Assembly: GCA_019689975.1 (NCBI GenBank)
Contig: JADGGK010000013.1
Coordinates: 1 to 56,528 of the forward strand
Source: Pseudolabrys sp.
GTDB taxonomy: Bacteria; Pseudomonadota; Alphaproteobacteria; Rhizobiales; Xanthobacteraceae
DNA length: 56,528 bases
Reading direction: 5' to 3'
Shown: in pieces, positions 1 through 56,528 of the stretch
Layout: every line of letters begins with the position of its first letter
Position numbering within the stretch: the stretch's first letter is position 1
Notes under the pieces: model-generated
The model's input: the letters and a program-made list of their open reading frames with translations, nothing else
Told to the model about the DNA's origin: nothing
Databases searched by the model: none
Position numbers and translations under genes: made by a program

Positions 1-42
1 CATTGCGAGGAGCCGCGCAAGCGGCGACGAAGCAATCCAGTC
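1..42 (+). repeat. Interspersed palindromic repeat, copy A
   Basis: Begins cattgcgagg and ends gaagcaatccag. The outer arms (cattgc and gcaat) are roughly complementary and the middle holds ccgcgcaagcgg, itself a small hairpin. Related copies lie at 15255-15297 and 55834-55872, with a partial inverted one at 55888-55912. Elements of this type are widespread between genes in Bradyrhizobium-like genomes. It is non-coding. The copy may extend left of the window. Confidence 0.6.
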
Positions 43-63
43 ACGGCATTGCGCCACTTGGAT

Positions 64-93
64 GTGTCAAAGCCACAAAAACTTCGCTATAAT
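64..93 (+). promoter_or_regulatory. Possible sigma-70 promoter
   Basis: A perfect TATAAT lies at 88-93. GTGTCA at 64-69 (4 of 6 matches to TTGACA) stands 18 bases before it. Transcription would start near base 100, at the left arm of the inverted repeat described in the next entry. No convincing protein follows on this strand, so the promoter would serve a non-coding transcript or is fortuitous. Confidence 0.3.
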
Positions 94-98
94 CGCCC

Positions 99-275
99 AT
101 GACTCACCCTCCTTGCTTGAGGCTCTGCCCGGCCCATCCGGGCAACCCTCGCCACCGCATCGAGGGTGAGTCGCCTCATCAACGGAAGGGGCATACGGTC
201 TTCGCCGTGGTCGCAAGGACGGATCACGAGCGCCGAAAACCGGTCTTGCCGCAATCGCGCGGCAAGGCCATCGCC
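99..275 (+). ncRNA. Candidate structured small RNA or repeat element
   Basis: An 11-base perfect inverted repeat (gactcaccctc at 101-111, gagggtgagtc at 162-172) encloses a second hairpin (gcccgg/ccgggc at about 127-143). A third strong stem pairs 242-252 with 259-269 (11 pairs including one G-U). A TATAAT box lies just upstream. The 68-residue frame starting at 99 has protein-unlike composition (Arg, His and Pro rich) and is not called as a gene. It could instead be a longer interspersed repeat. No known RNA family was recognised. Confidence 0.3.
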
Positions 276-338
276 TGCCGCCTAGGGTTGATGCGCCCGC
301 GCTGAACGCGCCGCCGGTCGATCCGAACCGATCATGCG

Positions 339-1286
339 CTAATTGTGCCACGTGCCCGGCACGAAGGCATCGAAGGCGGCCCAGAACTGGGCGCGATAGT
401 GGTCCTGTTCCTGGAGGATTTCGTGCCGGCTGCCAGGCACGATGAGATGCCGGCCGGCAAGCAGAGCGGTACCGAAATTCTCGATGGCCGGCGTCGAAAC
501 CACCTCATCGCGACCCGCCGCGACCAGCAGCATGGGCTGGCGAATCCGCGCCGCAAAATCCCTCTCGGCGAAGCGTTTCATCTGCCGCAGCGCCGCGTCG
601 ACCCAGGCGACGGTGGGCGCGCCGAGGCCGAGCGCGGGCTCGGCTTCCAGGACGGCGGCGTTGCGCGCGTAGCGCACCGGATCGGAGGTGAGGACATTGC
701 CGAGGAACTCGCCGCTGCCCGCGGCGGCCTCGCCTCCCCTCGGCACGAAGGCCGCACCGCAGCCCATGAGCCGCATGGCGCGTACCATGGTCGCGGCGAT
801 GCCCATCCAACGCCGCCCGGACGCCAAGGCGATCATCGGCGCCGACAGCACCACGCGCTCGAACCAGCGATGGCCATCGTGGCAACAGCGGATCGCAACC
901 GCTCCCCCCATGGAATGCCCGAGCGCAAAAATGGGAGGCGGGCAATCGGGCAACACGACCTCGCGCATGACGGTTTCGAGGTCGAGGGCATAATCGGCAA
1001 AATCGCGGACATGGCCCTTGCGTCGATCCTTGAGCGCCCGCTCCGAAAGCCCCTGTCCGCGCCAGTCGAAGGTTGCAACCGCGAAGCCGCGCGCGCGCAG
1101 ATCGCGCACGCATTCGAAATATTTTTCGATGAACTCGGCGCGGCCCTGCAGCAGCACCACCGTCCCTTTGCGGCCCGGCGGCGGTGCCCAGCGGGCAAAA
1201 CGCAGCGTCACGCCATCGGGTGTCTTGACGGCGTCGACGACGACGTTTTCGGGCACCGGATTGGCGGGAATGGACACGAGTTTCAT
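339..1286 (-). CDS. Alpha/beta hydrolase, lysophospholipase (PldB/monoglyceride lipase-like)
   Basis: The 315-residue protein has the alpha/beta hydrolase fold of the lysophospholipase L2/monoacylglycerol lipase group. The nucleophile elbow reads GHSMGG near residue 125, an oxyanion-region segment LLQGRAEFIEKY follows the first strands, and a late Asp (AAGRDEVVS) and His (GSRHEIL) complete the triad. It probably cleaves acyl esters of lysophospholipids or monoglycerides in the cytoplasm. The ATG at 1286 is preferred because the upstream 42 residues are Arg/Ala-rich and unlike the family, and MKLVSIP begins a typical N-terminus. It is divergent from the hsp20 gene. The exact substrate is not shown by the sequence. 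Confidence 0.85.
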   Translation of the reverse strand: MKLVSIPANPVPENVVVDAVKTPDGVTLRFARWAPPPGRKGTVVLLQGRAEFIEKYFECVRDLRARGFAVATFDWRGQGLSERALKDRRKGHVRDFADYALDLETVMREVVLPDCPPPIFALGHSMGGAVAIRCCHDGHRWFERVVLSAPMIALASGRRWMGIAATMVRAMRLMGCGAAFVPRGGEAAAGSGEFLGNVLTSDPVRYARNAAVLEAEPALGLGAPTVAWVDAALRQMKRFAERDFAARIRQPMLLVAAGRDEVVSTPAIENFGTALLAGRHLIVPGSRHEILQEQDHYRAQFWAAFDAFVPGTWHN

Positions 1287-1405
1287 GGCGGCAAGCCGGC
1301 GCGCGAGCTTGCGCCTTATAGCAGGAGCGCGCACGCACTCAATCGGGCGGGCCGACGAGCTGGACGCGTCGGTTGCGCGGGCACCGCGCGCCCTCACGCA
1401 CCCGA

Positions 1406-1434
1406 CTTGCACAACCGGAACCCGATTCCCATAT
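1406..1434 (+). promoter_or_regulatory. Sigma-32 (RpoH)-like heat-shock promoter
   Basis: CTTG at 1406-1409 and CCCATAT at 1428-1434 are 18 bases apart. They resemble the alphaproteobacterial RpoH consensus (CTTG, 17-19 bases, CYTATNT). Transcription would start around 1441, just at the first hairpin of the ROSE-like leader and about 90 bases before hsp20. The coincidence of promoter, thermometer and heat-shock gene supports the call. Confidence 0.6.
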
Positions 1435-1437
1435 CCC

Positions 1438-1528
1438 TTTTGCGCAGGCCGTTCGGCTGCGCAAAACGGGCATTGCGGTCCGGCCTCTGGCGGACCACCC
1501 GCATGTCGCTCAACAGGAGGACGATGCC
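1438..1528 (+). promoter_or_regulatory. ROSE-type RNA thermometer in the hsp20 5' UTR
   Basis: Three hairpins precede hsp20. Hairpin I pairs ttttgcgcag (1438-1447) with ctgcgcaaaa (1457-1466) with a bulged G. Hairpin II pairs ggtccg (1477-1482) with cggacc (1491-1496), also with a bulged G. Hairpin III places tcgct (1506-1510) opposite aggag (1515-1519) across a caac loop, with outer gcat/atgc arms (1501-1504, 1524-1527). The UYGCU/AGGAG pairing with a G-G mismatch over the Shine-Dalgarno sequence is the hallmark of ROSE elements, which melt at heat-shock temperature and let ribosomes bind. The assignment is by eye. Confidence 0.7.
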
Positions 1529-1987
1529 ATGCGAAATTTTGATCTTGCTCCGCTTTATCGGTCGACCGTCGGCTTCGATCGGCTGTTCTCGATGCTCGAC
1601 GCGTTTGACAACGCCGCCCCCGGCTATCCCCCTTACAATATCGAACGCACCGGCGAAAACGACTACCGCATCACCGTCGCGGTAGCGGGCTTCGGCGAGG
1701 ACGAGCTCTCGATCGAGGTCAAGGAGAACACGCTGACCATCAAAGGCGAGAAAAAGGCCGCGGCGGAAAAGAACGGCGAAATGTTGTACCAGGGCATTGC
1801 CGCCCGCGCTTTCGAACGGCTGTTTCAGCTCGCCGATTACGTCCAGGTCAAGGGTGCGAGCCTTGAAAACGGCTTGCTGCACGTGGACCTGGTGCGCGAG
1901 CTGCCGGAAGCCAAGAAACCGCGCCAGATCCCGATCGGCACCGGTTCGGCCAAGGGCCAGGTGATCGACGCCAAGGCCGCGGCCTGA
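1529..1987 (+). CDS. Small heat shock protein, Hsp20/IbpA family
   Basis: The 152-residue protein contains an alpha-crystallin domain at about residues 30-125, with the family segment YRITVAVAGFGEDELSIEV and a downstream L-x-V motif region (GLLHVDLVRELPE). It would act as an ATP-independent holdase for unfolding proteins in the cytoplasm. The ATG at 1529 follows AGGAGG at 1515-1520 at normal spacing. Longer in-frame starts are rejected because they would run through the ROSE-like leader. Regulation appears double: a sigma-32-like promoter and an RNA thermometer. A strong stem-loop follows the stop. Confidence 0.93.
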   Translation: MRNFDLAPLYRSTVGFDRLFSMLDAFDNAAPGYPPYNIERTGENDYRITVAVAGFGEDELSIEVKENTLTIKGEKKAAAEKNGEMLYQGIAARAFERLFQLADYVQVKGASLENGLLHVDLVRELPEAKKPRQIPIGTGSAKGQVIDAKAAA

Positions 1988-1997
1988 GGATTCCTTT

Positions 1998-2042
1998 CGC
2001 CCCGCAGACGGAGCGCTCGGCCCTGCGGGGCGCTTTGCATTT
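1998..2042 (+). terminator. Rho-independent-type terminator after hsp20
   Basis: The arms cgccccgcag (1998-2007) and ctgcggggcg (2023-2032) are perfectly complementary (10 bp, 15-base loop) and are followed by ctttgcattt. It starts 11 bases after the hsp20 stop. The T-rich tail is interrupted, so efficiency is uncertain. Confidence 0.65.
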
Positions 2043-2094
2043 CCGCGTGCCCGGCAGGCCGCGCTCCGGCCGCGCCCGGCGGGCGGGCGCGGCG

Positions 2095-2562
2095 TCATTG
2101 CGGCAGATCATCCGGAATCCGCAGCACCCGCGGCAGGAAATGGTCGCGCGTCGGATCGCCGGTCGCCGGCCCGCCGTTCGCATTCACGCCCTGCTCATCG
2201 TCCGCGGTCTCCGGCAGGTGGAGAATTCGGGGCGCGCGTACATAAAAGGGCGTATAGGCGATGGGCGGGAGGGCCGGCATCAACGCGAGGATGTCACCGA
2301 ATTGCGCGTCGGCGACCACGCGCAGCTCGATTCCGCCCGGGTCGAGCGCATGCAGAACGTAATAGGGACCGCGGCGCGACGGCGGCATCATCGGATCGAG
2401 ACCCATGGCCCGCAGCGTCGCCGCGATCTCCGATGGTGGGATCAGGGCACGCGTATCGATCGGCCTTGCGGCGCCGGCGCCGGCCGGACGGAGACAGGCA
2501 CAGACCATGGCGAGTGCCAGGAGCGACGTAAGGGCGGCGATCCGCAAGGCGATTCTCCCCAT
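2095..2562 (-). CDS. Hypothetical exported protein
   Basis: The 155-residue product starts at the ATG at 2562 with a signal-peptide-like segment (GRIALRIAALTSLLALAMVCACLRPAGAGA). The cysteines in VCACL could make it a lipoprotein, although the box is poor. The mature part begins ARPIDTRALIPPSEIAATLRAMGLDP and has a segment (YYVLHALDPGGIELRVVADAQFGDIL) reminiscent of small periplasmic PepSY-like folds. No enzyme motif is visible. It is transcribed divergently from gltB. Upstream codons to 2604 are in frame but would spoil the signal sequence. Confidence 0.6.
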   Translation of the reverse strand: MGRIALRIAALTSLLALAMVCACLRPAGAGAARPIDTRALIPPSEIAATLRAMGLDPMMPPSRRGPYYVLHALDPGGIELRVVADAQFGDILALMPALPPIAYTPFYVRAPRILHLPETADDEQGVNANGGPATGDPTRDHFLPRVLRIPDDLPQ

Positions 2563-3046
2563 ATCGACCGGCAGCGAGCTTACGCCCCGCCGCGGGCAGG
2601 ACAAGCCGCGCCGGCAGATCCTTCACAGCACCCTCCGCCCCTGCCTCGGCCGTCTCCGCCCAGGGGCTTTGCGGGGCGTCGCGCAACGGCATTGCGCGCC
2701 CGGGCATATGATGCGCTCCCTTGTTGTCCTTCCGGCAGGCCGGCACGCAACAAAAAGGATGATTCTGCCCAATCAGGCGTGGACCAGCCTTGTTTAGAAG
2801 GGCAAAATTTGGCAAGGTGGATTAGGACAGCGATACTGTCCTAATGGTGGCTGGCGACGATCCGGCATCTTGATGCGCGTTCACCAGCGGACCGCGCGGC
2901 GCTCGGTTTGAGAGCGGCCGAGGCGGTGGTGGCGGCCGGTAACGGTTGCTCATCATGAGAGCGGGTCGCGACCGCAACGGCGTTGCGCCGTCGCGGACGT
3001 TGAGGGTACGCCGCGTGCGCCGCGCGCACCGGCGAGGCAGGGCACG
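2563..3046. other. Divergent intergenic region upstream of gltB
   Basis: These 484 bases separate the exported protein gene from gltB. No plausible gene was found in any frame. The AT-richer stretch 2790-2850 carries a likely promoter and a perfect palindrome (separate entry). The remaining sequence is GC-rich without recognisable motifs. Confidence 0.6.
2809..2845 (+). promoter_or_regulatory. gltB-side promoter with overlapping palindromic operator
   Basis: TTGGCA (2809-2814) and GATACT (2832-2837), 17 bases apart, form a reasonable sigma-70 promoter pointing at gltB. A perfect 10-bp palindrome, attaggacag/ctgtcctaat with a 5-base spacer, covers 2821-2845 and therefore the -10 region and expected start point. 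This arrangement is typical of a repressor operator. The regulator is not identifiable. The leader to gltB would be about 200 bases. Confidence 0.5.
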
Positions 3047-7759
<4,713 letters not shown>

Positions 7760-7761
7760 GG

Positions 7762-9204
7762 ATGGGCAAGGTCACCGGGTTCCTCGAAATCGAGCGGCGC
7801 GATCGCAAGTACGAGCCAGTGGCCGAGCGCATCCGGCACTGGCGCGAATTCGTGCTGCCGCTGCCCGAGGAGGAGCTGCGCCAACAGGCGGCGCGTTGCA
7901 TGGACTGCGGCGTGCCCTATTGCCATGGACTCTCGCGCATCACCGGCCTGCCCACTGGTTGTCCCGTCAACAACCAGATCCCCGACTGGAACGATCTCGT
8001 CTATCGCAATCGCTGGGAGGAAGCGGCGGTCAACCTGCACTCGACCAACAATTTCCCCGAGATCACCGGCCGGGTCTGTCCCGCGCCCTGCGAGGCTTCC
8101 TGCACGCTCAACATCGATGACAATCCGGTGACCATCAAGACGATCGAATGCGAGATCGCCGACCGCGCCATCGCGCGCGGACTCGTGCCCGAATTGCCCA
8201 CGCGCAAGACCGGCAAGAGGGTTGCGATCATCGGCTCCGGACCCGCCGGGCTCGCCTGTGCGCAGCAGCTTGCGCGCGCCGGCCACGACGTGCACGTCTA
8301 CGAACGCTGGGCCAAGGCCGGCGGGCTGATGCGCTACGGCATTCCCGACTTCAAGATGGAGAAGATCCACGTCGATCGCCGCATCGAGCAAATGCGGGCG
8401 GAAGGCGTGACCTTCCATTACGGCGCCCATGTCGGCGTCAACGTTCCGGCCCACCGGCTCGTCGAGGAGCACGACGCCGTGGTGCTGGCGGGCGGCGCCG
8501 AGCAGGCGCGCGACCTGCCGATCCCCGGACGCGCGCTGAAGGGGATCCATTTTGCCATGGACTTTCTGCCGCAGCAGAATCGGCGCGTATCCGGCGAGCC
8601 GCTCGGCGATGTCGAGCCCATCATGGCCACCGGAAAGAAGGTCGTGGTGATCGGCGGCGGCGACACCGGCTCCGACTGCATCGGCACGGCAATCCGCCAA
8701 GGTGCCGTCTCGGTGGTGAATTTCGAGATCATGCCGCAGCCGCCGCTGCATGAGAACAAGCTTCTCACCTGGCCGGACTGGCCGATGAAACTGCGTATCT
8801 CGTCGAGCCACGAGGAAGGGGCGGAGCGCGAGTTCGCCGTCCTGACGCAGAAATTCAGCGGCGAGCAGGGCCGCGTCAGGAAACTGCACTGCGTGCGGGT
8901 GGACGCAAAATTCCAGCCGATCCCGGGAACCGAGTTCGAGGTCGAGGCCGACCTCGTACTGCTCGCGATGGGCTTCCTGCATCCGGTGCATGAGGGGATG
9001 CTCGAGCAACTCGGCGTCGCGCTCGATCAGCGCGGCAACGTCAAAGCCACGACCGAGACCTATGCCACGTCCGTCCCCAAGGTGTTTGCGGCCGGAGACA
9101 TGCGCCGCGGGCAATCGCTCGTGGTGTGGGCCATCCGCGAAGGCCGCCAGTGCGCGCACGCGGTCGACAAATTCCTCATGGGCTCGACGACGCTGCCGCG
9201 CTGA
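7762..9204 (+). CDS. gltD: Glutamate synthase (NADPH) small subunit
   Basis: The 480-residue flavoprotein passes electrons from NADPH through FAD and Fe-S clusters to GltB. The N-terminal cluster-binding cysteines are at 46, 49, 54, 67 and 106, 110, 114. The FAD-binding Rossmann motif is [17 protein letters not shown] and the NADPH-binding motif is [13 protein letters not shown]. The C-terminal [14 protein letters not shown] is the usual second FAD contact. The ATG at 7762 is two bases after the gltB stop, with a purine-rich ribosome site inside the end of gltB. Frames extending upstream overlap gltB and are not used. Confidence 0.97.
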
Positions 9205-9354
9205 CGCGGGGCATCCCTGCTCGCCTTGCGCGGCACCCCTTCGCTGAGCCCGACAGGTGCAAACCGATCCCCGCCCCCGGCCCGCCGTCCGAGGCTCGGA
9301 TCGACGGTCTCGCGCGCCGCAAGCCGAACATCCCGCCGCTCCTCGGCGCGTCGG

Positions 9355-10974
9355 CTATCGCGCCCAGCCGAACGGCCCGCTGGCGCGGCCGACCGGCGCC
9401 GGCGGGCGCGGCACCTCGTCATCCGGAGAGCGAGACCGAGGCGCGGCGCGTGGCGGTCGTGAAGATTTGGATTTTTCTTTCTGCACGCTCTTCGTGCTTG
9501 GCGATATGGTCGACGGAGTGCCGCGGGCGGAGGGCGCGGCAGCCGAGGCGGGCGAGGCGTCGACCGCCGCCGGCGCGGCGGTGGCCGCTGCCGGCGCGGC
9601 CGCTGGCACGGGCGTTATACCTCCTCCGGGTTGCGCGGCCTTTTCTTCCTCGCGGCCGGTCGGCCAGGCGAAGTCGTCGGCGCGGCCGGTCGGCGCCTGC
9701 AACGCCTCGCCCTTGACCAGCACTTGCGCCGCCAGGGCATCACCCGGCGCCGGCTGCGGCGCCGCCGCACCGGCGAGCTGATCCGCGTTGCCCGCCGTCG
9801 CGGTGAGCGGCACCACCGGCCCGGCCAGCGGCCGCGTCGCGGACTTGGATTCGGGACCCGGCGGCGCCACCGGCCCCGGCGGCAACGCCACCGGCATGGC
9901 GCGGTTGTTCAAATAGCGCCTTATCTCGCGCTCGACGTAATGCGCGAGCTTGCGCGCGCCGTAGCGCGTGAAAAACACGCCGTCGCTGGAACGCAGTCGG
10001 CGCGTCTGCCCCTCGAGATCGGGACCGAAATTGGAATAGCGGCCGGATTCGTCGACGAAACCGTCCCATATGTCGACATAGACGATGCCGGCACGCTCGG
10101 CATGGGCGCGGTAGATCTCGTTGAGATAGCTCGCCTCCGAGGTCGAGCGCGTCCCGCGGATCGAGGGCAGCCCGACCCAGAATACCGGCACTCCCTTGCT
10201 CTTTAACGCGGCAATGGTCTCGTCGACGCGCCGCCCGTAGACCTCGGCCCAGCGGTCGGTGCGAAACTCGATGACGCCGTTGGCCCGTTTGCCCTTGGGC
10301 TCAGGCGTGATGGCCGCGCCCGGCTCGGTTTCGTTGTCATCCTTGCCGGCTGCGTCGACCTCGGACGGGTTGTCGCCGCTCTTGTCCGCATCCTTGGCGG
10401 CCTCATTGGCGAGGTCGCGTTCGCGGATGTTCTGCCGGTCGGACAGGCCGATCATCATGACGACGAAGCTCGCCTTGTCCTTGGCAAGCAGGTCGCGCGC
10501 CACGTGCCACCAATCAAGATCGCTTTTGGCCTGATACCGGATCAGGCCGGAGTTGAACTTGATTTCGCGCACGACGCCCACTTCGGGCGTGTCGGAAAAC
10601 GCTTCCTCAAGACCGTAAGCGAGCCAATCCGCCATGCCGTCGCCCATGACGACGATGCTGTTCGTCGGCGCGGCCGCGTTCTCGACCTTGCGCGGCGGCG
10701 GGGCACGCGACGACTCGACATGCTCGCGGCCCGGCCGCATCCGTTCCAGCTGGCGGGGTGGCGGGGCAGGCTCGGTCGAGGGGCCGAACAAGCGCTGGAA
10801 GAAACCCGGCACGCGCGACCGTCGCTGCCGCTGGAACGGCCAGGAATCGTCCCAGAATTGCGCCTGTGCAGGCAAAGTGACCGCAAGCTCGGCGGCGAGC
10901 GCGCCGGCAAGCTCGAGTGCGGCGAGCATCGCCGCGCCGATGAGCCAATGTCGGAACCGGAGCCTGCCGCGCAT
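9355..10974 (-). CDS. DUF459 SGNH/GDSL-like periplasmic protein
   Basis: The 539-residue protein has an N-terminal signal or anchor segment (LIGAAMLAALELAGALAAELAVTLPAQAQ), a proline/arginine-rich linker, and an SGNH-hydrolase-like domain at about 100-370. This includes SIVVMGDGMADWLAYGL, an acidic insert (GDNPSEVDAAGKDDNETEPG) and a final GVFFTRYGARKLAHYVE. The C-terminal 170 residues are Pro/Ala-rich and low complexity. Block I reads GDG at 111-113 instead of GDS, so the usual Ser nucleophile is missing. Its neighbours on the same strand suggest a cell-wall role, but the substrate is unknown. The ATG at 10974 is preferred to the GTG at 10983. Confidence 0.8.
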   Translation of the reverse strand: MRGRLRFRHWLIGAAMLAALELAGALAAELAVTLPAQAQFWDDSWPFQRQRRSRVPGFFQRLFGPSTEPAPPPRQLERMRPGREHVESSRAPPPRKVENAAAPTNSIVVMGDGMADWLAYGLEEAFSDTPEVGVVREIKFNSGLIRYQAKSDLDWWHVARDLLAKDKASFVVMMIGLSDRQNIRERDLANEAAKDADKSGDNPSEVDAAGKDDNETEPGAAITPEPKGKRANGVIEFRTDRWAEVYGRRVDETIAALKSKGVPVFWVGLPSIRGTRSTSEASYLNEIYRAHAERAGIVYVDIWDGFVDESGRYSNFGPDLEGQTRRLRSSDGVFFTRYGARKLAHYVEREIRRYLNNRAMPVALPPGPVAPPGPESKSATRPLAGPVVPLTATAGNADQLAGAAAPQPAPGDALAAQVLVKGEALQAPTGRADDFAWPTGREEEKAAQPGGGITPVPAAAPAAATAAPAAVDASPASAAAPSARGTPSTISPSTKSVQKEKSKSSRPPRAAPRSRSPDDEVPRPPAPVGRASGPFGWAR

Positions 10975-11087
10975 GACGGTCACCCAAGTCCTGCGGAGAG
11001 GTCGCAGGCGACCCCTGCCTGAACGACTTGCGCCAATCCAGGGTCAACAGCGCGCAAAAAATGTCAACTCGAAGGTCGCCGGGACGG

Positions 11088-12416
11088 CTACGGCCCGCGC
11101 AGCCGTTCGAGCAGCCCCGCGGTCGCAAAACCGTCGGGAACCCGGCCAATTTGGGCCTGAAACTCGCGAAGCGCCGCGCGCGTCCGCGCGCCGAGATCGC
11201 CGTCCACGACGCCGATATCGTAACCGCGTTGCGCCAGGCGCTGCTGCAGTTCCAGCCGCTCGGCGCGCGACAGCGCCCGCTCGTAGCGCGGCCATGGCTG
11301 CACCAACGGCCCCTCGCCGCGGAGCCGATCGGCAAGATGGCCGATCGCCAGCGCGTAGGCTTCCGCAGGGTTGTATTTCATGATGACGCGGAAATTGTGC
11401 AGCATCAGGAATCCGGGGCCTTGCACGCCCGCCGGAACGAGCAGGAAGGCCCTGTCGTCGGATCGCGGAAACGTCCCGCCGCCGGCGCGCATGATGCCGA
11501 GCCGCTGCCATTCGGCGATGCTGAGGCGGCGCCGCCCGTCGGCAAGCATGAAATCGAAGCTCGCCGGCACCACCACTTCGTATCCCCAACTCTGCCCGCT
11601 GATCCAGCCGTCGCGGCGCAGATTGTTGGCGGTCGAGGCCATGGCGTCGGGAATACTGTCCACCACGTCGCGGCGGCCGTCGTGATCGAAATCGACCGCA
11701 TAACGCTTGAACGAGGTGGGCATGAATTGCGTTGGGCCGAAAGCGCCGGCCCAGGATCCGACCAGCCGTTCGGGAGGCACGTCGCCATGCTCCAGGATCT
11801 CGAGCGCGGCGAGGAACTCGCTGCGGAAATAGCTCTGCCGACGGCCGATACAGGCCAGGGTCGCGGTCGAACGGAGCACCGGTCGCTCGCCGGTCAGCGC
11901 GCCGTAATCGGTTTCCACGCCCCAGATCGCCGCAAGAACGTGGCGATCGACGCCGTAGGCGCGTTCCACCGCGTCGAAGGTCGTGCGATGGCGCTCGAGC
12001 AGCGCCCGTCCTTTTTCGATGCGCGCGTCATTCACCAGCAGATCGAGATAGTCCCATACCGGACGCGTGAACTCAGGCTGATTGTCCATCAGCTCCAGGA
12101 TGCGCAAGTCGGGTACGAGCGCTTGCGTCCATCTCGCATAATGGGCGCGCGCAATGCCGCGCCGGGCCGCAAGCGGCCAGAGCCGGGCGAGGCAGTCTTG
12201 GAAATCGGCCGTCATGCGGCGAACGGCGTCCGCGCTCACCGCGGGATCGAGCGAGCCTCGCGACAGGCCGCTCGCGCGTGGTTCGCCGGCGCCGATCGGC
12301 GTCACCGTGCCGGTGATCCCGGGGTCGGTCGGCACGCTTGGCTGCTGCGCCCGGCCGCCGTCGACGACCGCGGCGGCAAGCAGAACGGTGAGCAGGTAAC
12401 TGGCGCCTTTGCCCAT
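11088..12416 (-). CDS. Lytic murein transglycosylase, GH103 (MltB type) with peptidoglycan-binding domain
   Basis: The 442-residue exported enzyme cleaves the glycan strand of peptidoglycan with formation of 1,6-anhydro-muramic ends. A signal peptide (YLLTVLLAAAVVDGGRAQ) precedes the SLT_2/MltB domain (about 60-370), with catalytic Glu168 in AIWGVETDYG and the family segment AGAFGPTQFMPTSFKRYAVDFD. A PG_binding_1 repeat (LQQRLAQRGYDIGVVDG to DGFATAGLLERL) ends the protein. The ATG at 12416 fits the signal peptide; upstream codons are rejected. It is divergent from galU and lies 113 bases upstream of the DUF459 gene. Confidence 0.92.
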   Translation of the reverse strand: MGKGASYLLTVLLAAAVVDGGRAQQPSVPTDPGITGTVTPIGAGEPRASGLSRGSLDPAVSADAVRRMTADFQDCLARLWPLAARRGIARAHYARWTQALVPDLRILELMDNQPEFTRPVWDYLDLLVNDARIEKGRALLERHRTTFDAVERAYGVDRHVLAAIWGVETDYGALTGERPVLRSTATLACIGRRQSYFRSEFLAALEILEHGDVPPERLVGSWAGAFGPTQFMPTSFKRYAVDFDHDGRRDVVDSIPDAMASTANNLRRDGWISGQSWGYEVVVPASFDFMLADGRRRLSIAEWQRLGIMRAGGGTFPRSDDRAFLLVPAGVQGPGFLMLHNFRVIMKYNPAEAYALAIGHLADRLRGEGPLVQPWPRYERALSRAERLELQQRLAQRGYDIGVVDGDLGARTRAALREFQAQIGRVPDGFATAGLLERLRGP

Positions 12417-12572
12417 GGACCCGATCGTCTTCGCGCGGGAACGCGTTTGCCCGGATCCATGGGTGCCGCCATATCGTTTCGACCGCGTTAACAAGCGCAG
12501 TCCGCCATCTGGACCTCAGCCGCCGCCCATGCTTTTTTGTTCCGCCGACCTGCCGCTTGCACCGTCTTCCCG

Positions 12573-13454
12573 ATGATGCGCATCCGCAAAGCGATCTTCC
12601 CCGTCGCCGGCTTGGGAACCAGGTTCCTTCCTGCCACCAAGGCCATACCCAAGGAAATGCTGCCGGTGGTCGACCGGCCGCTGATCCAGCACGTGGTGGA
12701 TGAGGCGCGCGAGGCCGGCATCGAGCATTTCATCTTCGTGACCGGTCGCAACAAGAGCGTGATCGAAGACCACTTCGATCGCCAGTTCGAGCTCGAAGTA
12801 ACGCTCAACGAGCGCGGAAAGAAAGCCGAGCTCGCGCTGCTGTCCGATGCGCTTCCGGCAGCCGGTACCGCGAGCTTCACGCGTCAGCAATCCCCGCTCG
12901 GTCTCGGGCATGCGGTCTGGTGCGCGCGTGAACTGGTGGGCCGCGAGCCCTTTGCGCTGCTGCTGCCCGACGTGCTGGTCCAGCATGAGCGCGGCTGTCT
13001 CGCGCAGATGGTGGACGCGGCCCAACAGCTCGAAGCCAACGCCAATATCGTGGCGGTCGAGAAGGTGCCGCCCGAGCGAATTTCGTCCTACGGCGTCGTC
13101 GGCGTCGGACAGCGCACGGGACAACTCTTCCGCATCACCGGGATGGTGGAGAAACCCAAGGCCAGCGAGGCCCCGTCCGATCTCGCGATCACGGGCCGTT
13201 ACATCCTGCAGCCGCGAATCTTCGATTTGTTGGCACATCAGGCGGCCGGGGCGGGCGGTGAAATCCAGCTCACGGATGCGATGCTGGCGCTCGCGCGCCA
13301 TGAGCCGTTCTACGGTTACGAATTCCAGGGTCGCAGCTTCGATTGCGGATCCAAGATCGGATTTCTCGCCGCCAATGTCGCCTATGCGCTGGCGCGGCCC
13401 GACATGGCGCGGGAGGCGCGGGCCACCATCGAGGCGTTGCTGGGCGAGGCGTGA
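12573..13454 (+). CDS. galU: UTP--glucose-1-phosphate uridylyltransferase
   Basis: The 293-residue protein makes UDP-glucose for exopolysaccharide, lipopolysaccharide and glycolipid synthesis. The nucleotidyltransferase signature [30 protein letters not shown] lies at the N-terminus, with [13 protein letters not shown] and [12 protein letters not shown] further on, all characteristic of GalU. Two adjacent ATGs (12573, 12576) could start it; the longer frame from a TTG at 12537 is not needed. Its TGA stop (13452-13454) directly abuts the stop of the convergent outer-membrane gene, leaving no room for a terminator. Confidence 0.96.
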
Positions 13455-15140
13455 TCAGCGCTGGAAGCGCAGTCCGACGAGGAAGATGCTCGCCGTATAG
13501 TCGTTGCCGGGAACGCTCGAACGCAGCCAGTCCTGCCTGAACTCGCCCTTGAGCTGAACCGTGCGGTCGAGCTTGTAGGTGAGGCCGAGGCCGGCGGAAT
13601 AGCGCCGATCGAGCCGGTCCAGACCGACATAGTCGTCCAGACCGAATCCCAGTTTGAGGCTCGCGATCAGCCAGCGCCGGAAAGCATGATCGACCTGCAG
13701 GCCGACGTCGCGGTAAAGCACGCCGGATACGCCGGGAATAGTCGATTCCCCGACGGTCGACGTGCCGGTGAACTTGATCGTCGTCAATGCGCTTGCGTTG
13801 AAGATGAGCGAGGCGTCGCCGATCAGGCCCTGCAGCGGCTCAAGCCGCGCATCCTCGTAGGCACGCTTGGTATAGCCGAGCGCGATCTCGCCGGTCAGCC
13901 GTCGCGCCAGCTCGAACGTGGCACCGCTTTTGAGCGTAAGGCCCGTCGAATTGCGGGCAAAGCCCGAGCTGTCGAATTCGAGATCATGGCGACGCGCGTC
14001 GAGGCTCACGTCGACAAACGGCTTGACACCCGTCGCCAACTCGTAGCTTCCGCGCAGCGAGCCCGACACCTGGTCGTAATTGCGATCGTCGTTGCTCGCC
14101 GTCGAACCGTCGGTGAGCTTGGACGCCTCGTATTGGGTACGCTCGGCATCGCCTTTCAGCGTCAGCGCGAAGCGATTGAAGCGCTGCGTCAATCCGAATG
14201 CGCCGCCGAACGTCGTATAGATCGGCAACCTGGCGAGACCGGCAGGCAGATTGGGGCTGCCCGGATTGTCGGTCGCAACCAGCATGCGCGCCTCGATGCC
14301 GATATTGGTATCGCGGGTCACGTCAATGCGGCCGGTGGCCTTGCCGTTGAAATATGGGCGGCTAAGCGACGGCGTGGCATCCGGCTGGTAACCGGTGTAG
14401 CTGCCGCGCAATTCGGCTTTGAACTCGTGGCGCGACCAGTTCGAATTGACCAGCAACTCGGGCGACATCGCGTAAAGCCACGCCGCGCCGCCGCCGGGCA
14501 CGGCCGAGGGATTGGTGTTGTAACCACCGATCAGCTCGACCGCGGGATAGAGATCGAAGGCGCCGAGCCGGACGCCGAGAGGCGCATAGGGATCGTCCGG
14601 CTCGTCCGGATGCGCGTTGCGCTTCTTTGGCGGCCGGCGAATGGGACCGAAATCGACCGGCGGCGCGCCGGGCGCCGGGGGCAAGGCGGACGCGCTGCCG
14701 AGTACGGGAGAGCGCGACGGCGCGATGGCGTCGAGCGGCGGGATTGGATTCTGGTAGCGCGAGGCGTTCTCCTCCCCCGCTCCCGCGGCAGGCGCCGTCG
14801 CCGCAGTCTGCACCCCGCGCTTCGACCGCCTCGTCTTGCGCGCATTGCTCGAGTCGAAGCCGGTCACGCCCGCTCCCGAGGGAATCGGCGTCATCCGCTT
14901 CTCGCGTGCGGCCGCCGACGCCGGTTCGCGGCGCTCGAAGCGCGGCGGGTTGCGCCGGTCGCCGTCAAGCCAGGGCGAAAAGAGCTCCGGAGCGGAAAGC
15001 GCTTCCTGCCCGCGCGCCGGCGCGCCGGCCAGCATCAGCCAGGCGACGGAAAGCAAAGCGCCGCACCGCGCCCATCGACCCTGGTGATCAAAGCGCAGCA
15101 AGTCGCGGCCCTCGGCGTCGTTCCCTCGACCGCCCCGCAT
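13455..15140 (-). CDS. Outer membrane beta-barrel protein
   Basis: The 561-residue protein has a signal peptide (ALLSVAWLMLAGAPARGQ), a Pro/Ala/Arg-rich disordered region (about 50-185), and then about 370 residues of alternating amphipathic strands rich in Tyr, Gly and Arg (for example FKAELRGSYTGY, FALTLKGDAERTQY, RYSAGLGLTYKLD). It ends in GLRFQR. This fits the BBP2-like barrel family seen in Rhizobiales, which may be a porin or exopolysaccharide export pore, but no function can be assigned. The ATG at 15140 is preferred to the TTG at 15146. Three GGTTRAC sequences precede it. Confidence 0.8.
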   Translation of the reverse strand: MRGGRGNDAEGRDLLRFDHQGRWARCGALLSVAWLMLAGAPARGQEALSAPELFSPWLDGDRRNPPRFERREPASAAAREKRMTPIPSGAGVTGFDSSNARKTRRSKRGVQTAATAPAAGAGEENASRYQNPIPPLDAIAPSRSPVLGSASALPPAPGAPPVDFGPIRRPPKKRNAHPDEPDDPYAPLGVRLGAFDLYPAVELIGGYNTNPSAVPGGGAAWLYAMSPELLVNSNWSRHEFKAELRGSYTGYQPDATPSLSRPYFNGKATGRIDVTRDTNIGIEARMLVATDNPGSPNLPAGLARLPIYTTFGGAFGLTQRFNRFALTLKGDAERTQYEASKLTDGSTASNDDRNYDQVSGSLRGSYELATGVKPFVDVSLDARRHDLEFDSSGFARNSTGLTLKSGATFELARRLTGEIALGYTKRAYEDARLEPLQGLIGDASLIFNASALTTIKFTGTSTVGESTIPGVSGVLYRDVGLQVDHAFRRWLIASLKLGFGLDDYVGLDRLDRRYSAGLGLTYKLDRTVQLKGEFRQDWLRSSVPGNDYTASIFLVGLRFQR

Positions 15141-15176
15141 GCGCAAGCGCAGGCAGCCGCAAAGGCGGCGAGCGGT

Positions 15177-15218
15177 GGTTAACGGACGCTAAAGGCCCAT
15201 GGTTAACGCGCGGTTGAC
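15177..15218 (-). promoter_or_regulatory. Triple GGTTRAC motif upstream of the outer-membrane gene
   Basis: GGTTAAC occurs at 15177-15183 and 15201-15207, and GGTTGAC at 15212-15218. Read on the minus strand these give TTAACCAC, TTAACCAT and TCAACC, 36-78 bases before the start codon. TTAACC-type sites resemble binding half-sites of CtrA-like cell-cycle regulators in alphaproteobacteria. Spacing does not match the classical TTAA-N7-TTAA form, so the assignment is tentative. Confidence 0.3.
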
Positions 15219-15254
15219 GGGGCTTGTGCGGTTTCCGATCGATCGGCTCGACGC

Positions 15255-15297
15255 CGTCACCGCGAGGAACCGCGCAAGCGCCGGCAAAGCAATCCGG
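15255..15297 (+). repeat. Interspersed palindromic repeat, copy B
   Basis: The sequence from cgtcaccgcgagg through cgcgcaagcg to aaagcaatccgg is a diverged copy of the element at 1-42. It shares the cgcgaggA/G start, the cgcgcaagcg centre and the aagcaatcc end. It lies in the 272-base gap between the outer-membrane gene and hemH, which otherwise holds nothing recognisable. Confidence 0.55.
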
Positions 15298-15412
15298 TCC
15301 TTGCCGTGCCGCAGGTGCCAAGCGCGTCGATCGTGGCAGCGCCGATTCCGGATTGCCTCGCCCTGGCTTGGCTCGGGCTCGCGTTGACGGGGCGAGAGCG
15401 CCGAAATTCGTT

Positions 15413-16444
15413 CTATATCCAGCCCTGGAGCTCGCGCAGCACCACGTCGCGGATGACGCTCATGCCGCGTTCCCCGTCATTGAGACAGGGAATATGGGCA
15501 AAATTCTCGCCTCCGGCGCGGCGGAAAATTTCCGCGTTCTCCATGGCGATCTCTTCCAGGGTCTCGAGACAGTCGGCGGCGAAACCCGGCGTGATGACGA
15601 CGAGGTTGCGCACGCCCTTCGCCGGCAGGGACCGCACCGTGACGTCGGTATAGGGCTTGAGCCATTCGGCGGTGCCGAAGCGCGACTGAAAGGTCATCAG
15701 CAATTTGTCCTCGCCGAGCTTCAGACGTGCGCGCAGCAGCCGCGTGGTGGCAGCGCATTGGCAATAATAGGGATCACCTTTGCGCAGATAATCCTCTGGC
15801 ATGCCGTGGTAGGAGGCGATGATCACGTCGGGCGTGAAGGACAGCTCCGACAGGCCTGCTTCGAGCGAGGCTGCGACTGCGTCGATATAGACCGGCTGGT
15901 CGAAATATGCCGGAGCGACGCGCACCGCGGGTTGCCAGCGCATTCCTTTGAGCGCCTCGAAAGCCTTGTCGCAGACGCTCGCGGTCGTCGCGGCCGCATA
16001 TTGGGGATAGAGCGGGACGATGAGAATGCGATCGCAGCCCGCCTGCCGCATCGCCTCGAGCCGCGCGGCAAGGGACGGATTGCCGTAGCGCATCGCCCAG
16101 TCGACCAGGATGCGCGGATCCTCGCGCAGGCTCACGGCGAGCTTTTCGGCCTGCGAGCGCGTGATCGTCTTGAGGACGGATTCGTTGCGCTCCCTGTTCC
16201 AGATTTTCTCGTAGTCCCGCCCTTTGCGCCGCGGGCGCACCGTCAAGATAACGAGATTCAGAACCAGCCACCATTTGATCGGGTTTTCTTCGATCACCCG
16301 GCGGTCGGAGAGAAATTCCTTGAGATAGCGCCGCATCGACCAGTAATCGGTCGCGTCGGGCGTGCCGAGATTGACGAGCAGAACGCCGATGCGGCGCGGC
16401 GGCAATGCGGGGTGACCGGGCGGCAGGCGAGAGGGATCGACCAT
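15413..16444 (-). CDS. hemH: Ferrochelatase
   Basis: The 343-residue enzyme inserts ferrous iron into protoporphyrin IX, the last step of protoheme synthesis. The N-terminal family motif GVLLVNLGTPD is at about 20-30. The metal-inserting His213 is in ASYHGMPEDY and the partner Glu294 in CLETLEEI. LIVPLYPQYAAATTAS lies near 141-156. Length and motifs fit bacterial HemH; Cys228 and Cys230 (YYCQC) occur in many alphaproteobacterial versions. The gene stands alone on the minus strand. The 77-base gap to the upstream CoA ligase gene holds no clear terminator. Confidence 0.97.
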   Translation of the reverse strand: MVDPSRLPPGHPALPPRRIGVLLVNLGTPDATDYWSMRRYLKEFLSDRRVIEENPIKWWLVLNLVILTVRPRRKGRDYEKIWNRERNESVLKTITRSQAEKLAVSLREDPRILVDWAMRYGNPSLAARLEAMRQAGCDRILIVPLYPQYAAATTASVCDKAFEALKGMRWQPAVRVAPAYFDQPVYIDAVAASLEAGLSELSFTPDVIIASYHGMPEDYLRKGDPYYCQCAATTRLLRARLKLGEDKLLMTFQSRFGTAEWLKPYTDVTVRSLPAKGVRNLVVITPGFAADCLETLEEIAMENAEIFRRAGGENFAHIPCLNDGERGMSVIRDVVLRELQGWI

Positions 16445-16521
16445 GCAGGCTATCAGGCCGAAACCGCGCGCGCGGTCAAGGGATCATCTTGCCTCGCACC
16501 GTCCGCTCCCCGCGCACGGCT

Positions 16522-17754
16522 TCACCCCGGCGCTCGCTCGTCGGCGATCACCTTGCCGTCGTTCGGCAGCGTGCCCGGCGCGACGAGCCGAACCGCACCC
16601 TTGAGCTTGGTGAGCGACTGCAAGGTGGCGGCAACCGCGTCCTCCAGACCCGCTACCGGCGCCGAGCATTCGGCCATGAGCGTCATGGTATCCTGCTCGT
16701 TGGCGCGACCGACCACGAGCCGCAGGCGCCCAAGCTCGGGATGACGCGCGGCGACCTCCGCCACCTGGCGTGGGTGCACGAACATGCCCTTGATCTTCGT
16801 GGTCTGATCCGCCCGCCCGAGCCATCCTTTGATCCGCATATTGGTGCGGCCGCAGGGAGAGACGCCCGGCAGCAGCGCCGAAAGGTCGCCGGTCGCGAGA
16901 CGGATCATGGGATAATGGGGATTGGCGGTGGTCACGACGACCTCGCCGACCTCCCCGATCGGGACGGGATCGCCGGTGCCGGGCCGCACCACCTCGACGA
17001 TCAGCGGCTCGTTGACGATCATTCCTTCCCGGGCCTCGCTCTCGTAGGCGATGACGCCAACCTCGGCAATCGCGTAGCATTGCAGGACGGAGACGCCGCG
17101 CGCGTCGAATTCCTCGCGCAGGGAGCGCGGCAGCGCGGCGCCGCTCACGAGCGCGCGCTTGATCGAGGATGCGTCCTTGCCGAGTCTCGCCGCCGTGTCG
17201 AGCAGAATCTTGAGAAAATCCGGCGTGCCGACATAGCCGGTCGGGCGATAATGGGCGATCGCCGCCACTTGTTGCTCGGTATTGCCGACGCCGCCCGGGA
17301 TGACGGCGCAGCCGAGCGCAAAGGCGCCCGCCTCCAGAATATAGGCGCCCGGCGTCAGGTGATAGGAAAACGCATTGTGCACGATGTCGCCTTGGCGGAA
17401 CCCGGCCGCGAAAAGCGCTCGCGCGCAATTGCCGAAATCATCGGCATGACCCTCCGGCTCGAATAGCGGGCCGGGAGACATGTGCAGGCGACGCATCCGG
17501 CCGGGAGGCGTGAGATTGAACCCGCCGAAAGGCGGATCGTTCTTCTGGAACTCGGCCAGATCCGACTTGCGCAGCACAGGCAGCCTGGCGAGCGCCGCGC
17601 GCGAGGTCACCGACTCCGGATCAATGCCCGCAAGATGCCTCGCCCAGCCGGGCGCGCCCATCGCGCGCGAGAGCAGGCGCGGCAGCGCCGCCAACAGCGC
17701 CTGCTCGCGTTCGGCCGGATCGCGGGTTTCCAGGGTATCGAAGTGCTCGGTCAT
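16522..17754 (-). CDS. Phenylacetate--CoA ligase family protein (AMP-forming)
   Basis: The 410-residue protein belongs to the PaaK-like AMP-binding family, which activates aryl- or arylacetic acids as CoA thioesters. Visible features are the P-loop-like SPGPLFEP (around residue 93), the adenine-binding region RALVSGAALP, the substrate/AMP segment LQCYAIAEVGVIAYES, and the hinge TGDLSALLPG to GWLGRADQTTKIKGMFVHP. The usual SSGTTG P-loop is replaced by a divergent sequence, as in PaaK paralogues next to liv transporters. It is the last gene of the liv block, 118 bases after livF. The true substrate is unknown. Confidence 0.8.
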   Translation of the reverse strand: MTEHFDTLETRDPAEREQALLAALPRLLSRAMGAPGWARHLAGIDPESVTSRAALARLPVLRKSDLAEFQKNDPPFGGFNLTPPGRMRRLHMSPGPLFEPEGHADDFGNCARALFAAGFRQGDIVHNAFSYHLTPGAYILEAGAFALGCAVIPGGVGNTEQQVAAIAHYRPTGYVGTPDFLKILLDTAARLGKDASSIKRALVSGAALPRSLREEFDARGVSVLQCYAIAEVGVIAYESEAREGMIVNEPLIVEVVRPGTGDPVPIGEVGEVVVTTANPHYPMIRLATGDLSALLPGVSPCGRTNMRIKGWLGRADQTTKIKGMFVHPRQVAEVAARHPELGRLRLVVGRANEQDTMTLMAECSAPVAGLEDAVAATLQSLTKLKGAVRLVAPGTLPNDGKVIADERAPG

Positions 17755-17872
17755 CGCCTTGCGAGAGACTCAATGCGCGCAGAGCCGAACGAGACGAGCC
17801 CGGCCGATCTCCTTGCCCCGCAGGGCGGACCCCGATCCTGCCTGCCGCGCCCGCGTCGGGAAAAGGGCGGCG

Positions 17873-18730
17873 CTAGGCCAGCCACCGCTTCCTGCGCCGG
17901 TAGTGTTTGCTGTCGCGAAATGATTTGCGGCGCCCCTCCGAAATGCCGAGATAGAATTCCTTGACGTCCTCGTTTTCCGCAAGCGCCGCGGCCTCGCCGT
18001 CCATGACCACGCGGCCATTCTCGAGAATATAACCGTAGCACGCCAGACGCAGCGCCATATGCGTGTTCTGCTCCGCGAGCAGGAAGGAGACGCCCTCCTT
18101 CTCGTTCAGCTCCTGCACGATGGCAAAAATCTCCTCGACCACCTGCGGGGCAAGACCCATTGACGGTTCGTCGAGCAGGATCATCTTCGGCCGCGACATG
18201 AGCGCGCGGCCAAGCGCGCACATCTGCTGTTCGCCCCCCGAGGTATAACCGGCGAGCGCGTGTCTGCGCTCGGCAAGCTTCGGAAAATAGGCATAGACCC
18301 TTTCCAGGTCGCGCTTGATCGAGGCCCTGCCGTCGCGGCGGGTAAACGCGCCGGTGAGCAGGTTTTCCTCGACCGTCAGATGCGCGAAGCACTGGCGACC
18401 CTCCATGACCTGAATGCAACCGCGGCGTACCACTTCGTGCGGCGAGAGGTGCTGGACCTCGGCGCCGTCGAAGACGATCGAGCCCTTGGTGACCTCGCCC
18501 CGTTCGGCGCGCAGCAGATTGGAAATCGCCTTGAGGGTCGTCGTCTTGCCGGCGCCGTTGGCGCCGAGCAGCGCCACGATCCCGCCTCTCGGGACCGCGA
18601 GCGACACGCCTTTGAGCACCAGGATGACGTGATCGTAGATCACTTCGATATTGTTGACGGTAAGGATGGCCTCTGCCGCCGCGGTTTGCCGCTGCGAATG
18701 CGTGGAGGGCTGCTGCGGCGTCGCGATCAT
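17873..18730 (-). CDS. livF: Branched-chain-type ABC transporter ATP-binding protein (LivF)
   Basis: The 285-residue ATPase powers import by the LivHM-type permease. Walker A is GANGAGKT at 56-63, the signature YTSGGEQQ at about 162-169, and Walker B MILLDE at 183-188, followed by PSMGLAP and the switch His in LAEQNTHMALRLA. The C-terminus has a basic extension (SEGRRKSFRDSKHYRRRKRWLA) longer than in Escherichia coli LivF. The ATG at 18730 is preferred because gggaagg lies at proper spacing from it; a GTG at 18736 is too close. It is separated from the substrate-binding gene by a 180-base gap with a strong hairpin. Confidence 0.93.
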   Translation of the reverse strand: MIATPQQPSTHSQRQTAAAEAILTVNNIEVIYDHVILVLKGVSLAVPRGGIVALLGANGAGKTTTLKAISNLLRAERGEVTKGSIVFDGAEVQHLSPHEVVRRGCIQVMEGRQCFAHLTVEENLLTGAFTRRDGRASIKRDLERVYAYFPKLAERRHALAGYTSGGEQQMCALGRALMSRPKMILLDEPSMGLAPQVVEEIFAIVQELNEKEGVSFLLAEQNTHMALRLACYGYILENGRVVMDGEAAALAENEDVKEFYLGISEGRRKSFRDSKHYRRRKRWLA

Positions 18731-18866
18731 CGCCACGACCTTCCCAAAGTCCCTATTACCAGCCCTGCCAAGCTCGCCTCTCGCGCCGATCCCCGGCCGG
18801 CGCGCGAGGCCTGATCGATGACGGCGGCAAGGCGCACGCCTGCCCGCCTCGCCCTCGCCGAGGTTC

Positions 18867-18895
18867 GGTCCCCCTGCCCGCGCGGGAGGGGGACC
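18867..18895 (-). terminator. Intercistronic stem-loop after the substrate-binding protein gene
   Basis: ggtccccc (18867-18874) pairs with gggggacc (18888-18895) around a self-complementary cccgcgcggg core. It begins 15 bases after the stop of the binding-protein gene and lacks a T-run in that direction. It may be an attenuating terminator or an mRNA 3'-end stabiliser that raises the amount of binding protein relative to livF. Confidence 0.5.
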
Positions 18896-18910
18896 TGCCT
18901 CGACACCGAC

Positions 18911-20245
18911 TCACGAAGACTTGTCGCAAGGTTCGGTGCGCTTCGGCCAGCCGGTATTCTTTTCCGCATACTCCTTGGCGGTCTGCTCGATCAGCGGAAG
19001 TACCTCCTCCTTGATCGGCTCGATCCAGTCGGAGATCTTCACCCACTTGGTTCCATCCCAGCGCACGACGAACACCGCGTGATGGCCGTTGTGATCGGCG
19101 CAGGTGAGATGAACCGGGGGAGCGAAATTGGGAGCGCCCATCTCCTTCAGGCGCGCTTCCGTGATGTTGAGCGATTCGAACCCGCGCCGCACGTCCTCGC
19201 CGACCACAACCTTCTTGCCGGTCAGTTGCTGCGCATTGCGGATCGCCTCCGCGATCAGCATGGCGTTGAAGACGCCGCGGTTATAGAGATTCTCCCCGAC
19301 GCGGGACTTGCTGTCGACCTGGCTTTTGCCCTTGTCGACGACGTATTTCAGGATGTCCTGAATCACGGGATAGTCGGTGCCCACGCCGTTGAAATCCAGC
19401 GAGAGATATCCCGTGCCTCCCGGCCCGGCCGGACGTGCATCGTCATCGCCGCCCGACCACCACACGCCCATCAGGTGATCCATGGGGAAACCGACCTTGG
19501 CGGCTTCCTTCACCGCGGTCGGATTCATCGCTCCCCAGCCCTGGATGTAGATGTAATCGGGGCGGTCGCGACGCACGTTGAGCCAGAGCGAACCCTGATT
19601 CTGCATCTCTTTTCCGGGAACCGGATAAAGCAGCAGCTGGAAGCCGTACTTCTTCGCCATGTCCTGCAGCACCGGGATCGGCTCCTTGCCGTATGGCGCG
19701 TCGAGGTGCAGCAGTCCGAGCTTCTTGCCCTTGAGCTTGTCCATGCCGCCCTCCTTGCTGGCGACATAGCGCACAAACACCGAGGCGCCGTCCCAATAGG
19801 TCAGCGGCGGATTGAAGATCCAGGGAAAGATGTTGCCGTCGGCGGAGGCCGACAGGCCGTAGGCCATCGACAGGATCGGGATCTTGTCCACCGCCGCGCG
19901 CGGGATCAGTTCAAGCGTGATGCCGGTGGAGTACGGATTGATCACCGCGGGATGCTTGCCCTTGACCGACTCGTAGCACTCGACACCCTTTTTCGTGTCG
20001 TATCCGGTTTCGCATTCCTCCACGTTGAGCTTGACGCCGTTGATGCCGCCATCGCGCTCGTTGAGCATGGCAAGGTAGTCGTGCATGCCGTTGGCGACCG
20101 GAATGCCCGATCCGGCATAGGGCCCGGTGCGATAAGTGAACAACGGGACGTAGATGCTGTCCTGCGCAACCGCCCGGCTCGCCGGCAGAGACGCTCCCGC
20201 CAGCACGGCCGCGGCAGTCGCCAGCGCAAAGAATCTTGGACGCAT
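18911..20245 (-). CDS. ABC transporter substrate-binding protein, branched-chain/aromatic acid type
   Basis: The 444-residue periplasmic protein has a signal peptide (MRPRFFALATAAAVLAGASLPASRAVAQ). Its two-lobed type I binding fold (Peripla_BP_6) begins with IYVPLFTYRTGPYAGSGIPVANGMHDYLAMLNERDGGINGVKL. It is longer than amino-acid LivJ/LivK and resembles binding proteins encoded beside acyl-CoA ligases, which suggests an aromatic or other organic acid as ligand. It lies between livM and livF with hairpins on both sides, a common way to over-produce the binding protein. Ligand identity cannot be read from the sequence. Confidence 0.9.
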   Translation of the reverse strand: MRPRFFALATAAAVLAGASLPASRAVAQDSIYVPLFTYRTGPYAGSGIPVANGMHDYLAMLNERDGGINGVKLNVEECETGYDTKKGVECYESVKGKHPAVINPYSTGITLELIPRAAVDKIPILSMAYGLSASADGNIFPWIFNPPLTYWDGASVFVRYVASKEGGMDKLKGKKLGLLHLDAPYGKEPIPVLQDMAKKYGFQLLLYPVPGKEMQNQGSLWLNVRRDRPDYIYIQGWGAMNPTAVKEAAKVGFPMDHLMGVWWSGGDDDARPAGPGGTGYLSLDFNGVGTDYPVIQDILKYVVDKGKSQVDSKSRVGENLYNRGVFNAMLIAEAIRNAQQLTGKKVVVGEDVRRGFESLNITEARLKEMGAPNFAPPVHLTCADHNGHHAVFVVRWDGTKWVKISDWIEPIKEEVLPLIEQTAKEYAEKNTGWPKRTEPCDKSS

Positions 20246-20262
20246 GTGTTTCTCCCTCGTTC

Positions 20263-20279
20263 GGCGGCCTGCGGCCGCC
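20263..20279 (-). other. Stem-loop in the leader of the substrate-binding protein gene
   Basis: ggcggcc (20263-20269) and ggccgcc (20273-20279) form a 7-bp hairpin with a 3-base loop, 17 bases before the ATG at 20245. On the plus strand it is followed by ttctttcttt, so it would terminate plus-strand transcription. On the coding strand it is an intercistronic structure between livM and the binding-protein gene. Confidence 0.45.
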
Positions 20280-20369
20280 TTCTTTCTTTATGACCTCCGC
20301 TTGGGAGGATATTCCAGACGCGATCGGCACGCCCGTCCGCTGGAATTGGCTCGATTGTGCACCTTTCAT

Positions 20370-21443
20370 TCAATAGGGAAAAGGCCAAACCCGCAGCTTC
20401 TGCTTGGCAATCTGCCACAGCCGCGCCAGCCCATGCGGCTCGGCGATCAGAAAGACGATGATCAACGCCCCGACGACCATGAAGGTGAGGTGCTCGACCG
20501 TGGCGGGCTGCAGCGGCAGGCCGAACCAACCCGGAACGGCGCGCAACACGATCGGCATCATGTAAATGACGGCGGCCCCGAAATAGGAGCCGATGATGCT
20601 GCCCAATCCGCCGATGATGACCATGAACAGAATCTGGAAACTCTGATTGATGTCGAACACCGTCGATTCGGCTCCGCCGTACCACAGAAACACCAGAAGC
20701 GCGCCGGCCACGCCGCAGACATAGGACGAGACCGCGAAGGCGAGCAGCTTGGTCGGCAGCAGCCGTATGCCCATCAACTCGGCGGCAATGTCCATGTCCC
20801 GCACGGCCATCCACATGCGGCCGATGCGCCCGTGCACCAGGTTTGACGCGAGCCAGGTCAGCGCGGCGACGATCGTGAGCACCACCAGGTAGCGCGTCTG
20901 CGCGCTCGCGCGCGGTCCGGTGACGATGATGCCGAATATCTCGCGCTGCGGCACCTCGATCGCGCCCGACTCGTTGTAGTTGAATAGCCACGGAATGCGG
21001 ATGAAGCACCACTCGAGGAAGAATTGTGCGGCAAGCGTCGCAACCGCGAGGTAGAAACCCTTGATGCGCAGACTTGGCAGGCCGAACAATGCACCGACGA
21101 TGCTCGCAAAGAAACCGGAGACCACCACCCACAGCAGGATGTTCACGTTCGGGAAATACGTGGTCAACTTGTAGCAGGCATAGGCGCCGACGCCCATGAA
21201 TGCGCCGGTGCCGAGCGAGAGCAGCCCGGTATAGCCGGTGAGCAGATTGAGCCCGATCGCCGCGAGAGAAAAAATCAGGAACGGGATCAACACCGCATTG
21301 AGCAGGAAGTCGCCTCCGGTCAGACCTATGAGGTAGGCGGCGATGACGATGGCGACAATTCCGAGACGATCCTGCAAAATGGGAAAGATCGCCTGATCGC
21401 TCGTATAACTGGTCTTGAACTGGCCGACTTCGCGATAAAGCAT
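20370..21443 (-). CDS. livM: Branched-chain-type ABC transporter permease (LivM)
   Basis: The 357-residue inner-membrane protein has about nine to ten hydrophobic helices, and the LivM landmarks are present: LNLLTGYTGLLSLGTGAFMGVGAY, LPSLRIKGFYLAVATLA, and the ATPase-coupling segment GRIGRMWMAVRDMDIAAELMGIRLLPTKLLAF. It forms the channel with LivH. The ATG at 21443 follows ggcaggagcgggacacg on the coding strand. Earlier in-frame codons overlap livH and are rejected. livH ends 19 bases upstream. Confidence 0.94.
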   Translation of the reverse strand: MLYREVGQFKTSYTSDQAIFPILQDRLGIVAIVIAAYLIGLTGGDFLLNAVLIPFLIFSLAAIGLNLLTGYTGLLSLGTGAFMGVGAYACYKLTTYFPNVNILLWVVVSGFFASIVGALFGLPSLRIKGFYLAVATLAAQFFLEWCFIRIPWLFNYNESGAIEVPQREIFGIIVTGPRASAQTRYLVVLTIVAALTWLASNLVHGRIGRMWMAVRDMDIAAELMGIRLLPTKLLAFAVSSYVCGVAGALLVFLWYGGAESTVFDINQSFQILFMVIIGGLGSIIGSYFGAAVIYMMPIVLRAVPGWFGLPLQPATVEHLTFMVVGALIIVFLIAEPHGLARLWQIAKQKLRVWPFPY

Positions 21444-21462
21444 CGTGTCCCGCTCCTGCCGT

Positions 21463-22446
21463 TCAAACCCGCTCGATGATCCGTTCGCCGAACAGCCCTT
21501 GCGGGCGGAACAGCAGGAAGACCAGCGCGATGACGTAAGCAAGCCAGCTCTCGATGCCGCTGCCGAGCAGCGGCCCCCAGTACAATTCGCCGATCTTCTC
21601 GCTGAGTCCGATGATCAGGCCGCCGACAATGGCGCCCGGAATTGAGGTAAGGCCGCCGAGGATCAAGACCGGCAGCGCCTTGAGGGCGATGATCTCGAGC
21701 GCGAAGGAGACGTCCGAGCGCGCCCCCCACATGATGCCCGTGGCGAGCGCGACGATACCCGCGGCGAACCACACGATCACCCAGATCGTCTCGAGCGAGA
21801 TGCCGACCGACAGCGCGGCGCGGTGGCTGTCGGCCACGGCGCGCAAGGCGCGGCCGATCCGCGTCTTCTGGAAGAATACGGCAAGCGCGGCGACGAGCAC
21901 CGAGGCGATGACCGCCGCGGTTATGTCGATCTTTTGCATCTGCACGACGCCGCCGAAGACGTGGACGTCGATGCGACCGCGCGGCAAATGCAGCTGATCG
22001 GCGATCATCACCTGAGGATCGCCGCCGAACACGTACTCGCCGAAACCGATGAGAAAGTAGGTCAAGCCGAAGGTCGCCATGAACAGGACGATATCCGGCT
22101 GATTGACGAGAGGCCGCAGCACCAGTCGCTCCACGCCGACGGCGAGCAGAAACATCACGACGACCGTGCCTGCCAGCGCGAGATAGGCGCCGATCGTGGG
22201 ATTCACGACGCCGAGCCGCGTCATCGCCTGGTAGAGGCCGACCAGGGTCAGCGCGGCGAACACCACCATGATGCCCTGGGCGAAGTTGAACACGCCGGAT
22301 GCCTTGAAGATCAGCACGAAGCCGAGCGCGATCAATGCATAGAGCACGCCAGAGACCAGACCTTCCCACAGGGTTTGCGCCAGAAGATCCGGCGCCGTTC
22401 CCATCTGCACGAACGGGTCGACGAAGATCTGGTAGAGCAGATGCAT
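21463..22446 (-). CDS. livH: Branched-chain-type ABC transporter permease (LivH)
   Basis: The 327-residue membrane protein has the LivH pattern: TLWEGLVSGVLYALIALGFVLIFKASGVFNFAQGIMVVFAA at the start and the ATPase-contact loop TRIGRALRAVADSHRAALSVGISLETIWVIVW in the middle. Eight or nine transmembrane segments are apparent. It pairs with LivM to form the channel. The ATG at 22446 lies nine bases after the livG stop. About 40 residues longer than some homologues because of a loop around GGDPQVMIADQLHLPRGRIDVHVFGG. Confidence 0.94.
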   Translation of the reverse strand: MHLLYQIFVDPFVQMGTAPDLLAQTLWEGLVSGVLYALIALGFVLIFKASGVFNFAQGIMVVFAALTLVGLYQAMTRLGVVNPTIGAYLALAGTVVVMFLLAVGVERLVLRPLVNQPDIVLFMATFGLTYFLIGFGEYVFGGDPQVMIADQLHLPRGRIDVHVFGGVVQMQKIDITAAVIASVLVAALAVFFQKTRIGRALRAVADSHRAALSVGISLETIWVIVWFAAGIVALATGIMWGARSDVSFALEIIALKALPVLILGGLTSIPGAIVGGLIIGLSEKIGELYWGPLLGSGIESWLAYVIALVFLLFRPQGLFGERIIERV

Positions 22447-22455
22447 GGCACGCGC

Positions 22456-23256
22456 TCAGTGGGCGACGCCCAGATAGGCGTCGATCACCGCCGGATCGCG
22501 CTTGATCTCATCGGGTGTCCCATCGGCGATCTTGATGCCGTAATCGAGCACGACGACGCGATCGGAAAGATCCATAACCACGCCCATATCGTGCTCGATG
22601 AGCGCAATCGTCGTGCCGTAATGATCATTGACGTCGAGAATGAACCGCGACATGTCCTCCTTCTCTTCGAGATTCATTCCCGCCATCGGCTCATCGAGCA
22701 GAAGCAGGTCCGGTTCCATCGCCAGCGCGCGGCCGAGCTCGACGCGCTTCTGCAGACCGTAGGGCAGACGGCCGACCGGCGTACGCCGGATGTCCTGGAT
22801 CCTCAGGAAGTCGATGATCTCCTCCACGCGCACGCGATGCGCGACCTCCTCGCGCAGGGCAGGACCGAAACGCAGCAGCTGCCAGAAGATATTCGTGTGC
22901 ATTTTCAGCGAGCGGCCGGCCATGATGTTGTCGAGAACGGTCATGCCGCGGAACAGGGCGACATTCTGGAACGTGCGCGCGATGCCGCCGCGGGCCGCCT
23001 CATAGGGCTGCATATGCGGCCGCGTCTTGCCCTTGAACGTGATGCGGCCCTGCTGCGGATGGTAGAAGCCGTTGATGACGTTGAGCATCGAGGTCTTGCC
23101 GGCCCCGTTGGGACCGATGATGGCGCGGATTTCACCCTTGCGGATGTCGAAGGATACGCCGCTGATCGCTTTCACGCCGCCGAACGAAAGCGAGACGTTC
23201 TCCACCGAAAGCAAAACGTCGCCGACCGCGATCTCGGGGCCGCCCGGAGCCCTCAT
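22456..23256 (-). CDS. livG: Branched-chain-type ABC transporter ATP-binding protein (LivG)
   Basis: The 266-residue ATPase has Walker A GPNGAGKT at 48-55, a Q-loop region ARTFQNVALFRGMTVLDNIMAG, a signature-like LPYGLQKR, Walker B LLLLDEPMAGMN and the switch His in LIEHDMGVVMDLSDRVVVLDYG. The signature departs from LSGGQ, as is usual in LivG proteins of this cluster type. Its ATG overlaps the stop of the upstream acyl-CoA synthetase in an ATGA, indicating translational coupling of ligase and transporter. Confidence 0.94.
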   Translation of the reverse strand: MRAPGGPEIAVGDVLLSVENVSLSFGGVKAISGVSFDIRKGEIRAIIGPNGAGKTSMLNVINGFYHPQQGRITFKGKTRPHMQPYEAARGGIARTFQNVALFRGMTVLDNIMAGRSLKMHTNIFWQLLRFGPALREEVAHRVRVEEIIDFLRIQDIRRTPVGRLPYGLQKRVELGRALAMEPDLLLLDEPMAGMNLEEKEDMSRFILDVNDHYGTTIALIEHDMGVVMDLSDRVVVLDYGIKIADGTPDEIKRDPAVIDAYLGVAH

Positions 23257-25229
23257 GCCGCCTTCTCCATGGCGGCGCGAACAGGTTCTGGTTTCATGTC
23301 ACGGATCTTGACGCGCGCCCTGATCACGCCCTTGCGGCCGTCCTCGAAGGTGACTTCCGTTGCGACATCGGCCTCGCTCGAGCCGTCATAGAGCGCCGCG
23401 ATCAGCGGCGCGTAGCGCTCGGCAATGAAGCGGCGACGGACCTTCTGCGTCCGCGTAAGTTCGCCATCGTCGGCATCGAGCTCCTTGTGGAGAATCAGGA
23501 AGCGCCTGATCTGCGCACCGGCCATCACCTTGTCGTCGGCAAGCGCACGGTTCACTTCGGCGACATGCCGTTCGATCATGTCGTACACCCGCGGATGCCC
23601 GGCCAGTTCCTGATAGGAAGCGTAGGTCACGTTGTTGCGTTCAGCCCAGCTGCTGACGGCCGTGAGATCGATGTTGATCATCACCGCGACGAAGTCACGC
23701 TTGTCGCCATAGGCCACCGCCTCACGGATATTGGGATAGAATTTGAGCTTGTTCTCGATGTATTTCGGGGCAAACAGCGTGCCGTCGTTGAGGCGGCCGA
23801 CATCTCGCGCGCGGTCGATGATCTTCAGATGTCCGGTCTTTTCGTCGAAGAAGCCCGCATCGCCGCTCTTGATATAACCGTCCGGCGTCATGACCTCCGC
23901 CGTCCGGGCCTCGTCCTTGAAGTAACCGACGAACATGCCGGGAGACCTGAACTGGATTTCGCCGTTCTCGGCAATTCGAATATCGACGTTCGGGAAAGGC
24001 GGTCCTACGGTATCGGGATAGATTTGTCCGTCCGGCTGCGCCGTGACGCAAATGAAAGCCTCGGTCTGACCGTAGAGCTGCTTCAGATTGACGCCGATCG
24101 AACGATAGAACGTAAACAGTTCGGGCCCGATCGCTTCGCCCGCGGTATAGGCAACGCGCACCCTCGAGAAGCCGAGTACATTCTTGAGCGGTCCGTACAC
24201 CAGCAGGTTGCCGATCCCATAGAGGATGCGCCCGACCAGGGAGACGCGCTCTCGGTTCAGGATGCGCTCGCCGTATTTCCGCGCGACGCCTATGAAATAG
24301 TGGAACAATTTCTGCTTGAGCAGACCCGCGTCTTCCATGCGGATCATCACCCGCGTGAGCAGCAGCTCGAGCGTGCGTGGCGGGGCAAAATAGTAGGTCG
24401 GGCCGATCTCGCGCAGGTCAGCCATCGCGGTCTCGGAACTTTCCGGACACGCGGTGCAAAAGCCCGCGACCAATCCCTGGCAATAGTTCAGATAGTGGTC
24501 GCCGACCCAGGCTAGCGGCAGATAAGCGAGCGCAACATCGTTTTCGCTCAGGCGGTCGAAGGCGACGGAGTCGGACGCCGCCTTGATGGCGCGTTCGCCG
24601 GTGACCACCACGCCTTTCGACTGGCCGGTGGTGCCGGAGGTATAGAGGATGATCGAGGGATCCGAACCCTTGCCTGCGGCGATTTCGTTGTCGAGCCAGG
24701 CCGCGAGCGCCGGATCGCCGGCGAGCGCCTGCGCCCCGTCCTCGATCACCCGGTCAATGGCGCGCAGACGGCTGTGATCGTAGTCGCGCAGGCCGCGCGG
24801 CTCGTCGTAGATCAGCATCTCGACCCTGGGCAGGCGGGCGATCACCGAGAGGATCTTGTCGACCTGCTCCTGGTCTTCCACCGCGGCGAAGCGCGCTTCG
24901 GCATGGTCGAGCACGAATGCGAGTTCCTCCGCCACGGCATCGGCATAGACCGGCACCGGGATCGCGCCGAGCATCTGGGCCGCCATGACCGACCAATAGA
25001 GCTTGGGTCGGTTGCCGCCCACCACGGCCACGGTCTCCCCGCGTTTGACGCCAAGCCGGTTGAGACCGACCGCGTAGGCGCGCACGATCGCCAGCGTCTC
25101 GGCCCAGGTCCAGGTCTGCCAGATGCCGAGATCCTTGTGCCGCATGGCCGGCCGCGTTGCGAACAATTCGGCGTTGCGAACCAGCAGTTTGGGAAATGTA
25201 TCCGCCTTCGCGGCGGCGTTCAGCGCCAC
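23253..25229 (-). CDS. Long-chain/aryl acyl-CoA synthetase (AMP-forming, FadD15-like)
   Basis: The 658-residue protein is a class I adenylate-forming enzyme that makes acyl-CoA from a carboxylic acid, ATP and CoA. The P-loop is SIILYTSGTTGQSKGVV, the adenine motif LYGQTEAFICV, and the hinge/Asp region DGYIKSGDAGFFDEKTGHLKIIDRARD. It is similar in size to bacterial FadD15-type synthetases. The start is taken as the GTG at 25229, preceded by gggagga at 25239-25245; the extra 122 upstream codons are Arg-rich and unlike the family. It is first in the liv operon, so it probably activates the transported acid. Confidence 0.88.
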   Translation of the reverse strand: MALNAAAKADTFPKLLVRNAELFATRPAMRHKDLGIWQTWTWAETLAIVRAYAVGLNRLGVKRGETVAVVGGNRPKLYWSVMAAQMLGAIPVPVYADAVAEELAFVLDHAEARFAAVEDQEQVDKILSVIARLPRVEMLIYDEPRGLRDYDHSRLRAIDRVIEDGAQALAGDPALAAWLDNEIAAGKGSDPSIILYTSGTTGQSKGVVVTGERAIKAASDSVAFDRLSENDVALAYLPLAWVGDHYLNYCQGLVAGFCTACPESSETAMADLREIGPTYYFAPPRTLELLLTRVMIRMEDAGLLKQKLFHYFIGVARKYGERILNRERVSLVGRILYGIGNLLVYGPLKNVLGFSRVRVAYTAGEAIGPELFTFYRSIGVNLKQLYGQTEAFICVTAQPDGQIYPDTVGPPFPNVDIRIAENGEIQFRSPGMFVGYFKDEARTAEVMTPDGYIKSGDAGFFDEKTGHLKIIDRARDVGRLNDGTLFAPKYIENKLKFYPNIREAVAYGDKRDFVAVMINIDLTAVSSWAERNNVTYASYQELAGHPRVYDMIERHVAEVNRALADDKVMAGAQIRRFLILHKELDADDGELTRTQKVRRRFIAERYAPLIAALYDGSSEADVATEVTFEDGRKGVIRARVKIRDMKPEPVRAAMEKAA

Positions 25230-25595
25230 AGATCTTATCCTCCCATTGGGCCGCGCTTGGCCAAGCGCGGGCCGCACCCCTCGCCGCCTTGAGCAGACGG
25301 ACTTGTTTGTCTCGATATGAAAACAGCGCCGGGAAAGGGTCAAGCCTTTCCGGGTGCGGAAATTCACCGCGGACGCCCAACCCGGCAGGTTGCGGTGAGA
25401 GTGGCCCGAAATCGCGAGCGCGGCGCGGCGGTCCGGAAAGGTTCCGGCATTGCACGCCCGGGGCACGGCACCCGCGCAAAGCGGGGCGCGGCAATCCGCA
25501 ATTGCAGGATCAACGCCACGCTTGCTTCGTCGCCGCTTCGCGTGCGCTCCGCGCCACGACGGCGCCGGTCCAATTCGGTCGGACTCCGTTCTCAC
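25230..25595. other. Intergenic region with possible degenerate repeat
   Basis: These 366 bases lie between the oxidoreductase stop and the CoA-synthetase start. No credible gene is present; the open frames are Arg-rich extensions. Bases 25449-25503 (cattgcac to gcaatccg around a gcgcaaagcgg centre) look like a degraded copy of the interspersed palindrome at 1-42. A promoter for the liv operon may lie here but was not recognised. Confidence 0.45.
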
Positions 25596-28500
25596 TCACT
25601 CGGCCGCCTTGAGAAATGGCCGGGGCGCGGCGCGGAACTGGGTCCACAGCGCGGCCTCCTCGGCCTTGGCCGCGGCGAGGTGGCGCCGCTTGACCGGGCC
25701 GAATCCGCGGATCTTTTCCGGCAGCGAGGCGAGCGCGACCGCAACCGGATGATTGTCCGGATTGAGCTCGGCCGCGATGGCAGCCAAGCATGCTTCGTAA
25801 TCCGCGATGAGGCGCCGCTCGAGCCGGCGCTCGGCGGTATAGCCGAAGGGGTCGAACGGCGTGCCGCGCAGGAAACGCATTCCGGCGAGCAGGCGGAACA
25901 GCGGCAAAATCCAAGGGCCGAAACGCATCTTCTTCGGCTCGCCGGTTACCGGATCGCGGCGCGCGAGAAGCGGCGGCGACAAATGAAACTCCAGACGCAG
26001 GTTGCCGTCGAAAGATGCTTTCACGCGTTCGACAAAATTCGTTTCGGTATAGAGCCGCGCCACCTCGTACTCGTCTTTGTAGGCCATCAGCTTGAACAGG
26101 TAGCGCGCCACCGCCTCGGCAAGCTCGCAGCGGCCGGGCGCCTTCTCCGCCTCGACCGCGCGTATCCTCTCCACCACGGTCCGATAGCGCTCCGCGTAGC
26201 GTGCATTTTGATACGCGGCGAGGAAAGCGGCGCGTCGTTCCACCGTCTCCGCAAATGAATGCGACAATCTGAGCGCGTCATTCTCTTGCGCCGGCTGCGG
26301 CCGCACCAGCGCCTCGACCGCCGCACGGTCCACCGCCGCCCGCCGCCCGTAGCGGAAGGCGGCGATGTTCATCGTCACCGCTTCCCCGTTCATCTCGATG
26401 GCGCGCTCGATCGCCTCGGCCGAAAGCGGAAGCGCGCCGATCTGATAGGCATAGCCGAGCATGAACATGTTGGCGCCGATCGATTGACCGAGCAGGGCCG
26501 TGGCGAGCCGTCCGGCGTCGATGAAGTGGCTGCGTTCGCTGCCGGCGGCCGCGGCAATCGTGCGTTTGAGCCGTTCGCTCGGAAGCGAGAAATCGGCATT
26601 GCGGGTGAAGTCGCCGGGCATGAATTCCGCCGTATTCACGACGACCCGGGTATTGCCCGGCTTGATCGCGCTCAGCACTTTCCTGGTGCCCGCGACCACG
26701 ATATCGCCCCCCAGAACGAGATCGGCGCCGCCGGCGGCGACGCGGATGGCGTGGATGTCCTCGGCCCGGTTGGCGATGCGTACATGGCTGAAAACGGCCC
26801 CGCCCTTCTGCGCGAGGCCTGCCATGTCGATGACGCCGACGCCCTTGCCCTCCAGATGCGCGGCCATCGCCATGATGGCGCCGATCGTGACGACTCCGGT
26901 GCCGCCGATGCCGGTGATGATGATGCTGTAGGGATGATTGGCGAGCGGCAGGCGCGGGTCGGGAAGCGCGGGCCAGTCCTTCGGCTCCTCGATGCGTTCG
27001 CTCCGCTTCAGCTTCGCGCCATGCACCGTCACGAAAGAGGGACAGAAGCCCTTGAGGCAGGAATAGTCCTTGTTGCAACTCGACTGATCGATGGTGCGCT
27101 TGCGACCCCACTCGGTCTCGAGCGGCTGTATCGAAACGCAGTTCGATTTAAGGCCGCAGTCACCGCAGCCTTCGCAGACAAGGTCGTTGATGACGACGCG
27201 CTTGTCAGGATCCGGATAGGTCCCGCGCTTGCGGCGCCGCCGCTTTTCGGCGGCACAGGTCTGATCGTAGATGAGAACGGTCACGCCCGGCACGGCCGCG
27301 AGCTCACGTTGCACCGCGTCGAGCTCGTCGCGATGATGGATCGTCAATCCTTTGGGCCACGCGGTCGTTTTCGGATACTTCCACGGCTCGTCGGTGACGA
27401 CGACCACGCGCTTGACCCCTTCCGCCGCAACCTGCGCCGCGATCTGCGGCACGCTGAGGCCGCCGTCGTTGGGCTGGCCGCCCGTCATCGCGACCGCATC
27501 GTTGAACAGTATCTTGTAGGTGATGTTGACGCCGGCGGCGACCGCGGCACGGATGGCGAGATAACCTGAATGGTTGTAGGTGCCGTCTCCCAGGTTCTGG
27601 AAGACATGGGCGCGTTTGGAGAACGGCGCCTCGCCGATCCAGTTCGCACCCTCGCCGCCCATCTGGGTATAGCCCAGCGTCCTGCGGTCCATCCACTGCG
27701 CCATGTAGTGGCAGCCGATGCCGGCATAGGCACGACTGCCCTCCGGAACGCGCGTCGACGTGTTGTGGGGGCAACCGGAGCAGAAATAGGGGATGCGCTG
27801 GGCGATGTCGGGCGTCTCCGCCAGCGCCTTCTGAGCCTGCTTGAGCCGCGCCACATTCGCCGCGAGATCCTCGTTGCATCCGTAGCGCAGCAACCGCTCG
27901 CCGATGCAGATGGCGATGTCATTCGGGTCGAGCGCGCCCTTCACGGGAAACAGCCAATTGCCATGCTCGTCCTTCTTGCCGATGCAGACCGGCTGATTGG
28001 CCGTGCCGTAGAGTTCTTCGCGCACCTGCACTTCGATCAGCGACCGCTTCTCTTCGACCACGATGATGAGGTCGAGGCCGCGGGCGAATTCGGCCAGTTC
28101 CTGCCTTGCCAGCGGCCAAGGGCATGCGATCTTGAACAACCTGAGCCCAAATTCGTTGCACCGAACCTCGTCGAGGCCGAGCTCGTCGAGCGCCTGCCGC
28201 ACGTCAAGATAGGCCTTGCCGGTGGTCGCAATCCCGATCTTCGGCGTCCGGCCGCCGGACGTGACGATCCGGTTGAGCTTGTTGGCACGCACGAAGGCAA
28301 GCATGGCGTCGCGCTTGTAATCGTGCAGGCGCGCCTCCTGGTCGAGAAAGGAGTCGACGAGGCGGATATTGAGCCCGCCCTCTGGCATCCGGAAGTCAGC
28401 CGGCGTCACGATCTCGATGCGCTCGAGCCGGCCATCCACGACGCCCGTGGATTCCACCGTCTCATGCATGCATTTGAGCGCGGTCCAGGCACCGGTGAAA

Positions 28501-29072
28501 CGCGACATGGCCCAGCCATACTGCGCATAGTCGATGATCTCCTGCACCCCGGCCGGGTTCAGGATCGGCATCATCACGTCGATGAAATGGAATTCCGATT
28601 GATGCGCGGTCGTGGAGGATTCGGCCGTGTGGTCGTCGCCCATCAGTGCGATGACACCGCCATATTTCGACGTGCCTGCGAGATTGGCGTGGCGGAAGAC
28701 GTCGCCGGTGCGATCGACGCCGGGACCCTTGCCGTACCACATGCCGAACACGCCGTCGAACCTGCCTTCGCCGCGCAGCTCCGCCTGCTGCGTACCCCAC
28801 AGCGCGGTGGCGGCGAGGTCCTCGTTCAGGCCTGGCTGGAACTTGATGTCGGCCGCGGCAAGGAACCGCTCCGCACGCAGGAATTGCTGATCGAGGCCGC
28901 CCAGCGGCGAGCCGCGATAGCCGGTGACATAGCCGGCGGTATTGAGACCGGCGCGCCGGTCGCGTTCCTTCTGCATGAGGCAGGCGCGGATCAGCGCCTG
29001 ATAGCCGGTGACCAGCACGTGCTCCTGTGCGAGGTCGTATTTGTCGTCGAGACTGACGAGGCGGAGTGTCAT
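25596..29072 (-). CDS. Indolepyruvate ferredoxin oxidoreductase family protein (fused alpha/gamma)
   Basis: The 1158-residue protein oxidatively decarboxylates an aryl- or branched 2-oxo acid to an acyl-CoA, probably with ferredoxin as acceptor. The N-terminal half holds the pyrimidine and TPP-binding domains (GDGTYNHSGYLAIRAAVAAGVNITYK). A cysteine-rich segment (CEGCGDCGLKSNC, then SSCNKDYSCLKGFC) would bind Fe-S clusters. The C-terminal part contains the gamma-type domain (IIITGIGGTGVVTIGAIMAMAA, DMAGLAQKGGAVFSHVRI). The ATG at 29072 gives the usual length of this fused family; upstream codons do not fit. Product acyl-CoA chemistry matches the CoA ligases downstream. The substrate is inferred, not shown. 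Confidence 0.9.
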   Translation of the reverse strand: MTLRLVSLDDKYDLAQEHVLVTGYQALIRACLMQKERDRRAGLNTAGYVTGYRGSPLGGLDQQFLRAERFLAAADIKFQPGLNEDLAATALWGTQQAELRGEGRFDGVFGMWYGKGPGVDRTGDVFRHANLAGTSKYGGVIALMGDDHTAESSTTAHQSEFHFIDVMMPILNPAGVQEIIDYAQYGWAMSRFTGAWTALKCMHETVESTGVVDGRLERIEIVTPADFRMPEGGLNIRLVDSFLDQEARLHDYKRDAMLAFVRANKLNRIVTSGGRTPKIGIATTGKAYLDVRQALDELGLDEVRCNEFGLRLFKIACPWPLARQELAEFARGLDLIIVVEEKRSLIEVQVREELYGTANQPVCIGKKDEHGNWLFPVKGALDPNDIAICIGERLLRYGCNEDLAANVARLKQAQKALAETPDIAQRIPYFCSGCPHNTSTRVPEGSRAYAGIGCHYMAQWMDRRTLGYTQMGGEGANWIGEAPFSKRAHVFQNLGDGTYNHSGYLAIRAAVAAGVNITYKILFNDAVAMTGGQPNDGGLSVPQIAAQVAAEGVKRVVVVTDEPWKYPKTTAWPKGLTIHHRDELDAVQRELAAVPGVTVLIYDQTCAAEKRRRRKRGTYPDPDKRVVINDLVCEGCGDCGLKSNCVSIQPLETEWGRKRTIDQSSCNKDYSCLKGFCPSFVTVHGAKLKRSERIEEPKDWPALPDPRLPLANHPYSIIITGIGGTGVVTIGAIMAMAAHLEGKGVGVIDMAGLAQKGGAVFSHVRIANRAEDIHAIRVAAGGADLVLGGDIVVAGTRKVLSAIKPGNTRVVVNTAEFMPGDFTRNADFSLPSERLKRTIAAAAGSERSHFIDAGRLATALLGQSIGANMFMLGYAYQIGALPLSAEAIERAIEMNGEAVTMNIAAFRYGRRAAVDRAAVEALVRPQPAQENDALRLSHSFAETVERRAAFLAAYQNARYAERYRTVVERIRAVEAEKAPGRCELAEAVARYLFKLMAYKDEYEVARLYTETNFVERVKASFDGNLRLEFHLSPPLLARRDPVTGEPKKMRFGPWILPLFRLLAGMRFLRGTPFDPFGYTAERRLERRLIADYEACLAAIAAELNPDNHPVAVALASLPEKIRGFGPVKRRHLAAAKAEEAALWTQFRAAPRPFLKAAE

Positions 29073-29424
29073 GCAAAGCCCCGCGGGTGAAAGCCGGCGG
29101 CAGACCGTTCTTATATAGGACAGCGCGCAGGCCGCCGGAAGCGAATTGAGGGCGCGAATCCGCTGCCGCGCTTTTCGTTCCCGACAGAAGGACAAGCCGA
29201 CAGGAAATTTCCTTCGACCACCCGACGGCGCATTTTGGCGCATCGCAGCAAATGGTCATGGGCGTGACGGGCGGAGGGCCGCGCCGCGACACCCGCGAAT
29301 CACCGTCGCGGGGGACGCGGATGCGAGCGCCGGCGGCAGGTCGCGTGCGCGCCTGCCTGCCGTCCGGATCGCGGCCCAACCTCGCACGCCGTCAATCGCG
29401 GGGATAGCGCATGCGCGGTGATGC
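29073..29424. other. Intergenic region upstream of the oxidoreductase
   Basis: This 352-base gap lies between the oxidoreductase start and the stop of the TRAP binding-protein gene. It contains no convincing gene. On the minus strand the sequence tgtcctatataagaac, about 40 bases before the oxidoreductase ATG, may provide a -10 element, but no good -35 is visible. Nothing else was recognised. Confidence 0.4.
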
Positions 29425-30351
29425 TCAGATTCGCGGCACGAGCTTGAACATCTCCTCGCCGTAAAGCCGGCGCGCTTCGACGAGCAACGGCTGCACGGCG
29501 GCGACGAAGGCGGCGCGCTCGCCCGGCGTCAGCGCGAGGATGTCACAGCCGGCGTCTTCCATGATCCTGCGCGCGGACTCGTGCTCCTCGATCGCAAGCC
29601 TGCGCTGGAACGAGACCGAGTCTGCAACCGCCGCCTGCATCGCGCGCTGCAGCTCCTTCGGCCACGCATCGAACGAAGGCCGATGCACGAAGACGGGGCG
29701 GGAAATGTAGAAATGCGAGCTCAACGTGTGGAACTTGTGAAACGCGTGCACTCCGTAGGTGACGGTATTGGCGAACGGGTTTTCCTGGGCGTCCAAGGTA
29801 CCCGCCTTGATCATGGCGATCGCCTCGGTCAGATCCATGGGCATCGCCGTCGCGCCGAGAAGTTCGAAGGTACGTCGATGAATTTCGCTCGGCAGTACGC
29901 GGATTTTCATCCCTCGCAGATCGGCCGGCAGGCGCACCGGACGCAGCCGATTGGAGAGATGGCGAAAGCCGTTTTCGAACCAGCCGAGGATGCGATAATT
30001 CGCGCGCGCCTCAATCCGTTGCGCAAGAAGCGCGCCGAGCGCGCCGTCCATCGCGGCGCGCGCCTGCGCATTGTTGGCGAACAGGAAAGGCAAGTCGACG
30101 AAGCCGAGTTCGGGTACGCGATCGGTGAGGTAGCTCGACGATTGGTAGCCGAGCGTCATCCTGCCGCTTTCGACCAGCGTGAGAATGTCCTCGGCCTTGT
30201 AGCCGTGATCCATCACGTTCCACACGATGTCGACGGCAATGTCTTTGCCGAACTCGGCGCGCAACCGGTCACCGACGAACTGCAGCGCCTTGGAAAAGCC
30301 CGTGGTGGGCGGACCGTATCCGCCCATGCGGATGGCGATGGGAAGCCTCAT
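29425..30351 (-). CDS. TRAP transporter substrate-binding protein, DctP family, without signal peptide
   Basis: The 308-residue protein has the DctP fold: GYGPPTTGFSKALQFVGDRL at the N-terminus, LPFLFANNAQARAAMDGALG, and the carboxylate-binding Arg region GMKIRVLPSEIHRRTFELLGATAMPMDLTEAIAMIKAGTLDAQENP. It starts directly at the mature-protein position (MRLPIAIRMGGYG). An in-frame stop 12 codons upstream excludes a hidden signal peptide, so it may be cytoplasmic or exported otherwise. dctQM lie 3.3 kb away on the same strand. Ligand unknown; probably an organic acid. Confidence 0.82.
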   Translation of the reverse strand: MRLPIAIRMGGYGPPTTGFSKALQFVGDRLRAEFGKDIAVDIVWNVMDHGYKAEDILTLVESGRMTLGYQSSSYLTDRVPELGFVDLPFLFANNAQARAAMDGALGALLAQRIEARANYRILGWFENGFRHLSNRLRPVRLPADLRGMKIRVLPSEIHRRTFELLGATAMPMDLTEAIAMIKAGTLDAQENPFANTVTYGVHAFHKFHTLSSHFYISRPVFVHRPSFDAWPKELQRAMQAAVADSVSFQRRLAIEEHESARRIMEDAGCDILALTPGERAAFVAAVQPLLVEARRLYGEEMFKLVPRI

Positions 30352-30559
30352 GCATGTCCGTATATCCGTGCGAGTGCCGTCGTGCTAGACTGGATATCGA
30401 TGACATCGGCGCGTCTTTGCCGGCACAGCGAAGCGCCGCGGATTCCATGCCGCTCACGCCTTGATGGCGTCGCGGCCGTCCCGGGCCTCTTGCCATGACG
30501 GCGTCGATTCGATCCGAGCGGAACTTGCCGTCGACTTTCGAGCGGGAGGAATATGGCTC

Positions 30560-31315
30560 ATGAGCACCGCCGCCACGCTTTCACACAGCGCGATGTCGGA
30601 CGCCGAATGGGAGGCGCGCGTCGACCTCGCCGCCGTCTATCGCCTCGTTGCGTATTACGGCTGGGACGACGTGATCTACAATCACGCCTCCATGCGCGTG
30701 CCGGGCGAGCCGCGCCATTTTCTGATGAAACGGCATGAGCTTCTTTACACCGAAGTGACCGCGTCGAATCTCGTCAAGGTCTGCATGGACGAGGATCTGG
30801 ACGAGCGAGCGGGCGTCAACCGGCCGGGCTTCACCTTGCATGGCGGCGTGCTCGCGGCGCGACCCGACGTCAACTGCGCGCTGCACGTGCACACCGCAAC
30901 CGGCATGGCGATCGCCGGTCTGAAGCACGGTTTGCGCATGGTCTCGCAGCAGGCGATCCGCTTCTACCAGCGCCTCGGTTATCACGCCTATGAGGGGTTG
31001 ACCGAGGATTTTGCCGAACGAGAGCGGATCAACCGCGATCTCGGGCAGAACCGGGCGATGATCATGCGCAATCACGGCCTGCTGACCGTCGGCAGGACCG
31101 CACGCGAAGCCTTCGTGTTGATGCAGCACCTCATCGAGGCGGCGGAAATTCAGCTCCGGATGGAGGCGACCGGCGCCGAGCTGGTCGAGATCCCGCCGGA
31201 GATCTGCGCCAAGACCGCCCGGCAGTACGAGGCCCACGACGCGGGGCGGGGCAGCGCCGATTGGGCCGCCTATCTGCGCATGCTCGACAAAGTGGACCGC
31301 AGCTACAGAAACTGA
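30560..31315 (+). CDS. Class II aldolase/adducin family protein
   Basis: The 251-residue protein resembles L-fuculose-phosphate aldolase and adducin-head proteins. Metal-binding His109 and His111 (ALHVHTATG) and His172 (MRNHGLL) are present, as is YNHASMRVPG near residue 40. It could be a zinc-dependent aldolase, decarboxylase or epimerase acting on a hydroxylated acid. The ATG at 30560 follows gggagga at 30544-30550; an ATG at 30553 is in another frame. It is the only plus-strand gene among minus-strand TRAP and acyl-CoA genes and is divergent from the TRAP binding protein. Confidence 0.85.
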   Translation: MSTAATLSHSAMSDAEWEARVDLAAVYRLVAYYGWDDVIYNHASMRVPGEPRHFLMKRHELLYTEVTASNLVKVCMDEDLDERAGVNRPGFTLHGGVLAARPDVNCALHVHTATGMAIAGLKHGLRMVSQQAIRFYQRLGYHAYEGLTEDFAERERINRDLGQNRAMIMRNHGLLTVGRTAREAFVLMQHLIEAAEIQLRMEATGAELVEIPPEICAKTARQYEAHDAGRGSADWAAYLRMLDKVDRSYRN

Positions 31316-31408
31316 ACCGGGGGGTCGCCGCTCGTCATTGGACCCGGATTTTGCGCGGCATCGGTGCCCTCCCGGCGCACGGGGTTCGCCGCGTGCGGGG
31401 CGCCTCGT

Positions 31409-32632
31409 TCAACGCGCATTCCTGCGCCCCTCGCCCGGACCCCATTGCCAGAAATCGCGACCTTCCTCGCGCATGAAGCGGGCGAGCACCATCATGTGCA
31501 CTTCGGTCGCGCCGTCGACGAGGCGCGCCGCGCGCGCAGCGCGGTAGATCCATTCGGCGATCGTGTCGCGCGAATAGCCGCGCGCGCCCTGCAGCTGGAT
31601 CGCGACGTCGGCCGCCTTGTGCAGCGTGTCGGCGACGTGCACTTTGGCCATCGACACTTCCTTGCGCGCACGCCCCCCCTGATCGAGCAGCCAGGCCGCG
31701 TGCATCGTCAGCAGCCGCCCGATCTGGATCTGATGCGCGACCTCGCCGAGCTTGATCTGCACGCTTTCGCGGTCGCCCAGCCGGACGCCGAAGCCTTCGC
31801 GCTCGGCCACATAGGCCTGGGCGATCTCCACGCAGCGCTTCGCCCAGCCGAGCCAGCGCATGCAATGCGTCAGCCGCGCCGGCCCGAGCCGTATTTGCGT
31901 GATCCGCAGCCCGTCGCCCTCCTCGAGCAGCACGTTTTCGCGCGGGATTTCCAGACCGTCGAATTCGAGTTCGCAATGTCCGCCATGCTCCTCCGGTCCC
32001 ATGATCGGGATGCGGCGCACGATGCGCCAGCCCGGCTGATCCTTGTGGAAGAGAAAAGCGGTCAGGCCGCGCCGCGTGTCATCGGAGGTGCGCGCGATCA
32101 GGATGAAATGCGCGGCGCCCTGCGCGCCGGTGGCGAACCACTTGCGCCCTCTGACGATGTAGCGATCGCCCTTCCGTTCGGCCCGCGTGCGGATCATCGA
32201 CGGGTCCGAACCGCCGCCCGGCGCCGGTTCGGTCATGGTAAAACTCGATCGCACCCTGCCCTCCACGATCGGCCTGAGCCATCGCTCCTTCTGTTCCGGG
32301 GTGGCGACGAGCTTGAGCAGGTTCATGTTGCCGTCGTCGGGCGCCATGCAGTTGATGGCAAGCGGGCCGAAGATCGAGCGCGCGGCCTCTTCGTAGATCG
32401 CCGCCCAGGCGACGACGGGCAAATCCATGCCGCCGTATTCTTTCGGCGACTGCGGTGCCCAGAGGCCGGCCTGCCTTGCCTTTTCGCGCACCGGCTTGAG
32501 GCGATCTTCGGGGATGTTCTCGTACTCGGAAAAATTCGCCGGATCGCTTTCGAGCGGCAGCACCTCCTTTTCGATGAAGGCGCGCACGCGCAACCGGAGA
32601 TCCTCGATCTCGGGGGGAAGAGAGAAGTCCAT
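31409..32632 (-). CDS. Acyl-CoA dehydrogenase
   Basis: The 407-residue flavoprotein would oxidise an acyl-CoA to the 2,3-enoyl-CoA with electron transfer flavoprotein as acceptor. Family segments include FTMTEPAPGGGSDPSMIRTRAERKGDRYIVRGRKWFATGA (FAD/substrate domain), IRLGPARLTHCMRWLGWAKRCVEIAQAY and the C-terminal ADVAIQLQGARGYSRDTIAEWIYRAARAARLVDGATEVHMMVLAR, where the Glu of GATEVH is at the usual catalytic/FAD position. The ATG at 32632 follows aaaggcgg; a TTG at 32635 is adjacent. It is downstream of the SDR and dctQM genes on the same strand, suggesting a shared catabolic route. Confidence 0.92.
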   Translation of the reverse strand: MDFSLPPEIEDLRLRVRAFIEKEVLPLESDPANFSEYENIPEDRLKPVREKARQAGLWAPQSPKEYGGMDLPVVAWAAIYEEAARSIFGPLAINCMAPDDGNMNLLKLVATPEQKERWLRPIVEGRVRSSFTMTEPAPGGGSDPSMIRTRAERKGDRYIVRGRKWFATGAQGAAHFILIARTSDDTRRGLTAFLFHKDQPGWRIVRRIPIMGPEEHGGHCELEFDGLEIPRENVLLEEGDGLRITQIRLGPARLTHCMRWLGWAKRCVEIAQAYVAEREGFGVRLGDRESVQIKLGEVAHQIQIGRLLTMHAAWLLDQGGRARKEVSMAKVHVADTLHKAADVAIQLQGARGYSRDTIAEWIYRAARAARLVDGATEVHMMVLARFMREEGRDFWQWGPGEGRRNAR

Positions 32633-32774
32633 CAATGCCGCCTTTCTTTAACCCGCTGGGCGAGAATCCGCCGCGGTGCCGCTCGCGCCGCCCGCAAGCG
32701 GCCGTCTCCTGCGCGCGCGAATCGGCCCGGTCGACCTGCGGTCGCCCTCCTCGCCGCCGGAGAAGGATCGCGCA

Positions 32775-33554
32775 CTATCCCCTAATCTGCACCACCTGTC
32801 CGCCGTCGACCACAATGGTAGCACCGGTGATGTAGCTGCCCGCCTCCGACGCGAGCAGCAGCAGCGCGCCGTCGAGGTCGCCTTCATTGCCGAACCGTCC
32901 CATCGGGATGTCGCGCTTGATCGCGGCGCCCTTGTCGCTGGCGAGATAGGCCTCGTTGATCTCGGTGACAAACCAGCCGGGGGCGATCGCGTTCACGCGA
33001 ATTCCTTTGAAGGCGAGCTCGAGCGCGAGCGCCCGCGTCAGCTGGACCACGCCTGCCTTGGAGACGGCGTAGGCGGCCGTGCCTTTGGCAACGGCAAGAC
33101 CGAGGACGGAAGCCACGTTGACGATGGCGCCGCGCGCCTGCGCGGCGAGCATCCGGCGCGCGCCTTCCTGCGCCCAGTGGAAGACCGCGTCGAGATCCAC
33201 GGCCAGGACGCGCCGCCATTCGTCCGGCGGCATCTCCACGGCGCGCGCCGGCGCCTGCGCCACGCCCGCATTGTTGACCAGAATGGTGACCGTGCCGAAG
33301 GCGTTCTCTGCCGCATCGAACGCCCGTGACATCGCTGCGCGATCAGTGACGTCGGCGGCGACGGCCAGCGCCCTGCCGCCCGCCCTCTCGATATCCCGTT
33401 GGAGCGCCTCGAGCCGGTCGACGCGGCGGGCAACCAGGACGACCGCGGCGCCGTTGTCGGCAAGCGCCCGCGCGAACTGCCGACCCAAGCCGCTCGACGC
33501 GCCGGTCACCAGCGCCACGCGTCCCGTCAGATCGAACATCTCCGCCGCCTTCAT
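32775..33554 (-). CDS. SDR family NAD(P)-dependent oxidoreductase
   Basis: The 259-residue protein is a classical short-chain dehydrogenase/reductase: cofactor motif TGASSGLG at 17-24, NNAG at 94-97, catalytic Ser149, Tyr162 and Lys166 (NVASV, AYAVSK), and a C-terminus ending GATIVVDGGQVVQIRG. A 3-hydroxyacyl-CoA or sugar alcohol substrate is likely given the adjacent acyl-CoA dehydrogenase, but this is an inference. Start ATG at 33554 is chosen for its fit to family N-termini; the upstream start at 33572 adds six residues only. Confidence 0.9.
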   Translation of the reverse strand: MKAAEMFDLTGRVALVTGASSGLGRQFARALADNGAAVVLVARRVDRLEALQRDIERAGGRALAVAADVTDRAAMSRAFDAAENAFGTVTILVNNAGVAQAPARAVEMPPDEWRRVLAVDLDAVFHWAQEGARRMLAAQARGAIVNVASVLGLAVAKGTAAYAVSKAGVVQLTRALALELAFKGIRVNAIAPGWFVTEINEAYLASDKGAAIKRDIPMGRFGNEGDLDGALLLLASEAGSYITGATIVVDGGQVVQIRG

Positions 33555-33678
33555 AATGCAGCCCTTATACACAGGCCCGGCAAGGGGATGGAATAGACCG
33601 GCAGGCGCGCGCCCGCTCGATAGCGTCCGCGCCGCCCCGTGCCGTCGCGCCGCGGCCGGACGACGGCCTTGACCGCGC

Positions 33679-35067
33679 TCAGCGATAGAGCGCGTGCGGC
33701 AGCGCGGTCGCGAGCTCCGGCACGAACCACAACACCACCAGCGCCGCGAGCTGGATCAACACGAAGGGCACAATACCGGCGTAGATATGCCTGGTGGTGA
33801 TGCCGGCAGGCGCGACGCCGCGCAGATAGAACAGCGTCGGGCCGAGCGGCGGATGCATGTAGGAGGTCTGCAGGTTGATCGCCATCATGATGCCGAGCCA
33901 TACCGGGTCGATACCCGGCATCTGCAGCAACACCGGTGCGACGATCGGCACGACGACGAAAATGATCTCGAACGCATCCATCACGAAGCCGAGCAGAAAC
34001 ATCGCCAGCATCACGGCGAGCACCGCGCCGTTCGTGCCGCCCGGCAGATCGGCGAGCGCGCGCTCGATCATCGCGTCGCCGCCGAGGGCGCGGAACACCA
34101 GACTGAACATGGTCGCGCCGATGAGGATGAGAAATATCATGCTGACGACCTGGGTGGTCTTCTCGCTGACCGGCCGCAACAGGGGCTCGCGCGGCGCCTT
34201 GCGCAGCGCCAGCAGGACGGCTCCGACGGCCCCGATCGATCCCGCCTCGGTCGGGGTGGCGACGCCGCCGAGGATCGAGCCGAGCACCGCGAGGATGAGC
34301 GCGAGCGGCGCGACCAGCACGGCGGCAAGCCGGCGCGCGAGCGCGAGTCCGCGCGGCGCCTCGGGGTCGGCCGGCAGCGCCGGCGAGGCCTTCGGCCGCG
34401 CCATGGCCACCGCGATCAGGAACGCGAGATAGAGGAACACCAGCATGAAGGCGGGAACCAGCGCCCCCGCAAACAGATCGCTCACGGTGAGCGAACGCGG
34501 CGCGAACACCCCCTTGGCGAGCTGCGCGGCCTGATAGGCATTGCCGAGCTGATCGCCGAGCAGCACCAGCACGGTTGCGGGCGGGAAAATCTGCGCGAGC
34601 GTGGCGGTCGCCGCTACCGTGCCGGCGGCAAGGCGCGGGTCGTAGCCGAAACGCAGCATCGTCGGAAGCATGATGAGCCCCATGGTGACGGCCGTCGCCC
34701 CGACCACGCCCTTGGCCGCCGCAAGCAGGGCGCCTACCAGCACCGCCGAAAATCCGAGCCCGCCGCGCAGCGAACCGAACAGCCGGCCCATGGTCTCGAG
34801 CAGATCCTCGGCGACCCGGGAACGCTCGAGCGTGACGCCCATGAAGATGAACAAGGGAACGGCGAGCAGCACCTCGTTGGTCATGACGCCGAAAATGCGC
34901 TGCGGCAGCGCACCGAGGATGCCGAAATCCATGACGCCGAGCGCGTGACCGAGGAACGCGAAGGCAAACGCCACCCCGGCGAGCGTCAGCGCCACCGGAT
35001 AGCCCGCCATCAGCGCGGCGATCATCGCGACCACCATGAGCACGGCCAGAAGCTCGGCGAGAGACAT
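33679..35067 (-). CDS. dctM: TRAP transporter large permease, DctM subunit
   Basis: The 462-residue membrane protein has about twelve hydrophobic helices. DctM landmarks are [58 protein letters not shown], and [13 protein letters not shown]-like [21 protein letters not shown] near the C-terminus. It imports the substrate using an ion gradient. It overlaps the dctQ stop by one base (TGATG). The insertion around [15 protein letters not shown] is typical of the large-loop subgroup. Confidence 0.93.
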
Positions 35068-35585
35068 CACCGCGCCCTCGCGAGCGCCTGCGCCGCGCGT
35101 ATCGCCTGGGCGATGCCCTGCAGCGCCATCATCGCGGCAAAGACCGGGATGAGTGTCTTGAGCAGGAACACCAAGGGCAGACCGCTCGCTTCCTGCGAAC
35201 GCTCCAGGATCGCCCAGGAGCGGGCGGCGTAGGGAACCGAAATCGCGAGCAGGAGCAGGGCGAAAGGCAGCAGGAGCAGGAGGCTGCCGGCAAGATCGAC
35301 GAGCGCGCGCGTGCGACGGGAGGCGTGCGCATAGAACACATCGACCCGCACGTGGCCGCCGACCGCCAGAGTCCAGGCCGCCGCCAGCATGACGAGCGCA
35401 GCGTTGGCATAGATCACCGTCTCCGACAGCCAGATCGAACCGAGGCCGAGCCCGTAGCGGGCGACGACAAGCGCAAATTCGAGCACGACGACGGCGAAAG
35501 CAAGCCACGCCGCGCCGCGTCCGACGGCGGTGGCGAAGGTCTCGATACGGTCGGCGATCCTGGTCACTGCCGCGCTCCGCTGCAC
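35067..35585 (-). CDS. dctQ: TRAP transporter small permease, DctQ subunit
   Basis: The 172-residue protein has four hydrophobic helices with the DctQ layout ([60 protein letters not shown]). It partners DctM in the ion-driven importer. The first codon is a GTG at 35585; an alternative GTG at 35567, seven bases after ggag, is equally likely and would give 166 residues. It heads the minus-strand group dctQ-dctM-SDR-acyl-CoA dehydrogenase and is divergent from the nitrile hydratase operon. Confidence 0.88.
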
Positions 35586-35724
35586 GGCGATGATGGCACA
35601 AAGTGCCGCAAGGCGCTAAAGCCCGATCACGTCACGGCGGTCGACCGCGACGGCGAAAAAACCGCCGCGGCGCGAGGCGAGGCCGCGCGCGCCGGTTCCG
35701 CCCGGCGCCGGACGGAAAGCGGGA

Positions 35725-35753
35725 TTGACCGGAGCCGACCTCTTGCGTCTAAA
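35725..35753 (+). promoter_or_regulatory. Promoter of the nitrile hydratase operon, apparently leaderless
   Basis: TTGACC (35725-35730) and TCTAAA (35748-35753) are separated by exactly 17 bases. The nthA ATG is at 35763, only 9 bases after the -10 element, and no Shine-Dalgarno sequence precedes it. Transcription would start at or just before the ATG, giving a leaderless mRNA. Confidence 0.5.
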
Positions 35754-35762
35754 CTCGTGCCC

Positions 35763-36395
35763 ATGCACGACCACCGCCACGATCATTCCGGCCACGACCA
35801 TTCCGAGCTGAGCGACATGCAACTGCGGGTGCGCGCGCTCGAGACCGTGCTCACCGAAAAAGGCTATGTCGATCCCGCCGCGCTCGACCTGCTGATCGAG
35901 ACCTATGAGACCAAGATCGGACCGCGCAACGGCGCGCGCGTGGTCGCCCGCGCCTGGGTCGATGCGGATTATCGCGCGCGCCTGTTCAAGGACGCCACGC
36001 CGGCGATCGCCGAACTCGGCTATGCCGGGCGGCAGGGCGAGCACATCGTCGCGCTCGAGAACACGCCCGAGGTCCATAACATGGTCGTGTGCACCTTGTG
36101 TTCCTGCTACCCGTGGCCGGTGCTCGGCCTGCCGCCGGTCTGGTACAAGTCCGCACCCTATCGTTCCCGCGCCGTCGCTGATCCGCGCGGCGTACTCGCC
36201 GAGTTCGGCGTGACGCTGCCGCCCGAGACCGAGATCCGCGTCTGGGATTCCACATCCGAAATCCGCTACCTCGTCGTGCCGATGCGGCCGGCGGGCACCG
36301 AGGGCTGGAGCGAGGAGAAGCTCGCCGAACTCGTGACGCGCGATTCCATGATCGGCACCGGGCTGCCGAAATCACCGGCGGACTTGGCAAAATGA
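35763..36395 (+). CDS. nthA: Nitrile hydratase alpha subunit, cobalt type
   Basis: The 210-residue subunit binds the catalytic metal that hydrates nitriles to amides. The metal claw VCTLCSCY lies at 109-116 with Cys110, Cys113 and Cys115. Thr in VCTLC marks the Co(III) type, whereas the iron type has VCSLC. In mature enzymes two of these cysteines are oxidised. The N-terminus is His-rich ([15 protein letters not shown]), as in several cobalt nitrile hydratases. nthB begins in an ATGA overlap. The long upstream in-frame extension has no family similarity and is not used. Confidence 0.95.
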
Positions 36396-37051
36396 ACGGA
36401 GCCCATGATCTCGGCGGCATGCATGGCTTCGGCCGGGTCGAGCCGGAGCCGGACGAGCCGGTCTTCCATGCCGACTGGGAAAAACGCGCCTTCGCGCTCA
36501 CGCTGGCGATGGCGCTGCCCGGACAATGGAACATCGACATGTCGCGGTTCGCGCGCGAGAACCGCCCGCCCGGCGAATATCTGTCGATGAGCTACTACCA
36601 GATCTGGTTCGCGGCGCTTGAGCGGATGCTCAAGGAGCGCGGCCTCGTCAGCGACGAGGAAATCGCGGCCGGCCATTCGCTATATCCGCCGAAACCCGTC
36701 GCCCGCATCCTGTCGCCAGCGGATGTCGCCAAGGTGCTCTATCGCGGCGGGCCGACCGAACGCGAACCCCGCACCACGCCCGCCTTCAAGCCCGGCGATC
36801 GGGTCCGCGCCAAGGTGATGAACCCGCCGACGCACACGCGACTGCCGCGCTATGCGCGTGGCCGCGTCGGCATCGTCGCACGCGTGATCGGCTTCCACGT
36901 GTTTCCCGACAGCAACGCGATCGGCGCCGGAGAAGATCCGCAATGGCTCTATGCCGTGCGCTTCGACGGCCGCGAATTATGGGGACCGCAGGGCGATCCG
37001 CGCTCGAGCGTATCGATCGATGCCTGGGAGCCGTATCTGGAGCCGGCATGA
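36392..37051 (+). CDS. nthB: Nitrile hydratase beta subunit
   Basis: The 219-residue subunit forms the active-site pocket with NthA. It starts with the typical [40 protein letters not shown] and ends with the SH3-like barrel ([29 protein letters not shown] to [13 protein letters not shown]). Arginines that contact the modified cysteines of alpha are expected in the RYARGR segment. It is translationally coupled to nthA (ATGA) and to the accessory gene downstream (ATGA). Confidence 0.95.
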
Positions 37052-37434
37052 TTGACCCTGCCGCCGCGCGCCGCGCCACGCAGGCGTTGCCGGGCATTCC
37101 CCGCGACGCCGAGGGACCGGTGTTCCGCGAGCCGTGGGAGGCGCAGGCCTTCGCGATAACGCTCGCTTTGCACGAACAGGGCCTGTTCACCTGGAACGAG
37201 TGGGCGGCAACCCTCGGCGCCGAGATCAGCCGCGCGCAGGCCATGGGCGATCCGGACACCGGCGAGACCTATTATCGTCACTGGCTCAATGCGCTGGAAA
37301 AGCTGGTGGCCGAGAAAGGTCTGGCTACGGCGGGAGCGCTTGCCCGCTGCCGCGAGGCCTGGCGGCGCGCCTGCGAGCGCACGCCGCACGGCCAGCCGAT
37401 CACGCTGCGGCCGGAAGACTTCGCCGGGGCGTGA
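37048..37434 (+). CDS. Nitrile hydratase accessory protein (activator/cobalt chaperone)
   Basis: The 128-residue protein is similar to the N-terminal half of beta subunits (FREPWEAQAFAITLALHEQGLFTWNEWAATLGAEIS, GETYYRHWLNALEKLVAEKG). Such proteins escort alpha and insert cobalt by self-subunit swapping before the mature alpha-beta complex forms. The ATG at 37048 overlaps the nthB stop. The order alpha-beta-activator is standard for cobalt nitrile hydratases. Confidence 0.9.
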   Translation: MIDPAAARRATQALPGIPRDAEGPVFREPWEAQAFAITLALHEQGLFTWNEWAATLGAEISRAQAMGDPDTGETYYRHWLNALEKLVAEKGLATAGALARCREAWRRACERTPHGQPITLRPEDFAGA

Positions 37435-37447
37435 TCCGTTCTCGCCG

Positions 37448-37492
37448 AGGCGCGCTAGCCCATAGCCGCCTGCGCGCGCCTGCCAATCAGGC
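37448..37492. terminator. Hairpins between convergent genes
   Basis: aggcgcgc (37448-37455) pairs with gcgcgcct (37474-37481), and an overlapping smaller hairpin pairs gcctg (37478-37482) with caggc (37488-37492). They lie in the 59-base gap between the accessory protein stop and the NicO stop and may terminate in both directions. No T-run is present. Confidence 0.35.
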
Positions 37493-37493
37493 C

Positions 37494-38519
37494 TTAGAAC
37501 AGCCCCATGCGCTCGCTCGCCATGTAACCGGTCAGCAGGGCGAGGCCGAACAGAACGATGGCGAACGCGGCGGCGATTTCCAGGCCGTGCAGGAGCAGCG
37601 TCCCGGCGCCCGGTCTGCGGCCTGCCAACCGTGCGGCGAAGCCGCGTGCGCCGACCGCAAGGACGGCGACCGCCGCGACCGTCATCGCCGCGCCGATCCC
37701 CATCACGAAGGTCGAGGCGACGCCAATGAGGAACAATCCTTGCGCCAGGGAAAAGACCAGCACGATGATCGCGCCCGAGCAGGGGCGCAGTCCGACGGCG
37801 GCGACCGCGGCAAGGCCCCGCTTCAACCAATGACGGCCGGCGAGCGCGCGCGGCTCGGGCGCATGCACGTGGCCGCAGGCCGAGGCCTCGTCCTCCTCAT
37901 GCGGATGGGCATGATCGCCGTGCCGCTCGCGACGATGACCGGCTGGATCGCCGCGGCCGCCGCGCGCAAGCCTCGCGTCGCGCACCAGGCGCAGCATGGC
38001 GCGGCCCTTGACCCAGACGAGGCGCAAGCCGATCAGCACGATCAGCGCATAGCTTGCGATCTCGACGACGCGCACGGTTTTTCCCATCGCTCGCGCCGTG
38101 GCGCCGATGAGCGCGGCGGCGATGCCGACGATCGCAATCGCCGTCAGCGACTGCAGCACGGCGGCGGCAAAAGAAAGTACCAGGCCGCGCCGCCAGGTCT
38201 CGTTATTGGCGACCAGGTAGGACGAGATCACGGCCTTGCCATGGCCCGGACCGGCGGCATGGAAGACGCCGTAAACAAAGGAAATGCCGAGCAGGGCATA
38301 ACCGGCGCTCCCGTCGGCTTTCGCGGCGCGGATGAGGTCGGACAGCATGCGGTAGAATTGCGCCTGCTCGGCCAGGATCCAGCCGGCCGGGCCGCCGGGT
38401 GGAAACGGTGCCGCGTGCGTCAGTCCGAACGGCTGAGCCGCGGCATGATCGACGGCCGCCAGGACAAGCGCGATGAGCGCGAGCGCCGCAGTCGATCGGA
38501 CGGCGCGACCTAGGGGCAT
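37494..38519 (-). CDS. NicO/RcnA-like nickel/cobalt transporter
   Basis: The 341-residue membrane protein has a signal-like first helix, then six or more helices with the NicO motifs: YGVFHAAGPGHGKAVISSYLVAN and VGLRPCSGAIIVLVFSLAQGLF. A cytoplasmic loop is rich in His and acidic residues (HRRERHGDHAHPHEEDEASACGHVHAPEP), likely for metal binding. Family members export or import Ni/Co. Adjacent cobalt nitrile hydratase suggests cobalt; direction of transport cannot be told. It overlaps the DUF1007 gene by 10 bases. Confidence 0.9.
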   Translation of the reverse strand: MPLGRAVRSTAALALIALVLAAVDHAAAQPFGLTHAAPFPPGGPAGWILAEQAQFYRMLSDLIRAAKADGSAGYALLGISFVYGVFHAAGPGHGKAVISSYLVANNETWRRGLVLSFAAAVLQSLTAIAIVGIAAALIGATARAMGKTVRVVEIASYALIVLIGLRLVWVKGRAMLRLVRDARLARGGRGDPAGHRRERHGDHAHPHEEDEASACGHVHAPEPRALAGRHWLKRGLAAVAAVGLRPCSGAIIVLVFSLAQGLFLIGVASTFVMGIGAAMTVAAVAVLAVGARGFAARLAGRRPGAGTLLLHGLEIAAAFAIVLFGLALLTGYMASERMGLF

Positions 38520-39148
38520 GAGACCAGGATCTTGTTTGCGAATTGTTCGCCCCAGTTCTGTGCCGCCGTGAGCGCGTTGAAGAACTGCTCTCCCAGCCGC
38601 TGCGACTGCGCGTAGGTGATCTGCTGCGGCAGCACCACATCGAGCTTGCAGCCTGCCGGTGCGCCCGCGAGCGCTACCGGTTTATCCTTCGCAAACTCGA
38701 AGTCGACGAAAATCGTCGGATCGTAGATCTCGACCTTGAGTTGCTTCGCCTTCACCGGCGTCCTGAGCGGCAGCGTGAAGTGCAGCGTGAGAACCGCATC
38801 CTTGTAGTCGAGCCAGTAATCCGGCCGCGGTTCGTCGAACGGCACTTTCCTGCCGTCGGCCGTCGCATAGGTGAAGTAATCATAATCCTTGAGCGAGTCG
38901 ACGTTGGTTTTGGCGAGCGGGGCGAGCTCCTCGCGCGAGAACTTGCCCTTCTCCCGACTCTCGATGCCCTGGACGGCGAAAGCCGAGAACATGTCGTCGA
39001 AAGTCCAGTGATGCCGAATACCGGTGACGCTGCCGTCGGGCGCATAGACGAGCTCGCTGCGCATCGTCACCCAGACGTGAGGGTGCGCGCCGGCAGGAGC
39101 CGCCGAAACGGCGGCAAGACAGATGCCGAGGAGAAGGCGCGGCCTCAT
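38510..39148 (-). CDS. DUF1007 family periplasmic protein
   Basis: The 212-residue protein has a signal peptide (LLLGICLAAVSAAPAGA) followed by the conserved mature start HPHVWVTMRSELVYAPDGSVTGIRHHWTFDDMFSAF, with histidines that could bind metal, and YDPTIFVDFEFAKDKPV. DUF1007 genes regularly precede NicO transporters and are thought to be periplasmic partners in Ni/Co handling. The ATG at 39148 is chosen for the signal peptide; the long upstream in-frame extension belongs to no protein. Confidence 0.9.
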   Translation of the reverse strand: MRPRLLLGICLAAVSAAPAGAHPHVWVTMRSELVYAPDGSVTGIRHHWTFDDMFSAFAVQGIESREKGKFSREELAPLAKTNVDSLKDYDYFTYATADGRKVPFDEPRPDYWLDYKDAVLTLHFTLPLRTPVKAKQLKVEIYDPTIFVDFEFAKDKPVALAGAPAGCKLDVVLPQQITYAQSQRLGEQFFNALTAAQNWGEQFANKILVSCP

Positions 39149-39237
39149 GCGCCGGCACGATAGCGCCGACTGCGGCGCAAAATGGGCGTCGCGCTCTTGC
39201 CCGTTCCCGATGGTGGGCAGGCCCGCAGGCACGGGCG

Positions 39238-40833
39238 TCAAACGCCGGCGGCGCCGCCGTCGGCGCGCGGGTCGTGGGCGCCTTCGAGGGTCCCGTCGGC
39301 GTGCAGCACGACCGCCCCGGCATGGCCCATGGTGTCGGAATAGGCTTCCTCCAGAACCGCGACGTCGTGCCCCGCCGACAGCAGCGCATCGACCAGTTTC
39401 TCGTCGAAACGCGACTCGAGCTGCAGCCTGGTGTGGGGCGAGCCCCAGGTGCGGCCGAGCAGCCACCTGGGCGCGTCGAGCGCCTGCTCGAGCGGCTGGC
39501 GGAACAGGACATGGCGCGTGAACACCGCGGCCTGGGTCTGCGGCTGACCGTCGCCGCCCATGCAGCCATAGGCGAAGACGCGACGATCCCTTAGCCGGGC
39601 GAGCGCGGGATTGAGCGTGTGGAACGGCCGCCGACCCGGCGCGAGCGCGTTGAGCGCCGTCGTGTCGAGCGAGAAGCTCGCGCCGCGATTCTGCATGAGG
39701 ATGCCGGTGGTCGGCAGCACGCAGCCCGAACCGAACTCCCAGTAGAGCGATTGGATATAGGAGACGACGAGACCGCTGGCGTCGGCCGCGCCCATCCAGA
39801 CGGTGTCGCCTTGGCGAGGCGGCATCGGCCATCGCGCGGCCCTGCGCCGGTCGATCGTCCGCGCTTCGTCGTCGAGGAAATCCGGCAACAGATACCGTGC
39901 GGGATCGCGCGTCATCCGGTCGGGGTCGGTGACGACCGTATCGCGCACGCGGAAGGCGCGCTTCGCGGCCTCGACGAGCCCATGCACATGCGCGAAGCTT
40001 TCCGCCTGCGCGACGCGCAGCCGCTCGAAAAGCCCGAGGATGATGAGCGATGCCAGCCCCTGCGTCGGCGGCGGCGTGTTGCAGAGCGTGCCGGCCTCGA
40101 TCGTCATCGAGAGCGGGTCGGCCAGCTCGGCACGGCAGCTTTCGAGATCGGCGCGCGTGATCGGACTGCCGATGCGGTCGAGATCGGCCGCAATCTCGCG
40201 TCCGACGTCGCCGCGGTAGAAATCCGCAAGCCCTGCATGGGAAAGCTGCTCGAGCGTGGCGGCAAAGGCGCTCTGCCTGAGCCGCGCTCCCTGCTGCGGC
40301 GGCTTGCCATCGGCGAGGAAGGTGGCGGCAAACCCCGGCAGATCCTTCAGTTCCGGAAGCTTCTCCGCCGTCAGCCGCGCCTGACTGCGCGTCACTCCAT
40401 AGCCGTTGTGCGCGCGACGAATTGCGGCTCCGAGCAGAACGTCGAGCGGCAGCCTGCCGCCCCAGCTCCGCGCCGCCTCCTGCGCGAGGAGCCAGCCCGC
40501 TGCCGCTGCGGGGACGGTGAGCGCCGCGAGCGGCCCGCGCGCCGGGATCTCGTCGCAACCGGCCTCGCGGTAGAACGCGATGGTCGCCCTGCTGCCCGCG
40601 CGGCCCGCCGCCATCAAGGCGCGTATCCTGCCGTGCGGCTCATGAATGAGCCAGAATCCGTCACCGCCGAGGTGGTTCATATGCGGATAGACCACGGCGA
40701 TCGAGGCCGCCATGGCGATCATGGCCTCGATGGCGTTTCCGCCCTCGGCCAGGATCGCGCGGCCATCCTCGAGCGCCGCGGCATGCGGCGCGCACACCAC
40801 GCCGCGCCGGTGGCCTGCAGTATGGAGAGTCAT
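39238..40833 (-). CDS. Gamma-glutamyltransferase family protein
   Basis: The 531-residue protein belongs to the GGT/Ntn-hydrolase family, whose precursor self-cleaves before a Thr to give two subunits. The likely cleavage residue is Thr344 in QGDTVWMGAADASGLVVSYIQSLY, with the family N-terminal GGNAIEAMIAMAASIAVVYPHMNHLGGDGF and the C-terminal GGDGQPQTQAAVFTRHVLF and SPHTRLQLESRFDEKLVDAL. No signal peptide is seen, so it is probably cytoplasmic. This branch may be a cephalosporin-acylase-like or other amidohydrolase. Start ATG at 40833. Confidence 0.88.
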   Translation of the reverse strand: MTLHTAGHRRGVVCAPHAAALEDGRAILAEGGNAIEAMIAMAASIAVVYPHMNHLGGDGFWLIHEPHGRIRALMAAGRAGSRATIAFYREAGCDEIPARGPLAALTVPAAAAGWLLAQEAARSWGGRLPLDVLLGAAIRRAHNGYGVTRSQARLTAEKLPELKDLPGFAATFLADGKPPQQGARLRQSAFAATLEQLSHAGLADFYRGDVGREIAADLDRIGSPITRADLESCRAELADPLSMTIEAGTLCNTPPPTQGLASLIILGLFERLRVAQAESFAHVHGLVEAAKRAFRVRDTVVTDPDRMTRDPARYLLPDFLDDEARTIDRRRAARWPMPPRQGDTVWMGAADASGLVVSYIQSLYWEFGSGCVLPTTGILMQNRGASFSLDTTALNALAPGRRPFHTLNPALARLRDRRVFAYGCMGGDGQPQTQAAVFTRHVLFRQPLEQALDAPRWLLGRTWGSPHTRLQLESRFDEKLVDALLSAGHDVAVLEEAYSDTMGHAGAVVLHADGTLEGAHDPRADGGAAGV

Positions 40834-41001
40834 CTGCCGCGCTCCATCGGACCGCCCCCTGTCACGTGCAGCCTCCTTTATGCCGCGCCGCGACGATGCC
40901 GAAGCCGCCGCGATCGCGCCCACGAGCGCGGCCGGCCGTCCGCGCGCCGCCCCGCGCGGCGCCGCGCCTCCGGCGCTGCGGCAGGCCAGCAGGGGCCGAG
41001 A

Positions 41002-43068
41002 CTAGGCCACAACATCGGCGAGACCGCGCCGGATCAACAGCGCCTCCGGGCTCGGCAGTCGGCCGCGGAACGCGCGATAAGCCTCCTCGGGGTCGCGCAG
41101 ATTGCCGGCGCCGTAGATGAAGCGGCGCAGACGCTCGGCGAGGGCCTGGTTGAATAGGTCGCCCGTTTCCTCGAAGGCCGCGAAGGCGTCGGCGTCGAGC
41201 ACCTCCGCCCATAGGTAGGAGTAATAGCCGGCCGCATAACCCTCGCCGGCGAACAGATGCTGGAAATGCGGCAGGCGGTGGCGCATGACGATCTCCGGCA
41301 ACATCCCGATGCGCGCGAGACCCTCGCGCTCGAAGGCGTCGACGTCGAGCGCGCGCTCCGCCCGCGGTCCGTGCAGCTCGAGGTCGAGCAGCGCACAGGC
41401 GGTGTATTCGACCGTCGCAAACCCCTGTCCCTCGGTCCGCGCCGCCAGCAGTCGGTCGATCAGCGTCTGCGGCATCGGCTCGCCGGTCCGGTAATGGCGC
41501 GCATAGGCGCGCAGGATCTCCGGCGCCTCCAGCCAACGTTCGTAGAGCTGGGACGGCAATTCGACGAAATCGCTCGCGACCGCGGTGCCGGCGAGCAGCG
41601 GATAGGTCACGTTCGACAGCAGACCGTGCAGCGCGTGACCGAACTCGTGAAACAGCGTGCGGGCGTCTTCGAAGGAAAGCAGGGCAGGCTCGCCCTCGGC
41701 CGGCCTGGAAAAATTGCAGATGTTGAGGATGATCGGCCTGACGTCGCCGGCCAGCCGCTCCTGGTTGCGCAGCGCCGCCATCCACGCGCCCGAATGTTTC
41801 GAGGGTCGAGCAAAATAATCGCCGATGAACAACCCGACTGCGGCACCCCCTGCCTCCTTAACCTCCCATGCGCGCGCATCAGGGTGGTAGAGGGGCACGG
41901 CCACGGGGGTGAAGGTGAGGCCGAACAGGCGCCGCGCCGTCTCGAACGCGGCAGCGATCATCCGATCGAGCTGGAAATATGGCTTGACGGCGGCCTCGTC
42001 CAGGTCGAAGGCCGCCCGGCGCCGTTTTTCCGCATAATAGCGCCAATCGTGCGGTGCGAGCGCGAAGTTGCCGCCCTCTTCGGCGACCAGCGCCTGCAGC
42101 GCGTCGCGTTCGGCGAGCGCCTTGGCGCGCGCGCGAGTCCAGACTTCCTCGAGCAGCCTGCGCGCCGCTTCCGGCGTCTTGGCCATGCGGTCGGCGAGGC
42201 AATAGTCGGCGAAGCTCGCATAGCCGAGCAGACTTGCGCGTTCGGCCCGCAACGCGACCATTTCCGCAATCAACGCGCGGTTATCGGTTGCGCCGCCGCT
42301 CTCGCCGCGTCTGATCCAGGCCTGGAACACCTTTTCCCGCAAGTCGCGCCGGGACGAGAATTGCAGGAAGCTCTCGACCGCGGAGCGCGCCAGCGTGATC
42401 GCATATTTGCCGGCATGACCGCGCGCTTCGGCCGCGGCGCGCGCCGCGGTCCGGACGAAATCCGGCAGCCCGTCGAGGTCGTCCTCCTCGAGGATCAGGG
42501 CAAAGGCCCGCTCGTCCGCGAGCACGTTCTGGCCGAACCGGGTGGCGAGGCTCGCCAGCCTTTCATTGATTGCCGCAAGGCGCCGCGTCTTGGCCTCGTC
42601 GAGCCCCGCCCCGGCGCGGACGAAGCGCGAATGGTAGCGCTCAAGCACGCGCGCCTGCTCCGCGTCCAGTCCGAGCGACTCGCGTCGCCGGTAGAGCTCG
42701 GCGACGCGCGCATAGAGCGGCCGGTTCAGGTACACGGCATCATTGTGGCGCGCGAGCAGCGGCGCCACCTCCCGTTCGACGGCCTCGATCGCGTCGTCGG
42801 TATGGGCGCCGGCCAGCACGAAGAAGAGGTTTTCCAGCCGCCTGAGGTCGCGGCCGCTGCGCTCCAACGCGGCGATGGTGTTGTCGAAACTGGGCGGGGC
42901 TGGATCGGCGGCAATGGCTTCGATCTCGGCGCGATGCGCGGCCAGCGCCACGTCGAAGGCGGGGCGGAAATGCGCCGGTTTGACGGCATCGAAAGGCGGC
43001 AGCCCATAAGGACCGGTCCAGGCGGAAAGCAGCGGGTTGTCCGAATGAGGGCGTCTCGGTGCGTCCAT
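41002..43068 (-). CDS. M3 family oligopeptidase (OpdA/Dcp-like)
   Basis: The 688-residue zinc metallopeptidase degrades peptides in the cytoplasm. The HEFGH zinc site is at 474-478, followed by ALHGLLSNVTYPLLAGTAVASDFVELPSQLYERW, which supplies the third ligand, and a C-terminal helical part with GYAAGYYSYLWAEVLDADAFAAF. Length and order match PrlC/Dcp-type peptidases. The ATG at 43068 begins MDAPRRPHSDNPLL; the preceding in-frame 199 codons are not family-like and run through the divergent gene. It is divergent from the small membrane protein at 43193. Confidence 0.95.
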   Translation of the reverse strand: MDAPRRPHSDNPLLSAWTGPYGLPPFDAVKPAHFRPAFDVALAAHRAEIEAIAADPAPPSFDNTIAALERSGRDLRRLENLFFVLAGAHTDDAIEAVEREVAPLLARHNDAVYLNRPLYARVAELYRRRESLGLDAEQARVLERYHSRFVRAGAGLDEAKTRRLAAINERLASLATRFGQNVLADERAFALILEEDDLDGLPDFVRTAARAAAEARGHAGKYAITLARSAVESFLQFSSRRDLREKVFQAWIRRGESGGATDNRALIAEMVALRAERASLLGYASFADYCLADRMAKTPEAARRLLEEVWTRARAKALAERDALQALVAEEGGNFALAPHDWRYYAEKRRRAAFDLDEAAVKPYFQLDRMIAAAFETARRLFGLTFTPVAVPLYHPDARAWEVKEAGGAAVGLFIGDYFARPSKHSGAWMAALRNQERLAGDVRPIILNICNFSRPAEGEPALLSFEDARTLFHEFGHALHGLLSNVTYPLLAGTAVASDFVELPSQLYERWLEAPEILRAYARHYRTGEPMPQTLIDRLLAARTEGQGFATVEYTACALLDLELHGPRAERALDVDAFEREGLARIGMLPEIVMRHRLPHFQHLFAGEGYAAGYYSYLWAEVLDADAFAAFEETGDLFNQALAERLRRFIYGAGNLRDPEEAYRAFRGRLPSPEALLIRRGLADVVA

Positions 43069-43192
43069 GGCCGCGTATCTACCCGCGGACGCGCGGCTTG
43101 GCGAGCCGCTTGGTCCTCTATTCCGCCGCGCGACGGACTTGCCTGCTGGAGCGGATTGGGCTTGAGTGGCCGCATCGGACAGGAAACCCCGC

Positions 43193-43432
43193 ATGGCCGG
43201 CCGCCGCATCGTCTGGCAGAACGTCCTCACCGTCGTCAGCGCCGCGATTCTGATCGGCGCCGAGGTATTCGGCGCCGCCTTTGCCGGCTCCTGGGCGATC
43301 GCCACCTTGTTCGATCTCGGCACCATCGGCGCCCGCGCGCTCGACATCGTGCTCATGCTCTGCGGCGTCGCGATCATGGCGCAGTTCATCCGTTCCGCGC
43401 ACCTGATCGAGCCGTTCACCGCGCGCCGGTGA
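43193..43432 (+). CDS. Small integral membrane protein, hypothetical
   Basis: The 79-residue protein has two hydrophobic helices (VWQNVLTVVSAAILIGAEVFGAAFAGSWAIATLF and ALDIVLMLCGVAIMAQFIRSA) separated by a short loop. No known motif is visible. The ATG at 43193 follows caggaaa; a GTG at 43166 would add nine residues. It is divergent from the M3 peptidase and lies upstream of the ornithine decarboxylase leader. Confidence 0.6.
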   Translation: MAGRRIVWQNVLTVVSAAILIGAEVFGAAFAGSWAIATLFDLGTIGARALDIVLMLCGVAIMAQFIRSAHLIEPFTARR

Positions 43433-43495
43433 GGACGCGCACGGGCGGCCACAAAAAAAGTTAAGGAAGTTTTCGCGCGCGGCGAATTTTCTCTC

Positions 43496-43523
43496 TTGCA
43501 TCGCGCGAAAAATTTGTTATGTC
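43496..43523 (+). promoter_or_regulatory. Possible promoter of the ornithine decarboxylase leader
   Basis: TTGCAT (43496-43501) and TATGTC (43518-43523) are 16 bases apart in an AT-rich patch that interrupts the GC-rich surroundings. The spacing is slightly short. Transcription would begin near 43530 and produce a leader of about 400 bases. Confidence 0.4.
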
Positions 43524-43549
43524 GGCTATTGCCCAATTTCGCACGTGCC

Positions 43550-43921
43550 TGTGGCCGTGTGTCGGTCGGTAGGTAGCGGGACAAGAGGCCCGCCAGCCGC
43601 CTGGAGAGAGACGCTAGATCCTCTTCAAGAGATCTGACCGGCAGCTGGAGGCGAAACCAGCACACCCTGCTCTCAGCAGGGGACGCGGCTTAAAGCAACG
43701 ACGATCGGGCTTCCTTGGTCTCTGCCGGCCTCCACCACCGGCGCGGGTCACCGAAGAGGCTTGTTCATCTTGCCAGCAGTGCGGCGGGGTCTCCCCTCCA
43801 AGCCAAGGCAGCTATTGCGGTGTAAGAGTTGACGGGCTCAGTGCGTCCCCATCGCGCACCGCTCTCCAGCTCCTAAACCGCGGCAAGCGGACGGCTCAAC
43901 TCCGTCCCTTCGAGCTGGAGA
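43550..43921 (+). promoter_or_regulatory. speF-type leader RNA upstream of ornithine decarboxylase
   Basis: A long non-coding leader precedes ornithine decarboxylase, the position of the alphaproteobacterial speF RNA motif. It contains several stable hairpins: agatcctc/gagatct (43616-43635), ccctgct/agcaggg (43665-43681) and acgg/ccgt near 43892-43905. The anti-Shine-Dalgarno ctccagctc (43864-43872) is perfectly complementary to gagctggag (43912-43920), which contains the ribosome site. An identical agctggag copy at 43643-43650 can compete for the same anti-Shine-Dalgarno strand. This suggests a translation switch, possibly responding to polyamines or ornithine. Confidence 0.7.
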
Positions 43922-43929
43922 ATGCGCCA

Positions 43930-45060
43930 ATGACCGAGCGCATCCGCGAATTCCTCCGCAAGCGGCGCGAGGACGGCCCCTGCCTCGTGGTCGATCTCGA
44001 CGTCGTGCGCGACAACTACAATGCCTTTGCCAAGGCGCTGCCCGACACGCGAATCTTCTATGCCGTGAAGGCGAACCCGGCGCCCGAGGTGCTTTCGCTC
44101 CTCACCCGACTCGGTTCCTGCTTCGATACGGCCTCGGTGCCGGAGATCGAAATGGTGCTCGCCGCCGGGGCCACGCCTGACCGCATATCCTACGGCAATA
44201 CCATCAAAAAGGAGCGCGACATCGCCCGCGCCTATGCCCTGGGCGTGCGGCTCTACGCGGTCGACTGCAAGGCCGAGGTCGACAAGATCGCGCGCGCGGC
44301 GCCGGGCTCCAAAGTGTTCTGCCGCATCCTGTCGGATTGCGTGGGAGCGGAATGGCCGTTGTCGCGCAAGTTCGGCTGCGAGCCCGCCATGGCGGTCGAG
44401 GTGCTCGAGCATGCCCTCAAGTCCGGACTCGAGCCCGTCGGCGTGTCGTTCCATGTCGGTTCGCAGCAGCGCAACCAGCATGCATGGGACCGCGCGCTCG
44501 CCTCGGCCGCCGCGGTGTTCCGTGACTGCAGCGAGCGGGGAATCAACCTCACCATGGTCAATCTCGGCGGCGGCTTCCCGACCCGCTACGTCAAGAACGT
44601 GCCCTCGGTGAAATCCTACGGCACCGCGATCTTTCGCGCGCTGCGCAAGCATTTCGGCAATCGCATCCCGGAGACGATCATCGAACCCGGCCGCGGCATG
44701 GTCGGCAACGCCGGGGTGATCGAGGCGGAGGTCGTCCTCGTTTCCAAGAAGAGCGAGGAGGACGACGTGCGCTGGGTCTATCTCGACATCGGCAAGTTCG
44801 GCGGCCTCGCCGAAACGGCCGACGAGATGATCCGGTACCCGATCTACACGGCGCGCGACGCCGACGAGAAGGCGCCCTGCGTGATCGCGGGACCCACCTG
44901 CGATTCGGTCGACATCCTCTACGAAAAGCAGCCCTATGCGCTGCCGATAACGCTCGAGATCGGGGACAAGGTGCTGATCGGCGGCACCGGCGCCTACACC
45001 GCGACCTACGCGTCGGTGGCCTTCAACGGCTTTCCACCCCTGAAGACCTACCACATCTGA
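43930..45060 (+). CDS. Ornithine decarboxylase (type III PLP fold, alanine-racemase-like)
   Basis: The 376-residue enzyme decarboxylates ornithine to putrescine. PLP binds Lys47 in FYAVKANP, Gly-rich phosphate loop residues lie in MVNLGGGFPTRY, and the cross-dimer catalytic Cys324 is in GPTCDSVD. Other family segments are ISYGNTIK and SFHVGSQ. It has the size of alphaproteobacterial eukaryotic-type ODC, with possible side activity on lysine. The ATG at 43930 follows ggag (43917-43920) at 9 bases, the site that the leader can sequester. Homospermidine synthase follows 360 bases downstream. Confidence 0.93.
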   Translation: MTERIREFLRKRREDGPCLVVDLDVVRDNYNAFAKALPDTRIFYAVKANPAPEVLSLLTRLGSCFDTASVPEIEMVLAAGATPDRISYGNTIKKERDIARAYALGVRLYAVDCKAEVDKIARAAPGSKVFCRILSDCVGAEWPLSRKFGCEPAMAVEVLEHALKSGLEPVGVSFHVGSQQRNQHAWDRALASAAAVFRDCSERGINLTMVNLGGGFPTRYVKNVPSVKSYGTAIFRALRKHFGNRIPETIIEPGRGMVGNAGVIEAEVVLVSKKSEEDDVRWVYLDIGKFGGLAETADEMIRYPIYTARDADEKAPCVIAGPTCDSVDILYEKQPYALPITLEIGDKVLIGGTGAYTATYASVAFNGFPPLKTYHI

Positions 45061-45420
45061 CCGCGCCGAGGCGGCAAGCGGGGCATATTTCCGCATGCCG
45101 CCCGCGGCGTCTTGCCCCCGACCGGTGCGCTCTTAGGCGCGCGAACGCAGCCGCCGCCCCGCAAACCTGGCGCCCGGCGCCAATGGCCATCTCCGCGCCG
45201 GCTGGCCTTGCCGGTCCGGCACGGGAGCGAAACGGCACCCGCGTGCCGGTCGCGACGCGTCCGACCGGCACCGCCGAGCGATGATCGCCGACCGCCCGCG
45301 GGGCGGACAATGCGGCAAACCGGACAAAATCTCGTGGAAGCCGCCCGGGATCGTGCGCCTTGCTGCTTTCGTTTGCGGACGGCGGCGGATATCACCGGGC
45401 GTCGACGGGAGCGCGAGGCG
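45061..45420. other. Intergenic region between ornithine decarboxylase and homospermidine synthase
   Basis: The 360-base gap opens with a symmetric hairpin (separate entry). The remainder is GC-rich and has an open frame joined to homospermidine synthase, but its composition (Arg/Pro-rich) is not protein-like. The promoter of the downstream gene is probably here but was not recognised. Confidence 0.4.
45071..45101 (+). terminator. Hairpin after ornithine decarboxylase
   Basis: gcggca (45071-45076) and gcgg (45078-45081) pair with ccgc (45091-45094) and tgccgc (45096-45101), with an A-A mismatch between the two helices and loop ggcatattt. It begins 10 bases after the stop. Only weak T content follows, so termination is possible but not assured. 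Confidence 0.45.
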
Positions 45421-46851
45421 ATGCAGGATTGGCCAATCCACGGACATATCGACGGACCGATCGTCATGATCGGGTTCGGCTCCGTCGGCAAGGGCACTTT
45501 GCCGCTGATCGAGCGTCACTTCACTTACGACAAATCGCGCTTCGTGGTCATCGACCCCGAGGACAAGGACCGGCATCTCCTCGACGAGCGCGGCATCCGT
45601 TTCATCCACGAGGCCGTCACCCGTGCGAACTACCGCGCCCTGCTCACGCCCTTGCTCACCGCCGGCGGGGGACGCGGATTTTGCGTCAATCTTTCGGTCG
45701 ACACGTCCTCGCTCGACCTCATGGAGCTGTGCCGCGACCTTGGTGCGCTTTATATCGATACCGTCGTCGAACCCTGGCCAGGGTTCTATTTCGATTCCCG
45801 ACTCGGGCCGGCGGCGCGCTCGAATTACGCCTTGCGCGAGACCATTCTCGCCGCGCGCCGCAAACGGCCGGGCGGCACCACCGCGGTGAGCTGCTGCGGG
45901 GCCAATCCGGGAATGGTGTCCTGGTTCGTCAAGCAGGCGCTGATCAACATCGCCTCCGACCTCGGTCTTAGGATCGACGAACCGAAGACGCGCGAGGAGT
46001 GGGCCCGCCTGGCCATGCGGCTCAACATCAAGGGCATTCACATCGCCGAGCGCGACACGCAGCGTGCCAAATATCCGAAGCCGATAGAGACCTTCGTCAA
46101 CACCTGGTCGGTCGAAGGCTTCCTCGCCGAGGGCCTGCAGCCGGCCGAGCTCGGCTGGGGCACGCATGAAAAATGGATGCCGAAGAACGCGCGCACGCAC
46201 AGAACGGGCTGCAAGGCCGCGATCTATCTGACGCAGCCGGGGGCCAATACGCGGGTGCGATCGTGGACGCCAACCGCCAAGGCGCAGTACGGCTTCCTCG
46301 TGACGCATAACGAATCGATCTCGATCGCCGATTACTTCACGCTGCGCGAGGGCCGGCGCGTGGTGTACAGGCCGACCTGCCATTACGCCTATCACCCGTG
46401 CAACGACGCCGTGCTGTCGCTGCACGAGCTGTTCGGGCAGGCCTGCAAGCGGCAGCCCTTCATGCATATCCTGGACGAAAACGAGATCGCCGACGGCATC
46501 GACGAGCTCGGCGTCCTGCTCTACGGGCATAAAAAGAACGCCTACTGGTACGGTTCGCAGCTCTCGATCGAGGAGACCCGCAGCATCGCGCCCTACCAGA
46601 ATGCGACCGGCCTGCAGGTGAGCTCGGCCGTGCTCGCCGGCATGGTCTGGGCGCTGGAAAATCCCGAGGCCGGGATCGTGGAGGCGGACGAGATGGATTA
46701 TAAGCGGTGCCTCGCGGTGCAGAGGCCCTATCTCGGCCCGGTCATCGGCCAATATACCGACTGGACGCCGATCACCGACCGACCGGGCTTGTTCCCGGAA
46801 GACATCGACACAAGCGACCCCTGGCAGTTCAAGAACGTGCTCGTGCGCTGA
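45421..46851 (+). CDS. hss: Homospermidine synthase
   Basis: The 476-residue NAD-dependent enzyme converts putrescine to sym-homospermidine, the typical polyamine of many alphaproteobacteria. The N-terminal cofactor motif is PIVMIGFGSVGKGTLPLI. The conserved VSCCGANPGMVSWFVKQALINIA and IKGIHIAERDTQRAKYPK segments and the total length agree with the Blastochloris viridis enzyme. The start ATG at 45421 gives exactly that length; further upstream codons do not. Together with the preceding ornithine decarboxylase it forms a complete ornithine-to-homospermidine route. Confidence 0.96.
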   Translation: MQDWPIHGHIDGPIVMIGFGSVGKGTLPLIERHFTYDKSRFVVIDPEDKDRHLLDERGIRFIHEAVTRANYRALLTPLLTAGGGRGFCVNLSVDTSSLDLMELCRDLGALYIDTVVEPWPGFYFDSRLGPAARSNYALRETILAARRKRPGGTTAVSCCGANPGMVSWFVKQALINIASDLGLRIDEPKTREEWARLAMRLNIKGIHIAERDTQRAKYPKPIETFVNTWSVEGFLAEGLQPAELGWGTHEKWMPKNARTHRTGCKAAIYLTQPGANTRVRSWTPTAKAQYGFLVTHNESISIADYFTLREGRRVVYRPTCHYAYHPCNDAVLSLHELFGQACKRQPFMHILDENEIADGIDELGVLLYGHKKNAYWYGSQLSIEETRSIAPYQNATGLQVSSAVLAGMVWALENPEAGIVEADEMDYKRCLAVQRPYLGPVIGQYTDWTPITDRPGLFPEDIDTSDPWQFKNVLVR

Positions 46852-46857
46852 CGCGGC

Positions 46858-48234
46858 TCAGCGCGGTTCGGGCGTCTTCTCCTCGGGTTTCTTCGGTTTC
46901 GCCGGCGGCGGTGCATGCGGGCCGGCCTGCGGTTGCGGCTGAGGAGCATGGGGCGGCTGCACGACCCGTTGCTGGGGCGGCGGCTGGTGCTGCGGCGGTT
47001 GGACATGCGGCGGCTGCGGTTGGACTCGCTGCTGCGGTTGCGGCGGCGGCTGGACATGCGGCTGCGGCTGGGCATGGGGCGGCTGCACGACCCCTTGCTG
47101 CGCCGGCGGCTGGTGCTGCGGTTGGACATGCGGCGGCTGCGGCTGGACTCGCTGTTGCGGCTGCGGCGGCGGCTGGACATGCGGCTGCGGCACCTGCGAT
47201 GGCTGCTGCGGCTGAAGATGCGGCTGCGGCGGCTGCGGTTGAACGCGCTGTTGCGGTTGCGGTTGAACTTGTGGCCCCGGCTGCGGTTGCGCTTGCGGAA
47301 CGGATGCCCCTCCGGGTTGCACGCTGCTTCCCTGCGCGGCGCGCGGCGGGCGCGGGCCGAGCCGGCCGGGTTCTCTCTTGTTGAGCGGCTGCGGCGGAGG
47401 AACAGCATTCGCGGGCTGGATGACGACATTCGTGCGCCGCACCTCGACGGGCGCGATGCGTCGTGCGGCCCCGCGCTCGCGCAGGTCCTCGCGGCGAACG
47501 GTGACCGCGCCCTGCACGTTCGCGGTCCCGCTCAGCACGCGCGGGCGCACCTCATAGGCATGCAGCGTCACGTGTGCGCGCGCGGCGATGAAGCCGGGGG
47601 CAAGACCCGGATTGACCCAGATGCGCCGGTCGCGGATGTGCACCGGGCGGTTGACGACACGGGTCGAGCGCAGCAGCACGACATACCGCTCCGGCGGCAC
47701 GAAATAGACGCGCACGCGCGGCTCCGCGATGTAGCGCATCGGCACGAACACCCAATAATCGGGCTGGTCGTCATAGACGTCGAGCAGGTCATCGGGCGGC
47801 AGGGGCGCCCACCCTATTTCATCGCCGCCATAGCGCCAGTCGACCCAGGCGGGCGCCCATTCGTCGCCCGGCACCCAGAACCAGCCGATGCGACGATCGA
47901 AGGCCCAGCGACCATAGTGATAGACGATCCACCCCCACTCATCCTCGCTCTCGTCGGAAATCCAGTACCAGCCCCAATCATCCGTATAGACCCAATGGCC
48001 GTATGCATAGGGACGCCATCCCGGCGGCACGGCATCCGGCACCCAGACCTCGCCATAGGGTGCGCGCACGATCCAATGGCCGTAGGCGGCGAGCGCGTCG
48101 TGGAATTCCTCCGTCACCTGCGCTTTTGCCGGCGCCACGGCGATCGTCACGAGCGGAGCGGACAGGCCCGCATAGACAAGCGTCAAAGCGACAAGGCCGC
48201 TACGCACGACGTGCCGGACGAAAAAATCGAACAT
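46858..48234 (-). CDS. DUF6600-type exported protein with Pro/Gln-rich tail
   Basis: The 458-residue protein has a signal peptide (ALTLVYAGLSAPLVTIAVAPAKAQ). Its conserved domain (about 40-250) is rich in Trp and Tyr (GHWVYTDDWGWYWISDESEDEWGW, WAFDRRIGWFWVPGDEWAPAWVDWRYGGDEIGWAPLPPDD), matching the DUF6600/YXWGXW-type surface proteins of proteobacteria. The last 150 residues are Pro/Gln/His repeats (PHVQPPPQPQQRVQPQPP). Role unknown; cell-envelope location is likely. The ATG at 48234 is preceded by aggaac. Its stop lies six bases from the end of homospermidine synthase. Confidence 0.8.
   Translation of the reverse strand: MFDFFVRHVVRSGLVALTLVYAGLSAPLVTIAVAPAKAQVTEEFHDALAAYGHWIVRAPYGEVWVPDAVPPGWRPYAYGHWVYTDDWGWYWISDESEDEWGWIVYHYGRWAFDRRIGWFWVPGDEWAPAWVDWRYGGDEIGWAPLPPDDLLDVYDDQPDYWVFVPMRYIAEPRVRVYFVPPERYVVLLRSTRVVNRPVHIRDRRIWVNPGLAPGFIAARAHVTLHAYEVRPRVLSGTANVQGAVTVRREDLRERGAARRIAPVEVRRTNVVIQPANAVPPPQPLNKREPGRLGPRPPRAAQGSSVQPGGASVPQAQPQPGPQVQPQPQQRVQPQPPQPHLQPQQPSQVPQPHVQPPPQPQQRVQPQPPHVQPQHQPPAQQGVVQPPHAQPQPHVQPPPQPQQRVQPQPPHVQPPQHQPPPQQRVVQPPHAPQPQPQAGPHAPPPAKPKKPEEKTPEPR
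46950..47198 (-). repeat. Tandem repeat of 126 and 123 bases in the DUF6600 gene
   Basis: Two units, 46950-47075 and 47076-47198, are nearly identical and encode about 42 and 41 residues each. Each begins with ggggcggctgcacgacc on the plus strand. The unit difference is one missing codon. The repeat keeps the reading frame and codes for the Pro/Gln/His-rich segment. Confidence 0.8.
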
Positions 48235-48361
48235 GGATGTTCCTCGCGATCCTGCAGAGAACGGCAAACGCCGCCGCCAGCGGCGGGTTCCAACGCAACG
48301 ATCAGCCTAGCCCGACAAAGCTGAACGGCATCCGAACCAATCGGGCGCAATCCCGCCGCAA

Positions 48362-49369
48362 TTAGAGCGTCACCACGCCGGCCTCCCCGTTCTCGCAGCC
48401 GAAGGCAAGCTGGCTGCCGGACCCATCCCAAGCAAGCGCGCTCACCGGCGATGCCGCGGCCGGGCGCGCTTCGATCGCGGCGCCGTCGTCGATTCGAACC
48501 AGGGCGATCGCACCCTCGACCGTTCCGACGGCGACGACCGGCCGACATGGGTGGCACGCGACCATCGCGATGCGCGTGTCGCCCCATGATATGAGCCGCG
48601 GCGCACGTCCCATCGGGCCTGCCTTGCCGTCGAATGGCCAGAGCACGAGCCGTTCGGCACCCGAGGTGGCGAGAAAATGGCCGTCGGCGGTCCATGACAG
48701 CGACCGCACGCGCGTGAGGTAACCCGACATCCGCATCGGCTGGCGGTCGGCAAGACGCCAACCGTGCAATGTCGGCTCTTGCATCGCGGTGACCAGGAAG
48801 CGGCCGTCCGGGCTGAAGCTCACCGCGAGGTGCGAGCCCTTCCAATCGAGCTTTTCGGGCGGAACGCCGGGCGCATCGGGGAACCAGAGCGTGGCGCCGT
48901 TGTAGTGGGCAACGGCCAAGCGAAAGCCTTTCGGCGCAAAGGCGAGGCCGGCAACGGTCGAGGGTGCCTCGAACCTGCGTTCGCCGCTTTTCGCCGTGAG
49001 CACGTGCGCGACTCGGCCCGCTGACCAGGCGACGGCGCCCCCGCGGCCGAGCGCCACCTGATCGATCCACCGTCCGGCACCGTCCCTGGCGAGCACTCTG
49101 TGAACCCCGTCGGCCGCGACGGCGATCAACCTGCCGTCGTCGCCGCCGGTGACGAGCCGCGCGCCGTCGGCCGTGCTCGCGAGAATGGCGCCGGAGTGGA
49201 TGGCGATGCGCCGAACACCCCCGGCGGACAGGAACAACACCGCCTCTTCGCCCAGCACGAACACCGGGGTAGCGCCGAGGAAATGCGCGCCGACCACGAC
49301 CGCGCCGGCATCGACCGTGCGGACGCGATCGGCAAGCGAAGGCGCGGATAGATTGCCGGTTTTGCTCAA
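48362..49369 (-). CDS. WD40-like beta-propeller protein
   Basis: The 335-residue protein contains about six to seven WD-type blades: for example [56 protein letters not shown] and [25 protein letters not shown]. It is expected to be a scaffold. The chosen start is the TTG at 49369, whose TTGA overlaps the TGA stop of the COG0523 gene, which implies coupled translation. No ATG start is available without a long unnatural extension. Pairing with a COG0523 GTPase hints at a metal-related role, but no function is known. Confidence 0.75.
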
Positions 49370-50436
49370 GCGACCGACGCCACGCAGCTCGCGAAGCCGG
49401 CGCGAATCGCCTCCTTCGGCAGGTTGCGACCGATGAAGACGATCCGGCTGTCGCGCTTTTCGTCGCCGCGCCAAGGCCGCTGATGATCGCCCTCGAGAAT
49501 CATGTGCACGCCCTGGAACACGAACCGCTGCGGATCGTCCTTGAACGAAAGAATGCCCTTGCAACGCAGGATATTAGGACCTTCCTTGGCCACGAGATCC
49601 TGGATCCAGGGAAAGAACCTGTCGGGATCGAGCGGCGCCTCGATCGTCAGCGACAGCGACTGAATCTCTTCGTCATGATCATGCCGCAGGTCGTCGTCCT
49701 CGTGACGAGGATGGGCGTGATGATGGTCATGACCGGCGGCGCCGTGCTGACCGTGCCCGCGATCATGTTCCTGCGCGTCCGTCGCGAGAAAGTTGGGCTC
49801 GATATGGAGGATGCGGTCGAGATCAAAGGCGTTGCGATCAAGCACCTCCTTGAGGTCCACGCGCGCCCGTTCCGTGCGGTGCAGGCGCGCATAGGGGTTT
49901 ATTCCGCGGATGCGGCTCTCGAGCGCGTCGATCTCGCGCGGCGTCACGAGGTCGGTCTTGTTGATCAAGATGACGTCGGCGAAAGCGATCTGGTTCTTGG
50001 CCTCGGGCGCGTCCTTCAGGCGATCCTTCAGCCATTTCGCGTCGACCACGGTGACGATGGCATCGAGCTTCGTCCGCGCGCCGACCTGGTCGTCGATGAA
50101 AAAAGTCTGTGCCACCGGTGCCGGATCGGCAAGACCTGTGGTTTCCACGATGATGGCATCGAATTTCCCCTTCCTGCGCATCAGCCCGTCGATGATGCGC
50201 ACGAGATCGCCGCGCACGGTGCAGCAGACGCAACCGTTGCTCATCTCGAAGACCTCCTCGTCGGCATTGACCACGAGCTCGGTGTCGATGCCGATCTCGC
50301 CGAACTCGTTGACGATCACGGCATATCTTTTGCCGTGCCGCTCGGAGAGAATGCGGTTGAGGAGGGTCGTCTTGCCCGCGCCGAGATAGCCGGTCAGCAC
50401 GGTCACGGGGATCTTGTCGGTTTGCGGCGGTGTCAT
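49366..50436 (-). CDS. COG0523 GTP-binding protein (CobW/YjiA/zinc chaperone family)
   Basis: The 356-residue G3E GTPase has Walker A GYLGAGKT at 16-23, the metal-binding CXCC motif at 69-72 (GCVCC), guanine-specificity NKTD, and a His/Asp-rich loop ([34 protein letters not shown]) before a C-terminal CobW_C domain. Family members deliver zinc, cobalt or other metals to target enzymes. The position beside a Zur-type box and znuABC favours zinc. The ATG at 50436 is used; the longer frame reaches into the neighbouring gene. The WD40 gene begins in its stop codon. Confidence 0.9.
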
Positions 50437-50678
50437 GAAGGGTGCGGGATTCTGTCGACCTCGATATAGACAATCTTCGGCCTCCCGACAAAGCCTCAGG
50501 AACCGGGGATGCCGCCGTGCGTCCGGCGGGTGCAGGCCGACCGGCACCGAAACAATGTCCGCTCGCCGACGGCCGCAGCCTCGGAAGGCCGTGTGCCGCG
50601 GGTCGACGCCGCTTGGTCGCGCAAAGGTTGCGCGCGTGGGCAAGCTTACCCCCGCGCCGGCTTGAATTCGTCCGCGCG

Positions 50679-50876
50679 CTAATCCTGGCGCCGCATGATC
50701 TGTTCGACCACCCAATTTGCCGAACCGGTCTTGATCCAGCTGAGCGCGTCGTATTGCGTGGCAAAGCCCGTCACGATGTCCTTTTTGCCCGAGGGCCATG
50801 TCACGTAGACGCACCAGGAATGTCCCACGGAATTGGGATTCGGCCGCGCTTCGAAGGTCGGGTCCGCATCGGACAT
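50679..50876 (-). CDS. Small hypothetical protein
   Basis: The 65-residue protein ([17 protein letters not shown] to [10 protein letters not shown]) is hydrophilic with two Trp residues and a [24 protein letters not shown] segment. It resembles short soluble conserved proteins of Bradyrhizobium-like bacteria, but no function is recognised. It faces znuA across the intergenic region that holds the Zur-like box, so it may be zinc-controlled. The COG0523 gene lies 242 bases downstream on the same strand. Confidence 0.65.
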
Positions 50877-50952
50877 GGCGCGCGATTCGCGAAGGGCCTT
50901 GCCGCTTATAGGTCGGCCTCGGCCACGACGCCAGAGCCGAGGCTTGCCAGAG

Positions 50953-50974
50953 TAATGTTATAATATTACATTCG
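50953..50974 (+). promoter_or_regulatory. Zur-like operator upstream of znuA
   Basis: The core ATGTTATAATATTACAT (50956-50972) differs at one position from the alphaproteobacterial Zur consensus ATGTTATA-N-TATAACAT. It contains TATAAT and lies between a TTGCCA (50945-50950) and TACATT (50968-50973) pair, so a bound repressor would block the promoter. It is 28 bases before znuA and 77 bases before the divergent 65-residue gene and could serve both. Confidence 0.7.
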
Positions 50975-51001
50975 CGCGACCCGCGTCAGGAGGCCCGTGG
51001 C

Positions 51002-51874
51002 ATGCGACACGCCCTGCGATTGATCGGCCTCGCCATGCTGCTCGCGGCCGGCTCGGCGGCCGGCGCGCCTCCGCTAGGTGTCGTCGCGGCGGAAAATTTC
51101 TACGGCGACCTCGCACGGCAGATCGGCGGAGAGCAGGTCGAGGTCGTCAGCATCATCGGCAATCCGGACCAGGATCCGCATCTGTTCGAGACATCGCCGA
51201 CGGTGGTACGCCATATCGCCGCCGCGCGGGTCGTGATCTACAACGGCGCCGGCTACGACGCGTGGATGGACAGGCTGCTCAAGGCCTCGCCGCGATCGGA
51301 CCGTCTGGTCATCAATGTCGCCGACCTCGCGGGCAAGGCGCGGGGCGACAATCCGCATCTCTGGTATGATCCTTCAATCATGCCGAAGGTCGCGCAGGTC
51401 TTGGCCGATGCGTTGACGCGGGCGGACCCGGCGCACCGACGCGACTATGCCGAACGTCTGACGACCTTCCTTGCCTCGCTCAAGCCTCTCAACGACAAGA
51501 TTGCCGCGATCGCCGGCAAATATGCCGGCACGCCCGTCACGGCGAGCGAACCGGTGTTCGGTTACATGGCCGCAGCGCTGAAACTGACGATGCGGAACGA
51601 GCGCTTTCAGCGCGCCGTCATGAACGACACCGAACCCAGCGCCGCCGACATCGCCGCGTTCGAAGACGACCTCAAAACGCACAAGGTCCGCGTAATGTTC
51701 TACAACAAGCAGGCGGTCAGCAACGCCGTGCGACGGCTTGTGACGATGGCGCAGAACAACAACATTCCCGTGGTCGGCGTGACCGAGACCGCTCCGCCCG
51801 GACAGGGCTATGTCCAGTGGATGCTGAGCGAGCTCGATGCCACGGAAAGGGCGCTGGCCCGGTCATCGCAATGA
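51002..51874 (+). CDS. znuA: Zinc/manganese-type ABC transporter substrate-binding protein
   Basis: The 290-residue periplasmic protein has a signal peptide (MRHALRLIGLAMLLAAGSAAGA) and the cluster A-I metal-binding fold. Candidate ligands are His60 (QDPHLFE), His119 (DNPHLWYDP) and Glu183 (ASEPVFGY), where zinc-specific ZnuA has His. No His-rich loop is present. Specificity is therefore not certain from the residues, but the Zur-like operator supports zinc. It overlaps the ATPase gene in an ATGA, and the permease follows, giving a complete importer. Confidence 0.85.
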   Translation: MRHALRLIGLAMLLAAGSAAGAPPLGVVAAENFYGDLARQIGGEQVEVVSIIGNPDQDPHLFETSPTVVRHIAAARVVIYNGAGYDAWMDRLLKASPRSDRLVINVADLAGKARGDNPHLWYDPSIMPKVAQVLADALTRADPAHRRDYAERLTTFLASLKPLNDKIAAIAGKYAGTPVTASEPVFGYMAAALKLTMRNERFQRAVMNDTEPSAADIAAFEDDLKTHKVRVMFYNKQAVSNAVRRLVTMAQNNNIPVVGVTETAPPGQGYVQWMLSELDATERALARSSQ

Positions 51875-52683
51875 ACATTCTCGAACTTGCCGGGGTGACG
51901 CTGCGTCTCGGCGAACGGACCATACTTGCAGACGTCGATCTTGCCGTCCGCGCCGGCGAGTTCATCGGCGTGCTGGGCCCGAACGGTGCCGGCAAGACCA
52001 CGTTCATGCGCGCCGTGCTCGGGCTGTTGCCACCTGCCCACGGCCATATTCGCGTCTTCGGCCGCCCGCCACGACGCGGTAATCCCGCGATCGGCTACAT
52101 GCCGCAGGTCCGCACCGTATTGCCGGAGCTGAAGATTCGCGGACGCGATTTCATCGCCAGCTCGCTCGACGGCGCCCGTTGGGGCTTGCCCTCGCTCGGC
52201 CGCGCCAAGCGACAGGCCATCGACGCAACGCTCGAGCTTGTCGGCGCGCGCGCGCTCGCCGAGCGAGCGCTGTCCGACATGTCGGGCGGGGAGCGCCAGC
52301 GCCTGCTGCTGGCACAAGCCTTGATCGGCGAGCCGAAGCTGTTGCTGCTCGATGAGCCGCTGATCGGCCTCGACGCGCGGCATCAGGAGATCGCCATCGA
52401 CGTGGTGCGAACCGTCTGCCGCGAGCGCGGCACGACCGTCCTGTTCAGCGCGCACGAGCTCAACCAGCTTCTCGGCACGCTCGACCGGGTGCTCTATCTC
52501 GGCAGCGGGAAGGCAGTGCTCGGTTCCGTCGACGAGGTGATCACCGCCCCGGTGCTCTCGCGCCTCTACGGCACCGAGATCCAGGTGATCCGCGCCGACG
52601 GCAATTATTTCGTGATGTCGCGCGGCCGCACGGTCGAGCACGGGGAGCATCTGCATCATTCGCCGCACGACCATCATCGCTGA
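51871..52683 (+). CDS. znuC: Metal ABC transporter ATP-binding protein
   Basis: The 270-residue ATPase has Walker A GPNGAGKT at 36-43, signature LSDMSGGERQRLLLAQAL, Walker B LLLLDEPLIGLD and the switch His in LFSAHELNQLLG. The C-terminus is unusually His-rich (HGEHLHHSPHDHHR), which may sense or buffer metal. It energises uptake with ZnuA and ZnuB. The start ATG at 51871 overlaps the znuA stop; an in-frame upstream start is within znuA. Confidence 0.92.
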   Translation: MNILELAGVTLRLGERTILADVDLAVRAGEFIGVLGPNGAGKTTFMRAVLGLLPPAHGHIRVFGRPPRRGNPAIGYMPQVRTVLPELKIRGRDFIASSLDGARWGLPSLGRAKRQAIDATLELVGARALAERALSDMSGGERQRLLLAQALIGEPKLLLLDEPLIGLDARHQEIAIDVVRTVCRERGTTVLFSAHELNQLLGTLDRVLYLGSGKAVLGSVDEVITAPVLSRLYGTEIQVIRADGNYFVMSRGRTVEHGEHLHHSPHDHHR

Positions 52684-52689
52684 CCCGAC

Positions 52690-53514
52690 ATGTTTGCTTA
52701 CGAATTCATGAACAACGCCTTCGCGGCCGCCGGCATCGTCGCGGTGGTTGCGGGCCTCGTCGGTTATTTCCTCGTGATGCGCGGACAGACCTTTGCCGGC
52801 CATGCCCTCTCGCATATCGGCTTTGCCGGCGCGACCGGCGCGGGTCTCCTGGGGCTCGCTCCGCTCTGGGGTCTGATCGGTTTCACCTTGACGGCCGGCC
52901 TTTTCATGGGCGCGATGAGCGAGCGCATCAGCAACCGCGACGTCGCCGTCGGCGTGGTGCTCGCGCTCGCTCTCGGCTTCGGCCTTCTGTTCCTCCACTA
53001 TTACACCGCGTTCGCGAGTCAGGCGACCGCCGTCCTGTTCGGCAACGTGCTCGCCGTCGATGCCCAGACGATCCTGACCTTGACCGTGCTCGGCGCGGTC
53101 ACGCTTGCGGGCCTCGGCGCGATCATGCGTCCGCTCATCTTCGCGAGCCTGCAGCCGGAGCTCGCCGAGGCCAAAGGCGTGCCGTTGCGCGGCCTATCAA
53201 TCGCCTTCCTCGCGCTCGTGGCCTTGGCGGTATCCGCCTGCGCCCAGATCGTCGGTGTGCTCATGGTGTTCACGCTGATGGTCGGGCCGCCGGCGGCCGC
53301 GCAGCGGCTCAGCGCGCGGCTGTGGAGCGGCCTTGCGCTCGCGGCCGGACTTTCCCTCGCGCAGGCCTGGCTTGGCCTTGCCATGGCCTTCTACACGGAT
53401 TGGCCGGTGAGCTTCTGCATCGCGCTGCTGAGCGGAGTCGGATATTTCGCGGCGCTCGCCCTGCCGGCGACGGTCAGGGCCTCGCCAGCATCATCGCCAT
53501 CCCCGCCGCGATGA
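52690..53514 (+). CDS. znuB: Metal ABC transporter permease
   Basis: The 274-residue membrane protein has about eight hydrophobic helices and the ABC-3 family pattern (FLVMRGQTFAGHALSHIGFAGATGAGLLG, ISNRDVAVGVVLALALGFGLLFL, PAAAAQRLSARLWSG-like PPAAAQRLSARLWSGLALAAGLSL). It is the channel of the zinc-type importer. The ATG at 52690 lies six bases after the znuC stop. Its last 41 bases overlap the 3' end of the convergent permease gene, so no terminator separates them. Confidence 0.92.
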   Translation: MFAYEFMNNAFAAAGIVAVVAGLVGYFLVMRGQTFAGHALSHIGFAGATGAGLLGLAPLWGLIGFTLTAGLFMGAMSERISNRDVAVGVVLALALGFGLLFLHYYTAFASQATAVLFGNVLAVDAQTILTLTVLGAVTLAGLGAIMRPLIFASLQPELAEAKGVPLRGLSIAFLALVALAVSACAQIVGVLMVFTLMVGPPAAAQRLSARLWSGLALAAGLSLAQAWLGLAMAFYTDWPVSFCIALLSGVGYFAALALPATVRASPASSPSPPR

Positions 53515-53968
53515 ACGGCAGCGGCAGTGAGACCGCGGCCCGCAACCAGACGACGCGCGGCGGCATCAACGGGGCTTCCCACATCACGAGGCGATGCACC
53601 GCGTAGAGCGCCCAGGCCGTCGAATAGGCGACGACCTGCGGCGCTCCCGCCCCGCTCTTGAGCATCGCCGCCCCGATGGAGAAGCCGATGACCGGCCCGC
53701 CGGGGGTCACCGCGCCGCCGAGCGTTGCGATCGCCACGCCGAGGAATCCGGAACCCGGCCCAAGCCACGGGATGATGACGGCGCGCGGCAAGGCCTCCGC
53801 GACGAAACCGGAACCGATCACGCCGATGGCGATGCGCGGAAGCAGGCGCAGGAAATCGATAGCCCCGTCGCGGGCGCCGCTTTGCAGCAGCATGCGGCCG
53901 CGCCGCGCGGCAAGCAGCGCGAGCCCGCCCACCACCAGCCACAGCAGGATGTTGACCGCCACGATCAT
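53474..53968 (-). CDS. Half-size permease, second half (ArsP/DUF318-like)
   Basis: The 164-residue membrane protein has about four helices and ATLGGAVTPGGPVIGFSIGAAMLKSGAGAPQVVAYSTAWALYAVHRLVMWE, the second PGGP-type repeat of the family. It probably associates with the product of the preceding gene to make a full-length transporter. The ATG at 53968 overlaps the stop of that gene (ATGA). The C-terminus overlaps znuB on the other strand by 41 bases. Substrate unknown; the cysteines of arsenic-type ArsP are not visible. Confidence 0.75.
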   Translation of the reverse strand: MIVAVNILLWLVVGGLALLAARRGRMLLQSGARDGAIDFLRLLPRIAIGVIGSGFVAEALPRAVIIPWLGPGSGFLGVAIATLGGAVTPGGPVIGFSIGAAMLKSGAGAPQVVAYSTAWALYAVHRLVMWEAPLMPPRVVWLRAAVSLPLPFIAAGMAMMLARP

Positions 53969-54519
53969 GCGCCACGCGCGAGCCCGGCCTTGACCGCAAG
54001 GCGGGCCAGGAAGCCGGCAAGGAGCGGCAGCGGCAGCGCCTCGACGATGCGCCAGATAACGAAATGCGGCCCGAAGAAAGGCAGCTCCCACACCAGCGCG
54101 CGGGTATAGCCGCAGAGCGTCCAGCAGGTGATGAAGGCGACCACCGCGCCGGCGTCGGCGCCCATCGTGAGGAACGCGCCGGCCACCGGATAAATCGTGA
54201 TCGGGCCACCCGGCAGGATGAATCCGAACAGGGCCGCGATCGCAAGGCCGAAAAGGCCCGACTCGTGCCCGACCCAACGGGCCACGATCTCGCGCGGAAG
54301 GATCAGGGTGACGAAGGCGCCGATGAGGCAGCCGGCCAACACCTTGGGCAGCATTTCGCCGAACAAGGAGAGGTCGCCGGCGAGGATCGCCAGGAAATGA
54401 GCGCTTCCGTCCCTCAAGTAAACCGTCGCCGCGGCAACCGCGCTGATGGCGGCGATCGCCGCGGTCGACCAATCGAAAACGCGGCGACGCCGGCGGCCGT
54501 GCGGCTTGCGGCTGTCCAC
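53965..54519 (-). CDS. Half-size permease, first half (ArsP/DUF318-like)
   Basis: The 184-residue protein has a basic N-terminus and about five helices. The family core is ILPREIVARWVGHESGLFGLAIAALFGFILPGGPITIYPVAGAFLTMGADAGAVVAFITCWTLCGYTRALVWELPFFGP. Two-gene permeases of this kind occur in several alphaproteobacteria, where one polypeptide does the job elsewhere. The GTG at 54519 follows gaagggg and lies 10 bases after the bioB stop, implying co-transcription with biotin synthase. Confidence 0.75.
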   Translation of the reverse strand: MDSRKPHGRRRRRVFDWSTAAIAAISAVAAATVYLRDGSAHFLAILAGDLSLFGEMLPKVLAGCLIGAFVTLILPREIVARWVGHESGLFGLAIAALFGFILPGGPITIYPVAGAFLTMGADAGAVVAFITCWTLCGYTRALVWELPFFGPHFVIWRIVEALPLPLLAGFLARLAVKAGLARGA

Positions 54520-54529
54520 GGCAACCCCT

Positions 54530-55513
54530 TCACGCCATCGGGCGCAGCCCGAGCTTTCCGAGCAAGGCGAGATCGCGGTCGCAATCCGGATTGGGGGTGG
54601 TCAGAAGCCTGGGTCCGTAGAAGATCGAGTTGGCGCCGGCGAGGAAGCATAGCGCCTGCATCTCCTCGCTCATGTCGTCGCGGCCGGCCGAGAGCCGCAC
54701 CACCGAACCCGGCATGCAGATGCGGGCGACCGCAACGGTGCGCACGAAATCGAGCGGATCAAGCCTTGACGCGCGGGCAAGCGGCGTGCCTTCGACCCGC
54801 ACCAGCAGGTTGATCGGCACGCTTTCGGGATGAACCGGCAGACTCGCCAGCGTGGCGATCATGCCGATTCGATCCTCGAGACTTTCCCCCATACCGACAA
54901 TGCCGCCGCAGCAGACGTGAATGCCGGCATCGCGCACATGGCCGAGTGTCTCCAGGCGATCCTGATAGGTGCGCGTGGTGATGATCTGACCGTAATATTC
55001 GGGCGACGTGTCGAGATTGTGGTTATAATAGTCGAGGCCGCTCGCCTTGAGCCGGCGCGCCTGACCGGCGGTCAGCATGCCGAGCGTAACGCAGGTTTCC
55101 AGGCCGAGTGCCTTGACGCCCTCGACCATGGCGCAGACCGCGTCAAGGTCGCGATCCTTGGGACTGCGCCATGCCGCGCCCATGCAGAAGCGCGAGGCAC
55201 CCGCAGCCTTCGCCGCCCGCGCCGCCGCCAATACCGCGTCGAGATCCATGAGCCTTTCGGCCTTCACACCCGTCTTGTACCGGGCCGCCTGCGGACAATA
55301 GGCACAATCCTCCGGACAGCCGCCGGTCTTGATCGACAACAGCGTCGAAATCTGCACTTCGGTCGGATCGAAATTGACTCGGTGCACTGCGGCGGCGCGG
55401 AACACCAACTCCGGAAACGGCAATGCGAACAGGGCGCGCACCTCTTCACGCGTCCAATCGTGGCGGAGCACGGCGGCGTGGCGTTGCGATCCCAGTTCCT
55501 GCAACAGCGACAT
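54530..55513 (-). CDS. bioB: Biotin synthase
   Basis: The 327-residue radical SAM enzyme inserts sulfur into dethiobiotin to form biotin. The 4Fe-4S-binding cysteines are 66, 70 and 73 ([10 protein letters not shown]). The second cluster ligands lie in [14 protein letters not shown] and [18 protein letters not shown], with the Arg of VVRLSAGR bridging the 2Fe-2S site. [26 protein letters not shown] is typical. No other bio genes are in the window. A Shine-Dalgarno-like ggagaagatc precedes the ATG. The half-permease genes follow immediately. Confidence 0.97.
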
Positions 55514-56029
55514 GATCTTCTCCGGTTGAACGCAGCCATGGAGCGGCCGATCGGGGCGGCCGTGTTATAGCATGCCCGCCCCGCGTGCCGAGCCGCCGCC
55601 GCAGTCGGCCTGCCGTCTCCGATCGCGTCCGCCCGCCGGATCCGCCGCTCGTCTTGCTCCGGACGCGCAGCGCAGGGCGGTAAGCGAGGAGGGCTGCCGC
55701 CTGCACGTGGATCACCATCATGGACGAGGGAAACCGAGGTGGCGGTGGTTTGGAAACCCGAGGCACGGCACGATGCGCGTTCGCCGAGAGCGCCCCGTCC
55801 GCGGCAGGTGCCGATCGGATTGATCGGCACGGTCGTTGCGGGGAGCCCCGCGGGGGGCGACGGAGCGATCCAGGGCAGTCATAAATTCCGGATTGCGTCG
55901 CTCGCAGTGACCGACCAACTCACCATGGCAGGTCGCTATCCCCCAAACCCGCGCTCGACCGGCGCCGCCGGCAGGGTAAGTATTCGCAACCGGCCTCACT
56001 ATGACTCTCGGCCGCGATGATCCGCCGCC
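55514..56029. other. Intergenic region upstream of bioB with repeats
   Basis: This 516-base stretch lies between bioB and the divergent small membrane protein gene. No credible gene was found. It contains two copies of the interspersed palindrome in inverted orientation (55834-55872 and 55888-55912). The bioB-proximal sequence gctataac (minus strand, about 50 bases from the ATG) may be a -10 element. Confidence 0.45.
55834..55912. repeat. Interspersed palindromic repeat, inverted pair (copies C and C')
   Basis: The first copy (55834-55872) runs cgttgcggggagccccgcgg to gagcgatccag. The second (55888-55912) runs ccggattgcgtcgctcgcagtgacc in the opposite sense and is shorter. Both resemble the element at 1-42. 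The pair would form a large hairpin around gcagtcataaatt. Confidence 0.5.
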
Positions 56030-56389
56030 ATGGACGACTTTTCGGATGAGGAGATTGCGCGGGAGGACATCGCGCGCGTCGAGGAACGCATCGATGAACT
56101 GCTGCAATCGATCGAACGCTGCCGCAAGTTCTCGCTTGCGGGCAAGGCGGCGATCGCGCTCGGGAGCGCCTGGATCGCGCTCACGGTGGCCGGGATTGCG
56201 TCGTTCGCCGCCGCGCCGGTGATCGGCGCGCTCGCCCTGGTGATCGGCGGCGTCGTGCTGCTTGGCTCGAACGCGACCACATGGAACGAAGCCGAGACAT
56301 CCTTGCGCGCAAGCAAGGCGCTGCGCAGGCGGCTGATCGCGCGCACCGACAGGCGCGCGGGCGATCGCGGCATGACGCGCGTGCCGTGA
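56030..56389 (+). CDS. Small membrane protein, hypothetical
   Basis: The 119-residue protein has an acidic, helical N-terminus (DDFSDEEIAREDIARVEERIDELLQSIERCRKF, possibly coiled coil), two adjacent hydrophobic stretches (AALGSAWIALTVAGIASFAAAPVIGALALVIGGVVLLG-like), and a basic C-terminus. It resembles short membrane proteins common in Rhizobiales with no known function. The ATG at 56030 has no clear ribosome site. It is convergent with the partial gene at the window end. Confidence 0.6.
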   Translation: MDDFSDEEIAREDIARVEERIDELLQSIERCRKFSLAGKAAIALGSAWIALTVAGIASFAAAPVIGALALVIGGVVLLGSNATTWNEAETSLRASKALRRRLIARTDRRAGDRGMTRVP

Positions 56390-56402
56390 GGGGATTTTGG
56401 GC

Positions 56403-56528
56403 CTAGGTGCCGATGCGCAGCGGCGCGTGGAGCTTGCGCAGGAACGCGATCACCGAAAGCGCAGTGATGCGGCCGGTTCTTGGATTCTCGCTCGGCACAT
56501 TGGCAATCGACATCGAAAAGCGCGCCGA
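56403..56528 (-). CDS. Partial CDS, unrecognised protein C-terminus
   Basis: A minus-strand frame open from the window end closes with a TAG at 56403-56405 and encodes about 41 residues (ending FLRKLHAPLRIGT). Third-position GC content and lack of stops support coding, and the opposite gene ends just before it. No family was recognised. The gene begins beyond the window. Confidence 0.4.
   Translation of the reverse strand, partial: SARFSMSIANVPSENPRTGRITALSVIAFLRKLHAPLRIGT

Follow-up and report, generated by a model that had tools for sequence, protein, structure and literature searches.

A conserved predicted pseudoknot links the ar45 and speF elements in the leader of an alphaproteobacterial ornithine decarboxylase gene

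The window, by which we mean the whole stretch of 56,528 nt that was analysed, carries a gene for an ornithine (or lysine/ornithine) decarboxylase, here called ODC, that is preceded by a leader and followed by a homospermidine synthase gene (Table 1). The closest solved relative of the ODC product is the lysine/ornithine decarboxylase 5gjm, and the product of the neighbouring synthase gene is expected to be homospermidine. A putative promoter was recognised by eye; its columns are weakly conserved (CTT and TA) over 113 leaders, and a scan of the window region with an E. coli-type consensus reported no promoter. Transcription is expected to start near 43530.

An earlier note had placed a speF leader in front of ODC and suggested a search with the Rfam speF covariance model. 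This search bore the placement out: the speF match exceeds its gathering cutoff, as does a match to the ar45 sRNA family eight bases upstream, and the ODC gene (COG0019) lies directly 3’ of speF, which is the genomic context of a speF leader. That the two halves belong to a single leader is not a new idea. In the available text of Corbino et al. 2005 (PMC1273637) speF is described as a single extended element that begins close to the transcription start, and therefore includes the ar45 part, and its last 150 nt were given no structure; Rfam split this leader into two.

Table 1. Features of the ODC locus, with window coordinates, strand and the evidence for each
Feature	Position	Strand	Evidence
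Putative promoter, CTTGCA (43495-43500), 17 nt, TATGTC (43518-43523)	43495..43523	+	By eye
Rfam ar45 (RF02347) half of the leader	43531..43714	+	44.8 bits, gathering cutoff 40
ar45 hairpin GCUGG-AGGCGAAA-CCAGC, holding the second copy (43643-43650)	43644..43661	+	Pattern scan, 149 leaders
Pseudoknot 5’ strand GAUC, in the ar45 3’ strand	43703..43706	+	Covariation, permutation, tree, alignment, out-of-order leaders
GGGC and interrupted U tract (UUCCUU), in the place of the ar45 terminator	43707..43716	+	Read from sequence
Rfam speF (RF00518) half of the leader	43723..43877	+	39.1 bits, gathering cutoff 37
P1 hairpin GCCGG-CCUCCACCA-CCGGC, UCCA loop	43724..43742	+	Changes on both sides at 7/7 pairs; 90.5% of cells paired
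P2 hairpin GGC-UUGUUCAUCUU-GCC, loop with pseudoknot 3’ strand GUUC (43763-43766)	43758..43774	+	P2 invariant in 40/40
P3 hairpin GGCGGGG-UCU-CCCCUCC	43783..43799	+	80% of cells paired; 4/7 pairs change on both sides
P4 hairpin GUGCGU-CCCCAUC-GCGCAC	43841..43859	+	Window shuffle test, 0/200 as high
Anti-SD strand UCUCCAGCUC	43863..43872	+	Strand of the earlier note plus one base; genus conservation not beyond chance
P5 hairpin GGACGG-CUCAACU-CCGUCC, just before the SD	43889..43907	+	35/36 genus rows listed
SD strand GAGCUGGAGA (GGAG at 43917-43920)	43912..43921	+	
Ornithine (or lysine/ornithine) decarboxylase (ODC)	43930..45060	+	Pfam PF02784 + PF00278
Homospermidine synthase	45442..46851	+	phmmer E 1.2e-262 to 4xq9, 4plp (homospermidine synthase)

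The leader is widespread in the order and stays with its gene. The survey of the order covered 249 genomes: 116 contained speF (94 with a score above the cutoff), 101 ar45 (90 above it), 122 ODC and 127 homospermidine synthase. When the matches were paired by eye, 114 of the 122 genomes with ODC had speF next to it on one contig. Two speF matches lay away from ODC (G033 and G052) and scored about 26 bits, under the cutoff. At family level 78 of 80 genomes contained speF. A model of the joined ar45-speF core, R1, was built from 40 sequences and matched 12 of 289 genomes of the class, each time beside ODC by coordinates, with an ODC match in 96. All surveys of more than 40 genomes (order, family and class) used stricter filters, with which weak matches were lost. 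The window itself scores 92.6 bits with R1, which is not independent evidence because R1 includes the window. At the cutoffs used, 15 genomes of the order, seven of them in family f29, had a homospermidine synthase match and no ODC match; four f40 genomes with homospermidine synthase and without ODC gave weak matches of 31-33% identity.

A link between the two Rfam halves emerged from column covariation. All column pairs were ranked on 83 non-redundant sequences, drawn from the 105 of 114 aligned leaders in which P4 had been called. The first and third ranks belonged to P4, and the second and fourth to B20/B91 (UA 38, GC 23, AU 11, GU 5) and B21/B90 (AU 52, UA 18). On the ar45 side these columns fall in the linker that separates GCAACGAC from GGGC, and on the speF side in the loop of the GGC...GCC hairpin. 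The sixth-ranked pair, B90/B95, is a non-pairing combination (14% paired), and since such column pairs also rank high, relatedness adds to the covariation signal. Relatedness of the genomes underlies all leader counts given here, which come from a comparison of about 150 leaders. Linker and loop exist in matching variants such as GUAG/CUAC, GGUG/CACC, GGA/UCC, GUAA/UUAC and GAAGC/GUUUC. In the window the partners GAUC and GUUC form three pairs, G-C, A-U and C-G, around a U.U mismatch.

In the structural alignment A1, which comprises 40 leaders (42 representatives were picked after leaving out 7 of the 114 aligned leaders, and 40 were used), 84.6% of the cells of the pseudoknot helix were paired and three of its four pairs changed on both sides; sliding the whole A1 structure lowered pairing from 87.2% to at most 52.7%. 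In several UUGUC or UUGUU rows A1 sets the P2 loop one base off, so that its pseudoknot counts come out too low. Because of this misplacement an alignment-free permutation was made, in which 154 of 185 sources could be parsed and relatedness was ignored. The 56 distinct linker/loop combinations reached three Watson-Crick pairs in 95% of cases versus 51% when permuted, four Watson-Crick pairs in 48% versus 20%, and four pairs including G-U in 73% versus 60%. The 95% is a favourable figure, since the 31 of 185 sources that were missed include the weaker-pairing GAUC/GUUC and GAA types. These types are contained in the 74 rows of the ODC tree, where 69 rows had three Watson-Crick pairs in a row and the best tree required at least nine linker changes, a count of which well-supported branches force fewer. 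Independent-pairs tests on the same tree used only 3, 1 and 2 pairs.

Eight of the 12 genomes matched by R1 lie outside the order, and seven of these, from five families, had a readable locus. All seven leaders, which had been absent both from feature discovery and from the building of R1, had both features: the pseudoknot, as GGUG/CACC or GUAG/CUAC, and P4, closed by a CUCCA loop. Altogether, these comparisons show ar45 and speF to be joined, beside ODC, by a conserved predicted long-range contact. A conserved pseudoknot between the ar45 3’ strand and the P2 loop implies that the two halves would fold as one RNA.

The speF half is predicted to contain further hairpins. P1 varies in all of its pairs, and P2, being invariant, allowed no covariation test. 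In P3 one inner pair is open in 22 of 40 leaders. Among 75 non-redundant copies of P4 both sides vary at each of the seven pairs, a result that leans towards structure because the windows were picked by their stem. The shuffle test served as control: of 144 leaders, a set without the four second-type leaders described below, which lack P4, 122 had a P4 stem that scored above shuffles at p<0.05. Of the 136 leaders with a P4 match, 112 had the best one 60-95 nt 5’ of the ATG. Its loop follows the pattern NUCCANN, with CUCCA in most relatives and CCCCAUC in the window. The comparison thereby shows P3 and P4 as further conserved elements in the predicted fold of the joined leader. A P5-like hairpin (score of at least 12, scored without a shuffle control) was present in 35 of the 36 genus rows listed, with differing stem letters.

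Pairing of the P4 loop with the Shine-Dalgarno (SD) region was evaluated in 103 of 134 leaders. The loop paired better than composition-shuffled loops (mean energies -5.83 kcal/mol versus -5.02 kcal/mol), but in these leaders it showed no preference for its own SD over those of others (p=0.21; 0.52 for an 8-nt loop and 0.10 for a wider region). We therefore do not claim the P4 loop as an anti-SD element.

Four genus relatives (G258, G253, G286 and G288) carry a more divergent ODC of 71-74% identity with a leader of its own (L212, L213, L214 and L215). These leaders keep a GGA/UCC pseudoknot and are without the P1 UCCA loop and without a clear P4. The divergent gene is a second copy in G258 and G253, about 4 kb from the first, and in G286, on another contig; in G288 it is the only ODC match found. 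Three genomes of other genera of the family have two speF matches about 4 kb apart on one contig (G298 C39, G338 C190 and G362 C89), resembling the ODC tandem of G258 and G253; in G298 and G362 both matches are below the Rfam cutoff.

Our preferred reading, to which we assign a probability of roughly 0.6, is that ar45 and speF together make up a single 5’ leader, about 400 nt long, that acts in cis to regulate ODC, mainly at translation, and of which an early stop would yield the ar45 sRNA. RNA polymerase would stop at GGGC and the U tract, giving this sRNA, or would read on, and the pseudoknot could form in the read-through RNA only. The speF half would then gate ribosome access to ODC via the P4-P5-SD stretch as expression platform, and control of ODC by the leader would represent feedback from the polyamine pathway. 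The covariation evidence itself speaks for structure, not for regulation.

One way in which such a leader could work is as a riboswitch, with the joined ar45-speF RNA binding homospermidine, or another untried polyamine, and closing the SD. This would be consistent with highly conserved blocks outside the covarying stems in addition to the pseudoknot, and with the finding, matched by eye, that of the 122 genomes of the order with ODC, 112 also have homospermidine synthase. In most symbiotic rhizobia homospermidine and putrescine are the only soluble polyamines. However, six ligands, among them ornithine, putrescine and spermidine, are reported in the available text of PMC1273637 not to bind the A. 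tumefaciens RNA from -400 to +3, which argues against a polyamine riboswitch and also removes support from ornithine, which the earlier note had considered as the sensed ligand. Homospermidine is absent from the ligands reported in that text. A second point against it is that, according to the accessible portion of PMC13293326, growth of A. tumefaciens needs spermidine, whereas homospermidine apparently plays no role in growth or biofilm. We regard the riboswitch as rather unlikely. Its most specific form, in which ar45-speF would be one pseudoknot-closed homospermidine receptor of about 300 nt whose early stop gives a trans-acting sRNA and whose read-through gives a ligand-gated ODC messenger, appears distinctly doubtful; if it were true, the earlier ligand tests would have been negative for want of the right ligand.

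Regulation by a leader is also compatible with a protein or other trans factor whose binding to the UCCA-loop hairpins P1 and P4 would block the SD or free it. UCCA is common to the loops of both hairpins. It is missing from the P1 loop in 5 of 151 leaders, all of which also lack P4, whereas by the same rule only 13 of the 146 leaders with the P1 UCCA loop are without P4. Yet the five leaders represent about two lineages, and in seven of the 13 a GUCUCCACC hairpin is in fact present and only falls under the score limit. We know of no protein that acts on P1 and P4, and hold a trans factor to be a tentative possibility with the odds against it.

The 3’ end of ar45 bears on a different explanation, that a terminated, trans-acting ar45 sRNA is the main product and speF a mere read-through tail. 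An uninterrupted U6 follows GGGC in 86 of 113 leaders. At 43711-43716 the window reads UUCCUU, as do a few other lineages; most genus leaders have UUCUUU there. A terminator scan detected none at the ar45 end in the window, the sole terminator-like site lying at 43472-43486, before the leader; as the U tract is interrupted in this genome, termination is probably weak here. Elsewhere, the available text of PMC7717549 reports independent expression of ar45 in Bartonella and S. meliloti, and its co-precipitation with Hfq in S. meliloti, which favours the sRNA as main product. The Bartonella data, in which speF belongs to a longer, read-through transcript beside the separate ar45, also accord with our preferred reading. 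Against this stand the conservation of P4 and of the pseudoknot 3’ strand beyond the terminator and the fact that the element stays with ODC, so that we judge this explanation quite improbable.

The earlier note had moreover proposed a switch in which two partners, the SD region and a distant copy of it, compete for one strand. Its letters and coordinates are correct (ctccagctc at 43864-43872, gagctggag at 43912-43920, agctggag at 43643-43650, ATG at 43930), and the local helix even reaches 10 bp, 43863-43872 with 43912-43921, covering GGAG of the SD. Dinucleotide shuffling gave a perfect helix of at least 9 bp with the SD region in 1.0% of 2000 cases when the 100 nt upstream were shuffled and in 5% of 500 when the 370-nt leader was, while an 8-mer of the SD region recurred in 7.7% of 1000 shuffled leaders. 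From these rates the local helix is somewhat above chance and the distant 8-mer copy not clearly so. RNA folding predicted the SD bases 43917-43920 to be paired with a probability of at least 0.86 in three fold windows, with 43918 pairing mainly to 43866 (probability 0.83 to 1.0), a result that agrees with the sequestration by 43864-43872 that had been proposed.

Conservation in the genus did not extend to this helix. In 25 non-redundant leaders out of 32 genus rows, SD/anti-SD pairing showed no excess over shuffles (mean score 13.9 versus 13.2, median p 0.53), with p<0.05 in five leaders including the window. As we read the 32 genus rows, the best contiguous helix fell over the SD GG, opposite a CUCC-type segment, in 17 of them, which is suggestive, but shuffled segments did about equally well. 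The second copy, 43643-43650, lies in a hairpin of its own within ar45, where it forms the 5’ arm, and for this hairpin a scan of 149 leaders returned GCCGG/CCGGC in 71, GCUGG/CCAGC in two, GCGGG/CCGGC in two and no match in 74. The two GCUGG/CCAGC cases are the window and its relative L216, and therefore probably reflect one coordinated change. Hence the speF identity, the position before ODC and the predicted sequestration of the SD endure from the proposed switch, and the competition between two partners does not: compensatory change at both pairings was not seen in the 25 genus leaders or the 149 scanned. We reject this switch. It is favoured by the exact 8-base copy, by the window's helix of 9 to 10 bp and by the CUCC-type segments that about half of the genus rows place opposite the SD, but the location of the copy inside its own hairpin, its frequency among shuffles and an SD helix conserved no further than chance make it very improbable. 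Folding suggests that SD sequestration may be real in this genome, though not demonstrated as a conserved device.

A leader peptide sensing ornithine or arginine, as in enterobacterial speF, is scarcely credible: such control is known for the unrelated Salmonella speF leader (available text of PMC6386406), and an ATG ORF of at least 8 codons occurs somewhere in 90 of 113 leaders, and one ending near the ODC start in 46 of the 113, but no conserved upstream ORF was found in the aligned part of the 113 leaders (the unaligned 3’ stretch lay outside this conservation test), where the starts common to over half of the leaders are mainly GTG or TTG and their ORF lengths vary widely.

Against the reading of ar45 and speF as one cis-acting ODC leader we count the chance-level conservation of the anti-SD helix, the U.U mismatch, the lack of a detected terminator at the ar45 end in the window, the P4-loop result of p=0.21 and the six ligands reported not to bind the A. 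tumefaciens RNA. In this genome such a leader would probably terminate weakly, and the lineage-specific 10-bp anti-SD helix would keep the SD closed by default.

The leader can be set beside several known systems. That of Salmonella speF acts through a leader peptide. It resembles the control proposed here in that a leader acts on an ornithine decarboxylase gene (accessible text of PMC6386406), and differs from it in that no conserved peptide was found in the aligned part here. The spermidine riboswitch class shares with our proposal bacterial RNA control by a polyamine; it is by title a variant of the SAM aptamer, and the part of PMC10853860 available mentions neither speF nor homospermidine. 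Like the ar45 sRNA (RF02347), the 5’ half scores over the cutoff, at 43531-43714. However, ar45 has been described as a separate sRNA, whereas here its 3’ strand is predicted to pair with the speF loop and its U tract is interrupted. A further likeness is to Rfam speF (RF00518), an orphan element located before ODC in alphaproteobacteria as far as the available text of Corbino et al. 2005 (PMC1273637) describes it, for which the 3’ half scores over the cutoff. Unlike the leader considered here, the Rfam speF model begins after ar45, and its structure line, of which a few positions are hidden, contains no pseudoknot, P3 or P4. Relative to Rfam and to the available text of PMC1273637 these three elements may be new, and parts of the model may be in print elsewhere. 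The orphan riboswitch candidate speF dates from 2005; base pairs that tie it to ar45 and can be mutated and restored, together with a ligand, homospermidine, that is missing from the reported tests, make the question directly testable. Either Rfam half studied alone may miss the working RNA.
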